Origin: Thermasporomyces composti
GTDB lineage: Bacteria > Actinomycetota > Actinomycetes > Propionibacteriales > Actinopolymorphaceae
Assembly (NCBI RefSeq): GCF_003386795.1
Contig: NZ_QTUC01000001.1
Span: 1,984,001 to 2,048,000, forward strand
Direction: 5' to 3'
DNA: 64,000 nucleotides
Shown in pieces: positions 1-64,000 of the stretch. A model generated the notes under the pieces. It made no database searches and was not told the origin of the DNA. It saw only the letters and a program-made list of their open reading frames with translations. A program made the translations under genes and the position numbers. Position 1 is the stretch's first letter, and the number at the start of each line of letters is the position of its first letter.

Positions 1-36
1 CGATCAAGGCGTGACGCCGGCTGAGGAGGACCGACG

Positions 37-963
37 TCAGCCCACGCCGCTGAGCGTCTCCACGATGCGAGCACAGCGGACGGGATCGATGGTGAGGCCG
101 TTCGCCAGTCCCCACAGCCAGTAGTCGACCGACCGGACGATCGTCCACGCACGCGCCAGGTCCCAGTCCAAGTCGGCAGACTTCACGATGAGATCGAGAC
201 TGCGGAGCAGACCGCGCTCGCCGTCCATGTCGTCCAAGCGCCACCACAACAGCTGGGCGACGCCGTACTCCGGAACGCCGACCACGACGCGAGGGTCGAT
301 CGCCAGCCACGGTTCCCGCTCGCCGGCGAGGATGTTCTCGTCGTGCAAGTCGTAGTTGACAAGGAGCTCGTCACTGACGGTCGCCACCTGCCGGGCGAGG
401 TCGCGCGCCAGGTCGAGCACGTGCGCGGGGATCGGATGGCCCAGCGACGCGGACCGCGTGTGCGAGGAGTCGATGAAGTTGAGAGCGAGCGCCTGGGTCG
501 TCGGCAAGGTCGCGACGGAGAGCTTGTCCCACCGCCCCGTCGTACTCGAGAGCGGGATGGCCAGGCGTCGCAGGAGTCCCGCCGCGATGGTGAGCGCCTC
601 GTCCAGTGGCACGGCACGCAAGGAGCGCGAGCTGTCGAGCCGCTCCAGCAGCAACGCGCCGTCCTCGACGGATGCGTCGATGAGCCGCACCACACCACGG
701 CCGTCCCACAGGCGCAGACAGAGCATTTGCGCCTTCAGCTCCTCGTCCAGCCACGCGACCTTCAACACGTACGGCACGCCCTCGCGTAGGACGGGGACGG
801 CGATACCGTTTGCGCCGTGCATCAGCTCGCCATCGATGCGTAGCGACCAGCGTGCGCACAACGTCTCCACCAACGCTGGCAGGGATTCGGCCCATGCCCG
901 GCCAGCGGCGCCTTCACGGGTAACCCGGGTGTACTCGAAAAAGGACGGCGGAAGTGTGAGCAC
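37..963 (-). CDS. APH(6)-like phosphotransferase
   Basis: Small-molecule kinase of the aminoglycoside/hydroxyurea phosphotransferase group, soluble and cytoplasmic. Counting from the chosen start, the ATP lysine sits in VLKVA (about residue 68). The catalytic loop reads NYDLHDEN (203-210), where the usual HGD is NYD, and the metal-binding Asp is in LAIDP (about 223). The frame stays open to 1143, but that extra N-terminus is low complexity and would leave 2 bp to the divergent gene. A GTG at 963 with AGGATGG just upstream is the better start and gives 308 aa. Substrate unknown; the family phosphorylates streptomycin or hydroxyurea-like compounds, and actinobacterial members are often orphan kinases. 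A clear relative, now frameshifted, lies at 59.1 kb. Confidence 0.8.
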   Translation of the reverse strand: MLTLPPSFFEYTRVTREGAAGRAWAESLPALVETLCARWSLRIDGELMHGANGIAVPVLREGVPYVLKVAWLDEELKAQMLCLRLWDGRGVVRLIDASVEDGALLLERLDSSRSLRAVPLDEALTIAAGLLRRLAIPLSSTTGRWDKLSVATLPTTQALALNFIDSSHTRSASLGHPIPAHVLDLARDLARQVATVSDELLVNYDLHDENILAGEREPWLAIDPRVVVGVPEYGVAQLLWWRLDDMDGERGLLRSLDLIVKSADLDWDLARAWTIVRSVDYWLWGLANGLTIDPVRCARIVETLSGVG

Positions 964-1145
964 GTTTCCATCCTGGCAGACGGACCGAGGGCGGAGATGA
1001 GCATGACGGCGTGACTCGTCCCCCGATGGGCGGACCGTCTTCAGCGTGTCACCAGGTGTGTTGGGGCTACTCGCGGGTATGGGGAGGCTCATTGCCTGAC
1101 CGTCGATGAGAACTGGCGCGGGCGAGTGCGGCGAAGGAGACAATC

Positions 1146-1706
1146 GTGCCGGAACGCAACACAGTCCTGCGCGCCATGCACGACATCGGACTGGCGGCCT
1201 GGTTCGGCGGCTCGATGATGGGCGTCACGGGCCTGAACCCAGCGGCCGAGGAACAGGAACCCTCCCAGGTCGAAGCCGCCCGGATGGCGAGCGCCGGTTG
1301 GTCGAAGTGGACTCCGATCAACGCGGCGGCCATCGGCCTCCATCTGGTCGGTGCGGTCGGGATCGCAGCGGCGAACCGACACCGGATCGTCAAGCAGAAA
1401 GGCGTCCTTGCCTCCACGATCGCCAAGACCGCTCTCACCGGCGCCGCCCTCGCGGCCACCGCCTACGCTCGCAAGCTCGGGAAGAAGATCGAGATGGCGA
1501 GCTCACCAGACCAGGAGACGGCCGCCAAGGCCGACCAGTATCCGGTCGACGTGGAGGCGGCACAAAAGCAGCTCAGCGTGGTCCAGTGGACTGTCCCCGC
1601 GCTCACCGGAGCGGTCGAGGTGCTCAACTCGCTGCACGGCGAGCAGCAACGGCCGTCCCAGCAGGGCGCTGGCATCTTCCGCCGACTCATGCCGGCGGTC
1701 GGATAA
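1146..1706 (+). CDS. Conserved actinobacterial membrane-associated protein, function unknown
   Basis: 186 aa. I do not recognise an enzymatic domain. The N-terminal half carries two hydrophobic stretches (about 10-30 with GLAAWFGGSMMG, and 60-75 with IGLHLVGAVGIAAA), a third around 95-107 and a fourth near 145-160, so it is probably a small integral membrane protein. Start is GTG with a good GAAGGAG ribosome site 7 bases upstream. It is divergent from the phosphotransferase at the left edge and convergent with the LigD-type polymerase. Similar short proteins are common in actinobacterial genomes without known roles. Confidence 0.7.
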   Translation: MPERNTVLRAMHDIGLAAWFGGSMMGVTGLNPAAEEQEPSQVEAARMASAGWSKWTPINAAAIGLHLVGAVGIAAANRHRIVKQKGVLASTIAKTALTGAALAATAYARKLGKKIEMASSPDQETAAKADQYPVDVEAAQKQLSVVQWTVPALTGAVEVLNSLHGEQQRPSQQGAGIFRRLMPAVG

Positions 1707-1709
1707 GAA

Positions 1710-1737
1710 ACCAAGCGACACGGTCGTCAGGCTTGGT
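1710..1737. terminator. Weak hairpin between convergent genes
   Basis: ACCAAGC and GCTTGGT form a 7-bp stem with a 14-base loop in the 60-bp gap between two convergent genes. There is no clear T tract, so function as a terminator is only suggested by position. Confidence 0.3.
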
Positions 1738-1766
1738 GACTGGGTGGCGGCGCGTGACGCCCGACG

Positions 1767-2723
1767 TCACTCGGGCTCGGATTTTCGACGTCGGCTGCGA
1801 GCGCGCCGCTTCCCCTCGTGCATGGCCTGGACGCGGGCCACAGGGAGAGCGCGACCCTCGTCGATCAAGTCAGCGTCCAGTCGTTGTGGCGCGGGCATCT
1901 CCTCCGCCCAGGGGTCGCGATCCACGAGCAACCCGACCGCGGTGCGGATCGTGAAGTCGGCTGGTACGACGCGATCGACCTCGCCCCAGGCCACCGGGAA
2001 CGACACGGGGACACCGGCACGCGCCCGAGGACTGTAGGTGGCCACGATCGTCGCACCACCCGCCCGGGTGGAGTCGATGAACACCTTGCCGGCGCGGTCT
2101 TCCTTGAGGAACGCCGTGGTGGCGAGCGTGGGGTCGAGGCGTTCCGCGCGGGCCGCGATCGCGCGGGTCGCCGCGGCGGCTTCCTCCATCGTCGCGTCCT
2201 CGACGGGCACGAGGACGTGGAGCCCTTTCGCGCCGCTGGTCTTCACCGCGCCCGCGAGCCCGACGTCGGCGAGGGCCTGCCGGACGAGCTGCGCGGCGGC
2301 GACCGCGGAACGGAACGCCTCGACTGACGGCGGGTCGATGTCGAGTACCAGATGGGTCGGCTGGTCCGGCCGCGCGGTACGGAACAGCGCGGGGTGGTAC
2401 TCCACGCTGCGCTGGTTGGCGAACCACATCAAGGTGCGACGGTCGTCGCACAGCGCGTATGTCACCCGTCGCCGCGAGCTCTCCGCCCAGATCGACACGG
2501 TGCGGATCCACGCAGGCGCGTACGTCGGCAGGTTCTTCTGCATGAACGGCGCCTGCCCGCGCAGGACGCGGATCACCGACAACGGTCGATCGGCCAACAC
2601 CGGGAGGATGCGGTCGGCGATGGCGTCCAGGTAGTCCACCAGGTCGCGTTTGGTGAAGCCCGCGTCGGCGAACAGCGGTTCGTCGAGGTTGGTCAGGGGT
2701 ACCCCGGCTCGCGTCTCACTCAC
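1767..2723 (-). CDS. Stand-alone LigD-type polymerase domain (NHEJ primase-polymerase)
   Basis: 318 aa, matching a single archaeo-eukaryotic primase-like polymerase domain as found in LigD. The catalytic DxD lies in LDIDPP (Asp 128 and 130) and the third carboxylate in VFIDST (Asp 217); KTSGAKGLHV (about 161-170) is the conserved nucleotide-binding stretch. In the family it adds ribo- or deoxynucleotides during non-homologous end joining with Ku and a ligase. There is no fused ligase or nuclease domain and no Ku gene nearby. The GTG start is preceded by GGGAGG at 7 bases. The C-terminal tail is very basic (KRRARSRRRK), a likely DNA contact. Confidence 0.88.
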   Translation of the reverse strand: MSETRAGVPLTNLDEPLFADAGFTKRDLVDYLDAIADRILPVLADRPLSVIRVLRGQAPFMQKNLPTYAPAWIRTVSIWAESSRRRVTYALCDDRRTLMWFANQRSVEYHPALFRTARPDQPTHLVLDIDPPSVEAFRSAVAAAQLVRQALADVGLAGAVKTSGAKGLHVLVPVEDATMEEAAAATRAIAARAERLDPTLATTAFLKEDRAGKVFIDSTRAGGATIVATYSPRARAGVPVSFPVAWGEVDRVVPADFTIRTAVGLLVDRDPWAEEMPAPQRLDADLIDEGRALPVARVQAMHEGKRRARSRRRKSEPE

Positions 2724-2783
2724 GTGCCCACCTCCCAGGCTCCGGGCGAGCGGCCAGGCCCCTCGCGAGCTCTGGCTCGATCG

Positions 2784-4034
2784 TCAACCAACGGGCACCG
2801 CCGGCGCCTCCTCGGCGGCTCTCGCGTCCAGCCTGCGCAGACCACGGACCGACGGCTCGGCGAGGGTGAGCGCGACCACGATGCCGACGAGCACCCCGCT
2901 CCCCACGATCACCCGCTCGGTGCCGATGATCGACGCCAGCGGCCCGGCCACCAGCTGCCCGACCGGCATCGCGACGAAGGACCCGAGGGCATCGTACGAG
3001 GCCACCCGCGACAGCTTGTCTCGCGGAATGTGCTGCTGCAGGGACGTTTCCCACCCAATACCGAACAAGTCACTGCCGACCCCCGCCAGCACGCCGAGCA
3101 GGAGCAGCGGGACGAGCGACGGGTCAAGCCCGAGCATGACCATCAGCGGCGCCTCGAAGGCGATGCCGAGCATGCCGACGACCAAGGGCCGCTGTGGGCG
3201 CCAGCGCAGCATGACGACGGCACCGAGGACGAGACCGACGCCCGTGGCCGATTGCAGCGTCCCCCAGCCGACTCGACCGAAGCTCTGGTCGGCGATGACC
3301 GGTCCGAGCGTGTGGATCGCGCCGGCGATCGCCGCGTTGATGAACCCGAACGCCAGCACGATGACCCACACCCAGCGGCGCGCGGTGAACTCCCGCCAGC
3401 CGGCTCGCAGGTCGTGCAGCGTGGACCGGCTCGTCGACTGCTCCGCAGGCCGGTCGCCGAACCGAAGCTGGGCGATGAGGAGGGCGGCCGCCCCATACAT
3501 GACGGCGTTGATGGCGAGCCCCCAGCCCGGCCCGAGGAATCCGACAATGACGCCACCGAGAACGCCGCCACCGATCAACGTGACGTTGCGGACCATCCCG
3601 TTCAACGCGTTGGCCTGCTGGAGCTCGTCGCGCGCGACGAGCTGCGGCATGATCCCCTGCAGGGCGGGGAAGCTGAACGCCGCGGCGGCGCCGTTCACCG
3701 CCTCGATGGCGGCGATCTGCCAGACGTCCGCGACGCCCGACAGCAGCAGACCGGCGGCGACCGCCTGGGTCGCCATGCAGATGACGTTCGACGTCACCAG
3801 GACGAGGTCACGGCGGAGGCGATCCGCCACGACGCCTCCGAAGAGGACGAGGAGGACCATCGGGGTCGTCCGCGAGGCGAGGACGAGACCCAACGCCGCC
3901 GGCGACGCGCTGACGTCTCGAACCGCGAACGCGACCGCGATCGGTGCGACCGCGCTCGCGAGGAGCGTGCACAGCCGCGCGGCGAGGAAGTACCGGAACA
4001 CCCGGTGGCGTAGGGGTGCCAGCGATCCGCTCAT
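2784..4034 (-). CDS. MFS transporter, EntS-like (MFS_3)
   Basis: 416 aa with about 12 hydrophobic segments and no signal peptide, typical of major facilitator drug or siderophore exporters. The cytoplasmic loop between helices 2 and 3 reads GGVVADRLRRD, a variant of the MFS G-x-x-x-D-R-x-x-R signature. A short basic loop about residues 205-222 separates the two six-helix halves. The ATG overlaps the stop of the upstream ArsR-type regulator by 4 bp (ATGA), so the two are translationally coupled and the regulator probably controls export. Substrate cannot be read from sequence. Confidence 0.88.
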   Translation of the reverse strand: MSGSLAPLRHRVFRYFLAARLCTLLASAVAPIAVAFAVRDVSASPAALGLVLASRTTPMVLLVLFGGVVADRLRRDLVLVTSNVICMATQAVAAGLLLSGVADVWQIAAIEAVNGAAAAFSFPALQGIMPQLVARDELQQANALNGMVRNVTLIGGGVLGGVIVGFLGPGWGLAINAVMYGAAALLIAQLRFGDRPAEQSTSRSTLHDLRAGWREFTARRWVWVIVLAFGFINAAIAGAIHTLGPVIADQSFGRVGWGTLQSATGVGLVLGAVVMLRWRPQRPLVVGMLGIAFEAPLMVMLGLDPSLVPLLLLGVLAGVGSDLFGIGWETSLQQHIPRDKLSRVASYDALGSFVAMPVGQLVAGPLASIIGTERVIVGSGVLVGIVVALTLAEPSVRGLRRLDARAAEEAPAVPVG

Positions 4035-4561
4035 CGCTTGGCCTCGTCGCTCGCCATCCGGAACAGACCCATCGTCGCGTTGACGTGGATGGTGCCCGCG
4101 GTGCGCGGTGGCTTGGCGTGCTCGTGGAGCACGGTGCTGGCCTCACGAGCGAGCTGCAGCGCCCGGTCCCAGACCTCCGGCTCGACCCAGAGCTCGGCGT
4201 CGCAGAGCATGCTGTTGCCCCACACCTCTTTCTCGGCGCGCCGGATCAGCTCGTGGGCGACCGTGAGCCAGACGAGGTACTTGCCTTCCAGATCCTCCTG
4301 GACCTCCTGCGCGGTCTTCTTCTCCACGGTGCGCCGGTAGCGGTAGCGCTTGGCCACCCCGCCTCGGATGGTCTCCTCGCCGGCCTCCTCCACAACGCCC
4401 GCCGCCGCGAGCGCGCGCAGGTGGTACGAGGCGTTGGCGTGGGAGATGCCGAGCTCGCGAGCCAGCTCAGCTGCCGACATCGCCGCGCCGGTGAGCAGGG
4501 AGAGCATCCGAAGGCGAATCGGGTGCGCCGTGGCACGCAGCTTGGAAACCCCCAAAGACAT
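4031..4561 (-). CDS. ArsR-family winged-helix regulator
   Basis: 176 aa. A winged helix-turn-helix occupies residues 1-75 (LTGAAMSAAELARELGISHA is the helix-turn-helix core), followed by a helical, charged C-terminal region rich in Glu/Lys/Arg. There is no CxC metal-site motif in the recognition helix, so this is not an arsenic-type sensor; ligand unknown. It is first in a two-gene operon with the MFS exporter. A promoter-like pair and an inverted repeat overlap its start codon, suggesting self-repression of a nearly leaderless transcript. Confidence 0.88.
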   Translation of the reverse strand: MSLGVSKLRATAHPIRLRMLSLLTGAAMSAAELARELGISHANASYHLRALAAAGVVEEAGEETIRGGVAKRYRYRRTVEKKTAQEVQEDLEGKYLVWLTVAHELIRRAEKEVWGNSMLCDAELWVEPEVWDRALQLAREASTVLHEHAKPPRTAGTIHVNATMGLFRMASDEAKR

Positions 4562-4598
4562 GTTGGGGACTGTAGGGGTGGAGCAGCGCGACAGTCAA
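4550..4598 (-). promoter_or_regulatory. ArsR operon promoter with operator over the start codon
   Basis: On the minus strand TTGACT (4593-4598) and TACAGT (4569-4574) are spaced by 18 bases, ending 7 bases before the ATG. CCCCAA/TTGGGG (4550-4555 and 4563-4568) forms an inverted repeat spanning the start codon. The arrangement suits a leaderless, autoregulated transcript; binding is inferred. Confidence 0.5.
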
Positions 4599-4744
4599 GC
4601 ACTTGTTGGGGGGTCTGCGATCCGCCGTCACCAGAGGCCGTGGGAAATGCCTCGAGGCGTTTCGACGCCGTGACCTTGTGCCGCGACAGCTCCACCGAGC
4701 CGCTGAGGGGCGCACGCGCCCTGAGGGAGCGAGCGAGACAGCCC

Positions 4745-5185
4745 TTACTCGGTCATCTTGCGCATCCGATCGAGGAGAACGTCGAGCTGATCACGCATCT
4801 GGTGGGTGTCGCGCAACACCTCGTCGACGGTGCGCTGGAACTCCGGAAGCTGATCGACGATCGCCGTCGGTTCCCCGAAGGTCTCGGAAACCAGCTGCTG
4901 CATCTGGCGTCGCGCGTCGGCGCGGGCCTCGTTGACCAACCGAGCCACTTCCGCGGCGAGGTCCTCCGAGGGCATCCGCATCACCCGCGGATCGAACCTG
5001 ATCTCCTCAACGCCGTTGCCCTCGCTGTAGGTCACGATGATGCGGTCGTCCTCGCTGCGCGCGGTGCCCGTCGCCTCCGCGATCCTCTGCTGCAGCTCGG
5101 CCAGCCTCCCCAGCCGCTCCTGCTGCTCCCGCTGAAACTCTTCCGGGCTGCCGAAGAGGTCTGGTAGGTCGAAATACTCCGACAC
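4745..5185 (-). CDS. YbaB/EbfC-family protein
   Basis: 146 aa. The N-terminal third is a long amphipathic helix (QREQQERLGRLAELQQRIAE), followed by a beta hairpin (IIVTYSEGNGVEEIRFDP) and a second long helix, the layout of YbaB nucleoid-associated proteins. A further C-terminal helix extends it beyond the usual 100-110 aa. Start is GTG with AAAGGA upstream. It is the last gene of a three-gene set with two WXG-like/membrane proteins. In Actinobacteria YbaB-fold proteins often sit beside type VII-like substrates, where a role other than DNA binding is plausible but unproven. Confidence 0.75.
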   Translation of the reverse strand: MSEYFDLPDLFGSPEEFQREQQERLGRLAELQQRIAEATGTARSEDDRIIVTYSEGNGVEEIRFDPRVMRMPSEDLAAEVARLVNEARADARRQMQQLVSETFGEPTAIVDQLPEFQRTVDEVLRDTHQMRDQLDVLLDRMRKMTE

Positions 5186-5216
5186 CAGTGTTCCTTTCGC
5201 CTCGCGGTGGGGTCGG

Positions 5217-6071
5217 CTAGAACCCGCTCAGGACGTTGACCTGGCCCTTGGTGAGCTTCTTGACGAGATCACCGAGGACCTCCACGGCCGCACCGCCAAG
5301 CACACGGAACCCCGCGCCGTCATCAAGCCGCATGCTGTCGCTGACCGCCGCTTGCAGCGTCCGAGCGCTGAGGATACCGGCGTGCACCCAGCCCACCTTC
5401 ACCATGATCTCGTCCATCACCCGGATGATGGTCGGCAGCGTGCGGGCGATCGCCGTACCAGCGGTGCGGATCGACTGCGCGGCCGCGGTGGTGAACGGAA
5501 TGAACACCAGCGCCCAGTACGCGATCGCCATCGCGGCGAGAATTCCCGCGATGACGGCGGCGATCGCCAGCTGTACGAAGCGAAGCACCGCCACGATCGA
5601 GGTCAGCAGCGCCGTTTCCCACGCCAGGCAGTAGGTGTTCTGGACACTGTTGCGGTAGTCGAGAAGCTGCTTCGAGTACGCCGCCTGGTCGTTCGACTCC
5701 CAGGTGGCCGGCGACACGCTGTAGTACTGCTTGTTCAGTTCCTCGAGGTAGCGCAGTCCCGCCGAGCCGGACTCGTGAATGCGCGAGCACGCCTGGAGCA
5801 TCTTGCCGGTGTCGGTACGGATGAGGGCGAGGCGCGTCGGCACGTTAGTGGGGCCTACGTCGACGGCGCCGTGGACCGGCAGGTTGACAGTCTTGACCGG
5901 AACTCGCTTCTCCAACTGCGACAGCAGGATCCCGCTTTTCGCGGCGGGAATCGGCGCCAGGAGGTGCTCGGGCCAGACCGTGCAGGCGATGAGAGAGGAG
6001 ACGAGCGCGACATTGCCGAGCTCGTTGCCGGACGACAGCGCTCCCGCCATGGAGTCGTAGGTGTTGCTCAT
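5217..6071 (-). CDS. WXG-like/two-helix membrane protein, putative type VII-related
   Basis: 284 aa from the ATG that overlaps the stop of the preceding gene by 4 bp; an upstream extension to 6179 is antisense-like and rejected. The first 130 residues are soluble and mostly helical, with YYSVSPATWESNDQ near 120-135. Residues about 150-200 hold two or three adjacent hydrophobic segments (LLTSIVAVLRFVQLAIAAVI and ILAAMAIAYWALVFIPF), and the tail is helical. The layout recalls actinobacterial WXG-domain proteins that accompany type VII secretion, but there is no clear WXG motif in the right position. Function unknown. Confidence 0.6.
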   Translation of the reverse strand: MSNTYDSMAGALSSGNELGNVALVSSLIACTVWPEHLLAPIPAAKSGILLSQLEKRVPVKTVNLPVHGAVDVGPTNVPTRLALIRTDTGKMLQACSRIHESGSAGLRYLEELNKQYYSVSPATWESNDQAAYSKQLLDYRNSVQNTYCLAWETALLTSIVAVLRFVQLAIAAVIAGILAAMAIAYWALVFIPFTTAAAQSIRTAGTAIARTLPTIIRVMDEIMVKVGWVHAGILSARTLQAAVSDSMRLDDGAGFRVLGGAAVEVLGDLVKKLTKGQVNVLSGF

Positions 6072-6385
6072 ACCGAGATCCCGTGCCCCCCGTATCCTTC
6101 CTCGACCGCGCGCCACCTCGTGGCGATGCGTTGGGCTGCTTCGTTGAGGGTTTGGGCGGTGCCCGTCTTCGTCCGCCACGCCTCTTCGACGTACTCGGCC
6201 GCGAAGAAGAACGCTAGGACGACGAGCAGACCGCCGCCCTGCCCCGCCGTCGTCATCAGCTCCGATGCCTGAGCCGCGTCGCGACTGGCTTGGGGCAGAT
6301 GGTCATTGGCCGATTGCTCGATGTTTCGACCTAGCCGTTCAATGAACGCCCGGTCGATGACCCGCGTGCCTGGCGTCCCCGTCAT
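6068..6385 (-). CDS. Small helical protein heading a WXG-like operon
   Basis: 105 aa, predicted almost entirely helical, with one hydrophobic stretch (GGGLLVVLAFFFAAEYV, about 50-66) and charged flanks. It resembles the size and composition of WXG100-type partners, though the signature WXG is absent. ATG at 6385 was chosen because the upstream extension overlaps the divergent gene. Its TGA overlaps the next ATG, so it is coupled to the 284-aa membrane protein and the YbaB protein. Function unknown. Confidence 0.55.
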   Translation of the reverse strand: MTGTPGTRVIDRAFIERLGRNIEQSANDHLPQASRDAAQASELMTTAGQGGGLLVVLAFFFAAEYVEEAWRTKTGTAQTLNEAAQRIATRWRAVEEGYGGHGISV

Positions 6386-6460
6386 AACCGGGCAGTCAGT
6401 GTGAACGCTGGCAGGTGTCGTGGGCGAGAACAGGCCCGGGTGCGCTACTAGGGTGAGGAT

Positions 6461-7684
6461 ATGAAATACACCGTCCTCCACCTGCTCACGAACCCCGCGC
6501 ACGTCAACGACGCGGTACGGCTCGTCGCCCCTGACTGGGTGGGGCCTGGTGTGTTCACCGCGAGCCATCCTGGAGGCCACGCGTACCTGGTCACGATCGA
6601 GCCGACCGCGCGCACCCTCGGGGCACGGCTCGCGGCGGTGACCGGCAAACCCGCCGTCGCGGTGACGGTGGAGGACGAGCGCTGCTCCCTCTGGCTGGCG
6701 GCACCCGACGGGACCCAGCTCGGGCCGACCGAGGGCAGCGACCCGGTCACGGCGACCGCTGCGGTCGAGCTCGTCGGCCGCTGGCTCGGCGCGGCGTTCC
6801 GGTCACGTGGCGACACGGTGGCCGCGGCTCTCGCCGACCGCGCTCGCCCAGCGGTCGAGCGGCACCGGCAGGTGGCCAAGCTCTTGGACCTGGAGTACGT
6901 CGACCCGTCGACGTTCCGGTCGCGCGCCGGTGTGCTGCTCATCGACGCGCCGGCCGACGAGGTGCGTGCCCGCCTTCCGGTGGACGGTCACGGTGCCTGG
7001 GTGGTGCCTCTCGACTCCGCCCGAAGCCTGGTGGTGCCTGACGGCTCGGGGCCCATGCCGGTGCCGGCGTCCTTCGCCGGAGTCGTACGGGGGTCGAGGG
7101 CTGTCATGGTCGAGTGGGGTGACGCACCCATGCTCCGGGCGTTCGGCGGCAACGGCGAACGCCGGACCAACCTCGCGCACGCCTACACACTGGACGCCGC
7201 CCGCCTGGAGGCACGCCAGCTCGCCGCGGTACTTGGCAGGCCCGAGATCGAGGCCGCGCTGACCGACGTCCTGCGGTCGCCGGCGCAGGGCGACCGGGCC
7301 GCGCTGGCGCTGCGTGCCCTGAGCGTCGAGGGCGTGCCTGTCGGCGCGAATGTCGACCAGCTCGCCGCATGGGCGGCGACGCGGCCCGGGGCGGTGCGTG
7401 TCCCCGCCGCCGCGGGGACGACTCTCGTACTGCGCCCAGTCCTCGACGACGCGCTGCGTCAGACCTACCGCCGCCGTCGGGCGATCCGCCGGCTGCGCTG
7501 GGCCACGTTCGCGCTGATGGCGCTGTCGGGCCTGGGCGCCGTCGTCGCGTGGGATCGGGCCTGGGACGACCGCTGGCTCGTCGCCACCGGTGTCTTTCTC
7601 GTCGCCTTCGTCGTCCTGCTGGCGGTCTGGCTGCTCCTGGGCAGGCTGCTCAGGGGCGGATCGGTCGAGCCGCGCACCCCGTGA
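6461..7684 (+). CDS. Unrecognised protein with two C-terminal membrane helices
   Basis: 407 aa, divergent from the WXG-like operon with a 75-bp shared promoter region. Residues 1-330 look soluble and of mixed alpha/beta character. About 335-395 contain two hydrophobic segments (FALMALSGLGAVVAW and VFLVAFVVLLAVWLLLG), separated by a basic-to-acidic turn, so the soluble domain faces one side of the membrane on a C-terminal hairpin anchor. GTGAGGAT just before the ATG is the ribosome site. No family recognised; the position suggests a partner of the neighbouring WXG-like genes. Confidence 0.7.
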   Translation: MKYTVLHLLTNPAHVNDAVRLVAPDWVGPGVFTASHPGGHAYLVTIEPTARTLGARLAAVTGKPAVAVTVEDERCSLWLAAPDGTQLGPTEGSDPVTATAAVELVGRWLGAAFRSRGDTVAAALADRARPAVERHRQVAKLLDLEYVDPSTFRSRAGVLLIDAPADEVRARLPVDGHGAWVVPLDSARSLVVPDGSGPMPVPASFAGVVRGSRAVMVEWGDAPMLRAFGGNGERRTNLAHAYTLDAARLEARQLAAVLGRPEIEAALTDVLRSPAQGDRAALALRALSVEGVPVGANVDQLAAWAATRPGAVRVPAAAGTTLVLRPVLDDALRQTYRRRRAIRRLRWATFALMALSGLGAVVAWDRAWDDRWLVATGVFLVAFVVLLAVWLLLGRLLRGGSVEPRTP

Positions 7685-7739
7685 GCGCCTCGCCTGCGCG
7701 GGCGAAACGCCCTCGTGGGGTGACGGCTCGGCGCACGCG

Positions 7740-8312
7740 TCAGTCGGTGAGACCGACCTCCAGTCGGGTGCCGTGCGTGACCGTGTCCGCCACCGGCGAC
7801 CGCTCCGTCGCCTGGCGCACCAGCTCCGCCAGCTCCTCCCGTGACGCGTCACCCTCGACGTCCATCGTCATGCGGATGGCCTGGTAGCCGGGGCGAACCT
7901 TCTCCGACATGCCGAACAAGCCCTGGGCGTCGAGGTCGCCGTCCAGCCGGGCGTCGACCTTCGTCAGCGTGATGCCCTTGCGGGCCGCCAGGAGCACCAA
8001 GGTCGTCGTCACGCAACCGGCCAGCCCGGCGAGGAGGTACTCCACCGGGTTGGCCCCGCGGTCCTGCCCGAAGATCAGCGGGTGCTCATCCTTGTCGTAG
8101 ACGAAGAAGGTGGTGTCGCGACGCACGACCTCCCCACCCGCGCTGAAGTCCTTCACGAGAGCCCGGTTGTGGGTGCCCGTCACCCAGAAGTTGCTGAGCC
8201 GGAAGTTGAACCGCGCCCGCGTGGGGTCCTCGTCGATCGCCGTCATGGTCTGGGCCACCGCGTCGGTGTCCACCCCGTTGACGACCCGCTCGGCACTCGT
8301 CTGCGTCGACAT
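7740..8312 (-). CDS. OsmC-family peroxiredoxin-like protein
   Basis: 190 aa. Matches the YhfA/OsmC fold: N-terminal strands, then the central helix with NPVEYLLAGLAGCVTTTLVL (about 90-110), whose single Cys is the family's redox residue, followed by a C-terminal beta-alpha unit. The second OsmC cysteine expected in hydroperoxide reductases is not obvious; the equivalent region reads LVRQATERSPVADTVTHG, where Ser replaces Cys. Peroxidase activity is therefore uncertain. GAGGAGAGAG precedes the ATG. Monocistronic. Confidence 0.87.
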   Translation of the reverse strand: MSTQTSAERVVNGVDTDAVAQTMTAIDEDPTRARFNFRLSNFWVTGTHNRALVKDFSAGGEVVRRDTTFFVYDKDEHPLIFGQDRGANPVEYLLAGLAGCVTTTLVLLAARKGITLTKVDARLDGDLDAQGLFGMSEKVRPGYQAIRMTMDVEGDASREELAELVRQATERSPVADTVTHGTRLEVGLTD

Positions 8313-8866
8313 GTCGCTCTCTCCTCACTTGGCACGAGGGGCCTGACGCTCGCCGCTGCCAACCGTTACAGACCACGCCTCGGCGAGCACCGAGGACAGG
8401 GAAGACCGGCCGCTTCACCCAAGTCCTTCGCCACTCCGGAGGCCACCGCCACCTCGTCACGACCGCCAGCAGTGTCAAGGACCCTGGACCCCCTCGACAC
8501 CGGGACGCGTCCACCCAGTCCCCACCCACTAGGTCAGCAAAAGCCAGACAATTGGCGACATCCTTTCCTCGCTTCGTTCCTGACGATCCGCGCGGGTCGT
8601 GGCGTGCGCGGCACCGAATGAGGGACTTTCGGCCCTGCTCCGGTGGGTCAACCTTCCTGGCATGGTGTGGACTCGCGGCGTTTCACTTTCCATGACGAAG
8701 GAATGGGTGGGCTCCTCGCGACCTCGTCGACACCCATGAGGTTCGCGCCTACCCACCCTCAGACGGCGCGGGGCGCTGACGGTTCCAACGCCCATCAACA
8801 CGCGCCACCTCTGACCGAGCGCGCGTGGGCGAGGGTTCGTCAGCAAGCCTGTTGGGAGGCAAAGCC
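8313..8866. other. Divergent intergenic region, no gene seen
   Basis: 554 bp between the OsmC gene and the hybrid kinase. Open frames here lack convincing starts and composition. The only clear element is the DosR-like palindrome at 8622. Confidence 0.6.
8622..8636. promoter_or_regulatory. DosR/DevR-like box
   Basis: GGGACTTTCGGCCCT matches the partly palindromic DevR/DosR site (GGGAC-WWW-GTCCC type; GGGACyTTCGGCCC in streptomycete promoters). It lies 230 bp before the hybrid kinase and 310 bp before the OsmC gene, so either could be the target. Confidence 0.5.
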
Positions 8867-11800
8867 GTGACGACGACACACGTCGCGCCGGAGGAGACAG
8901 CGTTAGAGCGCCTCCTGTCCGCGATGGAGGACATGCGGGACGGAAACTTCCGGCGCCGGGTGACGGTCTCCGGCAACGGCACAGTGGCGCGTCTCGCCTC
9001 GGTGTTCAACGAGATCAACGAACGCAACCAGGCTCTCGTCGGCGAGCTGATGCGCGTACGCGAGGCCGCGAAGTCGGCGACTGTCGACGGCGAGCGCGTG
9101 CGTCTGGACGAGGCACGCGGCGGGTGGAAGATCGCCGTCGACTCCGCGAACGACATCATCGACGACTTGCGGCGACCCACGACCGAGCTCACCCGGGTGC
9201 TGCGCGCGATCGCCGACGGTAACCTCTCCCAGCGCATGCCCGTTTGCTCCGCGACGGACTCGCTGGACGGAGAAGCCGACCCGTTGAGCACGATGGTCAA
9301 CGAGATGCTCGACCAAGTGTCGTTGTTCGCCTCCGAGACCACGAGGGTGCTCCGTGAGGTGGGCACGCAGGGGAGGCTGGGCGTCTACGCCGACGTCCCT
9401 GGTGCTTCCGGGGTGTGGCGCGAGCTGACCGAGGCCGTCAACTACATGTCGCAGTTCCTCACCGCCCGGACGCGCAATATCGCCGAGGTGACAGCCGCGG
9501 TCGCCCGAGGAGACTTCAGCCGAAAGATCACCGTCGAAGCACACGGCGAGATGCTCGAGATGAAGAACACCATCAACACGATGGTGGACCAGCTCTCCCT
9601 CTTCGCCGAGGAGGTCACCCGGGTCGCCCGCGAGGTCGGCACCGAGGGTCGGTTGGGCGGTCAGGCGCACGTTCCAAATGTCGCCGGCACGTGGCGTCAC
9701 CTCACCGAGGCGGTCAACCACCTCGCCCGAAGTCTCACCACCCAGGTGCGGGCACTCGGCAACGTCGCCACTGCTGTCGCCCAGGGTGACCTGACCCGAC
9801 ACGTCACCGTGGACGCCGCCGGCGAGGTCGCCGAGCTGAAGGACAACATCAACCGGATGATCGCGAACCTCCGGGACACCACACGGCGCACGAGGGAGCA
9901 GGACTGGCTGAAGACCAACCTCGCCCACGTCTCCAGCCTCATGCAGGGCCACCACGACCTGAAGTCCCTCGCGTCCCGGACCATGAGCGAGCTGACGCCC
10001 TTGCTCTCCGCTCAGTTCGGCGCCTTCTACGTGGCCCGCTCTGACCCCGACCTGGGGGTGGCGCTGGAACGGGTCGGCACGTACGCCGCTCCGCCGGAAG
10101 CCTCGGTTGACGTACCGGACGTGGCCTTCCGTTTGGGCGAGGGCCTCGTCGGTCAGGCCGCGGTGGACCAGAGAACCATCGTCTTGGAAGGCGCGTCGAA
10201 CCACACGCGCATCGCCACCGGCCTGGGCACCCTCATCCCCAGCCACTCGGTCTTCGTCCCGCTGCTCTTCAAAGGCGACACGGTCGGCGTCCTCGAGTTC
10301 GCGTCGGTCACGCCCTTCGGTGAGGTCGAGCTCGATCTGCTGGAGCGGCTGAAGCAGATCATCGGTGCCAACGTGCAGACCATCGAGACCAACACCCGCA
10401 CCGAGGCGCTCCTGGCGGAGTCGCAGCGTCTCACGCAGGAGCTGCGAACCCGCTCCGAGCAGCTGCAGCGTCAGCAGCAGGAGCTGCAGCGCTCCAACGC
10501 CGAGCTCGCCCAGAAGGCCGCTCTGCTGGCCAAGCAGAACCGCGACATCCAGATCAGGAACTTCACGATCAGTCGCACCAAGGCGCAAGCTCGACAGGCC
10601 TCGACGCTCGCGAAGTACAAGTCGGAGTTCCTCGCGACCATGTCGCACGAGCTGCGAACTCCGTTGAACAGCATGCTCATCCTGGCTGGCCTGTTGGCGG
10701 ACAACCGCGAGGGCAACCTGACGCGGCGGCAGGTGGAGTTCGCCGAGACCATTCGCAGCTCGGGCAGCGAGCTCATGCACATGATCGACGACATCTTGGA
10801 CCTCGCCAAGATGGAGGCCGGTCGGCTCGAGATCTACCCCATCGACGTGTCGATCGCCGACCTGGCGAGCTACGTCGAAACGCTCTTCCGGCCGGTCGCG
10901 GACGACCGGGGCCTGGAGTTCAGCGTCGACGTGGCACCGAACGTGCCCGCCACCCTGTACACCGACCGCAGGCGCTTGGAGCAGATCCTGCGGAACCTGC
11001 TGTCGAACGCGGTGAAGTTCACCTCGGAGGGCAGCGTCCGGCTACGGATCAGGACCGCGGAACCGAGCGAGGTCTCCAACCCCAACCTGCGGGAGGCACG
11101 AACGCGGGTGGCGTTCTCCGTCGAGGACACCGGCATCGGGGTCCCCGCGGACAAGCTGTCGGCGATCTTCGAGGCCTTCCGCCAGAGCGACGGAACGACG
11201 AGCCGGCGGTACGGCGGCACGGGTCTTGGACTGTCCATCAGCAAGGAGCTGACTCGGCTTCTGGGCGGAGAGATCCAGGTCGACAGCACACCCGACGAGG
11301 GAAGCACCTTCAGCCTGATCCTCCCGGCCGAGGGGCCCGATGGATCCTCGACGACAACCGAGAAGGACGAGTCGACGACGCACGACGACGATGCGCGCGA
11401 CGACCTGTCCGTCGCCATCGTCGACGAGCAGCAGCCGGACGTCCCTCCCGACCGCGACGAGGACGCCGCTCGAGATGAGCTGGACGCCCCGCTGACCGCC
11501 TACGCCAGCGACGCGTCCCAGCGGCAGTTCCACGGCGAGAAGGTGCTCGTCGTCGACGAGGATCCGCAGTACCGCTACGCGATCTGCGCCGTCTTGGAGG
11601 AGCACCAGCTCGCGCCGATCTGCGTCGACAGCGGGCGGGCCGCCCTTCAGACGCTCCAACGGGAGCCCGACATCGGTCTGGTCATGATGGACGTCGTCAT
11701 GCCGGACATGGACGGCTACGCGACGATGGCCGAGATCAGGCGCCAGCCGAGGTACGACGACCTGCCCATCCTCGTGGTCAGCGCCAGACCGATGGAGGAG

Positions 11801-11929
11801 GCCGCGGCGCGCAGCATTGACGCCGGTGCCACCGAGTACGTCACCAAGCCGGTCGACATCGACTGGATGCTCCAGCTGCTCGCCACTTACCTCCCGGTGG
11901 ATCCCACGCCCGACCAGGAAGAGCTCTAG
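8867..11929 (+). CDS. Soluble multi-HAMP hybrid histidine kinase
   Basis: 1020 aa from GTG with GGGAGG seven bases upstream. In order: an array of HAMP-like repeats (about 10-345, recurring DGN/GDF/GDL-x-R and EMKNTINTM-type motifs); a GAF domain (about 376-500); a coiled coil rich in Gln/Glu (515-560); HisKA with [10 protein letters not shown] (His 594); a HATPase with [16 protein letters not shown] and GGTGLGLSI (about 700-820); an acidic linker; and a receiver domain with MMDVVMPD (phospho-Asp about 942). There is no transmembrane segment, so sensing is cytoplasmic, as in fungal group III kinases and their actinobacterial counterparts. No separate response regulator adjoins it. Confidence 0.93.
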
Positions 11930-11957
11930 CGGTCGACCTCATGCGCCTCGCTCGCTG

Positions 11958-12695
11958 TCACGAGAACCAGCCCAGCGCGTACGCGGCGTTCACCGAGAGG
12001 TGGAAGCCGACGATCCCCAGGATCCACGCCAACGCCTCCCCGGAGTTCCGCGACAGCCACGCGTCGAGTCGGGTGAGCGTTGGGGTGATCCGCTCGTGCA
12101 GCGTCACGCGGGCGGCGAGCAGCGCCAACGCCGGCGTGACCATCACCAGGCAGTACGTGGCGAGGACCACCACGCTGCTCGACGGGGACAGGCCCGAGGA
12201 GCTGATGATGCCGATCGCGGCGAGGTAGGGCAGCATGGACGCCGCCTCGATCACCGCCGCGGACAGCGCGAGCACGACGACCCCGGTAGCCGCGCCGTCG
12301 CCGCCAGCCGCGCGCTCGCGCCAGACCTGCAGTCGGGACGGCTTCCCACCGCGTCGGGCCTGTCTGCGCTCGGCCCGCTTGCGCTTGCCTTCCTTTGTCC
12401 ACGGCTCGATCGTCAAGCCGAGCACGAGGAGAATGACGCCCACGACGAGCTGGGCGATATGCCCCGGAGTGCCCTCGAAGACGCCATCGACGCGGTCGAG
12501 GACCGCCATGGCGCCAGCCATCAGCGCGACGCCCAAGAGCAGGTAGAACGTTCCGACTGTCGCGAGGAACACCAGGACGCGGTGCGCGCGCAGCCGTGGC
12601 GCCATCATCAGCCAGATGGGGATGACCAGCGTGCCGAAGCTGGTGCTGTCGATGAGCGCGAGGACGGCGAGCGGCGCGACGAGCTCAACACCCAC
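11958..12695 (-). CDS. GAP/Sap-family membrane protein
   Basis: 245 aa with six hydrophobic segments and a basic central loop (EGKRKRAERRQARRGGKPS, about 121-139). The arrangement of three helices, basic loop, three helices fits the GAP family (sulfolipid-addressing protein, LysE-like fold) of actinobacteria. In mycobacteria such proteins help place surface glycolipids; the cargo here is unknown. Start is GTG with GAGGTG upstream. Stands alone, convergent with the hybrid kinase. Confidence 0.75.
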   Translation of the reverse strand: MGVELVAPLAVLALIDSTSFGTLVIPIWLMMAPRLRAHRVLVFLATVGTFYLLLGVALMAGAMAVLDRVDGVFEGTPGHIAQLVVGVILLVLGLTIEPWTKEGKRKRAERRQARRGGKPSRLQVWRERAAGGDGAATGVVVLALSAAVIEAASMLPYLAAIGIISSSGLSPSSSVVVLATYCLVMVTPALALLAARVTLHERITPTLTRLDAWLSRNSGEALAWILGIVGFHLSVNAAYALGWFS

Positions 12696-12979
12696 GGAGC
12701 ACCTCGCCCGACGGACGCGGCGTGGCGGCAGACAACGTCGAAGCGGCGTGACTCATGGCCCCCAGCGTGCGTCACCAGCCGATCGCCGCACCATCCGCCG
12801 AAGGTTGTGCTCGACCCAGCGGCATCCGTCGATGGATGGACACCGCTGGGTCGACTGGGCCGGCAATGCCCCGGGTCGGGTGTGGTTGCCACGCCAGACG
12901 GTCGCGGCTGCCGTACCGACGGTCACCACCGGTCCGCGACCAGGCCGGCTCGCTCCCGCGACGAGGTGCCTGGGAGGAG

Positions 12980-13780
12980 CTAGGGCGTCCTCGGCGGTTC
13001 ACCGCCCTCCGTTCCCGGGCGCTGCCGCGGCGCGGTGTGGGCTGGGCTCGGCGTCTCCTCCCCGGGAGCGCTCCGCATGTGGGGAACCCTCTCCCGCGCC
13101 TCGCGCTCTCGCCTCGCACGCTCCCGACTCTCCTGGCTCCTGGTGTACGCGTCCTCCAGCATCCGCTGCGCGACCGCGCGTCCGCCGAGTCCGAAGGCAA
13201 GCGCGAAGCCGAGTGCGAGCGCCCCCATCGTCGCGGCAAACGCGATCTGCACGATCCCCTCGGCAATCCTCAGCTGCTGGAGGATCATGAACACGGCGAT
13301 CACCATGACCAGCGCGGGAAGCACCGTCCCGGCGACCTTGCCGCTCGGCGAGTCACCCAGCAGCCGGTTCGCGGCGGCGGACACCACGCCAGCCACGATC
13401 GCCGCGACCGCGAAGATGAGAATCGCCGCGATGACGTTGGGAATGTAGGCGATCACCTGGTCCATGAATCTGGTGAGCGCACTGATCTGCAACGCGCCAA
13501 TCGCCGCGACCAGGAAGAACGCGAAGATCACCCAGAAGACGACACGGCTGGTCAGGCGGGTGGCGCTGCCTCCACCCATGGCGCTCTTCATGTAGCGGTG
13601 CGTATCCGATTCCTCGATACGCCTGTCAACCTCCGCCCGCTGCATCACCTTGCGAACGCCGGCCGCCACCAGCTTGGCGACGAGATAGCCGACGACGAGC
13701 AGGACCAAGAACGCGATGAGGTTCGGAATGAACCCGATGATCTGGTTCACCACGTTCCAGAAAGTGCTGCCGATATTCAT
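12980..13780 (-). CDS. CmpX-like conserved TM-helix protein (mechanosensitive-type)
   Basis: 266 aa. Tandem copies of the conserved TM-helix module are visible (IGFIPNLIAFLVLLVVGYLV near 15-34 and YIPNVIAAILIFAVAAIVAG near 111-130), each followed by an amphipathic stretch, then GTVLPALVMVIAVFMILQQL. The C-terminus is a long Arg/Glu-rich cytoplasmic helix and a Pro-rich tail. Related proteins (CmpX, YkgD-like) affect envelope stress and surface sensing, and some resemble small-conductance channels without the MscS beta domain. RBS GGAGGAG. Monocistronic. Confidence 0.75.
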   Translation of the reverse strand: MNIGSTFWNVVNQIIGFIPNLIAFLVLLVVGYLVAKLVAAGVRKVMQRAEVDRRIEESDTHRYMKSAMGGGSATRLTSRVVFWVIFAFFLVAAIGALQISALTRFMDQVIAYIPNVIAAILIFAVAAIVAGVVSAAANRLLGDSPSGKVAGTVLPALVMVIAVFMILQQLRIAEGIVQIAFAATMGALALGFALAFGLGGRAVAQRMLEDAYTRSQESRERARREREARERVPHMRSAPGEETPSPAHTAPRQRPGTEGGEPPRTP

Positions 13781-14053
13781 GGAAGCTCCTCCGCTTGTCG
13801 ACGGTGCCGCGTGGCGGTCACGGCATGGTCGCGGACCGTTCGGCGGGTCCTCGTTCCCACACGCTCGCGCTGACCTGACCGCGGCACTACCGCCAGACGT
13901 CCCATGCGGCGGTGTCGTGGGTCACAGCGAAGGAGCGGTTCGTCGTCACCGGCAGTCACGAGCCGGTGTCCTGGAGCGACGGGACGTGACGTCCGGATCT
14001 CCGTTGCCCCCAAGGCCTCGCATCCTGGACTATTGATGCCACCGGGGGACGCG
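13781..14053. other. Intergenic region upstream of the molybdenum hydroxylase
   Basis: No convincing gene. Contains the 13-bp palindrome GGACGTGACGTCC (13982-13994); just downstream, GAACCGGTTC (14060-14069) is another perfect palindrome. Either may be an operator for the divergent genes, without further support. Confidence 0.4.
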
Positions 14054-14164
14054 ATGACCGAACCGGTTCAGCCGACTGTCGAGAGCCGTGCGTGGCTCGG
14101 TCGAGCTGTCCGGTCGACCGAGGCTTCAAACACGAAGGGCTTCAACACGAAGGGACGGTCATGA
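14054..14164 (+). CDS. Possible 36-aa leader peptide
   Basis: Begins with MTEPVQPTVESRAW and ends with a near-repeat (NTKGF-NTKG). Its TGA overlaps the ATG of the next small frame by 4 bp. No family recognised; considered only because of the chain of stop-start overlaps leading to the hydroxylase operon. Confidence 0.3.
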   Translation: MTEPVQPTVESRAWLGRAVRSTEASNTKGFNTKGRS

Positions 14165-14214
14165 CCACTGACCCGACAGGCTTCGCCGCGACCGGCCGTT
14201 GGAGCGCCTCATGA
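14161..14214 (+). CDS. Possible 17-aa coupling peptide
   Basis: MTTDPTGFAATGRWSAS, preceded by AAGGGA. Its TGA overlaps the ATG of the 2Fe-2S subunit (ATGA). It could couple translation of the operon to upstream ribosomes, or be chance. An alternative is that it is an N-terminal piece of the small subunit lost to a frameshift. Confidence 0.3.
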   Translation: MTTDPTGFAATGRWSAS

Positions 14215-14687
14215 CGGCTGAGGCGGCGCCGCCAGCCGCGGCCACGGAAGCCGTCCAGCTCACCCTCAACAGCCAGCGCTACGACATCGACGCCCCTGTG
14301 GGTCGAACCCTCGCGGAGGTACTCCGGGAGGACCTCGGGCTCACGGGCACCAAGGTGGCGTGCGGGGAGGGGCACTGCGGAGCATGCACCGTCCTCGTCG
14401 ACGGCAAGCCCACCCTCTCCTGCATCACGCTGGTCCACAGCGTCGACGGCACCGAGATCACCACGATCGAAGGCTTGCGCGACCACCCGCTGGTCGACGC
14501 GTTCGTCCGGTGCGACGCCCTCCAGTGCGGGTTCTGCACACCGGGGCAGATCGTGTCCGCCGCCGCGCTCGTGGCGGAGAAGCCGCAACCCAGCCGTGAG
14601 GAGATCCGGCACGCGATGGCGGGGAACATCTGCCGATGCGGCGCCTACCCGAAGATCGAGGAGGCGATCCTGTCATGGCGCGGCTGA
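14211..14687 (+). CDS. Molybdenum hydroxylase, 2Fe-2S subunit
   Basis: 158 aa electron-transfer subunit of a xanthine oxidase-family enzyme, cytoplasmic. The plant-type cluster is held by Cys 51, 56, 59 and 71 (CGEGHCGACTVL and LSC); the second cluster by Cys 106, 109, 141 and 143 (CGFC and CRC). ATG at 14211 with TTGGAG upstream is preferred over a TTG 12 bases earlier. It overlaps the large-subunit start by 13 bp. Order small-large-medium is an actinobacterial variant of the coxSLM/xdh layout. The substrate (aldehyde, purine or aromatic) cannot be told from this subunit. Confidence 0.93.
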   Translation: MTAEAAPPAAATEAVQLTLNSQRYDIDAPVGRTLAEVLREDLGLTGTKVACGEGHCGACTVLVDGKPTLSCITLVHSVDGTEITTIEGLRDHPLVDAFVRCDALQCGFCTPGQIVSAAALVAEKPQPSREEIRHAMAGNICRCGAYPKIEEAILSWRG

Positions 14688-16963
14688 TCAAGACCGAGAA
14701 GGAAGTCGAGGGCCGCTACGAGACCGTCTGGCTGGTCGTCGAGGAGGACAGCCTCGACCAGTGGCCGGCTGGTCCGCGCGACGTCGTAGGGAAACCCGCG
14801 GTCCGCAAGTCCGCCCGTGCCCGCGCCCGCGGTGAGGCGAGGTACACCGCCGACGTGCGGCTGCCGGGGATGCTGCACGCGGCCATCCTGCGCTCGCCCT
14901 ACGCGCACGCTCGCGTCCGACGCATCGACTTGTCCCGGGCGCTCGCCGCACCCGGTGTCCGTGGCGCGATCGGGCCTGGCGACGCGCCCGAGCTCGACGA
15001 GGTCGCCGGCTACCACGGCGCCCCGGTCGCCGCGGTCGCCGCGGATTCCGAGCGCGAGGCCCGCGCCGCGCTCAAGCTCATCGACGTCGACTGGGAGGTC
15101 CTCGAGCCGGTCCTCGACCCCGACGAGGCGGTTCGGCGCGGGCAGCTGGTGGGTGAGCCACGGCGCGTCGAGCGAGGCGACGTCGACGCCGCCCTCGCCG
15201 AGGCCGACGTCGTGATCGAGTCCGAGTACCGCACACAGACCGTGCTGCACAACGCCTTGGAGACCCACCAGTCGGTCTGCGTGTGGGAGGGGGAGCGGCT
15301 CGTCGTCTACACCTCCACCCAGGACATCTGGGGCGTCCGGAACGCCATCGCCCGCACCCTCGACCTGCCGACGGACCAGGTGCGGGTCGTCTGCGAGTAC
15401 ATGGGCGGCGGCTTCGGCGCGAAGAACGAGCCCGGCCACTACACGTTCGTCGCCGCCGAGCTGGCACGGCGAACCGGTCGTCCCGTCCGCTGCGCACTCA
15501 CCCGCCGGGAGGAGAACCTCGCGACCGGCAACCGCAACGCGACGATCCAGCGGCTCACGGTCGGCGCGCGGCGCGACGGCACGATCGTGGCGTTGGCCGG
15601 CGAGTTCGTGGCCAGCCTCGGCTGGGACGGCTGGATGGCGTTCACCGCCGGCCCCATGCACGGCCTCTACGCGTGCCCGAACGTCCGGACCGTCGAGTAC
15701 GGCGCCAAGCTCAACACGCCGCCGATGGCGGCGTTCCGCGCGCCCGGGTTCGTCGAAGGCACGTTCGGCCTGGAGTGCCTGATCGACGAGCTGGCGGCCA
15801 AGCTCGACATGGATCCGCTGGAGCTGCGCCGGCGCAACTACGCCGACCGTGACCCGGCGACCGGTGCCCCGTACTCGGCGAACCAGCTCCTCGAGTGCTA
15901 CCGGCGCGCGGAGAAGCACTGGGCGCGGCGCCACGAGGTCCGCGCACGCAGTGAGGGACCGTGGCGGCGTGGAGTCGGTCTCGCCAGCCAGATCTGGTAC
16001 GGCGGAGGCGGCCCACCGGCGTACGCGTGGGTGCGGGTCGGGTCCGACGGCCGCGCCACCGTCATCACCGCCATGCAGGACATCGGGACCGGCACGCGCA
16101 CCGCGATGTCGCAGATCGCGGCCGAGGAGCTCGGCTTCCCCTTGGACCGGGTGGACGTGGTGCTCGGCGACACCGACCGCGGACCCTACGCCGTCCCCGC
16201 CGCCGGCTCCTCCACGACGCCCTCGATGGGGCCGGCCGTTCGCGCCGCGGCAGCCGACGCCCGCCGCCAGATCCTCGACATCGCGGCACAGCGGTACGAG
16301 CGCCCGGCGGAGTCACTGCGGATCCGGGAGGGCCGGATCGAGGCCTCCGACGGCGAATCCTGGCCGGTCGAGGAGGTCCTCGGCCTGCTCGGCAACGCCC
16401 AGATCCTGGGCACCGGGGCCCGCGGCCCCAACCCGGCCGGCATGGCCGTCCACACGTTCGGGGTGCAGGTCGCCGAGGTGGCGGTCGACATCGAGACCGG
16501 CGAGGTCCGGGTGGAGCGACTGGCGGCCATCCACGACGTCGGACGGGTCATCAACCCGCTCGGGGCGTCGAGCCAGCTCGAGGGCGGCGTCATCCAGGGC
16601 ATCGGGCACACCCTGTCGGAGGAGCGGCTCGTCGACCCGACGAGTGGCCAGGTCCTCACCCAGACCCTCGACGCCTACCGGATGCCGACGATCGCCGACG
16701 TTCCCGAGATCGTCACCGAGCTCGTCGACGTCCCCGACCCCAACCTCACCAGCCTCGGCGCGAAGGGCCTGGGCGAGCCGCCGATCATCCCTGTCGCGGC
16801 CGCGATCGCCAACGCCATCCGCGACGCGACGGGCGCGGCCGTCCACGAGCTGCCGATCGACCGCGAGGAGATCCTCCGGGCACTCCGCGAAGCGGCCGAC
16901 CGGCGAGCGGGAGCCCTCGGCGAAGGAGCGAAGGAGCGCCATGAGACTCCGGCGACTGTCTAG
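14675..16963 (+). CDS. Molybdenum hydroxylase, molybdopterin-binding large subunit
   Basis: 762 aa, the usual length. The N-terminal a/b hammerhead begins about residue 48. GGGFGAK (244-250) and AAFRAPG contact the pterin cofactor, and the catalytic Glu is in GLGEPP (about 701). There is no signal peptide, unlike periplasmic aldehyde oxidoreductases. ATG at 14675 with GGAGG upstream lies inside the small-subunit gene. Lacks the AYRCSFR-type loop of CO dehydrogenase, so it is not CO dehydrogenase. Neighbouring sugar-acid genes suggest an aldehyde or carbohydrate-derived substrate, which is inference only. Confidence 0.93.
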   Translation: MARLIKTEKEVEGRYETVWLVVEEDSLDQWPAGPRDVVGKPAVRKSARARARGEARYTADVRLPGMLHAAILRSPYAHARVRRIDLSRALAAPGVRGAIGPGDAPELDEVAGYHGAPVAAVAADSEREARAALKLIDVDWEVLEPVLDPDEAVRRGQLVGEPRRVERGDVDAALAEADVVIESEYRTQTVLHNALETHQSVCVWEGERLVVYTSTQDIWGVRNAIARTLDLPTDQVRVVCEYMGGGFGAKNEPGHYTFVAAELARRTGRPVRCALTRREENLATGNRNATIQRLTVGARRDGTIVALAGEFVASLGWDGWMAFTAGPMHGLYACPNVRTVEYGAKLNTPPMAAFRAPGFVEGTFGLECLIDELAAKLDMDPLELRRRNYADRDPATGAPYSANQLLECYRRAEKHWARRHEVRARSEGPWRRGVGLASQIWYGGGGPPAYAWVRVGSDGRATVITAMQDIGTGTRTAMSQIAAEELGFPLDRVDVVLGDTDRGPYAVPAAGSSTTPSMGPAVRAAAADARRQILDIAAQRYERPAESLRIREGRIEASDGESWPVEEVLGLLGNAQILGTGARGPNPAGMAVHTFGVQVAEVAVDIETGEVRVERLAAIHDVGRVINPLGASSQLEGGVIQGIGHTLSEERLVDPTSGQVLTQTLDAYRMPTIADVPEIVTELVDVPDPNLTSLGAKGLGEPPIIPVAAAIANAIRDATGAAVHELPIDREEILRALREAADRRAGALGEGAKERHETPATV

Positions 16964-17807
16964 CCTGTCCGAGCCCGCGCTCGCCGAGGCGGGACTCGGC
17001 AACGGCTCGGTGCCGCTGGCGGGCGGCACCGACCTCGTCCCGCTGCTGCGTGACGGGCTGCTCACCGCCGACACCCTCGTCGACGTGCGTCCCGTGGTGC
17101 CACGTGGCGTGACGCCGTACGACGGCGGCGTCCGCATCGGGGCCGGCACCACACTCGCGGAGCTGGAGCACGCGGCCGAGGACGCCGTTCCGGCCGCGTT
17201 GCGGGAGGCGTGCCGGCTCGCGGCGTCCCCGCAGGTTCGAGCCATGGGTTCGATCGGCGGCAACCTGCTGCAGGCCACCCGCTGCTGGTACTGGCGGCTG
17301 GGTCACGCCTGCTGGCTGGCCGGCGGTGAGCGGTGCCTGGCTCGGGACGGCCGCAGCGACGAGCACGCCATCTTCGGCAACGCCCACTGCGGCTCGGCGC
17401 ACCCGTCCGACATCGCCGCGGCGCTGCTGGCGCTGGGGACCACGGTGCGGACGACGCGACGCGAGCTGCCGCTGGCCGAGCTGTACCGCCTGGCGACGGA
17501 GGACGACCGGAGCGTCACGACGCTCGAACGCGGTGAGCTCCTCCTCGAGCTCGACGTGCCGAGGCCCGACGCCAGCACCTACCTGAAGGCGATGGACCGC
17601 AAGCGGTACGCCTTCCCGATCGTCGGGGTCGCGGCGGCGCGGTTCGGCGGGGACGTGCGTGTCGCGCTGGCCGGCGTGGCGCCGATCCCGTGGTCCCTCG
17701 ACACCGACGCGGGGCTGACCGACGCGACACCGCTGCCGGGCTCGGCGTTCAAGGTGCAGGTGGCGGAGGCGCTGGTGCGGCGGGCGCGCGAGGCGGTCAC
17801 CGGCTGA
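16941..17807 (+). CDS. Molybdenum hydroxylase, FAD subunit with extra Cys cluster
   Basis: 288 aa. FAD motifs LAGGTDLVPLL (27-37) and SIGGNLLQ (104-111) are clear. Immediately after comes a Cys-rich insert with Cys 115, 124, 132 and 150 (TRCWYWR, ACW, ERC, AHC then HPSD). This pattern is seen in PaoB/YagS-type and 4-hydroxybenzoyl-CoA reductase FAD subunits, where it binds a 4Fe-4S cluster. The ATG at 16941 (AAGGAG upstream) overlaps the large subunit by 23 bp, so all three subunits form one translationally coupled operon. No XdhC-type maturation gene is present. Confidence 0.92.
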   Translation: MRLRRLSSLSEPALAEAGLGNGSVPLAGGTDLVPLLRDGLLTADTLVDVRPVVPRGVTPYDGGVRIGAGTTLAELEHAAEDAVPAALREACRLAASPQVRAMGSIGGNLLQATRCWYWRLGHACWLAGGERCLARDGRSDEHAIFGNAHCGSAHPSDIAAALLALGTTVRTTRRELPLAELYRLATEDDRSVTTLERGELLLELDVPRPDASTYLKAMDRKRYAFPIVGVAAARFGGDVRVALAGVAPIPWSLDTDAGLTDATPLPGSAFKVQVAEALVRRAREAVTG

Positions 17808-17848
17808 CGCGCCGCGCGCCGCCGCGCCGGCCCGAGTCACTCCGCTGC

Positions 17849-18895
17849 TCAGCTGGCCGCGCCGGACGTGACGACGTCGAGGAGGGCCTGGATGTAGCCG
17901 ATGGCGTGGGCCCTCCCTCGGTACCCGTAGCCGTCGTCGTTCACCAGGCCCGGCGTGTGGTCGTCGAGGATGAAGCCGTCGAACCCCACTCGGTGCAGGG
18001 CCTGGATGACGCGCAGCGGCGAGTAGTTGCCCTCGCCTAGGAAGCACTCGCGGAAGCGCGGCATCGTCCCGGCCACGTCGCGGAGGTGGACGTAGAGGAT
18101 CTTCCCGCGGCGGCCGAGACGCTCGATGGCGTCCAGGACGGCGGGCTCGCCACCCATCTCGGAGACGGTGCCCAGGCACAGCTCGATGCCGAGGGCGGGG
18201 CTGTCGACGATCGTCGCGGCCCGGACGAGGGCGTCCACGCTGGTCAGGATGCGTGCGACGCCGTGGAGCTCCTCGGCCGGTGGGTCGTCGGGGTGGAAGC
18301 CGATCCGGATGCCGGCCTCCTCCGCGGCCGGGACGATGCTGCGCACGAAGTACTCGACGTTCGCCCACAGCTCGTCGTGGCTGATCGGGACTTCGTTGCC
18401 GAGGTGCTCGCCGCGCACCCACGAGTCCTTGGCGTCGGCGACGCGCCGGTCGCGGCGGGCTACCCAGACCTCTTCGAGCCGGGAGGGGTCGGAGGCGACG
18501 TCGTGGTCGTAGATCGACACAGTGGCGCCGCCACGACCGTAGGGCCCGACGTCGGTCCGCCACACCGACTGGAGCATGACGTTGAGGCCGAGGATGGGGA
18601 CGCCCGCGCGGCCCATATTGGTGATGGTGGCTCGGACGTTCTCGATTTGTTCGTCTCGCCCGGGCAGGCCGAGCAAGACCTTGTCGTAGAAATGGTTCGG
18701 AAGGTTCTCGAACGCCTCGATCCGGAGTCCGAACTCAGCGACCCGGTCGACGAGACGCTTGATGTCCTCGTATTCCCAGCGGTGGTCGCCGGGCAAGTCG
18801 GGTGTGTTGAACTGAACCCCCTCGACACCTAGCTGTGCGGCGAAGGCGAGGTACTCGTCGGTGGCGACGGGTGACTGTCCGACCGCGACGCGCAT
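17849..18895 (-). CDS. uxuA: Mannonate dehydratase-like TIM-barrel enzyme
   Basis: About 348 aa of the UxuA/xylose-isomerase-like TIM barrel class, predicted to dehydrate D-mannonate to 2-keto-3-deoxygluconate. Visible family features: GVQFNTPDLPG near the N-terminus, GIRIGFHPDDPP, GIELCLGTVSEMGG and VHLRDV in the metal-binding strands, and FILDDHTPGL near the C-terminus. It is tail-to-tail with the hydroxylase operon and divergent from the Nramp-like transporter. Start is ATG 18895 or GTG 18901; AGGGGAG suits the latter better. No UxuB or KdgK gene is near, so it may act on a related sugar acid. Confidence 0.82.
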   Translation of the reverse strand: MRVAVGQSPVATDEYLAFAAQLGVEGVQFNTPDLPGDHRWEYEDIKRLVDRVAEFGLRIEAFENLPNHFYDKVLLGLPGRDEQIENVRATITNMGRAGVPILGLNVMLQSVWRTDVGPYGRGGATVSIYDHDVASDPSRLEEVWVARRDRRVADAKDSWVRGEHLGNEVPISHDELWANVEYFVRSIVPAAEEAGIRIGFHPDDPPAEELHGVARILTSVDALVRAATIVDSPALGIELCLGTVSEMGGEPAVLDAIERLGRRGKILYVHLRDVAGTMPRFRECFLGEGNYSPLRVIQALHRVGFDGFILDDHTPGLVNDDGYGYRGRAHAIGYIQALLDVVTSGAAS

Positions 18896-18973
18896 TCCCA
18901 CGGGCGCTCCCCTCACTGGTACCGCCTAAGGCCACAGCGATTCACGCGAGGCTCTTGCCTCGTGAGCTGGGAC

Positions 18974-19001
18974 GCTAGCATGCTAGCCCGCTAGATAGCG
19001 G
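18974..19001. promoter_or_regulatory. Two adjacent palindromes between uxuA and the Nramp-like gene
   Basis: GCTAGCATGCTAGC (18974-18987) is a perfect 14-bp palindrome, directly followed by CCGCTAGATAGCGG (18988-19001), a 6+6 inverted repeat. Sitting in the divergent promoter region, they look like paired operator half-sites for a local (for example GntR- or LacI-type) regulator. No such regulator is adjacent. Confidence 0.5.
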
Positions 19002-19128
19002 ATAGCAGAGATACAGAAGGCGAGCGGCGGACGGTCGAGCCGGACACCATTCCGCACTGGCGACGAGTCATCCGAACGCGGCAGGCATTCGACGCCCTGG
19101 GATGGTGAGCACGACGTGAGGAGTGGCC

Positions 19129-20550
19129 ATGGTAGGAGAGGCGAGCGCGGCGGCGCACCCACACGCCCCACAGGTTGACCCGTACCGGCTGACGACCGAG
19201 GGCATCAAGGAGCCGCCCACCGGCTGGTGGCAGAGCCTCCGTTACCTCGGTCCCGGTCTCATCCTCGGCGCGGCGATCGTCGGCGCCGGTGAGCTGATCG
19301 CCACGACCGCCCTCGGAGCACGAGCGGGCTTCGCCCTGCTGTGGCTGGTGATCTTCAGCACCTTGGTCAAGGTGGCCGTCCAGATCGAGCTCGCCCGGTG
19401 GACGATCTCGACCGGCCAGCCGGCGCTCACCGGCTACAACAAGGTCCCGCCGAAGGTGGGCCGCGTCGGGTGGGTCAACATCCTGTGGATCGTCTTCGCG
19501 CTGTCGAAGGTGGTGCAGACCGGTGGTGTCGTCGGCGCCGTCGCGGTGGCGTGCAGCGTGCTGTATCCCCTGGGCGGTCCACCGCTGGGGTTCACGTCCC
19601 TCGCCACGTGGACGGTCATCGTCGTCGCCATCACGGTCGCGGCGTTGTTCTCCAACAAGTACGGCCTGATCGAGCGGGTGGCGGTGCTGTTGGTGGTGCT
19701 CTTCTCGCTCGCGACGGTCGCCATCGCCGTCGGCCTGCCACTCACACCGTTCGCCTACGACGTCGGCGACATCGCGAGCGGCTTCACCTTCGGCATCCCA
19801 GCGGGCACGCTCCCGGTTGCTCTCGCGATGTTCGGGCTCACCGGCGTCTCGGTCGACGAGATCACCAGCTACCCGTACTGGTGCATCGAGAAGGGGTACG
19901 CCCGCTGGACCGGGCCCAACGACGGCAGTGCGGACTGGGAGCGTCGCGCCAAGGGCTGGATCAAGGTCATGCAGCGGGACGCCATGCTGTCCTGGGTGGT
20001 CTACACGGTGACCACGATGGCGTTCTACGTCATGGGCGCGGCCGTCCTGCATCCCCAGGGCCTGGTCCCCGAGGGCAACGAGGTCATCACCACCCTGACC
20101 CGGCTCTACACCGACACGCTCGGCGAATGGGCGCGCATCGTCTTCCTGGTCGGCGCCATCGCCGTGCTCGCCTCGACGCTGTGGGCGGCGACGCCCGCCT
20201 GGTCGCGGATGTACGCCAACGTGCTCAGCTGCGCCGGCGTGTTCGACTGGACGAACTCGCGGGCCCGCCAGCGCTGGATTCGTGGCTTCATCGTGGCGCT
20301 GCCGATCATCTGGGGTATCGCGTACCTTTTCGTCCAGTCCCCGGTCATCATGATCATGATCGGCGGGATCAGTGGCTGCATCTTCCTCTTCGCCGCGGTC
20401 ATCGCCGTGTGGTATCTCCGCCGCACGGAGATCGATCCCCGCGTCAAGGCAAGCTCGCTCTTCACCGTCGCTCTCGCGATCAGCAGCGTGGCCATCGCTC
20501 TCGCGGGCGTCTACACGATGCTTGACGCCTTGGGCTACTCCATCGACTGA
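19129..20550 (+). CDS. Nramp-fold transporter lacking metal-ligand motifs
   Basis: 473 aa with about 11 hydrophobic helices and an N-terminal cytoplasmic tail. It aligns by pattern to Nramp/MntH: GPG opens helix 1. The metal-binding DPGN is replaced by GAGE (52-55), and helix 6, normally carrying MPH, reads GLTGVSVDEITSY (236-248). The Asp, Asn, Met and His ligands for Mn/Fe are thus all missing, and transport of a different solute is likely. ATG with GAGGAG six bases upstream is chosen over GTG 19123. It is divergent from mannonate dehydratase and ends at a strong terminator, so it is a single-gene unit. Confidence 0.85.
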   Translation: MVGEASAAAHPHAPQVDPYRLTTEGIKEPPTGWWQSLRYLGPGLILGAAIVGAGELIATTALGARAGFALLWLVIFSTLVKVAVQIELARWTISTGQPALTGYNKVPPKVGRVGWVNILWIVFALSKVVQTGGVVGAVAVACSVLYPLGGPPLGFTSLATWTVIVVAITVAALFSNKYGLIERVAVLLVVLFSLATVAIAVGLPLTPFAYDVGDIASGFTFGIPAGTLPVALAMFGLTGVSVDEITSYPYWCIEKGYARWTGPNDGSADWERRAKGWIKVMQRDAMLSWVVYTVTTMAFYVMGAAVLHPQGLVPEGNEVITTLTRLYTDTLGEWARIVFLVGAIAVLASTLWAATPAWSRMYANVLSCAGVFDWTNSRARQRWIRGFIVALPIIWGIAYLFVQSPVIMIMIGGISGCIFLFAAVIAVWYLRRTEIDPRVKASSLFTVALAISSVAIALAGVYTMLDALGYSID

Positions 20551-20564
20551 CGCGAACGACGCGA

Positions 20565-20600
20565 CGTGCCACCCTCTCCGACGCTCGGAAGGGTGGCACG
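20565..20600 (+). terminator. Rho-independent terminator after the Nramp-like gene
   Basis: An 11-bp perfect stem CGTGCCACCCT/AGGGTGGCACG, with a second 5-bp stem inside and a CGC loop, followed by TTCCTTTTCC. Confidence 0.85.
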
Positions 20601-20786
20601 TTCCTTTTCCCAGTGGGTTCTTCTTTCGGCACATTCCTCTTCTTGGCGCAGGCCTTCGCTGTATGGGCCCGACGGTCGAGGCGAGGCGAGACCCTGAGAC
20701 CGAGAATGGTCAGCGACCCACATCGCGACGTGCGTCCTGCTGAGATGGAGTGCAAGCCACGAGCCTCGTGACGGGAGAACTCCGCC

Positions 20787-22201
20787 ATGGCCCAGCGCGT
20801 CGCGCCTCAACAAGACGACGAGAGCCGGAAGACCTTGGGCAGGCGCTCCTTCTCCGCGGGATTGGTGGGCCTGGTCGCGGCATCGGCCGCCGTATCGACC
20901 GTGCACGCGCCCCCCGCCCGTGCGGCGACCGAACGTCCGCGAGTCGTCGGGGCGTATACCCAGCTCACGGCTGACGGTGAGTACATCGGACTCGGCATGG
21001 AGGGAGTCCAGCACGCGATGGCGGCCTTCGCCGCCATGCACCAGGTGACGCGTAGCGCCCATCAGCGAATGATCGTCGAGGCGCTTGTGGAGCGCGTCTT
21101 GGAACGCAGCCCCACGTACATGGGCCATCTCTTCGGCGTCCAAGTGCTGTCCGACCCGTTCCTGCTCTCCCACCCGCAGCTGCGCGACAACGTCCATCGA
21201 TACGCCACCTCGCTCGTGGAGCGCTTCGCGACCAACCCCGACCAGCTGCTCCGGACGGGCGACATCCGGACGCTCACCGGCAACGTAAGCTTCCTCATCG
21301 CCTACGCGAGATTCCGCGAACGCGACGCCTCGAAGCTCAGCGAGGACCTGCCCACCGTCGAAGACGTCGACGCCGTCACCCTCGCGCTGCTGAACCGCGT
21401 GGTCGAGCTGCAGCTCACCCTCTCCGCGGCCACGAGCCGGTTCGGCAACCCGCGGCTGGCCGGCGGCTTCCCGCACCTGGTCGAGGGACCCGACGGGTCC
21501 ATGGGCTCGTGGGACGTACGGACGTGGTCGCCGGCGATGCTGTCCCTCGACCAGTACGCGGCGGTGCGCGCCCTCGCCGAAGGGTTCGGTCGCTACCGCC
21601 ATCCGCTCTACAGACGCGCCGCCGCTGCCGGGGCCCGGCTGCTGCTCGCGACCACCGAGATCGACCCGAACCTCGTCTACGCCGGCGAACCGCCGGGCTT
21701 CCCCCTCGATGGCGCGGAGCTCGAGTTCGGCGAGGAGACGGGAGAGATGCCGTACGCCATCACCTACGGCTGGTCTCCCAACGCTGTCGCCAATCTGGGC
21801 ACCGCCTTGCACGCCCTGCTCGTGAACCGCGTAACCGTGCCGAGATCCCGCACCTGGACGAAGGTGTATTGGCGGGGACGCCGCCGCCGTCGGTTCTTGA
21901 CGCGCGGTCGTTCTGGGCGGGACTCGCGGCCAAGATCGCCTTCACGCACCGCTTCGTCGAAGCCACCCAGCTCCCGGTACCGCCTGACTTTCCGTGGATT
22001 GACCTTCCGCGGGCGACCTACCCGGGAAACGGCGACGACGACCTGCGGCGCGGCGGCTGGTACGACGGCTCGGGACGAGGCGCGATGTCCGCGGTGTACG
22101 CGCGAATCGAACTCACCAGCTACGTTGCGAGCGGAGGCCGCGACGCCGAGATGCTGCTGCGCGCCGGCCGTTGGTGGGAGTCGCTGCTGGTGTGGGAGTG
22201 A
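20787..22201 (+). pseudogene. Tat-exported protein of unknown family, frameshifted
   Basis: The frame opens with a Tat signal: GRRSFSAG, a hydrophobic stretch and APPARA cleavage near residue 48. It then encodes a helical, Trp/Tyr-rich secreted domain. Around 21,827-21,830 the coding signal moves to the minus-one frame: the original frame becomes Arg-rich, while the new one continues sensibly (SFWAGLAAKIAFTHRFVEAT and WYDGSGRG) to a stop at 22201. One base appears to be missing. Restored, it would be about 470 aa, perhaps an (alpha/alpha) toroid type judging from helix spacing, but no family is recognised. RBS GGGAGAA precedes the ATG. Confidence 0.7.
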
Positions 22202-22270
22202 TCCGCCTAGTCCTCGCCCCCGCACACGAGAATGCGGCTCGAGAAACTGATCGTTCAGCCGTCCTACGCG

Positions 22271-22316
22271 CGTGGCGGCCCTTCCGACACCCGTTCGTGT
22301 CGAAAGGACCGCCACG
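22271..22316. terminator. Bidirectional terminator hairpin
   Basis: CGTGGCGG...CCGCCACG outer stem with inner CGACAC/GTGTCG stem and a CCGTTC loop, in the 133-bp gap between two convergent genes. It is followed by TCTT on the plus strand. Confidence 0.75.
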
Positions 22317-22334
22317 TCTTGGCAGCGCGCGCCC

Positions 22335-23912
22335 TCAGTGCGAGGGGTTGCGGCTGTCCGTCCGCAGCTCTGCCCGCGTCGTGTCCGCGAGCACGGTCGG
22401 CGTCGCCGGGTCGACCGTCCAGTCGGGGTGGTTCGGCATCGGAGGCGTCTTGGTGCCGTAGAGCCACTCCTCGAGGAACGGCCTCACCTCCGGGTCACCG
22501 GTGACCTCCACCGCCACATCGATGAACTGCGCCGTCGAGATGTTGCGGTTCTTGTACCGCTTCAGGATCGTCCGCTCGATCTCGGCGAACGCCTCGACAC
22601 CGACCCTCTCCTGCAAGGCGTAGAGCACCAGCACGCCGCCTGTGTAGCGCTGGTTGTCGAAGAGGTTCTCGGCGTTCGGGTCGGCGACCGGACCGGACAA
22701 GGCGCGCCAGATGTCGCCTTGGCTGTAGGTGTACTTCATCCGCTCCTCGAGCGTGGTGTAGCCGCGCGAGTCGGGCCAGCCGCGCTCGTAGCGGTACATC
22801 AGACCGTAGAGGTCGGCGTGTCCCTCGTTGATCCACAGGTCGGACCAGCTTGCCGGCGAGACGCTGTTGCCCCACCAGCTGTGCACGATCTCGTGCATCA
22901 TGTGCGAGCCGATGCTGGACTCCTCCTGCTCGAGGAACGCCGGCTTGTACAGCGTCAGCGTCTGAGTCTCCAGCCCGGTGAAGTCGAAGGCGTTCGGGTC
23001 GTCGGTGTCGGCCGGCAGCAGACCGTACGCCTCGAGCGGGAACTCACCGAGGTACTGACGGATCCAGTCCAGGTGACCGGGTGTCAGCGACAGCGCCGGC
23101 TCGAGTCTGTCGACCCGGTCCGTCGGCACCACGTCGCGCAGGTGAACGCCGGTGTCCGTACCGCGATCGACCACCTGGTAGTCACCGACGGTGATCTGCA
23201 GCAGCTCGGTCGCGATAGGGTCGCGGGAGACGTACGCGAAGGTCGTACGCCCATCCGGCTTGGAGTACTCCCCGACCTTCGTGCCGTTGGCGACAGCGTG
23301 CGTACCTTCAGGGACCGTCAGCCGAAACGCGAAGTACGCCTTGTCGGACGGGTGGTCGTTGCACGGCAGCACCGAGTGCGCGCCCGCCGGCTGCGGCGCC
23401 AGAGCGAACCCACCCTCGGTCGGAACGAAACCAGGGTTGGGGACTTCCTTTCGCAGGTCAGCGGTGTACTGCACCTTCACGACGAACGGTGCGCCCTTGT
23501 GGATGGCGGACGCCGGCGTCACCACCAGCTCCTCCTCTTGCTGGGTGAAGCTCGCCCGCTTCCCGTTGACCGTCACGGACTCGATGTCCAGGCCGACTGC
23601 GTCCAGGTTGAACGACGACAGCGCATGCTTCGCCTTGGCGATCATGACGACAGTCGCGTCGACTGTCTGCGTGTCGGCGATGTACTCGAGGTCGACGACG
23701 TAGCTCTTCGCGTCGTAGCCGCCGTTCCCGAGATTGGGGAACACCTTGTCCCCGACACCGGGAGCACCTGGCCGCGGCACATGTGCTGCACCGTGCCCTG
23801 CCGTGCCCGCGTGAGCGACCTCCGTGGTTGGAATCAGCGGCGCAGCCATCACTGCCGCCGCGGCAGCGGCGGATAGGAATGTCTTCCGCTTTCTCGGATG
23901 CCGACGAGGCAT
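22335..23912 (-). CDS. Secreted M1-family metallopeptidase
   Basis: 525 aa zinc aminopeptidase-type enzyme. A basic n-region and Ala-rich core (residues 5-35) form a Sec signal peptide. The N-terminal beta domain is followed by the gluzincin core: HEIVH (340-344), with the third zinc ligand Glu 363 in INEGHADL. The exopeptidase GxMEN-type motif is altered to GLETQT (313-318), as in several actinobacterial M1 members. There is no ERAP1-like C-terminal domain, so this is a short form. The ATG at 23912 has GGGAGGAG upstream; the 70-residue extension to 24122 is rejected. Monocistronic. Confidence 0.9.
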   Translation of the reverse strand: MPRRHPRKRKTFLSAAAAAAVMAAPLIPTTEVAHAGTAGHGAAHVPRPGAPGVGDKVFPNLGNGGYDAKSYVVDLEYIADTQTVDATVVMIAKAKHALSSFNLDAVGLDIESVTVNGKRASFTQQEEELVVTPASAIHKGAPFVVKVQYTADLRKEVPNPGFVPTEGGFALAPQPAGAHSVLPCNDHPSDKAYFAFRLTVPEGTHAVANGTKVGEYSKPDGRTTFAYVSRDPIATELLQITVGDYQVVDRGTDTGVHLRDVVPTDRVDRLEPALSLTPGHLDWIRQYLGEFPLEAYGLLPADTDDPNAFDFTGLETQTLTLYKPAFLEQEESSIGSHMMHEIVHSWWGNSVSPASWSDLWINEGHADLYGLMYRYERGWPDSRGYTTLEERMKYTYSQGDIWRALSGPVADPNAENLFDNQRYTGGVLVLYALQERVGVEAFAEIERTILKRYKNRNISTAQFIDVAVEVTGDPEVRPFLEEWLYGTKTPPMPNHPDWTVDPATPTVLADTTRAELRTDSRNPSH

Positions 23913-24502
23913 GAACGAACTTCTCCTCCCGTAGCAGATGCACGAACCGGGCCAGGTACCGCGCGGCGCGCTTCGTGTCTCAGTCGCAGAGATGCTTCCC
24001 AGGCGCGGCAAGGTTCGCACAACGGACGAAAGGAACTCCACGTCCACCCGGCATGACAGGCGATCGATACGTACTCGTGATCTTGTGGCGCAGGGACGCG
24101 ATGCCCCCGCCACGTACGACAAAATCCCAGCGGGGCGTCGACTTCTGCGTGGTCGTGATCGCCTCAGCGCCCGCCTCCGGGCCGTTCGCCGTCATGCGCG
24201 CGTGGGGGTGCTGCGGGCACTCCGGCTCGACCAGGGCAGCGGCACGGTCGACGCGCACACGCTCGCCCCCACGCGCACGACAGCCGTCCCGTCGACACCG
24301 TCGCCCTCATCGGGGCATCGGTCGGATCCGACTCGGCGGCCGGTCGATCGTGTCCTCATCCCACGCAAGGCATCCCACGCAAGGCGAGACGTAACCGGCG
24401 CGGCACGCCCACTTGCGGTCTCGTCGCACGGCCCCGGCGTCATCGGACGCCTTGACCGGAGTCGAGGTGACCCGAGATCTCGACGGGAAGGTCGAGGGTT
24501 CC
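23913..24502. other. Intergenic region, no gene recognised
   Basis: 590 bp between the M1 peptidase start and murQ end. Frames present are Arg/Pro-rich and unlike real genes. One perfect tandem repeat of 14 bp (unit CATCCCACGCAAGG, 24357-24384) is the only structure seen. Confidence 0.5.
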
Positions 24503-25435
24503 TCAGGAACGCGGATTCCCCACGTCGTCGGAGCGAAGCGCGTCCGCCAACCGCCCACCCGCTCCGGCGAGCATCGCGCGGGCGGTCGGCGCGTCGACAC
24601 CGCGCTCGAGCATGAGCACCGCCGTCTTGACGTCACGGTCGGCCGCCTCCAGCGTCCGACGCGCGACCTCCCGGTCGACTCCGGTGATCTGCCGAACGAT
24701 GCGCACCGCGCGGTCGACCAGCTTGTCGTTGACGACCCGCAGGTCGACCATGAGGTTCCCGTAGGTCTTCCCGAGCCGCACCATCGAGATCGTCGAGATC
24801 ATGTTGAGCACCAGCTTCTGCGCGGTGCCGGCTCGGAGCCGGGTCGACCCGGCGAGGATCTCCGGCCCCACGGGGACCTCGATCGGATAGTCGACCATGG
24901 CCGACAGCTGCGTGTCGGCGTTGCAGCTCACACCGACGGTCAGGGCGCCACGACGCCGACCCTCCTCCACCGCGCCCAACACGAACGGCGTCCGCCCGCT
25001 CGCCGCGACGCCGACGACGGCGTCGCCTTTCCCGATCCCTCGCTCGGCCACGGCCTGCGCGCCACCGGGACGGTCGTCCTCCGCGCCCTCGACGGCGCCG
25101 GTGACGGCGACCGGGCCTCCCGCGATGATCGCCTGCACCTGCTCGGGCGGGGTGTTGAACGTCGGCGGGCACTCGGCCGCGTCCAGGACGGCGATCCGCC
25201 CGGAGGTGCCCGCCCCCACGTACACCAGCCGACCACCGGACGCCAACAGCGGCACGATCGCGTCGATGGCGGCGCTGATGGCGGGGAGTGCCCGGCGCAC
25301 CGCGTGCGGCACCTCGGCGTCGGCGGCGTTCATCCGCTGGGCCAGCTCCAGCGTCGAGAGCTGATCGATGTCGCCGTACCGCGGGTCGGCCTGCTCCGTG
25401 ACGAGTGCGGCGAAAGGCGAGTGGGCCTCGCTCAC
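24503..25435 (-). CDS. murQ: N-acetylmuramic acid 6-phosphate etherase
   Basis: 310 aa, full family length. It cleaves the lactyl ether of MurNAc 6-phosphate to GlcNAc 6-phosphate and D-lactate in the cytoplasm. SIS-domain signature GAGTSGR (74-80), catalytic Glu in DAAECPPTF (about 88), and the conserved EVPVGPEILAGSTRLRAGTA block in the second half. GTG start with GGAGG seven bases upstream. Divergent from the NamZ-type muramidase across a shared operator/promoter region, and regulated with it. The supplier of MurNAc 6-phosphate (MurK/AnmK kinase or PTS) is not in the window. Confidence 0.95.
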   Translation of the reverse strand: MSEAHSPFAALVTEQADPRYGDIDQLSTLELAQRMNAADAEVPHAVRRALPAISAAIDAIVPLLASGGRLVYVGAGTSGRIAVLDAAECPPTFNTPPEQVQAIIAGGPVAVTGAVEGAEDDRPGGAQAVAERGIGKGDAVVGVAASGRTPFVLGAVEEGRRRGALTVGVSCNADTQLSAMVDYPIEVPVGPEILAGSTRLRAGTAQKLVLNMISTISMVRLGKTYGNLMVDLRVVNDKLVDRAVRIVRQITGVDREVARRTLEAADRDVKTAVLMLERGVDAPTARAMLAGAGGRLADALRSDDVGNPRS

Positions 25436-25455
25436 CGGGCCTCCTTTGAAGCTTA

Positions 25456-25498
25456 TTGACGTTATGTAATGGAGGAAGGTAATTTACCAACCTACCAC
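25456..25498 (+). promoter_or_regulatory. Promoter and operator 1 of the MurNAc regulon
   Basis: TTGACG (25456-25461), an 18-bp spacer and TAATTT (25480-25485) form a promoter whose -10 lies inside the inverted repeat GGTAATTTACC. The 21-bp block 25478-25498 recurs with 19 of 21 identical bases at 27826. On the minus strand TTGGTA and TACATA, spaced by 16, could drive murQ. The likely regulator is the adjacent RpiR-family protein. Confidence 0.7.
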
Positions 25499-25551
25499 GG
25501 ACCGCACGCTCGCGCCGCTGGCGCGGATCTCGCTCACCGGAGGGCAGCCTC

Positions 25552-26751
25552 GTGCAGCACGGCACCCAGCGAACCGTCACCGGGGTGGAACGCCTGTGCG
25601 CCGACCCCTCGCTGGTCCCGGGCCGACGCCTGGGGTTGGTGACCAACTACACCGGGGTGATGCCCGACCTCACCACGAACGTGGCCGCCCTGCAGGCCGC
25701 CGGCGTGCCGCTCGTGGCGCTGTTCGGCCCTGAGCACGGCCTGCGCGGCAGCGCCCAGGCGGGCGAGAGCGAGCCCGACGACCACGACCCCGACAGCGGC
25801 TTGCCGGTCTTCGACACCTACCGTCACAGCGGCGCGGACCTGGAGGCGCTGGTCGTCCGGTCCGGCGTGGACACCCTGCTCTACGACCTGCAGGACATCG
25901 GCACCCGCTTCTACACGTACGTGTGGACGATGTACGACCTGCTCGTCGTGGCGGCTCGGCTCGACATGCCCTTCGTCGTCCTCGACCGACCCAACCCGGT
26001 GGGCGGACTGGCCGTCGAGGGCCCCCTCCTCGACCCGGCCTTCGCCAGCTTCGTCGGGCGCGCCCCGATCCCGCTCCGGCACGGGCTGACCGTCGGTGAG
26101 CTCGCTCGACACCTCAACGAGACCGCGATCCCGCGCGAGGCGGGACGGCCGGCGCGGCTCGAGGTCGTGACCATGACCGGCTGGCAGCGGTCCTCCTACG
26201 CCGACCAGACCGGGTTGCCGTGGGTCATGCCGTCGGTCAACATCCCCACGCTCGAGAGCGCCCTCGTCTATCCGGGCACCGGCCTGTTCGAGGGCACGAA
26301 CCTCTCCGAGGGCCGGGGGACGACCCGGCCGTTCGAGCTGATCGGCGCGCCGTACGTCGACCGCCGCCTCGCGCCCGCGCTCAACGAGCTCGGTCTCCCC
26401 GGCGTGCGGTTCCGGGACGCGACGTTCACCCCGACCTTCCACAAGTACGCCGGCCGCCAGTGCCGCGGCGTCCAGGTGCACATCACCGACCGTGAAAGCT
26501 TCGCGCCCGTGCGGACCGCCCTGGCGATGCTCCACTGCCTGCGCACGCTGTATCCGGACGACTTCGGGTGGCGCGTCGCCGAGGACGAGAGCGCGAGGCA
26601 CCCCTACTTCATCGACCTGCTCTGGGGCTCCGACACCCTGCGCCGGACGCTCGACGCCGGCCAGGACCCCACCACACTGCTGCCCTCGACCGCTCCCGGC
26701 CACGCCCGTCCTCACGAGTGGGCAGGTGAGCAGGTCATCCTCTATCACTAG
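25552..26751 (+). CDS. namZ: NamZ-type exo-beta-N-acetylmuramidase (DUF1343)
   Basis: 399 aa. Family features: GLVTNYTGV near residue 28, LFGPEHGLRG (58-67, with the proposed catalytic Glu), YDLQDIGTRFYTY, RPNPVGG and YPGTGLFEGTNLSEGRGTT. Characterised NamZ enzymes release MurNAc from the non-reducing end of peptidoglycan fragments. Unlike the secreted Bacillus and Tannerella proteins, this one has no signal peptide, so it probably cleaves imported MurNAc-GlcNAc inside the cell. GTG start with GGAGGG upstream. Leads the plus-strand part of the salvage regulon. Confidence 0.9.
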   Translation: MQHGTQRTVTGVERLCADPSLVPGRRLGLVTNYTGVMPDLTTNVAALQAAGVPLVALFGPEHGLRGSAQAGESEPDDHDPDSGLPVFDTYRHSGADLEALVVRSGVDTLLYDLQDIGTRFYTYVWTMYDLLVVAARLDMPFVVLDRPNPVGGLAVEGPLLDPAFASFVGRAPIPLRHGLTVGELARHLNETAIPREAGRPARLEVVTMTGWQRSSYADQTGLPWVMPSVNIPTLESALVYPGTGLFEGTNLSEGRGTTRPFELIGAPYVDRRLAPALNELGLPGVRFRDATFTPTFHKYAGRQCRGVQVHITDRESFAPVRTALAMLHCLRTLYPDDFGWRVAEDESARHPYFIDLLWGSDTLRRTLDAGQDPTTLLPSTAPGHARPHEWAGEQVILYH

Positions 26752-26799
26752 TCCGAGCCACCCGCGCGCACGCGCACGCCGAGCGAGGAGGGGCGGCCG

Positions 26800-27708
26800 G
26801 TGAAGGAGGACACGGCGACGCGGCAGCCACGCCCCGCGGACGTCCGCAAGCACGTGCGCGCCATCCTGCCGCGGCTCGCGCGCGCCGAGCGCCGGGTCGC
26901 CGAGGCGCTGCTGGCGAACCCGTCCCTCGTCGTCGAGAAGACGATCACAGAGGTCGCCCGGGCCTGTCAGACCTCCGAGACCACGGTGGTGCGGTTCTGC
27001 CGCGCGGCGGGTTTCCGCGGCTACCCCGACCTCCGGCTGGCGCTCGCCACCGAGCTGGGTCGGGACACCGCCCGGCGGTGGGAGGAGCTCCTCACCGGCG
27101 CCGACATCGACCGTGACGACCCGCTCGCGCAGCTGGTCGCCAAGGTGGCGCGCACCGAGGCGGCCGCGATCGAGGACACCCTCAAGCAGCTCGACCTCGA
27201 CCAGCTCGACAAGGTCGTGACCGCGCTCATCCAGGCCCGCCGCATCGCCCTCTTCGGGCTCGGCGCCAGTGGCTTCGGCGCGCAGGACCTCCAGCAGAAG
27301 CTGCTCCGCATCGACCGGATGGCGTTCGTCGTGGCCGATCCGCACCTGGCCTTGGCCACCGCGGCGCTCCTGACCAACGGTGACGTGGCGATGGCCTGGT
27401 CGCACAGCGGCCAGACCCGCGAGACCATCGCCTGTCTGGCCAAGGCTCGCGAGCAAGGCGCCACCACCGTCGCCGTCACCAACGACCCGCACTCACCGCT
27501 CGCCGCCCAGGCCGACCTGCTGCTGACGACGGCGGCGCGCGAGACGCGCTTCCGAACGGGCGCCATGGCCAGCAGGATCGCCCAGCTCGCGGTGGTCGAC
27601 TGCGTCTACCTGGCTGTCGCCCAGCGCACCTACGACGCCACGATGGCGGCCTTGGCGAAGACCTTCGACGCCGTGCACGACCCGGATAGGTCCGGCAACG
27701 CTTGGTAA
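26800..27708 (+). CDS. RpiR/MurR-family regulator
   Basis: 302 aa. The N-terminal HTH_6 domain (about 15-95, core TITEVARACQTSETTVVRFC) is followed by a SIS domain (about 135-275) with LFGLGASGFGAQD and AWSHSGQTRETI, which bind phosphosugars. Related MurR repressors respond to MurNAc 6-phosphate. The GTG start has GAGGAGGGG upstream, 48 bp after namZ, so it is cotranscribed with it. It most likely controls both nearby operator copies, including its own. Confidence 0.92.
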   Translation: MKEDTATRQPRPADVRKHVRAILPRLARAERRVAEALLANPSLVVEKTITEVARACQTSETTVVRFCRAAGFRGYPDLRLALATELGRDTARRWEELLTGADIDRDDPLAQLVAKVARTEAAAIEDTLKQLDLDQLDKVVTALIQARRIALFGLGASGFGAQDLQQKLLRIDRMAFVVADPHLALATAALLTNGDVAMAWSHSGQTRETIACLAKAREQGATTVAVTNDPHSPLAAQADLLLTTAARETRFRTGAMASRIAQLAVVDCVYLAVAQRTYDATMAALAKTFDAVHDPDRSGNAW

Positions 27709-27804
27709 CTCCTACGGGCCCGGTGCGCTGATCGCCACCCTCCCGTGCCACGCTGACGACGAACCGCTACCAGCAGGAACCCGTCCCGCACGCATGGCAA
27801 CAAA

Positions 27805-27846
27805 TTGACGCGAGCATTGGTCGTTGGTAATTTTCCAACCTATCAC
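27805..27846 (+). promoter_or_regulatory. Promoter and operator 2 of the MurNAc regulon
   Basis: TTGACG (27805-27810), a 17-bp spacer and TAATTT (27828-27833), with the -10 embedded in GGTAATTTTCCAACCTATCA. This duplicates the arrangement upstream of namZ and precedes the GNAT-ABC-deacetylase operon. The flanking TTGG...CCAA gives the dyad. Confidence 0.75.
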
Positions 27847-27875
27847 TAGCCCATGCCGTGAGGAGGCTGCAGCCC

Positions 27876-28829
27876 ATGGCAGAGATCACCGGCTTCCGCG
27901 TGGGCGACGCCGAGGCCGTCGTCGACCTGTGGTGTCGGAGCGCTCCCGCGGACGCGATCACCCTTCCACGGTTCCGCAACCTGGTCTTGCTCGACGCCAA
28001 CTTCGACCCCGAAGGGCTCCGTCTCGCCTGGGAGGGCGAGCGTCTCGTGGGAGCCGCCTACGCGGTCCGACGTCAGGTCGCGATGGTCGGTGACGACCTC
28101 GAACCCCAGCGCGGCTGGCTGACGTTCTTCTTCGTCGACCCAGACGCGCGCGGCCGCGGACTGGGGACGCAGCTCCTGCGCGACGCCCTCGCCTGGCTGC
28201 GCGGACACGGCCGGACCGAGGTGTACTTCGCCTCGTACACGCCGAACTACATCGTGCCCGGCCTGGACCGCAAGGCCTACCCCGAGGCCGCCGGCCTCCT
28301 CAGCAAGCTCGGCTTTACAACCCTGTACCAAGCCGCGGCGATGGACATGAGCCTCGTCGGCTACGCGACACCCCCGCGGGTCCACGAGCGCGCCGCGAAA
28401 CTTCGTAGCGCCGGCTACTCCTTCGGCACACCCACCGACGACGAACTCGTCGCCCTCGTGCGGATGGCCAACGAGCACTTCAACCCCGACTGGGGACGGG
28501 CCATCCGGGAGGCCGTGATCGCCGGGCTTCCGCTCGACCGGATCGTGGTGGCCCGCGCGCCCGACGGTCAGCTGGTCGGCTGGGCCATGTTCGCGGCGTA
28601 CGAGGGGATGGTGGAACGGTTCGGGCCCTTCGGGGTCCTGCCCAACCGCCGCGGCACCGGCCTGGGCGAGGTCCTGCTGCACCTCAGCCTGACGCGCATG
28701 CGCGCCCTCGGTGCGCATGGGGCGTGGTTCTTGTGGACCGGAGAGGAGAGCCCGGCCGGTCACCTCTACCGCAAGACCGGGTTCACCACGACCCGGTACT
28801 TCGACGTGATGCGACTCACCCTCGACTGA
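27876..28829 (+). CDS. Double-domain GNAT N-acetyltransferase
   Basis: 317 aa with two GNAT folds. Acetyl-CoA loops appear as RGRGLGTQLL in the first half (about 95-104) and RGTGLGEVLL in the second (about 265-274). ATG at 27876 with GAGGAGG is preferred over the upstream GTG. First gene of the importer operon, downstream of operator 2. Acceptor unknown; in this setting an amino sugar or muropeptide amine is plausible, and it is paired with a deacetylase at the other end of the operon. Confidence 0.85.
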   Translation: MAEITGFRVGDAEAVVDLWCRSAPADAITLPRFRNLVLLDANFDPEGLRLAWEGERLVGAAYAVRRQVAMVGDDLEPQRGWLTFFFVDPDARGRGLGTQLLRDALAWLRGHGRTEVYFASYTPNYIVPGLDRKAYPEAAGLLSKLGFTTLYQAAAMDMSLVGYATPPRVHERAAKLRSAGYSFGTPTDDELVALVRMANEHFNPDWGRAIREAVIAGLPLDRIVVARAPDGQLVGWAMFAAYEGMVERFGPFGVLPNRRGTGLGEVLLHLSLTRMRALGAHGAWFLWTGEESPAGHLYRKTGFTTTRYFDVMRLTLD

Positions 28830-28845
28830 AGAGCGAAGGACGACC

Positions 28846-30144
28846 ATGAGGTGGGGAACCGCTGGCCGCGCCGCCGCGCTGGCCACAGCCGCCGCACTCG
28901 CCCTGGCGAGCTGCTCGACCGGCGGCGGTGACAGGACGACGGACTCTGACAAGGTCACCTTGACGGTGCTCACGCACTACGGGAACGACCCGCTGAAGTC
29001 CGGCTTGCAGAAGATGGTCGACGAGTGGAACAAGAACAACCCGTCGATCCAGGTCAAGACGCAGGCCGTGACCTACGACGACCTGCTCCAGACCATCACA
29101 GTGCGCCAGACCGGCGGCAAGGCGCCCGACATCATCCAGGCCTACAGCTTGTGGGGTGGCCAGCTGGAGCGGGCTCGGGTCCTCGCTGAGCCCCCGGAGG
29201 ACATCCAGCAGGACATCAAGACCAACTACTCCAAGGCGGCCGTCGGCTCTGTCACCGTCGACGGCAAGATCCTCGGCTACCCGACCGAGGTGCAGACCTA
29301 CGCGCTCTTCTACAACAAGAAGCTGCTCGCCGAGGCCGGCGTGACCGAGCCGCCGAAGACCTGGGACGAGATCGCTGAGGTCGCCGCCAAGGTCACCAAG
29401 CGCGACTCCAAGGGCAACATCCAGGTCGCCGGATTCGGCCTGACCAGCGGCTGGGACTCCGCCGTCGTCCACCCCTTCCTCAGCCTGCTGCAGGCCGCTG
29501 GTGGTCAGTTCGTCTCCGACGACGGCACCAAGGCCGCGTTCAACTCCCCCGCCGGCAAGGCCGCCCTGGAGTTCGAGAAGTCGCTCATCGACGCCAAGGT
29601 CGCGGACCCGGCGATCAACGTCCTCCAGGCCTTCCCGTCGGAGAAGGTGGCCATGACCATCAACGCCGGGTGGTGGATCGGCAGCCTCAAGACGGCGATG
29701 AAGGACAAGTACGAGAACGTGGGCGTCGTGCCCGTTCCGGGTCCCAAGCCCGGCGACAAGGGCTCCCTCGCGTATGGGTTCTTCATGGGTGTCAACAACA
29801 AGAGCCCGCACAAGGACGAGGCGTGGCAGTTCCTCAAGTGGATGAACGCGGAGAAGGGCCCTGACGGCGCGACCCGCATGGGCTCCTTCCAGTACTCCAT
29901 CGGAACGATCCCCGGTCGACCCGCGGACTCCGAGGCTCTCGCGGACGAGATCACCGACCCCAACTACCAGCCGTTCACCGAAGCGCTGGAGTACGCGATG
30001 CCCGAGCCCAACGGTCGTAACGGGCAGAAGATCAAGACCACCCTGCAGAAGAGCATCGAGGGAGTCTGGACCGGCACCCAGTCGGTCGACGAGGCGCTCG
30101 CCAACGCTGCCGAACAGGCGGACGCGCTCCTGTCATCCGGCTGA
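28846..30144 (+). CDS. ABC importer sugar-binding lipoprotein
   Basis: 432 aa family 1 extracellular solute-binding protein. The signal peptide ends in the lipobox LASC with Cys 23 as the lipidated residue, then a Gly/Thr-rich linker. The core shows GKAPDIIQAYSLWGG, GYPTEVQTYALFYNKKLL and AWQFLKWM, typical of carbohydrate binders. RBS AAGGAC before the ATG. With the two permeases it forms an importer probably for peptidoglycan-derived saccharides. No ATPase gene is encoded nearby, so a shared MsiK-like ATPase is expected. Confidence 0.92.
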   Translation: MRWGTAGRAAALATAAALALASCSTGGGDRTTDSDKVTLTVLTHYGNDPLKSGLQKMVDEWNKNNPSIQVKTQAVTYDDLLQTITVRQTGGKAPDIIQAYSLWGGQLERARVLAEPPEDIQQDIKTNYSKAAVGSVTVDGKILGYPTEVQTYALFYNKKLLAEAGVTEPPKTWDEIAEVAAKVTKRDSKGNIQVAGFGLTSGWDSAVVHPFLSLLQAAGGQFVSDDGTKAAFNSPAGKAALEFEKSLIDAKVADPAINVLQAFPSEKVAMTINAGWWIGSLKTAMKDKYENVGVVPVPGPKPGDKGSLAYGFFMGVNNKSPHKDEAWQFLKWMNAEKGPDGATRMGSFQYSIGTIPGRPADSEALADEITDPNYQPFTEALEYAMPEPNGRNGQKIKTTLQKSIEGVWTGTQSVDEALANAAEQADALLSSG

Positions 30145-30162
30145 GCGAGGTCCACGGTCACC

Positions 30163-31134
30163 ATGGCCACAGTCCTCCACGAGAACGAGCAGCGGAGCCC
30201 GCGCGGCGGCGCAAGCCGTCGGGCGGGCTCCGTCCCAAGCGGGATGGCGAAGGCACGCCGTCGCGAGGCGATCGTCGCCTACGCGTTCCTCTCGCCGAGC
30301 CTTCTCTTCTTCGCGATCTTCCTGATCCTTCCCCTGATCTTCGCGGTCGTGCTCGCCCTCTCGGCCTGGGGAGGTTTCGACCTCACCCAGATCGAGTTCG
30401 TGGGGCTCGACAACTTCGCTGAGATCCTCAACCCGGCGTCGACGTTTGTCGCGCCCATCCTGGTCAACACGCTGGTCTTCGCCGCCGGCTCCGTGGTCTT
30501 GACGTTGGTCGCCTCCGTCGTGCTCGCCAACGCGATCAACCGGCTGCGCTTCCAAGGCTTCTGGCGCACGCTGTACTTCCTGCCGATCGTCACGACCGTG
30601 GCCGCCGTCGGCAACATCTGGAAGTACCTCTACGAACCCAGCGGCGGTCTGATCAACGGCGTCCTCAACGCCCTCGGCATGTCGTCGGTCCGGTTCCTCG
30701 CCGATCCGGACACCGCGCTTCCCTCTGTCGTCGTCGTCCAGGCGTGGGCCTCGCTGGGCACGGCGATCCTCATCCTCACCGCGGGGCTGAAGAACATCCC
30801 CGAGACCTACTACGAGGCGGCCGAGCTCGACGGTGCCGGCAGCTGGCGGATGTTCTGGAACATCACGTTGCCGCTGCTGCGTCCGACGCTGCTGTTCGTC
30901 CTCATCACCCAAGTGATCGCCGGGCTCCAGTCGTTCGCCCTCATCATCGTGATGACCGGCGGCGGTCCCGGTGACGCCACCAACGTCGCGGGGTTCGAGA
31001 TGTACCAGCAGGCGTTCAACTTCGGCATGTGGGGCATCGCGAGCGCGATGGCGCTGGTGCTGTTCCTCATCATCTTCGCCATCACGCTGCTGCAGCTGTG
31101 GCTCTTCCGGCAGCGAGGGGAGGAGACGTCGTGA
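30163..31134 (+). CDS. Sugar ABC transporter permease (MalF-like)
   Basis: 323 aa with six transmembrane segments after a basic cytoplasmic N-terminus (about 30 residues). The EAA loop that docks the ATPase reads YYEAAELDGAGSWRMFW followed by ITLPLLRP. It lies 18 bp after the binding protein, and its stop overlaps the next permease start (GTGA). No strong ribosome site is seen; coupling from the binding-protein gene is likely. Confidence 0.92.
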   Translation: MATVLHENEQRSPRGGASRRAGSVPSGMAKARRREAIVAYAFLSPSLLFFAIFLILPLIFAVVLALSAWGGFDLTQIEFVGLDNFAEILNPASTFVAPILVNTLVFAAGSVVLTLVASVVLANAINRLRFQGFWRTLYFLPIVTTVAAVGNIWKYLYEPSGGLINGVLNALGMSSVRFLADPDTALPSVVVVQAWASLGTAILILTAGLKNIPETYYEAAELDGAGSWRMFWNITLPLLRPTLLFVLITQVIAGLQSFALIIVMTGGGPGDATNVAGFEMYQQAFNFGMWGIASAMALVLFLIIFAITLLQLWLFRQRGEETS

Positions 31135-32003
31135 AGCCGCGCAGGACGCCGTGGTTCTCCTACCTGCTCGTGGTGGCCGGCGCCGTCATCATGGTCGTGC
31201 CTTTCCTCGACATGGTGATGACGTCGTTCAAGGGCCCGGGCGAGGCCGGCCGGCTCCCGTACCGGTTCCTGCCGGAGAAGTTCCACCTGGACAACTACCT
31301 CGCGGCGCTGGAACAGCTCAACATGGGGCTGCTGTTCCGCAACAGCGTCATCATGACCGCTGTCGCCGTCGCGTCGGTCCTGCTGACCTCGAGCATGGCC
31401 GGCTACGCGCTGGCCAAGCTGCGCTTCCCCGGCCGGCCGATCGTCTTTCGGTTCGTGCTGGCCACCATGATGTTCCCGCCGTTCCTGTTCCTCATCCCCG
31501 ACTTCCTCATCCTCACCAACTGGCCGTTGGCCGGCGGCAACGACCTGTTGGGGCGAGGAGGTGACGGCGGGCTCACCACCTCGGTGGCGGCGCTGTTCAT
31601 CCCGTTCCTGGTGTCCGGCTTCGGGATCTTCCTGATGCGGCAGTTCATCGTCTCGATCCCGGACGAGGTGATCGAGGCGGCCCGGATCGACGGCGCGGGA
31701 GAGTTCACCATCTGGCGGCACATCATCCTGCCCCAGACCACGCCGGTGCTCATCACGCTCGGGTTGCTCACCTTCGTGGGCACCTGGAACGAGTACGTGT
31801 GGAGCCTGCTCATCTCCACCGTCAACCCTGACTTGATGACCCTGCCGGTCGGGATCCAGCTGCTGCAGAGCTACCTCGACCCGAACCAGACCCTCCCCAT
31901 CGTCATGGCGGGACTCGTCATCAGCATCGTCCCGGTGCTGACGATCTTCCTGCTGCTGCAGAAGTACTACATCCGTGGCGTCATGATCAGCGGCCTGAAG
32001 TGA
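31131..32003 (+). CDS. Sugar ABC transporter permease (MalG-like)
   Basis: 290 aa from GTG overlapping the previous stop by 4 bp, with GAGGGGAGGAG upstream. Six transmembrane segments and an EAA loop IEAARIDGAGEFTIW...ILPQTTP. Partner of the MalF-like permease. A Gly-rich periplasmic loop (AGGNDLLGRGGDGG) is somewhat longer than usual. Cotranscribed with the downstream deacetylase, 7 bp away. Confidence 0.92.
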   Translation: MKPRRTPWFSYLLVVAGAVIMVVPFLDMVMTSFKGPGEAGRLPYRFLPEKFHLDNYLAALEQLNMGLLFRNSVIMTAVAVASVLLTSSMAGYALAKLRFPGRPIVFRFVLATMMFPPFLFLIPDFLILTNWPLAGGNDLLGRGGDGGLTTSVAALFIPFLVSGFGIFLMRQFIVSIPDEVIEAARIDGAGEFTIWRHIILPQTTPVLITLGLLTFVGTWNEYVWSLLISTVNPDLMTLPVGIQLLQSYLDPNQTLPIVMAGLVISIVPVLTIFLLLQKYYIRGVMISGLK

Positions 32004-32010
32004 GGAGCGC

Positions 32011-32700
32011 ATGAAGACCTACCTGGCCATCGGAGCCCACATCGGTGACATGGACCTGACCGCCGGTCCGCTGCTCGCCACGGCGGCGCTGGCCGGTCAC
32101 CGAACCGCCATCGTGGCGCTCACTCCAGGCGAGCGGGGTCACCCCCGAATGAGCCCGGAGGACTACAAGGCGCAGAAGATCGAGGAAGGCCGCACGTTCG
32201 CGGAGAAGATCGGGGCCGAGTTCCGGGTGCTCGACTACTCCGACGGCTTCCTCGAGGCCACCCAGGAGGTGAGCCTGCAGGTCGCGGACATCATCCGCGA
32301 GCTCAAGCCGGACGTGATCATCGCGCACTGGAAGAACTCCATCCACAGCGACCACGCCAACGCGTCGATCATCGCCGAGAGGGCTCGCTACTACGCCGGC
32401 CTGCCGATGGACCACCCGCTGCCGCGCCACGGGGTCGGGCGGTTCGTCTACGCGGAGAACTGGGAGGACGAGGAAGGCTTCCAGCCGTCGCTCTACGTCC
32501 CCATCCCGGACGAGGCGTTCGAGCGCTGGCGTGACGCCATCTCCGGCCAGGCGTTCGCCCGCGGCGAGACGTACGGGTTCCGCTACATCGACTACTACAC
32601 CGCGCTCATGACCATGCGGGGCTGCCTCGCGGGGGTGCCGCGGGCGTGCGCGTTCGCGGTCCCGAGCAGCTCGACCCGAGACGTCGTCGACCTGCTGTAG
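32011..32700 (+). CDS. PIG-L/LmbE-type deacetylase with altered motif
   Basis: 229 aa, cytoplasmic. The first zinc motif, AHPDD in MshB and relatives, is AHIGDMD here: His 10 and Asp 13 keep the zinc ligands, but the general-base Asp is Gly 12. The second motif is IHSDH (His 112 and 115). A subfamily with AHxGDME occurs beside carbohydrate importers in other bacteria. Likely substrate is an N-acetylated sugar brought in by the adjacent importer. It ends the operon at a strong terminator. RBS GAGGAG. Confidence 0.85.
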   Translation: MKTYLAIGAHIGDMDLTAGPLLATAALAGHRTAIVALTPGERGHPRMSPEDYKAQKIEEGRTFAEKIGAEFRVLDYSDGFLEATQEVSLQVADIIRELKPDVIIAHWKNSIHSDHANASIIAERARYYAGLPMDHPLPRHGVGRFVYAENWEDEEGFQPSLYVPIPDEAFERWRDAISGQAFARGETYGFRYIDYYTALMTMRGCLAGVPRACAFAVPSSSTRDVVDLL

Positions 32701-32719
32701 GTCAGGCGCGCATCGCTTC

Positions 32720-32756
32720 TCGAGGTGGTGGCAGGCATCGTCGGCCACCACCTCGA
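32720..32756 (+). terminator. Terminator of the importer operon
   Basis: Perfect 13-bp stem TCGAGGTGGTGGC/GCCACCACCTCGA with an 11-base loop, then TGCTTTT. Also lies beyond the end of the convergent VOC gene. Confidence 0.85.
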
Positions 32757-32917
32757 TGCTTTTCGACGCACCCCGCTGGTCGGCGGCACGGTCGCGCCGC
32801 CCATCCCTTCGGTGCCGTTCGGCACGTCCGCGTCGTCGCGACCCGAGGGCAGGGCCGTCCGCGGCCGAGTCGCCCCGTCGACCACGAGCATGGTGGTCAG
32901 GCGGCCGAACCCCGTCG

Positions 32918-33337
32918 TCAGCGCAGTGTCGTCGAGCCGTCGTCGTGGATCGTCCAGAACGGGTTGTGCGCGACCTCCCACGCATGACCGTCGGGGTCGG
33001 TGAACACCCCCGAGTAGCCGCCCCACGACGTCGGCGCGCCGGGCCGCTTGACGGTGCCACCGGCCCGCTCGACCTCGGCGAGCACCGCGTCGACCTCCTC
33101 CGGCGACCGCACGTTGTGCGCCAAGGTGATGCCGCCCCAACCGCCGCTGTCGGTGACGACCGTGTCCTCGGCAAGGCGGGCTCGATCCCACAACGCGACG
33201 ACCAGCCCCGGCATCTGGTAGAAGGCCACGTCATCCTCGGGCCTGGACTGCGTCCGCCAGCCGAGCGCCTCGTAGAAGGCACGGGCACGGGCGAGGTCGG
33301 CGACACCGAGCGTGATCAAGCTGAGTCGTTGTTCCAC
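32918..33337 (-). CDS. VOC-family (glyoxalase-like) protein
   Basis: 139 aa with two beta-alpha-beta-beta-beta units: SLITLGVADLARARAFYEAL at the start and the second unit ending in FTDPDGHAWEVAHNP. That is the length of bleomycin-resistance/glyoxalase-like proteins. The GTG at 33337 is chosen because the upstream extension (to 33532) has no family match. Metal ligands are only partly evident (Glu in WEVA). Substrate unknown. Convergent with the salvage operon. Confidence 0.85.
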   Translation of the reverse strand: MEQRLSLITLGVADLARARAFYEALGWRTQSRPEDDVAFYQMPGLVVALWDRARLAEDTVVTDSGGWGGITLAHNVRSPEEVDAVLAEVERAGGTVKRPGAPTSWGGYSGVFTDPDGHAWEVAHNPFWTIHDDGSTTLR

Positions 33338-33564
33338 CCGGCGATGGTACGCGCACCACCCAGGGGACGTTCGCGGTCGCGCGTTCGCGGTCCCTGAGCA
33401 GCTCGCCCGGGGACGTGGCCCCCCCGCGCACGTCGGCGAGGGGCGTCGACGTGCTGAAGGTCGGACCAACGTCGGCATCCCGTCGTGGTGTCTGGCGTCC
33501 GCCACGGCGCCACCGCGCCGCCATCCCGGCACGTCCGTGTCGTTTGGGCTATAGGGTCGGGGCC

Positions 33565-34701
33565 GTGAGTGAGATCGACGCCGTCCTGGCGAGCCCGCGT
33601 GGACGCCGCTTCTGCTTCGAGGTCGCCGCCGTCCTCGACGAGGACATTCGCGGCGCCTTGTGGACCGTCTCCTCGCGTTCCGACGACGAGGACGTCGCAG
33701 CGTCGCTCACCGGCGCCCTCCGCGCCATCGACACGGCCTCGGTCGGCGCGCTGTCGGAGCAGGTGGTGACCGAGTGCCTCGCTGACGCCGTCTGCGAGGC
33801 ACGGTACTGGCAGGAGCCCGACCCGGAGGACATCGTCCTCGCTCGCCCGGACGTCGCGAACGCGCTCGCGCCGCTGGCGGCGACGCTGCTGACCGCCGAC
33901 GCGACGAGCTGGTGGCGCTCGCCCGCCGACCTGGACGACCAGCGCTTCGTGGAGTGGCTGGGCGAGTACGCCACCGAGCCGCCGTCGCTGTCGGGCAGTC
34001 GCGAACGCCTGGCCAGGTGGCGCGACGACACGGTGGCCGAGGAAGAGCGGGCGGCGCGGGAACGCCCCACCGACCCGCGGGCGAGCGTCTCGGGCGTGTG
34101 GTGGTCGACACCGCCGTCCGATGGGCTGGCGCACACCTGTCGTGCCCGACTTTGGCTCGGCGCGATGCAGCTGCTCCTGACCGAGGACGACGCCGGATGG
34201 GAGCACGCCCGCGTCTGGCCGCTCCGGCCAACCCGTGAGGTCCGCGTCTTCGAGATCACCGGGCCGGAAGCTTGGGCCGCGCTCGTCGATGGCTACCCGC
34301 TGCGCCTCACCGCGTCCAGGCGGCACGACTGGTGGCGTACCACTGGCGTGGACACCGAGTGGTACATCCCCGACTGGACGGCGGTCGCGCGGGACTACGA
34401 CGCCGTCCACCTCACGATGGTCGGCTACCTCACGACGCCCGGCACCGCGATCCCCGTGCGCGGCGGCGCGACCGTCCTCGCCGGCTGGAACCCGGACGAG
34501 ACGTACTGGCTCGCCGACCTGCTCGAGCCCGCCGGCGAGCCGGTCGAGTGGGAGCGCCGCGACACCGGCCGCGACCACGACGAGTGGACGCCCGTGGCGT
34601 CGGGCGCTCGACGTCCCGTCGGTTCGCCCGAGGAGCGGAACCTCCCGCGAGACGGTCACCGGATGCCGGCCAGCTACACCGACCAATCGCGAGACAGCTA
34701 G
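33565..34701 (+). CDS. Unrecognised 378-aa cytoplasmic protein
   Basis: No family recognised. Start GTG at 33565, only about 10 bases after CTATAGGGT, so the transcript may be leaderless; the extension to 33415 is antisense to the VOC upstream region. The first 130 residues are acidic and helical. The rest is Trp-rich (ATSWWRSP, GVWWSTPP, HDWWRTTG, DTEWYIPDW) and mixed alpha/beta. No signal peptide or membrane segment. Similar Trp-rich proteins occur as singletons in actinobacteria. Confidence 0.75.
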   Translation: MSEIDAVLASPRGRRFCFEVAAVLDEDIRGALWTVSSRSDDEDVAASLTGALRAIDTASVGALSEQVVTECLADAVCEARYWQEPDPEDIVLARPDVANALAPLAATLLTADATSWWRSPADLDDQRFVEWLGEYATEPPSLSGSRERLARWRDDTVAEEERAARERPTDPRASVSGVWWSTPPSDGLAHTCRARLWLGAMQLLLTEDDAGWEHARVWPLRPTREVRVFEITGPEAWAALVDGYPLRLTASRRHDWWRTTGVDTEWYIPDWTAVARDYDAVHLTMVGYLTTPGTAIPVRGGATVLAGWNPDETYWLADLLEPAGEPVEWERRDTGRDHDEWTPVASGARRPVGSPEERNLPRDGHRMPASYTDQSRDS

Positions 34702-34773
34702 GAGCGACGCAGCCACACGGCCGCTCCTGGCCAAGGGCCCGCGGAGATCCAACGACATCCCTACGGTGTCGCT

Positions 34774-35637
34774 ATGCGACGTTCTCACCTCAGCAGACGA
34801 CGCCTGTTGGGGATCGGGGCCACGGCCGGTGCCGCCGGCCTCGGTAGTGCCCTCCCGACGACTCCCGCCGTCGCCGCCGAGCACGGCATGGCGGCAGCGA
34901 GGACGCGGCGGCGCCATGCGATCAGGATCGCGACGTTCAACATTCACCACGGCGCCGGACCCGACGACGTCCTCGACCTCGAGCACACCGCCGAGGTGAT
35001 CGCGGCGACCGACGCCGACGTCGTCGCTGTGCAAGAAGTCGACCGGCACTTCAGAGATCGGAGCGACTGGAAGGACCAGGCTGGCGAGCTCGCTCGCATG
35101 CTGGCGATGCGGGTCGTCTTCGGCGCCAACATCGACCTGGACCCGCTCGAGCCGGGTCAGCCGAGACGTCAGTACGGGTGCGCGATCCTGACCCAGGGTG
35201 CGATCCTCTCCTGGCGCAACACGTGGTTGCCGAAGTACCCGACCAGCGAGCAACGCGGCCTGCTCGAAGCGGTCGTCCAGATCCACGGCACACGCCTCCG
35301 CGTCGCCACGACCCACATGCAACACACGGACGACGCCGAATGGCAGGAACAGGCGGACGCGATCGTCGATCTTCTCGCCGGTTCCCCCGAACCGGTTTTC
35401 CTCACCGGCGACACTAACGCGGTGCCGGAGTTCCCCGGCATGACCACGTTCACCAGCCGTTTCACCGACGTCTGGGCCGCGGTGGGCATCGGCGAAGGGC
35501 TCACCACCTCGCACTGGCGTTTCGACTACATCTTCACGCCACCGAACGCGGACATCCGCCACGCCTGGCTCATCTGCACAGATGCCTCCGACCACCTGCC
35601 GCTGGTGGCCGATGTCGTGCTGCCTGAGACACGGTGA
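34774..35637 (+). CDS. Tat-exported endonuclease/exonuclease/phosphatase-family protein
   Basis: 287 aa. SRRRLLG (7-13) plus a hydrophobic Ala/Gly stretch and PAVAA is a Tat signal. The mature part has the EEP catalytic series: IATFNIHHG, VVAVQEVD, THMQHTD, LTGDTNAVPE, FDYIF and the terminal ASDHLPLVADV. Family members hydrolyse phosphodiesters (nucleases, sphingomyelinase- or phosphoinositide-type phosphatases); metal-dependent chemistry at the cell surface is expected. Tat export suggests folding with metal before transport. Monocistronic. Confidence 0.9.
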   Translation: MRRSHLSRRRLLGIGATAGAAGLGSALPTTPAVAAEHGMAAARTRRRHAIRIATFNIHHGAGPDDVLDLEHTAEVIAATDADVVAVQEVDRHFRDRSDWKDQAGELARMLAMRVVFGANIDLDPLEPGQPRRQYGCAILTQGAILSWRNTWLPKYPTSEQRGLLEAVVQIHGTRLRVATTHMQHTDDAEWQEQADAIVDLLAGSPEPVFLTGDTNAVPEFPGMTTFTSRFTDVWAAVGIGEGLTTSHWRFDYIFTPPNADIRHAWLICTDASDHLPLVADVVLPETR

Positions 35638-35832
35638 CAGCGGCTCGGTCGCACGGTGACAGCTGTCGCTCGGTCGTCACGCCTGAGCGGATACGACCCG
35701 AGGTAAGGACGCGTCCCCTGGTGGCGGAACACCGTGCCTGGTCGGCATCCGTCCCCCGGGCCCCCAAGGCCAGCCCCACTATGCTGCTCGGGCAAGCAAG
35801 CGTTGCCGACCCTCCCACCAGGAGCCGTGACG

Positions 35833-36978
35833 GTGGAGTTCCTCCCCCGACCCGAGCTGTGGTCTCTCGACCCGCGCGCCCTGCACCTCAACCACGGTTC
35901 GTACGGCGCGGTCCCGCGGCGTACCCAGCACGTCGCCGGCGGGCTGCGGTCGGAGATGGAGTCGAACCCGATGGCGTGGTTTCGTGGCTTGCCGGAGCGG
36001 TTGGCGGCGAGCCGTCGACGGCTGGCGGAGTACCTCGGCGCCGATCCGGACGGCTTCGCGCTCGTGCCGAACGCCAGCGCCGGCGTGACCGTCGCCTTGT
36101 CCGCCGTCCCGATCGCCCCCGGTGAGCGCATCGTCCTCACCGACCACGCCTACGGCGCGGTCCGCTACGCCGCCGAGCGGGCGGGCACTCTGCGCGGCGC
36201 GGAGGTGGTCACCGTCCCCGTTCCGCTCGAGGCGGATGACGACGAGCTCCTGGCGGCGGTCGCCGACGCCCTCGACGACCGCACGGCCGTCGTGGTGATC
36301 GACCAGATCAGCTCGGCGACCGCGCGGGTGTTCCCCGTCGACCGGGTGGCGCGCCTGTGTCGGGACGCCGACGTCCCGGTCATCGTCGACGGCGCCCACG
36401 CGCCCGGGCTCATCGACCAGCCCATCGTGGACGGCGCCGACTTCTGGACCGGCAACTTCCACAAGTGGCCGTGCGCCCCACGTGGCACGGCCGGGCTCTT
36501 CGTCGCCGAGCGATGGCGGGACCGGACGAAGCCGCTGATCACGTCGTGGGCGGAGTACGACGAGCTGCCCGCGCGGTTCGACCAGCAGGGCACCGGCGAC
36601 TACGTGCCGTGGTTGGCGGCGCCCACCTCGCTGGAGGTGCTCGAGGCCCTGGACTGGCCGCGCCGGCGCTCCTGGTTGACGACGATGCTGACCGAGGCCA
36701 GCACGATCGTCGCGAAGGCGCTCGGCACCTCCCTGCCAGACGTGACCACTCCGGCACCGACGATGCGGCTGGTCGAGCTGCCCGCCTCTGTCGCCGTGAC
36801 GAGCGAGTCCGAGCGCGCCGCCCTCGCGGCCCAGGCGTCCGAGCGGATCGGGGCCGAGCTGGCCATCACCGCCTTCGGCGGCCGGTTGTTCGTGCGGCTG
36901 TCCGCGCACGCGTACAACTCGTTCCGCGACTACGAGCTGCTGGCCGAGCGTCTTCCGACGTTGCTGCGGGAGGGGTGA
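35833..36978 (+). CDS. Class V aminotransferase-like PLP enzyme (isopenicillin N epimerase-type)
   Basis: 381 aa, fold type I. HLNHGSYGAVP opens the family; the PLP-ring Asp is in VIVDGAHAPG (about 186) and the Schiff-base Lys in GNFHKWPCAPRG (Lys 211). Proteins of this group are annotated as isopenicillin N epimerase but mostly act on unknown amino acids or as cysteine desulfurase-like lyases; no beta-lactam genes are nearby. GTG at 35833 fits the CAGGAG ribosome site 8 bases upstream better than the GTG at 35827. Ends at a hairpin shared with the convergent TrpB2 gene. Confidence 0.88.
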   Translation: MEFLPRPELWSLDPRALHLNHGSYGAVPRRTQHVAGGLRSEMESNPMAWFRGLPERLAASRRRLAEYLGADPDGFALVPNASAGVTVALSAVPIAPGERIVLTDHAYGAVRYAAERAGTLRGAEVVTVPVPLEADDDELLAAVADALDDRTAVVVIDQISSATARVFPVDRVARLCRDADVPVIVDGAHAPGLIDQPIVDGADFWTGNFHKWPCAPRGTAGLFVAERWRDRTKPLITSWAEYDELPARFDQQGTGDYVPWLAAPTSLEVLEALDWPRRRSWLTTMLTEASTIVAKALGTSLPDVTTPAPTMRLVELPASVAVTSESERAALAAQASERIGAELAITAFGGRLFVRLSAHAYNSFRDYELLAERLPTLLREG

Positions 36979-37036
36979 CCATCCCAGCTCGACAGGGGCC
37001 CGAGCGCGCCGTCCGGCGCCGCTCAGCATGGCGGCC

Positions 37037-37076
37037 GTGCGTGGCTGGGCCCCTGTGACCGGACCCAGCCACGCAC
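37037..37076. terminator. Bidirectional terminator between convergent genes
   Basis: Perfect 13-bp stem GTGCGTGGCTGGG/CCCAGCCACGCAC with a 14-base loop, placed between the aminotransferase and TrpB2 stops. Confidence 0.8.
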
Positions 37077-37092
37077 CGAAACGGAGTCGACC

Positions 37093-38460
37093 TCAGGCGT
37101 TGGTGACGGGCAGCGCCGCGGTGTTGGCGGCCACCTCGGCACTGTCCAGCTCGTGGTCGACGAGGTCACCGGCGAAGTACGCGGCGTACGCCGCGAGGTC
37201 GAGGTGCCCGTGCCCGCATAGCGCGGTGAGGATGACCTTCTCCTCGCCGGTCTCCTTGCAGCGCAGCGCCTCCTCGATGGCGGCGGCGAGCGCGTGCGTC
37301 GGCTCAGGCGCCGGGACGATGCCCTCGGTCCGCGCGAACCGGACACCCGCCTCGAAGCACTCCCGCTGCGTCTTCGCCACCGCCTCGATCAGCCCGAGCT
37401 CGTAGATGTGGGAGACGAGTGGGGACATGCCGTGGTAGCGCAGGCCGCCCGCGTGGATCGGGTCGGGGATGAAGGTGTGGCCGAGGGTGTGCATCTTCAA
37501 AAGCGGCGTCATCCCGGCGGTGTCGCCGAAGTCGTACGCGTAGACGCCCTTGGTGAGCGACGGACAGCTCGCCGGCTCCACCGCGCGGATCGTCACGTCC
37601 ATGCGACCCGCGAGCTTCTCGCGCAGGAACGGGAAGGCGAGACCGCCGAAGTTCGAACCGCCACCGGTGCAGCCGACGATGAGATCCGGCGTCAACCCCA
37701 CCTTGGCGAGCTGCGCCAGCGCCTCCTCGCCGATGACCGTCTGGTGCAGCAGCACGTGGTTGAGCACACTGCCCAGCGCGTAGTTCGTGTCGGCGTTCCG
37801 CGCGGCGACCTCCACCGCCTCGGAGATCGCGATACCGAGCGAACCAGGCGAGTCTGGGTCCTTCGCCAGCACCGCCCGGCCGGCCTCGGTGAGGTCCGAG
37901 GGAGACGGGTGGATGACGCCACCGAAGGTCTCGATCATGACCTTGCGATAGGGCTTCTGGTCGTAGGACGCCCGCACCTGCCAGACCTCGCAGTCAAGCC
38001 CGAACTGCGAGCACGCGAACGCCAGCGCCGTCCCCCACTGGCCGGCGCCCGTCTCCGTGGTCAGCCGGCGGATGCCCGCGGCGGCGTTGTAGTAGGCCTG
38101 CGGCACCGCGGTGTTCGGCTTGTGAGAGCCGGCGGGCGAGACGCCCTCGTACTTGTAGAAGATCTTGGCGGGCGTGCCGAGCGCCTTCTCCAGGCGACGC
38201 GCGCGGTAGAGGGGCGTGGGGCGCCACAGCCGGTAGACGTCCAGGACCTCCTCCGGGATGTCGATGTAGCGCTCGGTCGACACCTCCTGGAGGATCAGGT
38301 CCCGCGGGAACAGCGGCGCCAGGTCGTCCGGGCCGATCGGCTCCTTGGTGCCCGGGTGCAGGGCCGGCGGCGGAGGGCTCGGGAGGTCGGCGAGCAGGTT
38401 GTACCAGCGACGTGGCAGCTCGGACTCGTCGAGCAGGATCTTGGTGGGCTCGGTCGTCAT
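37093..38460 (-). CDS. TrpB2-type tryptophan synthase beta subunit-like protein
   Basis: 455 aa, PLP fold type II. Lys 114 in GSHKPNTA carries [14 protein letters not shown] is the phosphate loop. The length and the N-terminal [18 protein letters not shown] are typical of TrpB2 rather than TrpB1, which pairs with TrpA. Known TrpB2 enzymes condense indole with serine or act as serine deaminases, often without TrpA, and no trpA is here. ATG 38460 has no clear ribosome site and may be leaderless. The gene is monocistronic. Confidence 0.92.
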
Positions 38461-38879
38461 GGCGGTCACAGTAGCTACGTCGAATCTTGGACCGGAAGGA
38501 CCCCGCCACCAGGTGATCCGCGGCACATCCCGCACCCTCCCTGCGCACAAAGACGCAACGTGCTCGTTACGCATTGTCATCGAGCCTACGTATCTGGCTG
38601 CCTCGTTCGCGGATCAGTTGGGTAGGCGGGCGGCCGGCTGAACTCACGACCGCCCGCCGAATCTCGCGGGGGAGGGCACGGGGAGGGAGACCGCAAGGGA
38701 TGGGCCGAAGTCCGCAGTACGGCCGCCGACCATCCATGCCCCTCTCCCCGATGGGGGTGCAGCAATTGCAACGCTGAGGGCACGGACACCAACACATCAC
38801 TGGAAGGGAACTTACGGACATTTCCTCCGCGTAAAATGTCCCATCTCGCCCCATCGCATGTCCCTTGGAGCGGGGTCTC
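38461..38879. other. Divergent intergenic region
   Basis: 418 bp between TrpB2 and the XRE gene with no convincing gene. It holds an inverted repeat GGCGGGCGG/CCGCCCGCC (38625-38658) of unclear role and the operator-like repeat at 38816. Confidence 0.5.
38816..38841. promoter_or_regulatory. Operator-like inverted repeat before the XRE gene
   Basis: GGACATTT and AAATGTCC are perfect 8-bp arms separated by 10 bases, ending 38 bp before the start. Likely autoregulatory site. Confidence 0.5.
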
Positions 38880-39644
38880 ATGGCCAAGATGGTGAACGAC
38901 CGCCTGCGCAGCACGCTCCGGGCGAACGGCTATACCGTGGCGGATCTCGCGGACGAGCTGGGTGTCGACGCCAAGACCGTCCAGCGATGGGTGACCCAAG
39001 GCCGCGTGCCACACCGGACCACCGCCCATCGCGCCGCGAAGCTGCTTGGTGTGCCCGCACACTGGCTGTGGCCGAGCCTCGAGAAATCCTCAGACAACGG
39101 CGCAGCAAGTGAAGTCGTCAACTTCTACCCGCACCGCGCCGACACCCCGAAGCAGCTCTGGCTCGACCTCCTGCTGTCGGTGCGGGAGCGGCTCGACATC
39201 TTGTCGAACGCGAGCCTGTTCTTGCCTGAGGACAACCCCGAGTCGATCGACATCATCCGTCACAAGGCCGCGAACGGTGTCGCCGTACGCATCTGCCTCG
39301 GCGACCCCGACAGCGACACCATCAGACTGCGCGGGTGGGAAGAGAAACTCGGTGAAGGCCTCGTCGGTCGAGTACGCATGGCACTCGCCTACTATCGCCC
39401 ACTCCTCGGCGCGGAAGGCGTCACTTTTCACCTGCACCAAACGACGTTGTACAACAGCATCTTCCGGTACGACGACCAGATGCTGATCAACCAGCATGCC
39501 CTCGGCATCTACGGCTACATGGCGCCGATCCTGCACCTGCGCCGTATCGAAGGCGCCGACCTCTTCGACACCTACATGAAAAGCTTCGAACGCGCCTGGG
39601 AGGAGTCCTACCCATACGTACCCAAGGACAGCTCGAGCCGGTGA
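38880..39644 (+). CDS. XRE regulator with PLD-like C-terminal domain
   Basis: 254 aa. The XRE helix-turn-helix (residues 5-65) has TVADLADELGVDAKTVQRWV. The C-terminal domain (about 85-250) reads LSNASLFLPEDNPESIDII and GVAVRICLGDPDSD, like phospholipase D-type nuclease-fold sensors attached to actinobacterial XRE proteins, but without an HKD motif, so it is probably a ligand-binding rather than catalytic form. It is tail-to-tail with a HAD hydrolase, an arrangement that recurs in streptomycetes. An 8-bp inverted repeat lies just upstream. Confidence 0.82.
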   Translation: MAKMVNDRLRSTLRANGYTVADLADELGVDAKTVQRWVTQGRVPHRTTAHRAAKLLGVPAHWLWPSLEKSSDNGAASEVVNFYPHRADTPKQLWLDLLLSVRERLDILSNASLFLPEDNPESIDIIRHKAANGVAVRICLGDPDSDTIRLRGWEEKLGEGLVGRVRMALAYYRPLLGAEGVTFHLHQTTLYNSIFRYDDQMLINQHALGIYGYMAPILHLRRIEGADLFDTYMKSFERAWEESYPYVPKDSSSR

Positions 39645-39670
39645 GTCGCAGAGTGAGGCGAGCCGGCCAA

Positions 39671-40405
39671 CTAGTTGCGCCTGCTCTCCAGCTCGATCCC
39701 CGTCACCTTGGCCAGCGTCGCCACGACCACATGCGGATCAGTGAGATCCGGAAGCGTCGCGTGTGCCCCCGCTGCCGACAACTCGTCCTCGCTCGCCTGA
39801 CCAGTCGCAACGCCGATCACCAGGGCGCCACCGTTCAGGGCCGCCTCCACGTCTCGCTCCGTGTCACCAACGAGCAGGGTGTCAGCAGGTCCAAACTCGT
39901 AGCCATATTTGCGCGTGGCCTTCGTTTGGGCTATGCGTACCAGGCTCGCTCGGACCGGGGCGTCGGAGCCGTATCCGCCGACTTCGAGGTCCAAGACGGA
40001 CAGAGACTCCCCTAGCAGTCGAAGCTTCGTCGCCGCGTTCGGCGCGATGTTCCCGGTCAGAACAGACTGCACGACGAGGTCGATCTCGCTGAGCGTGGCG
40101 AGTGTCTCCGCGACGCCCGGCAGCATGAACCCCCGTCGGAGCAATTCCCCGACGTTGTGCTCCATCGCTGCTGCCAGCGCGGTTGTCACCTCGTGCTCGG
40201 TGAACACCGCCGGATCGGCCCCATTGTCGCTGAGCAGGCCACGCATGATCTCGGGATCGGTACGCCCGTCCGTGCGGGCAGGCCGCTCCGGCCGCCGTCC
40301 GGTTAATAACTCGAACGCACGGGCGTAGTTCTCTTTCGAGACACCCGCATTCTCGATCAGCGTGTGGTCCACGTCCCAAAGGACCAGCAGTCGGCGATCG
40401 GACAT
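39671..40405 (-). CDS. HAD-family phosphatase
   Basis: 244 aa. Nucleophile motif WDVDHTL (Asp 11 and 13), motif II VLTGN, motif IV VGDTERDVEAA. The helical cap between about 20 and 95 is of the phosphoglycolate phosphatase type. It probably removes phosphate from a small sugar or nucleotide metabolite. ATG at 40405. Convergent with the XRE gene, 26 bp apart, and may be cotranscribed with the methyltransferase upstream. Confidence 0.88.
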   Translation of the reverse strand: MSDRRLLVLWDVDHTLIENAGVSKENYARAFELLTGRRPERPARTDGRTDPEIMRGLLSDNGADPAVFTEHEVTTALAAAMEHNVGELLRRGFMLPGVAETLATLSEIDLVVQSVLTGNIAPNAATKLRLLGESLSVLDLEVGGYGSDAPVRASLVRIAQTKATRKYGYEFGPADTLLVGDTERDVEAALNGGALVIGVATGQASEDELSAAGAHATLPDLTDPHVVVATLAKVTGIELESRRN

Positions 40406-40517
40406 GCGCGAGGCGACCTCTCCCTACCCGACAACACCGCCATCGACGGTACATGATTCAGATGTCGATTGACATGTCGAGCCAGCGCTGTCCGCTCGTC
40501 GGCCGTGGCATCCCGCG

Positions 40518-41294
40518 TCAGGGAGCGTCATCCGGCTTGACCGCCCTGATGATGTAACGGTGGTTGTGGACGACCAAGGGTCCCTCGGCGCGAATCCGGC
40601 GATCGAGCTCTCTCAGCTTCGCGTCGTAGCGCGTCACGTCAAACCCAGGCGCCTGCCACGACACGATCGTCAGCTGGTAGACCACCTCCGCGATGTTGTG
40701 AAAACGCACCGCTGGGAACGCCTCGACGGCTTCGAGCACCTGGAAGCCTTGGCGCTCGAGTCCCGCCACCGCGCCCGCGCAGGTGTCGGAGTCGGGCTCG
40801 AGCGCTGGCGGGGCGCCGAGTGCGGCGTTGAGCTCCAGGTCGTTGCGGCTCCCGACTTGCTGCATGAGGAAGTGCCCGCCGGGTGCAAGGGCCCGCCACA
40901 CCTCCGCGACATCGAACGCCGCATGCCGGTTCAGGACGAGGTCGAACTCGCCATCCTCCACGGGCAACGTCTCTCCATGAGCTCGGCGGACTTCCACACC
41001 GAGAGGTTCGAGACGCTCCCGCGCGACACGAATGTTCGGCTCCCACCCTTCCGTGGCCACGGTGTGCGGCGGAAGCGGCGCCAGCGATGCCAGGACCTCG
41101 CCGCCTCCGGTGTCCATGTCGAGGAGACGCCTCGAACGACTGATCGCGTCGCGCGCGAGGTTCGGGTACGACCAGGGCAAGGGATCCGTGCTCGTACGGC
41201 CTTCGAGGTAGTCGAAGTCCCATCGGCGCATAGCATCGGCGGCCGCGAGCGCGTCGGCGACAAGCTCGTCGTAGCTGAGGTTCACGTCATCCAC
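40518..41294 (-). CDS. SAM-dependent class I methyltransferase
   Basis: About 258 aa. Motif I is LLDMDTGGGEVL, with acidic EGWEPN as motif II, EFDLVLNRHAAF as motif IV and GGHFLMQQVGS following. This resembles small-molecule methyltransferases of the UbiE type. Start unsure: GTG at 41354, 41294 or 41285; 41294 is given because AGGA precedes it and homologue-like sequence begins there. Substrate unknown. 112 bp before the HAD gene on the same strand. Confidence 0.85.
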   Translation of the reverse strand: MDDVNLSYDELVADALAAADAMRRWDFDYLEGRTSTDPLPWSYPNLARDAISRSRRLLDMDTGGGEVLASLAPLPPHTVATEGWEPNIRVARERLEPLGVEVRRAHGETLPVEDGEFDLVLNRHAAFDVAEVWRALAPGGHFLMQQVGSRNDLELNAALGAPPALEPDSDTCAGAVAGLERQGFQVLEAVEAFPAVRFHNIAEVVYQLTIVSWQAPGFDVTRYDAKLRELDRRIRAEGPLVVHNHRYIIRAVKPDDAP

Positions 41295-41387
41295 GTTCCT
41301 GATGGGAGGCTCAGACCGCTCAGTCAGGGCTACTCTGGCAAGAGGCCCTGGCACCAGTCCTCTGGTGACAGGAGACCATCCTCCTCG

Positions 41388-41663
41388 TCATTCTCTTCCA
41401 GGCACTCCTGGTACTGCTTGTCCTGCTGAGCGCGCTCCCAGTCGGTCGACGCTTGAGGCGATATGAATCCAGAGACCGATGAAGACCACCAGGAAAATGC
41501 CACCGAACACCCGCATCGTCGTGTACGCGGCGTCGCTCGGCTCGTTGGCCTCAGGGTTCTTGTACTGCCAGGCCGCGGTCTTCCGCCAGAATGATCCTGG
41601 CGAGATCAGCATCCACAGCATGAGACCGCAAAGCGTCATCAGCATAAGGTACACGAATCCCAT
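41388..41663 (-). CDS. Small two-helix membrane protein (DUF6199-like)
   Basis: 91 aa. Helices at about 2-22 (GFVYLMLMTLCGLMLWMLI) and 55-72 (GGIFLVVFIGLWIHIA) flank WRKTAAWQYKNPEANEPSDA, a segment I associate with the DUF6199 family. GGAG is 5 bases before ATG 41663. Family assignment from memory, so moderate. Function unknown. Confidence 0.6.
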   Translation of the reverse strand: MGFVYLMLMTLCGLMLWMLISPGSFWRKTAAWQYKNPEANEPSDAAYTTMRVFGGIFLVVFIGLWIHIASSVDRLGARSAGQAVPGVPGRE

Positions 41664-42073
41664 CGGCACTCCAGTGGTTGAGGTGACCTCGACTTCTCCA
41701 CGAGGCCACTCAGCGTGTCACTGATCTCGCCACGATTAGACTTGACCGCGTCGCGCGGCCCTCGGGAACCTGGGCGAGTCGGTGAAGTATCTCACCAGCA
41801 GCCAACGGGGGCGACGGTGTGCCTGGATGGGCATCGAACTTTGCCAGAGCACAACGGGCTACCTGCTCTCTCGCACCCGGCAGCTGCCAATCGGCGTACC
41901 GCGCGGCGGCAACGACCTATTCCTCCCGGACGAGGCACAGTCGACCTCGTGAACGGCACCTCGCTCGTGTCCCTTGGCTGCACGAGACAGCAGCGATCCG
42001 ACACGTGCGGCAAGTGGCCTTGGCAAGTGCAGAGTCGAACAACGCCGCTCTTCAGCGGAAGCGTTGACGACGG
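41664..42073. other. Intergenic region with one possible small frame
   Basis: 410 bp. A 56-codon frame (41782-41952) is listed separately. A nested hairpin AACG-CCGCT-CTTC-AGCGG-CGTT (42041-42065) sits just after the end of the minus-strand glycosidase gene and could be its terminator. Confidence 0.4.
41782..41952 (+). CDS. Possible 56-aa small protein
   Basis: From GTG: contains YLTSSQRGRRCAWMGIELCQ and GGNDLFLPDEAQSTS. Amino-acid composition looks protein-like, but there is no ribosome site or recognisable family. Low confidence. Confidence 0.22.
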   Translation: MKYLTSSQRGRRCAWMGIELCQSTTGYLLSRTRQLPIGVPRGGNDLFLPDEAQSTS

Positions 42074-43696
42074 TCACCGCCGCACGACGATGTAGTTGCC
42101 GAGCGACCGTTGCCCGGTCGCGTCCGACGGGCGGTTGACGATGCCCTCCTGTGTGGCCATGACGCTCGAGCCGCCGCCGTCGAGGTTGACGGCCTCGCGG
42201 GCACCGAGCAGCTTCATGAGCTCGGCTGCTTGGGCGACGCCAAGTCCTTCGCTGTAGCCGGCCTGGCGCCCGTCGACGACGACGAGCATGAGGCGGCCCT
42301 GCTCGTCCACGCCCATCATCGTTCGGGGGTTGCCTCGTACCACCCAGTTGTACGTGAACGTCTGGTCGGAGCCCTCCCGGATCAGGCCGTCACCACGCGC
42401 GTTCACTGACACCTGACCGTCTCTCACCAGGGTGGGACCGGCCTGCACGATCGTCGTGTCCTTGGTGAGTGCCACGACGTCGCCGTCACCGTCGACGACG
42501 CGGGAGATGACCTTGACTCGCCGGCCCAGCGCGGTGTGGTCGAGCAGCCACGGGGCCAGGTCTCCCGTCGCCTGGATCGTCGCGCCACCGGGCGGGATCG
42601 CGGTCCCGCGGTGCTCGTGGATGGCGACGACGGTGTTTCGCGCGTCCAAGACCACTTCAGCGCCCGCACCGGTCGGTGTCGTCGGGCCCCACTGGTGGGT
42701 GAAGAGGACGAGCTCGCTGTCGTCGGTACACATGAGGTCGTGTTGCGGGTTCTCCGTCGGCACGTCGCCACCGATCCCACCACAGTTCCAGACGCGGCCG
42801 GGCAGCCTGTTCACCGCGTCGAGCACCGTCGTCGTCCGATCCAGGTGGACGCGAATCGTGGAGCGGAACGTGTCGACGTCGACCGTCCGGCCACCGTTGC
42901 GCAGGAGCACTCCACCCCGCCCGTTCGTCGCGGACGTGAGGAGATCGCCGCCGCTGACGAACAGTCCGCCCGGCGCGCTGTCGTAGAACCACTGGCCGTT
43001 GACGCCCGCTAGCGCGGACGTCTCGGCGAGATGGTCGGTCAGCTTTTCCAGCGTGGACAGCGTCTCGCCGTACTCCGCCTCGACACGACCGTCGAAGACG
43101 TCGAAGTCGATCCTCATGATGTGGACCTTCTGCGGGGCGAGCGGATCCGTCCCGTCCTGGGCGGTGTAACGGGTGCCGCCCGCGAACCCGGCGGCACGCA
43201 GACGGGACAGCTCCTCCGCCGCCTCCGCCGATGTCTCGTAGGCACCGACACGCACGATCCAGCCAAGTGTTCCAGCCGGATAGTCGGCGAACTCCGGCAT
43301 TAGGACTTCTTCGAGCCGAGGCTCGAAACCCTTCTCACGCAATGCGTCCGCGACCCGCTCGGCGATCGGACGCGGACCCAGTGCCGTGTTAGCCGTCGGC
43401 AGTGGGTCGTCGATAGCGCCAGGGAGGTAGACGTGGACCGTCCAGAAGTCGTTCTCGTCCTTCTCACCGAGGGTGAGCGACGTCAGGGTCACCCCAGGTG
43501 CGATGGTCCGTGTTTCGGGCGGTGCGCTGATCGGTAGCTGACCGCCGAAGAACCCGGAGGACGCGGCACCGGCGTCTGATCTCGTGCCGACCTCGCCGGT
43601 TGTGACGCGCGGTGCCGTCGCCTGGGCCGACGTGAACGTCGTGCCGGCCAGAGCGAGGACAGCGGTTGCAGCGACGATCGCACTGCGGGCGCCCAT
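42074..43696 (-). CDS. Secreted SPOR + phosphodiester glycosidase protein
   Basis: 540 aa. Signal peptide (residues 1-27, AAACA-type Ala-rich core ending in ATA). An N-terminal region about 110-190 contains GWIVRVGAYETSAEAAEELSR, a SPOR-like repeat that binds denuded peptidoglycan. The C-terminal half is the NAGPA/phosphodiester glycosidase domain, with GVNGQWFYDSAPGG, RLMLVVVDGRQAGYS and EAVNLDGGGSSVM as core motifs. NAGPA-type enzymes uncover N-acetylglucosamine from phosphodiesters; bacterial ones likely act on wall polymers. The ATG at 43696 has AAGGAGG. Monocistronic. Confidence 0.88.
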   Translation of the reverse strand: MGARSAIVAATAVLALAGTTFTSAQATAPRVTTGEVGTRSDAGAASSGFFGGQLPISAPPETRTIAPGVTLTSLTLGEKDENDFWTVHVYLPGAIDDPLPTANTALGPRPIAERVADALREKGFEPRLEEVLMPEFADYPAGTLGWIVRVGAYETSAEAAEELSRLRAAGFAGGTRYTAQDGTDPLAPQKVHIMRIDFDVFDGRVEAEYGETLSTLEKLTDHLAETSALAGVNGQWFYDSAPGGLFVSGGDLLTSATNGRGGVLLRNGGRTVDVDTFRSTIRVHLDRTTTVLDAVNRLPGRVWNCGGIGGDVPTENPQHDLMCTDDSELVLFTHQWGPTTPTGAGAEVVLDARNTVVAIHEHRGTAIPPGGATIQATGDLAPWLLDHTALGRRVKVISRVVDGDGDVVALTKDTTIVQAGPTLVRDGQVSVNARGDGLIREGSDQTFTYNWVVRGNPRTMMGVDEQGRLMLVVVDGRQAGYSEGLGVAQAAELMKLLGAREAVNLDGGGSSVMATQEGIVNRPSDATGQRSLGNYIVVRR

Positions 43697-44242
43697 CGGT
43701 GCCTCCTTGTCGACGGCTGTGCGGCTGGACGCTAGCAACGTGCGCCCGTCTCGTAAGGCACTTTCCACTGAGCCGTCCGGAGGCAGCCGTCCGGAGGCGG
43801 CACCTGGAGGGCAGCGTCGTAGGCCAGTGCGCTGTTCGCAGCTATGCGACAACTGTCGCAGCGCCGCTCAGGCGAGCGCTATGACACCGGCCCGAGACCG
43901 GAGAGGAATGTGTTCTCCCGGTCAGGTGAAGCCCTCGTAGGGGCGATGAGGACGTTCTTGTATGGGACAGTTGAGCTGGCGGAGCTGGTTGCGACCCCTC
44001 GTGGTGGGCGATGAAGACCCGATGGTAAGCCCTAGGTCCGACACTGCTTTCGCCCAGCGACGCGACGGCAGTTTGCAGCAGACCTCCGGTTGCGCACCCG
44101 GCCCCGGCGTGTCGCTGCGACGACAGCATGGCTGGCCACCTCCGCGACCACAAGAAGGTCGCCGCCTAGGAGCGGCCTGGTGAACCACGCACCCCGACCG
44201 CTCCTCCCGCCAGCGTCCGTCTGCAGAGTTCGAGTGCCGGTG
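43697..44242. other. Intergenic region, no gene recognised
   Basis: 545 bp between the glycosidase start and the DoxX end. Short Arg/Pro/Ser-rich frames only. Contains a perfect 14-bp tandem duplication (unit AGCCGTCCGGAGGC, 43771-43798). Confidence 0.5.
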
Positions 44243-44626
44243 TCACCCCAGGAAGGACTCGGGGCCGAAGCGACCCCACGCAACGAAGCCGGCCAGGGCT
44301 AGGTAGACAGCGTTCGCCACCAGGTGCGCGTTCTCGCGACGTCGTAGGTGGACGATCATCGCGCCCACCATCAGCAGGATCACTCCCACGGCGGCCAGCG
44401 GCACCAGGACCGGTGCGAGGTCGAGGACGGCGGGCAGGACCAAGCCGACCGCGGCCAGGACTTCGAGAACTCCAATGAGCTTGACGGCGGCGGCGCTGTA
44501 GTTCTCGACCCATCCCGCACCGCGAACCGCGAGCAGCTTTTCCCTCGGAACGGCCAGCTTGACGACACCGGCCAGCAAGAAGACGAACGCGAGCAGCGCG
44601 GCGACGATCCACAGGGCGAGATTCAT
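44243..44626 (-). CDS. DoxX-family membrane protein
   Basis: 127 aa, four transmembrane helices. LLAGVVKLAVPREKL (about 14-28) and KLIGVLEVLAAVGLVLP are the DoxX-like signatures. Related proteins take part in redox complexes with thiosulfate or alkylhydroperoxide systems, but most have no known function. ATG with GGGAGG upstream. Monocistronic. Confidence 0.85.
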   Translation of the reverse strand: MNLALWIVAALLAFVFLLAGVVKLAVPREKLLAVRGAGWVENYSAAAVKLIGVLEVLAAVGLVLPAVLDLAPVLVPLAAVGVILLMVGAMIVHLRRRENAHLVANAVYLALAGFVAWGRFGPESFLG

Positions 44627-44771
44627 GGCTTTGCCTCCCTTCACGAGCGAACCTCGTGCAGGAGACGAGGAAGGACCTCAGCCCTGTGACATCCCGCCGC
44701 GTGACGTGCGTCACGCGGCATTGGTCGGCGCGCCGGGCAACGCGGCCGGCGCGCTATCGCTCAAAGCAGAA

Positions 44772-44805
44772 GTGAGGTGGCGAGGCCTCGACCCGGCCAC
44801 CTCAC
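44772..44805 (-). terminator. Terminator of the SH3-protein gene
   Basis: 10-bp perfect stem GTGAGGTGGC/GCCACCTCAC beyond the stop; on the minus strand it is followed by TTCTGCTTTG. Confidence 0.65.
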
Positions 44806-44817
44806 GTGAAGAGCTCG

Positions 44818-45495
44818 TCAGCAGTACGGCGGAGCCGCGCCGACGTTCGCCACGTACCGGGCGGCCACCCACTGGCCACCGCCGTCACCGGTCAGCTGGT
44901 ACCAGCGAGGGTTGCCGTCGACCACCTGGCTGTCGACCTTGCAGACGATGAACAGCCGCGCGCCCAGCGTCGCCGAGGACACCTTCGCGTTCGCTGTGTT
45001 GGGACCGCTGCGAACGTTCAGGACGGAGGTGGTCACGCGTCCGACGTATTCCTTCCCGTCACCGCAGAATCGCGGCGCCGAGCCGATGTTGGCGACGTAC
45101 CGAGCGGTCACCCACTTCTTGGTGGAAAGCTTGTACCAGAGCGAGTTGCCGTCGACCGACGGTCCGAAGACCTTACACTGGATGGTGACGGTCGCGCCGG
45201 AATTCAAGCTACCGACCTTGGTCGCGGCTGTCGTTGGCGCGCTACGGATACTGAGGAAGGCGGTAACCCTGCCCTTGTAGGTTGTGGCCGCGTGGGCTGG
45301 CGGCGCCGCCGCTATCGTGGCCGCCGACAGCAGGGCGGCCGCGGCGGTTGCGACCGTCACCTGACCTGCGCGACGAAGAGGGACGTGGACGCGGCTCAGC
45401 CGTCGGAGGGCAGCAGCGCGTTCGCGGATGCGGAGACCGAGTCGTCGCAGGCCGGAGCTGTTCCCACCGGCGGTGGTGGATGTGCGATGAGTCAT
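44818..45495 (-). CDS. Secreted protein with two bacterial SH3 domains
   Basis: 225 aa. A long basic N-terminus leads into a hydrophobic core (about 46-65) with cleavage after AHA near residue 69. Two SH3b modules follow (73-142 and 150-225), each ending in ARYVAN(I/V)GSAP-like sequence and carrying two Cys, likely disulfide pairs. There is no catalytic domain. SH3b domains bind cell-wall peptides, so this is a wall-associated protein. ATG at 45495 with GGGGAAAGAGAG upstream. Two hairpins lie in its leader region. Confidence 0.85.
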   Translation of the reverse strand: MTHRTSTTAGGNSSGLRRLGLRIRERAAALRRLSRVHVPLRRAGQVTVATAAAALLSAATIAAAPPAHAATTYKGRVTAFLSIRSAPTTAATKVGSLNSGATVTIQCKVFGPSVDGNSLWYKLSTKKWVTARYVANIGSAPRFCGDGKEYVGRVTTSVLNVRSGPNTANAKVSSATLGARLFIVCKVDSQVVDGNPRWYQLTGDGGGQWVAARYVANVGAAPPYC

Positions 45496-45827
45496 GATGG
45501 CTCTCTTTCCCCGTGTTTTGCCCGGCACTAACTAAGACTCCTCGCGCCGGGTCGGGGTTGCCGGCCGCGCGAACGTTTCCCGCTCGACGAGCGCGAGCGC
45601 CGAGGAGGTGGCCGCGGACGAGGCGTGCGAGACGCAAATTTGCGCACGCCTTCCGTTGACCGACGGGTCGCTCCCCCTCTTCGCCGCGAGGACGTCGCTG
45701 GGGACGGCTCGCCGCCGGGCGCCTTGAAAGAACTGTCGATCAGGCTCCGCCGATAGCGATGAGTTCTCGGACCGAGAGCCGTCTCTAGAGGCGACACCGC
45801 AGAGCACACGCACGAAGGAGCGGAACC
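45496..45827. other. Structured divergent leader region
   Basis: 332 bp, no gene. Holds CCCGGC/GCCGGG (45521-45551) close to the SH3-gene ribosome site, and a 9-bp perfect repeat AGGCGTGCG/CGCACGCCT (45621-45651) enclosing the 12-bp palindrome CGCAAATTTGCG (45633-45644). Confidence 0.5.
45621..45651. promoter_or_regulatory. Nested palindrome between SH3 and SRPBCC genes
   Basis: AGGCGTGCG/CGCACGCCT arms around a 13-base loop, overlapping CGCAAATTTGCG. Both neighbours are divergent, so an operator or leader structure is likelier than a terminator. Confidence 0.45.
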
Positions 45828-46295
45828 ATGGCGGAGACGACGTTCACCGCTGAGCCCAACCGTCACGACGCCACCACGGTGTCCCTGATCGACGCGCCCC
45901 TGCCCGCCGTGTACAAGGCGTACACCGACGCCGACCTCTACAGCCAGTGGTGGGCGCCGCCGGAGCTCACGGTCCGCGTCGACCGGTTCGAGCCCGTGAC
46001 GGGCGGATCCTGGCGGATCGTCAACGTCGACGCGGACGGCAACGAGTACGCGTTCCGCGGTGTCTTCCACGAGGTGTCGCCGGAGCGGATCGTCCAGACC
46101 TGGGAGTTCGAGGCCATGCCCGGCCACGTCTCACTCGAGACTGTGACGTTCGAGGAGGTCGACGGCAAGACCAAAGTGACCAGCCACACGGTGTGCCAGT
46201 CGATCGAGGATCGGGACGGGCTCAAGGACTCCGGTATGGAAGCTCACGCGCCCGTCGGCATGAACCAGCTCGAGAAGGTCGCGCAGAGCCTCTGA
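45828..46295 (+). CDS. SRPBCC/AHSA1-family protein
   Basis: 155 aa. Helix-grip fold: starts with VSLIDAPLPAVYKAYTDADLYSQWW, then WRIVNVDADGNEYAFRGVFHEV and the C-terminal helix GMNQLEKVAQSL. AHSA1-like proteins bind hydrophobic ligands or act in stress; no activity can be assigned. RBS AAGGAG. Convergent with the DinB gene, with a terminator between. Confidence 0.88.
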   Translation: MAETTFTAEPNRHDATTVSLIDAPLPAVYKAYTDADLYSQWWAPPELTVRVDRFEPVTGGSWRIVNVDADGNEYAFRGVFHEVSPERIVQTWEFEAMPGHVSLETVTFEEVDGKTKVTSHTVCQSIEDRDGLKDSGMEAHAPVGMNQLEKVAQSL

Positions 46296-46330
46296 ATTTC
46301 CGTCGTCCGGTTGGCTGTGGACGCACCCGG

Positions 46331-46364
46331 CGGCCCGGGTCACGCCCCGTCGTGACCTGGGCCG
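46331..46364. terminator. Bidirectional terminator
   Basis: CGGCCCGGGTCACG/CGTGACCTGGGCCG, 13 of 14 positions paired, 6-base loop, followed by TTTCAC on the plus strand; located between convergent genes. Confidence 0.7.
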
Positions 46365-46454
46365 TTTCACGAGACAAAGACAGCAGGGGGATGAGGCCGG
46401 GTCCCCTGTGGCCGCGTCGCCGGAGAGGTGCCGTCCGACGGATGAGGCCGTCGG

Positions 46455-47051
46455 CTACTGACCTACGCGCCCGTCAATCCGCTCACGCAGCAAATCGGCG
46501 TGGCCGTTGTGCCGGGCGTACTCCTCGATCATGTGGACGAGGACCTCGCGCAGAGTCAACCCCGACCTCGTGCCCACGATCTCAAGGCTCGGCGCCTCGT
46601 CGACGAAGCGGTCAGCGAAGGCGACCTCCGACCGCCACCTCCTCCACGCCTCGGCGACGACCTCCGGGTCGGGCACGGCGCCGTTGAAGTCGGCGTCCCG
46701 ATCCTCGGCGGTCCGGTAGTGCCGCTGACCGTCCTCCCCGGCCAGGTCCAGCCGGAACCACGTCTGCTCCACACCTGCCATGTGGCGCACCAACCCCAGA
46801 AGCGACAGGTTGGACGGGGGCACCGACCGCCGGGCCAGGTCCGCCGCGTCCAGCCCGGCACACTTCAGCTCCAACGTCAGCCGCTGGTCCCGCAGGTATC
46901 CCACGAGGGTGGCCTTCTCGCCCTGGAAGCCTCCCTCGCTACGGGGATCCTCCTCGGGCTTGACGAACATGTTCGACCAGCCGAACCTCCGGTCGCTCGG
47001 TGAGATTCGGGTATCGCCAAGGTTGGGCTGGGGCGCCGGATTGTCGATCAT
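46455..47051 (-). CDS. DinB-family (DUF664) protein
   Basis: 198 aa four-helix bundle. Metal-site histidines appear in LVRHMAGVEQTWF, in MIEEYARHNGHADLL and in the middle helix. Related proteins are mycothiol- or bacillithiol-dependent transferases. An N-terminal extension with Trp (about 1-40) precedes the domain; ATG at 47051 or an internal ATG at 46970 may be used. Catalytic role not assigned. Confidence 0.85.
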   Translation of the reverse strand: MIDNPAPQPNLGDTRISPSDRRFGWSNMFVKPEEDPRSEGGFQGEKATLVGYLRDQRLTLELKCAGLDAADLARRSVPPSNLSLLGLVRHMAGVEQTWFRLDLAGEDGQRHYRTAEDRDADFNGAVPDPEVVAEAWRRWRSEVAFADRFVDEAPSLEIVGTRSGLTLREVLVHMIEEYARHNGHADLLRERIDGRVGQ

Positions 47052-47212
47052 GGGGTCCCATTAGAGGCCTCTACCGCACACGACAGCAACCGGAATTCGC
47101 GGCGAGCACCCGCCGCGCGAGACAAAGCGGTGGTCGGCGACGACGACGGTTGCTCCGCGATCGAGCTGGTCCAGACCGCTCACCGAGCGAGCGGACACCA
47201 AGGCGTCCAAAG

Positions 47213-48097
47213 CTATGTGCCGCCTGCACCGATCGGGGCGACCGCGCGAGCCGCGTCGCCGACCGTCCGGACGGCGTCCTCGGTCCACGGGCCCCTCGTG
47301 ATCACGACGACGTGGTCGAGACCGAGGTTGGCCAGCTCCACACACCGGCGCGCGAACTCGTCCGCGGACTCACCCGGCTCGATCCGGGTGGAGATGGTCG
47401 TCTCGATCTCCTCGTACGGACGCCCGATCGCCGCGCAATGGTCGGCCAGGACGCTGAGCTTGTGCCGGACGGTCCTGCCTCCGTCCGGGATGTCGAACAC
47501 GTTGCAGGCGTCGGCGTACCGTGCGACCAGCCTGAGGGTCTTTCGCTCGCCCGTGCCGCCGACCAGGATCCGTGGGCGCTTGATCGGATGAGGACTGTCG
47601 ACCGGGTGAGCGAGCTGATAGTGCCGACCCTCGAACGGGGACTCGTCACCGGACCACATCTGGTGCGCGAGCCGCAGCGTCTCCTCGAGGCGCTCGAACC
47701 GCTCGGTCGCCGGGCCGAACGGCAGCCCCATGTCCCGCGCCTCGCCCTCGTGGTGCCCGGCGCCGATCCCGAACCACGCGCGACCGCCCGAGAGGACGTC
47801 CAGGGTGCTGATCGACTTGATCAGGACAGCGGGCGGACGGAAGGTCACGCCGGCGACCAGGGCACCCAGGCGGACCCGCTCGGTACGCGCGGCGAGGAAC
47901 CCGAGCGTCGTCACCGCCTCGAGGTGCTCGGTGTGCCCAGGGTCGACGAACGGGTCCGCCTGGAGGAGATGGTCGGCGACCCAGACGGTGTCGACGCCCA
48001 CCTCGTCCGCGACCCGCGCGACCCGGCTGAGGTTCGTTCTGATGCTCGCCGCACCGCCCGGCCAGGAGTAGTTCGTCACGCCGATGCTGACACGCAT
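47213..48097 (-). CDS. LLM-class F420-dependent oxidoreductase
   Basis: 294 aa luciferase-like TIM barrel. Begins MRVSIGVTNYSWPGG; later VWVADHLLQ, VSGVTFRPPAVL-type strand (GALVAGVTFRPPAVLIK), FGIGAGHHEGEARD and RILVGGTGERKTLRLVARYA. These are the signatures of actinobacterial LLM enzymes using F420 or FMN. ATG at 48097 with GCGAGG upstream; the 116-residue extension is rejected. Substrate unknown. Confidence 0.9.
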   Translation of the reverse strand: MRVSIGVTNYSWPGGAASIRTNLSRVARVADEVGVDTVWVADHLLQADPFVDPGHTEHLEAVTTLGFLAARTERVRLGALVAGVTFRPPAVLIKSISTLDVLSGGRAWFGIGAGHHEGEARDMGLPFGPATERFERLEETLRLAHQMWSGDESPFEGRHYQLAHPVDSPHPIKRPRILVGGTGERKTLRLVARYADACNVFDIPDGGRTVRHKLSVLADHCAAIGRPYEEIETTISTRIEPGESADEFARRCVELANLGLDHVVVITRGPWTEDAVRTVGDAARAVAPIGAGGT

Positions 48098-48264
48098 GTG
48101 GCCTCGCCTTCTCTCGGCTCCTCCGGGACAGCCTCCCCAGGGATCCGCCGCGCGGCGCCCCTTCGGCACCAACGATCGACCGCCCGCTGGTGCTCCCTGG
48201 CCGGCACCCGGTCGAGGCGGGATGTGCGGCGGAGCGCTCGGCGTTCGACATGGGTCCGTCGACG

Positions 48265-48723
48265 TCACGGTGACTCGGACACCTGGCCGCCAGCGGCGAC
48301 GACCTCGTGGCACGCGCTCGGCGAGGCGTGCGCGTGGTGGTGCGTGTACTCCCCTCGCCGGGCCAGCATCGCGCCGAGCATGAACAGCGGCATCAGGATG
48401 TGCCCGACGACCATGAAGGTGGCGGTGCTGATCGCGCCCACCCACAACGGCGGGAGCAAGACCAGGAAGCCGGCGAACATCGCGGCCACCATCTCCACCG
48501 TCAGCAGCGCGCGGTGACGCCGGTACACCATCCAGGCGACCATGGGGATGGACATCGCGGTCGCCATCACGATCCCCGCGACATCAGGCCGGTGCACCCA
48601 GCTCTCCGCGGGAGCGTCGCTGGTCGCCATGACCCAGAGCGGGTAAAGCGCCATGCCGAGCAGCATGGCGACGATCATTTCGAGGTAGTGCCGGACGAAG
48701 ATCCAGATCGGTTTTCTCACCAC
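48265..48723 (-). CDS. Four-helix membrane protein with His-rich tail
   Basis: 152 aa. Hydrophobic segments around 12-32, 52-68, 75-95 and 100-120. The cytoplasmic-type C-terminal tail is RRGEYTHHHAHASPSACHE, a possible metal-binding cluster of four His and a Cys. GTG start at 48723 (or 48720) after GGGGGTGC. No family recognised. Confidence 0.65.
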   Translation of the reverse strand: MVRKPIWIFVRHYLEMIVAMLLGMALYPLWVMATSDAPAESWVHRPDVAGIVMATAMSIPMVAWMVYRRHRALLTVEMVAAMFAGFLVLLPPLWVGAISTATFMVVGHILMPLFMLGAMLARRGEYTHHHAHASPSACHEVVAAGGQVSESP

Positions 48724-49091
48724 GCACCCCCAACCAGTGCCCGGCACCGCGACCGCTCAGCGTCCGGGCGATCTCGAACAAGCGCCGACGACCCTGCGCG
48801 CGGCCATGCCTTCTCGGCTCTTCACGAGGTCACTCGGTCGTGGGCATGGCCGCCGGACCGCCGTCTCGAGCGAGAACGTAGGCACGGCGGCAGGCCAGGG
48901 GCACGTCGTCGCGGCACGCGTGGCCGCGATCCTGGTGATCGTGTCCGAAACAGCCGCCCGCTGGGCGGGAGGGGGTGGCCGGCGGACCTCATCACCACCG
49001 TCCCGAGCGGGCCAGCGGCGTTGTCGAGCATGCCGCCTGGCGAGTCTCCACACCGCCCGGTCTAGACAGCTTCGGCTCGTACTGTGGAGAC
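48724..49091. other. Divergent intergenic region, nothing recognised
   Basis: 368 bp between a membrane-protein gene and the GlxA-type regulator; frames are short and unconvincing, and no clear promoter or repeat was seen. Confidence 0.5.
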
Positions 49092-50063
49092 ATGCCCGGA
49101 GCACGGAGGGTCGTCGTCGTGGGGTATCCCGCCGCCGAGGCGCTGGATATCGCCTGCGTCGTCTCGACCCTCAAGATCGCGAACTACGTGCGGGGAACGA
49201 CCGAGTACCGAGCTGAGCTGGTCTCGCTGGGCGGGGCGCCGATCCACACCGCCACGGGGTTGACGGTGCACGCGGATGCCGCACTGGAGCGCGTCACAGG
49301 ACCACTCGACACGCTCATCGTGTCGGGCGGGCTCGGGTACGTGGGGGCGATGGAGGATCAGCAGCTGGTCGCACACGTCCGACGCCTCGCCCGCGAGAGT
49401 CGCCGGGTGGCCTCCGTGTGTACCGGCGCGGGCATCCTGGCCGCGGCGGGCCTGCTCGACGGACGCCGCGCGGCGACCCATTGGGACCACGCTGAGTACC
49501 TGGCGAAGCGGTTCCCGACAGTGGAGTTTGATCCGGTGCCGATCTTCGTCGTCGACGGCTCGCTGTGCACGTCGGCGGGCGTGACCGCGGCGTTAGACCT
49601 GTGCTTGTCGTTCGTCGAGTCTGACGTCGGGCCGGACGTCGCCCGGGCGGTCGCGCGGCAGCTGGTCACCTACATGCAGCGGCCGGGAAACCAGGCGCAG
49701 ATGAGTGTCTTCACCTCCGCGACTCCACGTCACTCAGTCGTCCAGCAGGCCGTCGAGTACATCGAGACGCACCTCGGCCAGGAGCTGACACCGGCGCTGG
49801 TCGCTCGGCATGTCGGGGTCAGCGAGCGGCACCTGACGCGGCTGTTCACGCGTGATCTGACCGTGAGCCCGGCGAGGTTCATCCGCCGACGCCGCGCGAG
49901 CGCCGCCGCGCGGCTGCTGTCCGAGACGAACCTGACCCAGGACGCGATCGCCGCCCGCGTCGGCTTCCGGACGGTCGAGACGATGCGCCAGGCGTTCCAA
50001 CAGTTCTATGGCGTCTCGCCGTCCCACTTCCAGTCGACCCAGCGCAGCACCCAGCGACCGTGA
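49092..50063 (+). CDS. GlxA-family AraC-type regulator
   Basis: 323 aa. The N-terminal DJ-1/PfpI-like domain (1-190) keeps the nucleophile-elbow Cys 110 in SVCTGAGILAAAGLLDG. The C-terminal AraC helix-turn-helix pair is at 215-315 (LVARHVGVSERHLTRLF and AIAARVGFRTVETMRQAF). This combination is typical of GlxA regulators that sense amines or other small ligands. RBS GTGGAG before ATG 49092. Targets not evident; tail-to-tail with the reductase gene. Confidence 0.92.
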   Translation: MPGARRVVVVGYPAAEALDIACVVSTLKIANYVRGTTEYRAELVSLGGAPIHTATGLTVHADAALERVTGPLDTLIVSGGLGYVGAMEDQQLVAHVRRLARESRRVASVCTGAGILAAAGLLDGRRAATHWDHAEYLAKRFPTVEFDPVPIFVVDGSLCTSAGVTAALDLCLSFVESDVGPDVARAVARQLVTYMQRPGNQAQMSVFTSATPRHSVVQQAVEYIETHLGQELTPALVARHVGVSERHLTRLFTRDLTVSPARFIRRRRASAAARLLSETNLTQDAIAARVGFRTVETMRQAFQQFYGVSPSHFQSTQRSTQRP

Positions 50064-50106
50064 CGCCTCGAGGCTCGGGGAGTACTCCGGAACTCTTGCC
50101 GCGGGC

Positions 50107-51138
50107 TCAGGCCAATCCGCGCTCCAGGAGGCTTCGCGCGCTCGCAACAACCGCCTCGTGCGTGGGCCGCAGAGGACGGCCAAGAAGCTGAAGACCGCTG
50201 GAGACGTCATAGCTGCGAGGAACATCGAGCCGGGAGAGGTTGTCGCGCAAGGACTTGTTGAACAGCGCGACCACGCGCGCCATCCACGCCGGCATGCGTC
50301 GAGCTGGGATCCTCTCCGCATGTTCGGGGAATCCCTCGCGCAGCATTCGGGCGATGTCAGCCAACGGAACACCGTTGTTCGCGACGATATGACGCTGTCC
50401 GCCGGCTTCTGCTGTCTCCATCGCGGCCACGTGTGCGTCCGCCACGTCTCGCACGTCGACATAGGGGAAGATGAGGTTCGGAATCATCGCCATCTCGCCC
50501 TTCAGCAGGCGCTGGATGATGGCGACCGACGTTCCAGGATCATCGTCCAGCAACGGCCCTAACATCGTGCCCGGGTTGATGACCGCAAGCTTCTGCCTGG
50601 CACCTTCGGAATCCACCAGTCGCCAGGCCTGCTGTTCCGCCAATGTCTTGGACTTGTGGTAGGCGTTGACGTGAGGACCGTCGACCCGGGTCCAGTCGTG
50701 CGTGGTGAATGGCCGACCATAGCTGACGTGACCGCCGTCGATCGCCACAACCGACGAGGTGAGGACGATTCGCTCATGGCCGGCCTCGAGCCCCGCGCGG
50801 ATCGCCCTCCGCGTCCCCTCGACCGCGGGGCGGATTAGCGCGTCCTCGTCCTTGGGCATCGTCAACACGAAGGGTGAGGCGACGTGGTGCAGATAGCGGC
50901 ATCCCTCGGCGGCTTCAGCCCAACCGCGATCGTCGAGCAGATCGAGCACGCACAGCTCAAGCCGTGTGATATCCGCACCGGCCGCTCGAAAGCTTTCCCG
51001 TACCTGACTCGCTCGAGCTGGGTCGCGTATGCTTCCACGAATGGAGTAGCCTCGCTTCAGAAGCGCGGCAGCGACGTAACCCCCCAAGAATCCCGAAATT
51101 CCAGTGACGAGGACGCGCTTCTCGGACGACATACTCAC
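50107..51138 (-). CDS. NAD(P)-dependent reductase, extended SDR
   Basis: 343 aa, dihydroflavonol-4-reductase/epimerase type. The Rossmann motif TGISGFLGGYVA is near residue 12, with a YHKSK catalytic Tyr-Lys pair around 162-166. Likely reduces a carbonyl of an unknown small molecule. GTG 51138 with AAGGA at 6 bases. Divergent from a TetR regulator across 56 bp, which is the usual sign of local repression. Confidence 0.9.
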   Translation of the reverse strand: MSMSSEKRVLVTGISGFLGGYVAAALLKRGYSIRGSIRDPARASQVRESFRAAGADITRLELCVLDLLDDRGWAEAAEGCRYLHHVASPFVLTMPKDEDALIRPAVEGTRRAIRAGLEAGHERIVLTSSVVAIDGGHVSYGRPFTTHDWTRVDGPHVNAYHKSKTLAEQQAWRLVDSEGARQKLAVINPGTMLGPLLDDDPGTSVAIIQRLLKGEMAMIPNLIFPYVDVRDVADAHVAAMETAEAGGQRHIVANNGVPLADIARMLREGFPEHAERIPARRMPAWMARVVALFNKSLRDNLSRLDVPRSYDVSSGLQLLGRPLRPTHEAVVASARSLLERGLA

Positions 51139-51164
51139 ACTGATTCCTTCGATGTCAGGTCCAA

Positions 51165-51196
51165 ACCGTACGAGCTGATCTTAACAATGTCAAGAT
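51165..51196 (-). promoter_or_regulatory. Reductase promoter overlapped by TetR operator
   Basis: On the minus strand TTGACA (51188-51193), 17-bp spacer, TACGGT (51165-51170). ATCTT-N9-AAGAT surrounds the -35 and touches the TetR start codon, fitting a shared operator. Confidence 0.55.
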
Positions 51197-51800
51197 GAAG
51201 CGGAGCTATCACCACGGGGACCTGAGGCAGGCGCTGATCGACGGCGCGTTGGAGGTGCTGGCGGAGAAGGGTGTCGACGGCTTCAGCCTCCGCGAGACGG
51301 CGCGCCGTGTGGGAGTGTCGCCGGCGGCGTACAAGCACCACTTCGCCGATACCAGAGCCCTGCTGACCGCGCTCGCGGCCCTCGCGTTCACGCGGCTGGC
51401 GAACCTGCTCGAACAGGCGTGCGCAGCGGTGGACCTGGAGCGGCGTGACTGTCTCAGAGCTCAGGCCGCCGCCTACCTCGAGTTCGCGCTGACCGAACCG
51501 GCGCTGTTCGACCTGATGTGGCGGACTCCGCTGCTCGATCTGTCCGATCCGACGTTGGTGGCGGAGAAGACGCGCGCCTTCGAGTGCCTCGACCGAGTGG
51601 TACGAGGGCCCGATGCGCCACGCGTCCCACCGGACGACCCAGCCATGGCCCCCGCCATCACCTGTTGGTCGCTCGTCCACGGTTTCGCGCGTCTCGTGCT
51701 GGATGGGACGCTCGGCCACGACGGTGAGGCACGGACGCGTGCGGCCAGCCGCCTGCTTCCGCTCATGCTCGACCTGGTGACGATCCCGGAGGACGTGTGA
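51195..51800 (+). CDS. TetR-family repressor (WHG-domain type)
   Basis: 201 aa. Helix-turn-helix at 10-55 (LEVLAEKGVDGFSLRETARR...VSPAAYKHHF) and a C-terminal ligand domain of the WHG type (TCWSLVHGFARLVLDG, about 155-170). The ATG lies within the operator region it shares with the divergent reductase, its probable target. Ligand unknown. Confidence 0.9.
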   Translation: MKRSYHHGDLRQALIDGALEVLAEKGVDGFSLRETARRVGVSPAAYKHHFADTRALLTALAALAFTRLANLLEQACAAVDLERRDCLRAQAAAYLEFALTEPALFDLMWRTPLLDLSDPTLVAEKTRAFECLDRVVRGPDAPRVPPDDPAMAPAITCWSLVHGFARLVLDGTLGHDGEARTRAASRLLPLMLDLVTIPEDV

Positions 51801-51819
51801 GACGCACGCCGGGAGCCCG

Positions 51820-52887
51820 CTAGGTGAACGCCACGCGCCAGCGTTCCAGGTCGCGTGCGATCGGGAGGGTCCGGTGGAGCTCACGGACCAGGATCTCCGC
51901 GAGACGACGGGCGGAGGCCTCGTCGAGCCTGGTGATGTGGCCGAACGCCCACAGTTGCTGACGCGCGAGCGCTGCCGGAATGGCCGCTCGTTCCTCCGGT
52001 GCGAGGGGGTGGTCGAGGCCGCTCTCGTAGCGGTCGACCAGACGGCGTAGCAAGGGGATCCGCTCGTCTTCGGGTGGTGTGAGCGTGAGGTCGGCGAAGA
52101 AGAGCGTCAGGGCGAGGTCATCCACCCGTGGACGGTGCCCGAGGAAGTCGAAGTCGATGACAGCGGCGACGTTCCCGCAACGGAACAGCACGTTGTTGTC
52201 CCAGAAGTCGCCGTGAACGAGCTGCCGGCGCGTCGGTGGCGAGGCGGCTTCCGCGGCGGCGACGATGTCCGCGAGCTCTTCCGCCTCGTCGCACATCCGT
52301 TGGACGTCCCTCCTGACGCTGTCTCCCCAGGAGCGGATCCGCGCGACACCTCGGGCGGTCGTCGCGAGCGCGTCCGTCGCGTCGACCGCGTTGGCGAAGT
52401 CCGGGTACCGCGTCTCGGTCGAGGCACCGACACCAGCGAGCGTGGCGTGGATGCGGCCGAGCAACGGCATGCCAGCGTCGAGACGCGTCCAGGTGTCCAT
52501 GTGGGCGTCGTGCGCGACGTACTCCTCGACCTCGACGAGGCGCCCATCGACCGAGATCCACGGCTGTTCGTCGATCGTAGGGATGAGCGCGGGGATAGGC
52601 ATTCCCGCATCGCGCAGCAGGCCTCGGATGCGTTGCAGGTCCGCGAGTCGTCGCGAGGTGACTCTGGGCAGATACGCCCGAACGACGACAGGACGTCCGT
52701 ATTGTTCGGCGAGCAGGTTGAGATTGACGCCCCTCTCGACACCGGTGGGGTCGTCAAGGTCCCGCACTCCAGAGCCGGTGAGCAGCCGCGGTTCACCGGT
52801 GAGCCGATACGCCGCCCACACCTCGGCCAGCAGCTCCCTGGTCGGCGTGGAGCACTCCGCCTGCTCGCCTTCGATGCTTTCCGTCAT
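51820..52887 (-). CDS. APH-fold phosphotransferase
   Basis: 355 aa. Brenner motif HGDFWDNNVLF (225-235; catalytic Asp 227, Asn 231) and metal motif VIDFDF (Asp 245/247). The family covers aminoglycoside, choline and homoserine kinases. ATG at 52887 with GGAGACG upstream; earlier ATGs exist. Tandem with another APH-fold gene on the same strand, 65 bp apart, but the two are dissimilar outside the motifs, so not a recent duplication. Confidence 0.87.
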   Translation of the reverse strand: MTESIEGEQAECSTPTRELLAEVWAAYRLTGEPRLLTGSGVRDLDDPTGVERGVNLNLLAEQYGRPVVVRAYLPRVTSRRLADLQRIRGLLRDAGMPIPALIPTIDEQPWISVDGRLVEVEEYVAHDAHMDTWTRLDAGMPLLGRIHATLAGVGASTETRYPDFANAVDATDALATTARGVARIRSWGDSVRRDVQRMCDEAEELADIVAAAEAASPPTRRQLVHGDFWDNNVLFRCGNVAAVIDFDFLGHRPRVDDLALTLFFADLTLTPPEDERIPLLRRLVDRYESGLDHPLAPEERAAIPAALARQQLWAFGHITRLDEASARRLAEILVRELHRTLPIARDLERWRVAFT

Positions 52888-52952
52888 CTGTGCGTCTCCT
52901 GGCATCGATCCCATGTCGTCCGCGACGTGTCGCCAGCGTCGGCGGAGGCCGC

Positions 52953-53822
52953 TCACACCAGCCGCTCGTACTGGGTCTGGGCGAGGTGGCCGCGCGCCTT
53001 CTCGACATCCCCCTCGTCTGCGAACCGAACGGCGTGGTGGATGACAAAGGCGAGGAGGTAGAGCGGCAGGAGAAGCTCTCGGTCACCGGGTCCGAGAGTG
53101 TCCCGCCCGTATCCGTCGAGGAGCGCGTCCAGCGCGGCGACGCCGTCCCAGAGGGGCACGCGGGCCAGGTCCCAGCGGGGGTCACCGACCTGGGCTTGGT
53201 CGAAGTCGATGAGCCCCAGGTACTCATCACCGCTGACAAGGATGTGCCCGCCCTCCAGGTCGCCGTGGAGCAGCCGGCCGTCCGACCAGCTGTGCAGGTC
53301 CGCGGCTGCCTCGTCGTAGCGCGCTTCGAGCCGACGACCCACCCGCGAGTCCAGAACGCCCGCGTCGACGAGCGTGCGGATGCCGTCCTCCCGCGCCGAC
53401 CGGACGAACGGGCACCAGCTGTCCGCGTGGCCAGCGATCCCGCGACCGTCGGGAACGATGGGGCCGAAGCCAGGAAGCCTGATCTCGTGCAGCGTCCGCA
53501 AGTCTTCCCCGGCCCGCCGCCAGGCGAACGAGTTGTCCTTGTCGCGCCGTTCCTCGGACCACAGGGAAACGCCGTCGAGAAACTCCAGGGCCATCGCCTC
53601 GGGGTCGGTTCCGGTGGCGAGAACGCGCGGTACCCGCACATCGTGTGCCGCCGCGGCTTGGTACGCCCGCGCCTCCGCCAGAACCGAGTGGCCATGTGTC
53701 GACAGCTTCAGCACGACGGTCCGCGTCCCCATGTCGAGGAGGTAGACGCCGTCACTGCCAGTAGGGCGCACTCCGACAGGGGTGGTTCCCAGCAACCGCT
53801 CCGCTACCGCGACGACATCCAT
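52953..53822 (-). CDS. APH-fold phosphotransferase with His in the catalytic loop
   Basis: 289 aa. ATP-binding Lys 39 in VVLKLS; the catalytic loop is HGDLEGGHIL (186-195), with His 193 where most family members have Asn; metal Asp 206 in LIDFDQA. ATG at 53822; a much longer open frame upstream (to 54686) runs antisense to the RibD-type gene and is rejected. Acceptor unknown. Divergent from the DHFR-like gene. Confidence 0.87.
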   Translation of the reverse strand: MDVVAVAERLLGTTPVGVRPTGSDGVYLLDMGTRTVVLKLSTHGHSVLAEARAYQAAAAHDVRVPRVLATGTDPEAMALEFLDGVSLWSEERRDKDNSFAWRRAGEDLRTLHEIRLPGFGPIVPDGRGIAGHADSWCPFVRSAREDGIRTLVDAGVLDSRVGRRLEARYDEAAADLHSWSDGRLLHGDLEGGHILVSGDEYLGLIDFDQAQVGDPRWDLARVPLWDGVAALDALLDGYGRDTLGPGDRELLLPLYLLAFVIHHAVRFADEGDVEKARGHLAQTQYERLV

Positions 53823-53942
53823 CCCGTCAACCCTGACCGCTTGAGACCCGCGGTCGCAAGCCGATATCAGGCAGCTGTCGGTGGTCGCTGGTAGACGCGG
53901 CGTTGTCCCTTCTCGAGGCCTCCGCGAGGAGTCAGGCGAGCG

Positions 53943-54752
53943 ATGACGCAGGGGTCTGCATCTGGCGACACTGGTCGGCCACGGGTCGTGGTCTCGGTGA
54001 CGATGTCGGTCGACGGACGGATCGCGCTCCGCCGCGGTCAGCTGTGGACCGACGAGGACGCCTCGTTGATCTTTCCACCCCGGCCGCCCAGCAGCCAAGC
54101 GCTCGAGGACGCGCGTACGTCGCTGCTCGACAAGCTGTACCAGCCGCAGGCCTTCCTCGAGGGGAGCGGATCGTTCGTCCGGGACTCGGCCGGCCCGCTG
54201 ACCGGGCTTCCCACAGACATCGATGAGCCGCCCGACGTGCTCTACACCGACTTCCTTCCCAAGGAGGTCGTCGAAAGGCCCGGTCACGAGAAGTGGTTGA
54301 CGGCTGTCGACAGCCGCGGCCGAGTGCGCTGGGAAATGAAGAGCACCGGCGAGTGGGACGTCCTCGTGCTGGTGGCCCGGGCCACACCCGCGGCGCACCT
54401 GGCCTACCTGCGCAGAGAACGCATCCCGTACCTCGTGGTCGGTGACGAGCGCGTGGATCTCGACGCGGCCCTGCGCCGGATGCGGGAACGCCTGGGCGTC
54501 ACCTGTGTCGTGTCGACGGCGGGTGGCGGTCTCAACGGCGCGCTGCTTCGGGCGGGACTCATCGACGAGATCCACCTCCTCGTCACCCCGCAAGTGATCG
54601 GCGGCCTCGGCACACCGACCGTCTTCGACGGTCCCCCGCTCGCCATTGGCGAGACACCCACTCGCCTGCGACTGCTCTCCTGTCACGTGGAGACCGACGG
54701 AATGCTCTGGCTTCGCTACGAGGTCATCCGCGACACAACGACGACCGCCTAG
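53943..54752 (+). CDS. RibD C-terminal/dihydrofolate reductase-like protein
   Basis: 269 aa. VVVSVTMSVDGRIALRRG opens the fold; the nucleotide-binding STAGGGLNGALLRAGLIDEI (about 181-200) and LLVTPQVIGG follow. It is related to the riboflavin-pathway reductase domain but stands alone without a deaminase, and is likely an NADPH-dependent reductase of unknown substrate. A central insert (about 70-120) is longer than usual. GAGGAG lies 12 bases before the ATG. Confidence 0.87.
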   Translation: MTQGSASGDTGRPRVVVSVTMSVDGRIALRRGQLWTDEDASLIFPPRPPSSQALEDARTSLLDKLYQPQAFLEGSGSFVRDSAGPLTGLPTDIDEPPDVLYTDFLPKEVVERPGHEKWLTAVDSRGRVRWEMKSTGEWDVLVLVARATPAAHLAYLRRERIPYLVVGDERVDLDAALRRMRERLGVTCVVSTAGGGLNGALLRAGLIDEIHLLVTPQVIGGLGTPTVFDGPPLAIGETPTRLRLLSCHVETDGMLWLRYEVIRDTTTTA

Positions 54753-54927
54753 ATCGGGCTACGTCACCCACGGCGATACGCCGACGCCGCCCCTCCTCAC
54801 TACCACATCAGCGACTCGCGATGGACCAGTCCGTCGCCGCGCTGTCAGCCAAGGCTTGGACGCTACCTAGGAAGTCTCGCCGCCTATTGCTGGGCGGGCG
54901 GTCCGAGCGCTGCGATGATCGGACGCC

Positions 54928-55572
54928 TCAGCGCGAGACGACGTCGACTTCGGCGTCCGTTCGGCGCACACCGTGCGGCCTGTCCGTCGTTCCCGGCGGT
55001 CGACCAGCCCGGCAAACCCCATCAGCGCCTAGGCGATCTGTCGAATCACCACGAGCCGACCGTCGGGCGGCGATCTGGTCGGCGATCCACCACACAGCCG
55101 CGCGTCGCGACCTGAACCCGTCAGCATGCGCGATAGCGGGCTCGAAGCCGAACGCAGCGGTCCAGATCCGACTGCCACGTGGGCCCTGCCGCCAAGCGAC
55201 CGCCCCCACGAGCTCCGTCTTCTCGCTCGGCGTGGCCCGACCCGTCGTGACCAAGTACGTCTCGGGGCCGCCGTCGTCGGAGAACTGGCGACCCGGGTGC
55301 AGCCACAACCCTGCCACCAGCACCGGCGGGGAGCCGTAACCGATGTGACGCACCGTTGTGCACCACCACGTGACAGGCTCGCTGGCGAACGTCTGCAGGT
55401 AGACCACCCCACAGGACCGGCAGACCACGCGCAGCGTCACTTCGCCCGGCTCACCCTTGGAACCGCGTTCGACGTGCTGGGCGACCTCCCAGCCCGGGCC
55501 AGCCGCACAGCCAGCCGCGTGAGCATACCCGGTGAACTCGAAATAGTGAGCGGTCGTCGACAGCGGGCTCAT
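54928..55572 (-). CDS. Unrecognised 214-aa protein with a CxxC motif
   Basis: Begins MSPLSTTAHYFEFTGYAHAA; has CRSCG (about 51-55), WWCTTVRHIGYG and GLWLHPG. Composition is Trp/Gly-rich with a disordered Arg-rich C-terminus. ATG 55572 with GGGAGG at 4 bases. Its ATG overlaps the stop of an upstream small frame as TGATG. No family recognised; proteins of this look occur near XRE/TPR regulators in actinobacterial accessory regions. Confidence 0.6.
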   Translation of the reverse strand: MSPLSTTAHYFEFTGYAHAAGCAAGPGWEVAQHVERGSKGEPGEVTLRVVCRSCGVVYLQTFASEPVTWWCTTVRHIGYGSPPVLVAGLWLHPGRQFSDDGGPETYLVTTGRATPSEKTELVGAVAWRQGPRGSRIWTAAFGFEPAIAHADGFRSRRAAVWWIADQIAARRSARGDSTDRLGADGVCRAGRPPGTTDRPHGVRRTDAEVDVVSR

Positions 55573-55862
55573 CAAGCCTCCCCACAACCAAGCCACGCCG
55601 GGTCCATCGACCCGTCACGCCGCACGTTTCTCGATACGTTCCTCGAAACGAAAGCGCGCTGACACCGCACCACGTCCAGCGCCGCCGGCGAGGGCGCGAC
55701 GTCCGTGCAGTCCGCCCACGCCGGCACCGACGTGGACCTGGCAGCAGCGCCCGCGCAAACCCAGCAAGCGCCGCCGCCAGGAGCCAAGAAGCTTCTGGAC
55801 CCACCCGGGGTCCCCTGTCGCCGTCCTATCGCCTGGCTACGAACCAGAGAGATCAGACCCAA
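55572..55862 (-). CDS. Possible small protein coupled to the CxxC gene
   Basis: Up to 96 aa from TTG, with AGGGGAG adjoining; a slightly later non-ATG start is possible. Contains GGACWVCAGAAARST (a CxxC) and ends in a TGATG overlap with the next start, with that gene's ribosome site inside its last codons. The overlap supports translation; function unknown. Confidence 0.4.
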   Translation of the reverse strand: MGLISLVRSQAIGRRQGTPGGSRSFLAPGGGACWVCAGAAARSTSVPAWADCTDVAPSPAALDVVRCQRAFVSRNVSRNVRRDGSMDPAWLGCGEA

Positions 55863-56002
55863 CCTCCCCTACGTAGACGACCTCGCCATGGCTGTCGACG
55901 CGCGAAACGACTCCGCCTCGCGCGTCGATGACGTCCGCATCCCTGGCACTTCCGTGGACCGTGCGATGTAGCGATTCTTGGCTGTGAACAGCCCGCACAA
56001 TA

Positions 56003-56050
56003 GGGCACAGAAAGGGGCACACTTGGACTCTTGGGGCATGGAGGTGATCG
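56003..56050 (+). promoter_or_regulatory. Leader of the XRE/TPR gene with direct repeats and strong SD
   Basis: GGGCACA repeats at 56003-56009 and 56015-56021. GGAGGTGAT (56040-56048) is an almost complete anti-SD complement just before ATG 56051. Confidence 0.5.
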
Positions 56051-57451
56051 ATGGCCAACGACCGTCTCGCAGCGCTCATGAGGGAAGCCGGCTTTTCTGC
56101 TCCCGATGGCTCCGTGGGACGCAAGGTCTTCGCGCGCGCCGTACAGGAGGTGGCGGCGAGTCATGGTGTCGTGCGAAAGTTCAACCACACGTATGTCTCC
56201 CGTTGGCTGCGGGGCGTACTTCCCCGCGATGTCGAGACGCGCGGATTCATCGCCGAGGCGCTGGCCAAGAGGCTTGGACGACCCGTCGCCCTCCATGAAA
56301 TTGGTTTGGACTCGCCAGACGTGGTGCCGCCTGACCTTGGAACTCGGTATCCCGCGAAACACACGGAGAGTACTCAGGTCCTAGCCAGACTTCTGCAGGC
56401 CGATCTCGATCAATTGCCAATCTTCCTGCGTGCGGTGCCAGACGTCGCCGCTTGGAACGAGGCTGCGCTGACGTGGCTGGTGTCTTCCGGTCCGCCCGAA
56501 CGGCCAACCGGCAATACGGGACATCGGGTGGGCACAGCGGACGTGGCACGCGTCCGGGCGATGGTGCGCTCGTTTGATCAACTAGACGGTCAGTTCGGGG
56601 GAGGTCACGCTCGCCGGGCGCTGGTCGAGTATCTCCGACACGACCTCACGAGACTACTTTCTGGGACATATAGCGAGGAAGTAGGCCGACAGCTGTTCGA
56701 AGCAGCCGCGCAAGCCCTCCAACTGGTCGCGTGGATGTCCTACGACGCGGGATTGCACGATCTTGCGGGACGGTATTTCGTCCAAGCACTACGACTGGCG
56801 GAGTCATCTGGAAATCGACTACTCGCAGCTAGCGTTCTCGATGCGATGAGCCATCAGGCAACGTTTCTCGGGCGATTAAGCGAAGCGGTTAATCTCGCTC
56901 GATCTGCTCGACTAGGGACATCGCGAAACTCTAGCCCCATTCTTACAGCACACTTCTACATGATGGAGGCCAGAGCACTCGCGCGACTTGGCGACACTAG
57001 CGGCTGCGACAAAGCACTAGCAGCAGCGATCGGCGAATTCGACCGACGAATCCCCGGAGACGGACCTCCTTGGATCCAATATTTCGACGATGCAGAGATG
57101 GCCGCCGAGATGGGCCACTGCAATCGTGACCTCGGTAGAGCGGAAATCGCCGCCGAGTACGCCTCGCAGTCTGTCAGGGCAAGCGACGGTGGCTACGCTA
57201 GAAGCGACTTCTTCGCGGCGATGGTCCTCGCAGATTCATACCTCGATCAAGGCGAGGAAGAGCAGGCCTGCCGAATCGCGTTGGATGCCTTGGAGATCGG
57301 CGAACAGCTCAGCTCCGCGCGTTGCCGCACCTACGTACAGGAGTTCCGCGATCGCCTCGCGAAAGTAGGATTTGCCAATCGCACTGTCCGGGAATTTGTC
57401 GAGCAGGCTCGATCCTACAAGCTATGGACGACACAAGCGACCACGCGATAG
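56051..57451 (+). CDS. XRE-type regulator with TPR domain
   Basis: 466 aa. A divergent N-terminal helix-turn-helix (about 20-85, NHTYVSRWLRGVLPRDVETR) is followed by about six TPR-like helical pairs (200-450, for example AGRYFVQALRLAESSGNRLL and EIAAEYASQSVRASDGG). Such proteins in streptomycetes act as pleiotropic or conjugation-linked regulators, possibly peptide-responsive. Base composition of the second half is more AT-rich than its neighbours. Stop is immediately next to the stop of the convergent phosphotransferase. Confidence 0.8.
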   Translation: MANDRLAALMREAGFSAPDGSVGRKVFARAVQEVAASHGVVRKFNHTYVSRWLRGVLPRDVETRGFIAEALAKRLGRPVALHEIGLDSPDVVPPDLGTRYPAKHTESTQVLARLLQADLDQLPIFLRAVPDVAAWNEAALTWLVSSGPPERPTGNTGHRVGTADVARVRAMVRSFDQLDGQFGGGHARRALVEYLRHDLTRLLSGTYSEEVGRQLFEAAAQALQLVAWMSYDAGLHDLAGRYFVQALRLAESSGNRLLAASVLDAMSHQATFLGRLSEAVNLARSARLGTSRNSSPILTAHFYMMEARALARLGDTSGCDKALAAAIGEFDRRIPGDGPPWIQYFDDAEMAAEMGHCNRDLGRAEIAAEYASQSVRASDGGYARSDFFAAMVLADSYLDQGEEEQACRIALDALEIGEQLSSARCRTYVQEFRDRLAKVGFANRTVREFVEQARSYKLWTTQATTR

Positions 57452-58393
57452 CTACAGAGGGCTCCAATTCTTGCGACTTGTGCCGCTCTGGAGTGATACA
57501 AGTCGCTTCTTAAGCTCCTGCTTGCTGCGGGCATTCCTTGCGGCATTGCGACTCAGCCAGGCAACCATACGCAGCTCGTGAATGTCGGCCAGGGTCTTAT
57601 AGCCGGGCCACGTCATGATGTCGAAGCCATACACCTGGCAGAACTCGGCGTACTCCTCCCGAGTGTGCCAGCCGAAGCGTTCATAGTAAAGCGCGGTTTG
57701 CACGAGATCCCATTCGCGGGGACCGCGGCAGAAGTTGTCCAGGTCGATGAGAACTGGATTGCCTGACCTGTCGAGGATGACGTTTCCGACATTGGCATCA
57801 CCATGGATTGGTCCACGGGAAAGAGTGAACTCCAAGGATGCGAACCGAGACTGAGTCTCAGAGATCCTCGCCTCAAGGAAAGCACACTCCTCCTCGGTGA
57901 GTACGGCGTCAACGTCGTGCATCCGGCGTATGACTCGGTCAAACACCGCAATGTCAGGAAGCTGGAGCGATGGCGGCGCCTCCAGCTCGTGCAGGCGCCG
58001 GATGAGATCAGCTACGTGTGGGAGAGGAGCGTAGTCTTCCGCATCGGAGATTGACTCCCAGAACGTGACGACACGTCCTTCGGCGTAGACGGGCTGCTCG
58101 ACCTCCAAGGCTCGAGTGGCCGGGTAGTCAACAGCCCGCAGCCAGCGTGCCACCTCCACTTGCCGGCTCGCGCTCTCGGCCACATCCGATCCTTGCGCGA
58201 TACGGACGATCACCGGGCTTCGCAGGCGGAAGACGGCGTTGGATCCGATGCGGATCAACTCGGCATCGCTCGGATCGAGGTTCACCTGTCGACACGCGGT
58301 CGTGAGCACCCGGCGAGCGACCCCAGGTGTCATCGCGCCCTGGTCCCCAACGGTGCCGTCCGGACTTGGTGTGGTACCACCTGGCTGCGCCAT
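57452..58393 (-). CDS. APH-fold phosphotransferase
   Basis: 313 aa from ATG 58393, or 293 aa from ATG 58333 (MTPGVARRVL), which matches the start of the domain better. HGDANVGNVIL (197-207) and VLIDLDNF (Asp 217) are the catalytic and metal motifs. Zero bases separate its stop from that of the XRE/TPR gene, so the two transcripts converge and must overlap. Acceptor unknown; possibly a choline- or antibiotic-type kinase. Confidence 0.85.
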   Translation of the reverse strand: MAQPGGTTPSPDGTVGDQGAMTPGVARRVLTTACRQVNLDPSDAELIRIGSNAVFRLRSPVIVRIAQGSDVAESASRQVEVARWLRAVDYPATRALEVEQPVYAEGRVVTFWESISDAEDYAPLPHVADLIRRLHELEAPPSLQLPDIAVFDRVIRRMHDVDAVLTEEECAFLEARISETQSRFASLEFTLSRGPIHGDANVGNVILDRSGNPVLIDLDNFCRGPREWDLVQTALYYERFGWHTREEYAEFCQVYGFDIMTWPGYKTLADIHELRMVAWLSRNAARNARSKQELKKRLVSLQSGTSRKNWSPL

Positions 58394-58488
58394 GACATGG
58401 ACCGTACTGCGCTCAGCAGGCGCAGAGAGTAGACGGCAGATCCGGACGGTTGGGACGCGGTTCCGGGGTCGTTCAGCCATGTTGCGCG

Positions 58489-59001
58489 CTAGTCGCTCGG
58501 CTCCCCTTCGCCGTCCAGGCGGGAGAGGGCGTCACGGAGGAGCTTGGCTCGCTCGGTCCGGCCGATCGCCTCGTACGCCTCCGCTTCGTACGCCAAGGAC
58601 AGCACCGGGACGGTGCGGCCGTCGACGGTGACAAGGCGGCAGTGGTCGCGTGGATTGGTCGGCGGTCCCCATGGATCGCTTGGCTGAGCGCGTTTGCGGA
58701 CGGCGCCCATGACCTCGACCTGGAGCCCGTCGATCTCGAACGCGCCGAAGAGGGAGGACATCAGCGGCGAGGTCCGCCGGTGCACCTCAACGCGGACGAA
58801 CTCCCGCAGGGCGTCGTTGGCGAGCCACGCACCGTCGTCGTCCGTTTGCACGTCGATGTCGTGGACGTCGACCCGCGCACCCTGCAGGTAGTGGCCAAGG
58901 CTTCCGGTGAGGGCCCAGTTCACCTGTGGGAACGGGAGCCGGTCGCAGAGTAACCGCAGGACACGCCGGTAGGCCTCGGGTAGCTCGTCCATGCGGTCCA
59001 T
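58489..59001 (-). CDS. Nucleotidyltransferase-fold protein
   Basis: 170 aa. Polymerase beta-type motif GSLGHYLQGARVDVHDIDV (about 34-52), with the two Asp of HDID and a third carboxylate in LQVEVMG. It resembles short antibiotic or MNT-type nucleotidyltransferases that adenylate small molecules or proteins. ATG 59001 or 58992. Divergent from, and only 71 bp away from, the APH(6)-like gene. Confidence 0.8.
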   Translation of the reverse strand: MDRMDELPEAYRRVLRLLCDRLPFPQVNWALTGSLGHYLQGARVDVHDIDVQTDDDGAWLANDALREFVRVEVHRRTSPLMSSLFGAFEIDGLQVEVMGAVRKRAQPSDPWGPPTNPRDHCRLVTVDGRTVPVLSLAYEAEAYEAIGRTERAKLLRDALSRLDGEGEPSD

Positions 59002-59072
59002 CGTGACACGCAGGGCACTGTGGCCAGGGCGAGCCGGACCGATCGCTGAAGGGGTCGGTCTAGGCTGCCGGG

Positions 59073-59977
59073 ATGATCGACGTACCCGAGCCGTTCGCAC
59101 GCGAGATCACGGAGCGCGAAGGCGCGGACGGTGCGCGATGGATCGCGTCCCTTCCCGACCTCGTCGACGAGCTCTGTGCGCGTTGGAGCTGCACCCCGTC
59201 CGGATGGGTCATGCACGGCAGGGTCGGGATCGTCGTTCCGGTACGACGCGGTGACGGATCGTCCGCGGTGCTCAAGGTCTCCTTCCCCCACCCCGGGAAC
59301 GACCACGAGCCGGTCGCCCTCGCCACCTGGTCCGGCCGCGGGGCCGTGCTGCTGTACGAGCGTGACGATGCTCGGTACGCCATGCTGCTGGAGCGGGTCG
59401 ACCACAGCACCCTGCTCAGCCTCGACGACACGGACGAGGCCGCCGCCATCTGCGGACGGCTGACCCGTCGCCTCGCGGTCCCAGCACCACCGAACGTTCC
59501 ACGGCTCAGCGAACGGGCGAAGGCGCAGGAGCGCGCACTCCTCGACGCGTACGAGCTGCTGACCGACCACGTGCCTCGTCGAGTCGTCGACACCGCGATC
59601 GACACCATCCGCGAGCTCGCCATGGAGCAGCCGGACACCCTCGTCCACGGCGACCTCCACGACAAGAACGTCGTCCGGGGGACCCGCGAACCATGGCTGG
59701 CCATCGACCCCAAGGGCTTCGCAGGAGACCCGGCGGTCAGCGCGATGAGCGTGGTGATCGGCGGGTTCCAGCGTCAGATACCCACGGACGAGCTCTGCGC
59801 CGAGCTCCCCGGCGATTGGCGATCTTCGCCGACGCCGCCGAACTCGACCGGGAACGCGTCATCCGCTGGACGCAGGCTCACGCCCTCCTGTACGCCTGCC
59901 ATAAGCGCACGACGCCGGGGAAGGAACGCGACGGGACCGTCCACCTCGCCGAACGAGTCGCGACCGCTCTCGCGTGA
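59073..59977 (+). pseudogene. APH(6)-like phosphotransferase, frameshifted near the 3' end
   Basis: The first 247 codons are a good APH(6)-type kinase: VLKVS Lys 68, HGDLHDKN (192-199), LAIDP Asp 212. At about 59,812 the coding signal moves to the minus-one frame, where LAIFADAAELDRERVIRWTQ continues to a proper end at 59977; one base seems lost. Unshifted reading runs on to 60086 with a nonsense tail. Catalytic residues lie before the break, so a shortened protein might fold. The ATG follows almost directly on a promoter-like region. Clearly related to the gene at the left edge of the window. Confidence 0.75.
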
Positions 59978-60082
59978 ACGCGAGGGCTGCCGTGCCGCTG
60001 TAGCGCTGACACCGCCGCCACCTGTGGACGTCTCGTGGATGAATACACTCCGGTGCCGAGTCGAGCGGGAGTGCGTCTCCTC

Positions 60083-60487
60083 ATGACACCGGCCGTCGAC
60101 CGGCTCGAGTGGATTCTCGCCGGACTCGATGGAACCCAGGACTGGGGTTCCGACGCGGCGTCCGTGCCGGCGCCCGCGTTCACGGCGATCGTGCCGCCGG
60201 ATGTCAATGTCGCCCGGACACGGGCCCGCTCCAAGATCTACGCCCCGGTCTTCCGTCGTCGGCCTCGACGTCTCTGAGCACACCGCGAAGGCCCGCTTGC
60301 GCCGTCCCGATGGCGACATCGACGCCCTCCACTGTGAGGTCAAGCCAGAGCCGCCGCACCGCATCACGATGACCTGGATCTCCGGCGTGGTGCCGACGGA
60401 CCTGGCTCCGCGGTTGCCGATAGACTTCGCCGACTACGACCTGCCGTCATCTTGTCCAGCTGCCCGAGCCTACGCGACCTTCTCCTA
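60083..60487 (+). pseudogene. Broken serine-hydrolase-like gene at island edge
   Basis: MTPAVDRLEWILAGLDGTQD... reads in one frame to about 60,250, then one extra T in GTCTTCCG shifts it; the continuation VVGLDVSEHTAKARLR and HCEVKPEPPHRITMTWISG is in the next frame. The sequence resembles the N-terminal Cpe/LpqF-like domain of actinobacterial serine or alpha/beta hydrolases, but the catalytic domain is absent. Similarity stops at about 60,445 where AT-richer DNA begins. Family call from memory, moderate. Confidence 0.6.
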
Positions 60488-60531
60488 AACGAACTCACGA
60501 GTAAGATCCCATCTATCACTGACCGATCCGA

Positions 60532-63114
60532 TCAGTCATACGGTCTAATTCGGTTCAGGGTGAGACGGTTGATGACCTGGCTGGGCAGGCAACCGTTCTC
60601 CGTCATCACGGCAAGAACATGCCTTCTCCGCGCGTCCTCAGAAGCAATTCCGTTGACGCTCGAAAGCAGGTTGTCCCATACGGCCGAAACGTCCGCAGCG
60701 ATCTGCCTAACAACCTCGGTCGATGTCATGTAAACGTTCTCGTTCGCCACTGATGCATCCTTGGGATCGACCGCTAGGCGATCCGAAATGATAACCGCAC
60801 AACTTCCCGGAGGGGGATAGTCCAAACCTCGATCCGCCGCTAAAAGACCGAGCTGGGAATTCGCTTGCCTGATGCTACTAAGCGGCAAAAGCTTGCCGGG
60901 ATCCTGCTCAGACTTCGCTTCAAAAGTAATCCACATTGCAGTGCCCCATTCCCATGCCGAGTCACACCGACCGGGGCCGGGCGGCTTGGATGCATCTGCA
61001 CCGAGGTACAACCCGAGCGTCGTCAGCGCCCTTTCGTAGACGCTCGCATCTTTCTGGTTCAGTTCCTCACACATCCGATTCAACTCATCGGCGATGCGGT
61101 TCGGGCGCATTTTTCCACCTAGTCGCGCCGTCATGGCTTTGATGGCGATTAAGTCCTCCGGCGCGGGTGACATCGCCTCCGCACCTGGAAGCTCCCGCAT
61201 CTCCTTGAGCCACGTGCCGCGGTTCGCAGCAGCAGCTGCAGCTTCTCGCACTAGTGCGCGCGCCCGTGCCCGCTGCGCCTCATTCTGCGCCCCAAGGTGA
61301 AGCCATACGGCGGCAATGTAAAGCAGTAGGCCTCGGTAACCCCGTGTTGCTTCACCGCCAGCGCCGACTTCGCGTGCCGCATCCTGCATCTTCCCGCTTG
61401 CACCGCGCCAGTCACCGCTAAAAGCGAGCTGCCATGCCTCGACCTCCAACGACGCCGACTTCCCGAGTGCATCGGAGCCATTAGGTTCAACTTTCACCGC
61501 ATCCTGCCGAAATTCGGCGACGGTGGGTTCGCCCTGCTCGCGCCATTCAATACCATGGTCGAGAAAAATCTTGACCTTGTCAATGATCTTGTCAGGATCG
61601 ACACCTCGGCTGTTCTCCCAGCCGAACTCGACTTCAGCCTGCAGCTCAGGATCCAACGCCTTTCGGTTCTCAGGTAGCGAAAAGTATCTGGTAATGTCTG
61701 ATCCCAGTACAACAACTACCGCGTAGTCGTTCGGCCCGCGAGTGCACCGCCCAGCACCCTGCACAATGCGAGTGCGTACCCGCTCGGCAAGCGCGACACT
61801 GGCCCCGGCTCGCTCACTGAGAAACCTCTCTTGTAAGCCAACGGTATCTGGCCTTCCCTCCAGTACCACAATGCGGCAGGCCTCATCTGGCAAGTCGAGC
61901 CCGTCGTAGCGGTTCGCGAGACCTAGAACGCCCTTCGGCGCATCGATGAAGGTCTCCAGACCTTCTCTGATGTCGTCGCGACCCATGACCGGAACCTGTT
62001 CGTCCGCGAGCCGTCTAGCGGCTGCTTCTGCCTTTCCAACTGTCTCTTGACAAAGAAGCAAAGCTTTATCTGTAAGGCTAACAATACGCTTGGTGAGCGT
62101 CACACCGTCACCGCCTGCGGCCAGGTCAGGAAAGACAAACAGCCGGCGACCGGAGCGAGGCAGTGTTTTCGTTGGCCGCGGCATACGTACAATCTCGGCC
62201 CGCCCAAACGCGCGTTCCAGCTCACCGCCTGATCCAAGCGTCGCAGAAACGTAAATACGCTGCTTAGCCCGCGAAAAAACCCTGTTCTCAAACGTGGGTG
62301 GAATCATGGGGCGGATCTGGATACCACCGTACGATAAGTAAACACAGCACGAATGTAGTCCTTCACGAATCATGCCAAATCGAAACTTGTAAGGCTCAGG
62401 GAGCTGAGCGAGAGTGGCGTCTAGTTTGGCGAGCGCATCCTTATCTACAGCAGGCAGAATTAGACGCACCTGGTGGTGTGCACCCAGATCATCTTTTCCG
62501 CTGAGACGTTGCAGCAGTAAGTCGGGCAAAAAGGGCTTCAATGCATCTAGAACTAAAAAATAGAAGTCGCGCGCATCATGGCGGCGGATTGTCACACCGT
62601 ACTCCTCGCCCACGAACTGCTCGCCAGCATGGGCGTCATCAAAAATGATCAAACGCGGTTCTGGCAGTTTAGGGTTGCTGTTGAAGATCGCACTGTACGT
62701 GACAATTCCGATAGCCTCAGCACCCTCAACAGCGCTTTGTTCCCTGACCTCCCAATTGGACGCCGGTCCGATGAGCAGGTGACTAGGCACGCCCTCACGT
62801 CGAGCGGTCACAAATACCTGTCGGGCGAGCTGCTTGGTCAGCGCAGCATAAATGACGGGTCCCTCGTTTTTGCGACGAACCCACTCACCAATCAGGAGAC
62901 TTGGAATGGTCTTTCCGGATCCAGTCGGCAGCTCCAATGCAAGATCAGGTATTTCTTGATATTTTTCCGCGTAGGCTCGAATGACATCGCCCTGGTGCAC
63001 CCAAAGTCCATCCACTGCCTCTGTAGTTCGAGGTAGTGTGCCGCTGAGATACATTTCCTCGGGCGAATCGAACCGCTGCTGCGACTTCTTTGACTTGCCG
63101 ACGAACACCATCAT
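60532..63114 (-). CDS. SF2 helicase with C-terminal PD-(D/E)XK-like domain
   Basis: 860 aa. Walker A LPTGSGKT (62-69), DEAH-type box DDAH (159-162), motif III YVSATLG (288-294), and motif VI VQGAGRCTRG (451-460), preceded by GLANRYDGLDLPD (398-410). The order fits a DEAD/DEAH helicase of the XPD/DinG-like side of SF2. After a helical linker (550-700), CDSAWEWG...TFEAKSE places Asp 718, Glu 732 and Lys 734 with Gln 750, a PD-(D/E)XK nuclease pattern. Composition is distinctly more AT-rich than the chromosome around it. It lies 37 bp after the DUF499-like gene, in the same operon. Probable DNA-targeting defence protein. Confidence 0.82.
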   Translation of the reverse strand: MMVFVGKSKKSQQRFDSPEEMYLSGTLPRTTEAVDGLWVHQGDVIRAYAEKYQEIPDLALELPTGSGKTIPSLLIGEWVRRKNEGPVIYAALTKQLARQVFVTARREGVPSHLLIGPASNWEVREQSAVEGAEAIGIVTYSAIFNSNPKLPEPRLIIFDDAHAGEQFVGEEYGVTIRRHDARDFYFLVLDALKPFLPDLLLQRLSGKDDLGAHHQVRLILPAVDKDALAKLDATLAQLPEPYKFRFGMIREGLHSCCVYLSYGGIQIRPMIPPTFENRVFSRAKQRIYVSATLGSGGELERAFGRAEIVRMPRPTKTLPRSGRRLFVFPDLAAGGDGVTLTKRIVSLTDKALLLCQETVGKAEAAARRLADEQVPVMGRDDIREGLETFIDAPKGVLGLANRYDGLDLPDEACRIVVLEGRPDTVGLQERFLSERAGASVALAERVRTRIVQGAGRCTRGPNDYAVVVVLGSDITRYFSLPENRKALDPELQAEVEFGWENSRGVDPDKIIDKVKIFLDHGIEWREQGEPTVAEFRQDAVKVEPNGSDALGKSASLEVEAWQLAFSGDWRGASGKMQDAAREVGAGGEATRGYRGLLLYIAAVWLHLGAQNEAQRARARALVREAAAAAANRGTWLKEMRELPGAEAMSPAPEDLIAIKAMTARLGGKMRPNRIADELNRMCEELNQKDASVYERALTTLGLYLGADASKPPGPGRCDSAWEWGTAMWITFEAKSEQDPGKLLPLSSIRQANSQLGLLAADRGLDYPPPGSCAVIISDRLAVDPKDASVANENVYMTSTEVVRQIAADVSAVWDNLLSSVNGIASEDARRRHVLAVMTENGCLPSQVINRLTLNRIRPYD

Positions 63115-63151
63115 GACTCGCTCTGCACCTCGTTAAGCACCTCTTGCGTGC

Positions 63152-64000
63152 TCAGTCGTTCTCAAAACCAAACTGTTCGAACTTGAGGGTTCTGGCGTTC
63201 TCGGTCACGATGCGAACCTTGTCATCTGGAAATCCGTCGGGCTTCACGGCGCTGATCTCCACTCGTACCTGCAGCTGAGCTCCCTCGGCGGCGGCTAGGT
63301 GCTGCAGGATCTCTTGTGCGATGCGGGTGAGGTCGCGGCCGTAGCGTTCGGGGTTCAGCTGCATGACGCCGAAGAAGCGAACGTTCTGCGGGGACGGTGG
63401 CTCGGGACGGGGTGACTGATCGGCCTCGTCAGGAGCAGGACGGACGGAAGTGGTCGTGCCCTCTGCGGCGCCGACTTCCGCACCACCCGTGACGGTACTG
63501 ACGGTCGCCGCAGCTCGTTCGGCCTCTTGCTGTTGACGCGCGATGGCTGGCAGGACCAGCAAGGTCGAGTCGGTGATCGGCCCGAAGGTTCCTTCGTGCG
63601 GGATAGTCAGACCCTTGTAACGGCCTGATGTCTCGTCGAAGCCTTCAGCGAGCGCGAAGCCCTCCTGCTCCCAGGTGATTTCATTGAGCACGGCCCGTAC
63701 CGCGTCGTCGAGCACCGAACGGTCGCGCAGCCGAGTGAGGTACGGGTGGCGGCAGTAGTACGCCCACAGGTCTCCTACCGAAACGTGGCCGTGGGACCAC
63801 ACCACCGAAAGCAGACCGTCCAGCTCCATCCGGATGTTGCGAGGCGCGTAGGTACTGGTGAGGAGTCCTTCCTGGCGGAGCCTCGCGGAGACGCGCGGTC
63901 CGAGCCCGTCCCTCGCACTCTCCGCCCGGAGCGCCCGCAGAGTCACCGGCCCGGCCGGATCCGGTTGGTCCGGTACGAGCACCCAGATGTACGTCTCGGC
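63152..64000 (-). CDS. DUF499-like ATPase, C-terminal part (runs off the window)
   Basis: About 282 residues without a start; the frame is open to the window edge (TYIWVLVPDQPDPAGPV). The C-terminal signature FFGVMQLNPERYGRDLTRIA...KVRIVTENARTLKF matches what I know of the end of DUF499 proteins, large AAA-type ATPases found in BREX-like and DUF1156 methyltransferase defence islands. A Thr/Pro/Ala-rich linker (about 160-200) precedes it. The ATPase domain itself is outside the window, so this rests on the tail only. Confidence 0.65.
   Translation of the reverse strand, partial: AETYIWVLVPDQPDPAGPVTLRALRAESARDGLGPRVSARLRQEGLLTSTYAPRNIRMELDGLLSVVWSHGHVSVGDLWAYYCRHPYLTRLRDRSVLDDAVRAVLNEITWEQEGFALAEGFDETSGRYKGLTIPHEGTFGPITDSTLLVLPAIARQQQEAERAAATVSTVTGGAEVGAAEGTTTSVRPAPDEADQSPRPEPPSPQNVRFFGVMQLNPERYGRDLTRIAQEILQHLAAAEGAQLQVRVEISAVKPDGFPDDKVRIVTENARTLKFEQFGFEND

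Follow-up and report, generated by a model that had tools for sequence, protein, structure and literature searches.

We propose, with a probability of about 0.6, that a clade of Nramp-related transporters carrying a GxGE motif in helix 1 imports acid sugars for the catabolic operons in which its genes lie; this is the best-supported reading of the data and draws mostly on operon logic. One member of the clade, P0001, is encoded in the window, by which we mean the whole stretch of 64,000 nucleotides that was analysed. Because its metal motif is lost and its relatives recur in acid-sugar catabolic clusters, this transporter is predicted to carry, probably, acid sugars rather than metals.

An Nramp-related transporter with a predicted LeuT-type fold

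The transporter gene occupies positions 19129..20550 of the forward strand and is intact, running from an ATG at 19129, preceded by a purine-rich ribosome site and an in-frame GTG at 19123, to a stop at 20550, and encoding 473 residues. The product scores 67 bits against the Pfam Nramp model (PF01566, cut-off 29.8), which places it in the superfamily, and 115 bits against the NCBIfam model Nramp_1 (NF037982, cut-off 50); it lies far under both NCBIfam MntH cut-offs (29.4 versus 430 and 25.9 versus 272.5 bits). By sequence, the solved structures closest to it are only remotely related Nramps (best E about 1e-7). An AlphaFold2 model built from a 50-row alignment (pLDDT 81.1, pTM 0.82) has DraNramp as its top structural match (Z 38.3, rmsd 2.5 Å over 377 residues, 19% identity), with human NRAMP1, BfraNramp and EleNRMT (Z 35) as further top matches, and helix 6 of the model is broken at residues 238-241, as the Nramp fold predicts. 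The model firmly predicts an Nramp/LeuT-type fold, common to the window protein and to canonical Nramps of the MntH kind such as DraNramp and BfraNramp, and together with the ORF and the PF01566 match it confirms the first-pass annotation of an Nramp-fold protein at this place.

The same genome holds a second copy, 66% identical and about 102 kb off, with PfkB and PhyH genes (Pfam) and AraC, LacI and SIS genes (by eye) as neighbours; this layout is largely common to one relative (L027).

Loss of the canonical metal motif in the GxGE clade

Relatives were collected by a contig scan of 84,980 species, from which the best 80 of 559 stretches encoding a relative were kept (L058-L137); adding the window, the genome's other copy and three relatives gives 85 discovery loci. 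A further 42 out-of-sample loci, reduced to 40 by leaving out L262 and L279 as duplicates and including seven plasmids, bring the total to 125 GxGE loci. Clustering at 85% identity left 70 representatives, 19 of them from out-of-sample loci, and all residue counts below refer to these 70 sequences in a MAFFT alignment with other paralogs.

Helix 1 of the window protein reads IVGAGELI, and a profile alignment puts its GAGE (codons 52-55, 19282..19293, forward strand) opposite the DPGN of MntH. Every representative has GSGE or GAGE here and none has DPGN. Since G52, G54 and E55 are each invariant (70/70), the GxGE motif is not chance drift. The broken helix 6 (FGLTGVSVDEITSY), which in the model and the alignment includes GLTGVSVDE at codons 236-244 (19834..19860, forward strand), is without MPH: the corresponding region reads V-S-V-D-E in the window and V-G-A-D-E in the subfamily consensus, whose G241-A242-D243 falls opposite M-P-H in an alignment that is uncertain by one residue. 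Position 243 is Asp in 57 representatives, Glu in eight and Gly in five, and position 244 is Glu in 67 and Asp in three. In helix 3, codon 127 (19507..19509, forward strand) encodes a lysine shared by 64 of the 70, the others having Phe (five) or Gln (one), and the position of the helix-3 Glu (E134 of DraNramp) is taken by Ile, Val, Leu or Met in all 70. Helix 8 has Ser (65) or Lys (five) at position 349 and Thr (69) or Val (one) at position 350, a hydroxyl pair, S349-T350, that would presumably permit sodium to bind as at the Na2 site of LeuT.

Whereas canonical Nramps (MntH clades A, B and C) have DPGN, MPH and the helix-3 Glu, the GxGE clade is thus without all three and has lost the canonical metal and proton residues. 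Many GxGE copies also differ from MntH and canonical Nramps in sitting in catabolic operons. Judged from the alignment, the canonical metal site is firmly lost as a motif, and conserved carboxylates together with the helix-3 lysine appear to occupy its place. The first-pass annotation had noted GAGE in place of DPGN, the missing MPH and the replacement of all four residues that bind Mn or Fe in MntH (Asp, Asn, Met and His), and each of these observations stands; its further description of the protein as being without any metal ligands is overstated, given that Glu55, standing where MntH has its Asn ligand, never varies and that an acidic residue (Asp or Glu) is found at position 243 of 65 of the 70 representatives and at position 244 of all of them.

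The basal clade comprises five rows (L248, L249, L292, L293 and L294), the same number as the rows with F127, with G243 and with K349, and L249, the basal member printed, has all three. From this agreement the lysine may have changed place between helices 3 and 8.

The window neighbourhood

Divergent from the transporter lies a gene for a UxuA-family (mannonate dehydratase-like) enzyme (17849..18916, reverse strand). The 212-bp intergenic region contains a perfect 14-bp palindrome (18974..18987), a possible operator; shuffling the region 2000 times gave one as long in 39 cases. The enzyme scores 180.6 bits against PF03786 and can be aligned with solved mannonate dehydratases over the greater part of its sequence (3ban, E = 2e-37), and its HPDDPP, Cys, His-x-Arg and Asp-His, which we take to be metal ligands and catalytic residues, line up with those of 3ban and 1tz9. 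It reaches neither of the NCBIfam cut-offs for mannonate dehydratase (135.7 versus 191 and 91.8 versus 199.55 bits), so that the neighbour named mannonate dehydratase in the first-pass annotation keeps its family and its divergent orientation but not that specific name.

Convergent to the UxuA-family gene are three subunits of a molybdenum hydroxylase, all on the forward strand: a 2Fe-2S subunit of the xanthine dehydrogenase family (14199..14687), a Mo-cofactor subunit (14636..16963 as the ORF is listed, with the start probably slightly downstream) and, by eye from the ORF, a probable FAD subunit (16941..17807). We regard this enzyme as a possible pathway partner only.

The UxuA-family gene is a neighbour peculiar to the window. 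Among the 125 GxGE loci (including the best 80 of 559) the uxuA-like seed matched the window only, and in two relatives whose transporters are 65-66% identical (G001 and G005) the proteins matching the UxuA family (43% identical) are encoded at other places in the genome. We therefore rejected uxuA and the transporter as a conserved pair. What recurs is the pathway class, reached via non-homologous enzymes, and not the uxuA gene; conservation of the neighbourhood fails for the gene and holds for the pathway class in a third to half of the loci.

Acid-sugar catabolic genes recur beside GxGE transporters

Neighbouring genes were called with a home-made GC-bias gene caller, some of whose ORFs are spurious. 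Chosen cluster members were confirmed by Pfam and NCBIfam, and some names of the kind Tct, GntR, DeoR, LacI, SIS, AraC, TPP enzyme and amidohydrolase were read by eye. In the gene orders that follow, N stands for the Nramp gene.

One type of cluster contains mannonate-type genes. Locus L117 has the order N-ManD-PfkB-UxuB-like with a divergent GntR-type gene, and its ManD is above the NCBIfam equivalog cut-off for D-mannonate dehydratase (708.7 versus 550 bits). ManD, PfkB and UxuB-like genes also occur together in L115 and L118 and, out of sample, in L283 and L284, while L105 and L114 have ManD and UxuB-like genes but no strong PfkB match. A second type contains tetronate-like genes: DHDPS-FeADH-OtnK-PdxA-2HADH-N-DeoR in L119, a Pseudomonas locus, DHDPS-FeADH-OtnK-PdxA-2HADH-N in L122, and an OtnK-PdxA fusion (Pfam) close to N in L127 (Brevibacterium). 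Locus L063 has IlvD-N followed on the same strand by OtnK and an LtnD-like enzyme, with GntR and UxaA on the opposite strand; L058, L062 and L237 share the order N-UxaA; and L260 reads MR/MLE enolase-IlvD/EDD-KDPG aldolase-N-aldehyde dehydrogenase.

Three of the seven plasmids have an acid-sugar context by NCBI annotation, namely that of Rubrobacter indicoceani (N-UxaA-GntR) and those of S. albus and Streptomyces sp. NBC_00564 (PdxA-OtnK on one side of AKR-aldolase-PGDH-N), and it is absent from the other four (two Skermanella, Roseomonas and Microscilla). The Microscilla plasmid has a GH43 glycosidase gene followed by N. Some loci contain further transporters, which speaks against the acid-sugar reading: an SLC13 transporter gene is present in the Skermanella loci, and Tct-type genes were read by eye in L090, L092 and L112.

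Among the partner enzymes run against NCBIfam, ManD alone passes a cut-off for an acid-sugar step. The UxuB-like (321.8 versus 603), LtnD-like (275.7 versus 350), OtnK (170 versus 450, D-threonate kinase) and UxaA (402 versus 730.85, galactarate dehydratase) proteins fall below theirs, and the PdxA of L119 exceeds the cut-off of the general vitamin-B6 PdxA model (366.3 versus 290.35) but not that of the D-threonate one.

Enrichment against control paralogs

We scored each locus for a core panel (ManD, UxuA, UxuB, UxaA, IlvD/EDD, OtnK, PdxA and LtnD) and for an extended panel that adds 2-hydroxyacid dehydrogenase, DHDPS and HpcH aldolase, a positive being a tblastn seed match of at least 100 bits within 7 kb, which is independent of the gene caller. 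The 58 controls are other PF01566 paralogs, comprising the 20 best-scoring (set A), 20 mostly with GxGD (set B) and 18 mostly with GPGFITQT (set C); L226, which is the L119 locus, and L227, a GTGD anchor adjoining a GxGE copy, were kept out of set C. In set A, DPGN was read directly in seven members and the MPH position carries His in 13 of 20; L181 departs from DPGN. We picked the panel with the discovery loci already in view and froze the seeds before the out-of-sample loci were obtained, which leaves the out-of-sample comparison as the only one without that bias; all controls come from genomes with a discovery locus and not from those of the out-of-sample loci.

Core enzymes were found at 12 of 40 out-of-sample loci versus three of 58 control loci (p = 0.0012, Fisher, loci treated as independent), and extended-panel enzymes at 19 of 40 versus five of 58 (p = 2.2e-5, Fisher, kinship ignored). 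The discovery loci, including the best 80 of 559, gave 29/85 (core) and 35/85 (extended), and the representatives at 85% identity 25/70 and 35/70, the new loci contributing 4/19 and 8/19, respectively. The core positives among the controls all belong to set B (L191, L194 and L200; A 0/20, B 3/20, C 0/18), and the extended ones to sets A (one) and B (four), with none in C. Over all 125 GxGE loci (including the best 80 of 559), 41 have a core enzyme and 84 have none; it is missing from all eight Pseudoroseomonas and from 14 of 15 Saccharopolyspora loci. The nearest extended-panel gene lies on the transporter's strand in 46 of 54 loci.

The out-of-sample enrichment agrees with the organic, sugar-acid-like substrate that the first-pass annotation had suggested, and the ManD-PfkB-UxuB operons point, as it had guessed, to the hexonate branch; the uxuA neighbour on which the suggestion had been based is the part that proved unique to the window.

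Phylogeny and distribution

In a quick tree that included the controls and gave warnings on long control rows, the 70 representatives form one clade on a long branch (SH-aLRT 100). Within it, a mannonate-type subclade (L114, L115, L117 and L118) has support 100, as has a 15-row subclade with mostly tetronate-type or EDD contexts, and the window falls inside a 31-row clade (support 95) that holds both. By the printed labels, an extended-panel enzyme accompanies 24 of these 31 rows, among them the window, and a core enzyme 16. With 25 positive and 38 negative rows, parsimony requires no fewer than 12 changes of the core label, gain and loss being indistinct, so the association with acid-sugar genes is not a single inherited accident.

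The distribution of the clade is patchy. At class level, 24 of 394 genomes match at E <= 1e-20, seven of them, including the window's own, with more than 490 bits, and at phylum level eight of 396 match at E <= 1e-80. At the latter threshold we found matches in 43 of 249 genomes of the family of L115, in 23 of 248 of the order of L127 and in one of 274 of the class of the Pseudomonas relative (L119), this being the known copy alone.

Relation to PxpT and other known systems

PxpT, of the Nramp family, is stated to be needed if C. glutamicum is to grow on 5-oxoproline, and the same is cited there for YcsG of B. subtilis (PMC13274462). A member of the family with an organic substrate therefore has a precedent in that account, and the idea that such a substrate would be a new role for this fold no longer fully holds. 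Like many members of the GxGE clade, PxpT/YcsG is an Nramp-family (TCDB 2.A.55) secondary transporter in a catabolic operon. The set C paralogs sit beside pxp genes and differ from the GxGE clade in having a GPGFITQT-like helix 1 and GGTVGGY in helix 6 (four printed). With pxp seeds taken from the C loci themselves, pxpA, pxpB, pxpC or D-glutamate cyclase genes were found within 7 kb of 17 of 18 C-type loci, where PxpA, CT_A_B and D-Glu cyclase were identified by Pfam/NCBIfam. In comparison, pxpA, pxpB and pxpC were near none of the 125 GxGE loci (including the best 80 of 559) and D-glutamate cyclase near one; set B had neither (0/20), and L182 of set A has pxp genes. Gene context suggests that the C-type paralogs are the PxpT/YcsG clade; the link to YcsG rests on that context because a fragment matched no PDB sequence.

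A 2026 preprint on BfraNramp treats paraphyletic relatives without either motif as 'Nramp-related proteins' within a metal-transport frame (PMC12873925); the GxGE clade belongs to the same broad assembly, and the passages of the preprint considered here contain no analysis of gene context. None of the top matches of a search of the open-access literature joined Nramp with acid sugars.

Predicted substrate and alternative explanations

We envisage that the Nramp product is the importer of its operon and that the GxGE clade takes up aldonates (mannonate-like hexonates) or tetronates. The substrate would lie between the broken helices 1 and 6, where MntH binds its metal; Glu55 and the acidic pair 243/244 might contact its hydroxyls or a coupling cation, and Lys127 of helix 3, or perhaps Lys349 of helix 8 in the basal clade, would pair with its carboxylate. 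For the window copy the best candidate is a hexonate, or a sugar acid akin to one, on which the divergently encoded UxuA-family dehydratase would act; this acid could be made extracellularly or by the adjoining Mo-hydroxylase.

The clade could instead import a divalent metal (Mn, Fe or Mg) for the metal-dependent dehydratases and kinases of its operons, with ligands rebuilt from Glu55 and the helix-6 acidic pair. Many acid-sugar partner enzymes require metals, so a metal supplier would give a similar gene context, and the carboxylates of the site are invariant or nearly so. EleNRMT, which like the window protein has the Nramp fold without the canonical ligands, is described as able to carry Mg2+ (PMC8806188, PMC12873925). 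Manganese accumulation data are reported for MumT, whose operon also holds urea carboxylase/allophanate hydrolase genes and which is presented as a Mn importer (PMC5050338), and for YcsG, described as a Mn importer under the new name MntG, a polar effect being a possible cause of the older result (PMC10448178). One N copy also lies downstream of a 2,3-dihydroxybenzoate siderophore cluster. Against these points, 38 of 39 genomes searched already have at least two PF01566 matches, the GxGE copy counted, and in many of them one is high-scoring; the 20 best-scoring paralog loci are without such context (core 0/20). Operons of NAD-linked 2-hydroxyacid dehydrogenases and sugar kinases have no obvious need for a private metal. 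Genes for NrmT are associated with genes of the mgtE kind and with M-box riboswitches (PMC4072509), whereas no Rfam family matched in seven GxGE loci (at the gathering score) or in the window region (E up to 1). On balance we consider metal import, the chief rival to acid-sugar uptake, unlikely.

It is quite unlikely, in our estimate, that the clade carries some other organic acid or small polar solute, with the Mo-hydroxylase as the partner in the window and the UxuA-like gene as a chance neighbour. This explanation would account for the single uxuA pairing in 125 loci (including the best 80 of 559), for contexts such as SIS-PfkB-LacI (L025) and SLC13 and GH1 genes, and for a Mo-hydroxylase large subunit within 7 kb of 15 of 85 discovery loci and six of 42 out-of-sample loci (duplicates still in) versus two of 58 controls. 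However, Saccharopolyspora accounts for 13 of the 15 discovery cases, and there the gene is on the opposite strand; the divergent pair in the window, with the palindrome between, looks like one under shared control.

Symport of a metal-aldonate complex, a Mg2+, Mn2+ or Ca2+ chelate in which the acidic residues grip the metal and others the sugar, would reconcile the acid-sugar operons with the conserved carboxylates and the mixed Mn/5-oxoproline data of YcsG and MumT, but aldonates are weak chelators at neutral pH and we hold it to be very unlikely.

Implications for the Nramp family

SLC11/Nramp is the textbook family of metal transporters, and its motif-less relatives are annotated as divalent metal transporters; all seven plasmid relatives found here bear the label 'Nramp family divalent metal transporter'. 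Should acid sugars be the substrates of the GxGE clade, as we favour, such annotations would be wrong, and an importer would have been found for some ManD/UxuB, IlvD and OtnK/PdxA pathways. It would also bear on the dispute as to whether YcsG/MntG and MumT carry Mn or an organic acid, and would make the origin of Nramp metal selectivity testable with two substrates on one scaffold. More tentatively, and at somewhat less than even odds, the Nramp fold may be something other than a metal-transporter fold with exceptions: its non-canonical branches (PxpT-type for 5-oxoproline, the GxGE clade for acid sugars, and GTGD types) may largely be organic-acid permeases, a background from which transition-metal transport in canonical Nramps may have derived via DPGN and MPH. 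Nramps of the GTGD type were seen near RraA/IlvD or tetronate genes.

Genes near the GxGE transporters

In the window, molybdenum hydroxylase genes (14199-17807) lie near the transporter gene, and a homologous large subunit was encoded within 7 kb of the GxGE transporter in 15 of the 85 discovery loci and 6 of the 42 later ones, versus 2 of the 58 control loci with other Nramp paralogs. Saccharopolyspora accounts for 13 of the 15 discovery loci, with the gene on the opposite strand; the large subunit lies on the same strand as the transporter in L060 and in the window. The genome of T. composti holds a second GxGE copy, 66% identical to the window copy and about 102 kb from it (L025, 9844-11238), clustered with genes for a PfkB kinase, a PhyH dioxygenase, a SIS protein, and LacI and AraC regulators. 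This layout is common in part to L027, and the cluster looks like a separate sugar pathway.

The basal GxGE clade comprises L248, L249 and L292-L294. Phe replaces Lys127 (helix 3) in L249, which has Lys at position 349 (helix 8), each such residue being present in five of the aligned representatives. The transporter neighbors an L-idonate 5-dehydrogenase-like gene in L292 and L293 (221 and 229 bits, below the cut-off of 469) and a xylose-isomerase-like TIM barrel gene in L248. One placement does not fit the reading of GxGE proteins as acid-sugar importers: on a Roseomonas marmotae plasmid, a siderophore cluster of the 2,3-dihydroxybenzoate type lies upstream of the GxGE copy (L239, 4426-11410).

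Other Nramp-related paralogs

The C-type paralogs of control set C (L208-L225) have a GPGFITQT-like helix 1 and Asn at the helix-3 Glu position (18/18), and pxpABC or D-Glu cyclase genes lie within 7 kb in 17 of these 18 loci. They make up a second paralog type, probably the PxpT/YcsG clade. The A. baumannii mumTLUHC operon encodes an Nramp protein, a urea carboxylase and an allophanate hydrolase, a gene make-up like that of pxp operons (PMC5050338); it is worth asking whether 5-oxoproline use might be a partial source of the mum phenotypes.

GTGD/GAGD-type paralogs (L191, L199, L202, L227; B and C controls) are possibly further organic-acid clades. Their neighbors are RraA-like (in L191, by Pfam), TPP-enzyme, IlvD or amidohydrolase genes (the others by eye); the L227 paralog belongs to a tetronate-type cluster and has a GxGE copy nearby.

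Cell-wall sugar genes in the window

Elsewhere, window positions 24503-27708 hold a cell-wall sugar recycling cluster, with genes for an exo-N-acetylmuramidase (NamZ) and an RpiR-type regulator beside a minus-strand ORF (24503-25435), by eye MurNAc-6-phosphate etherase-like.
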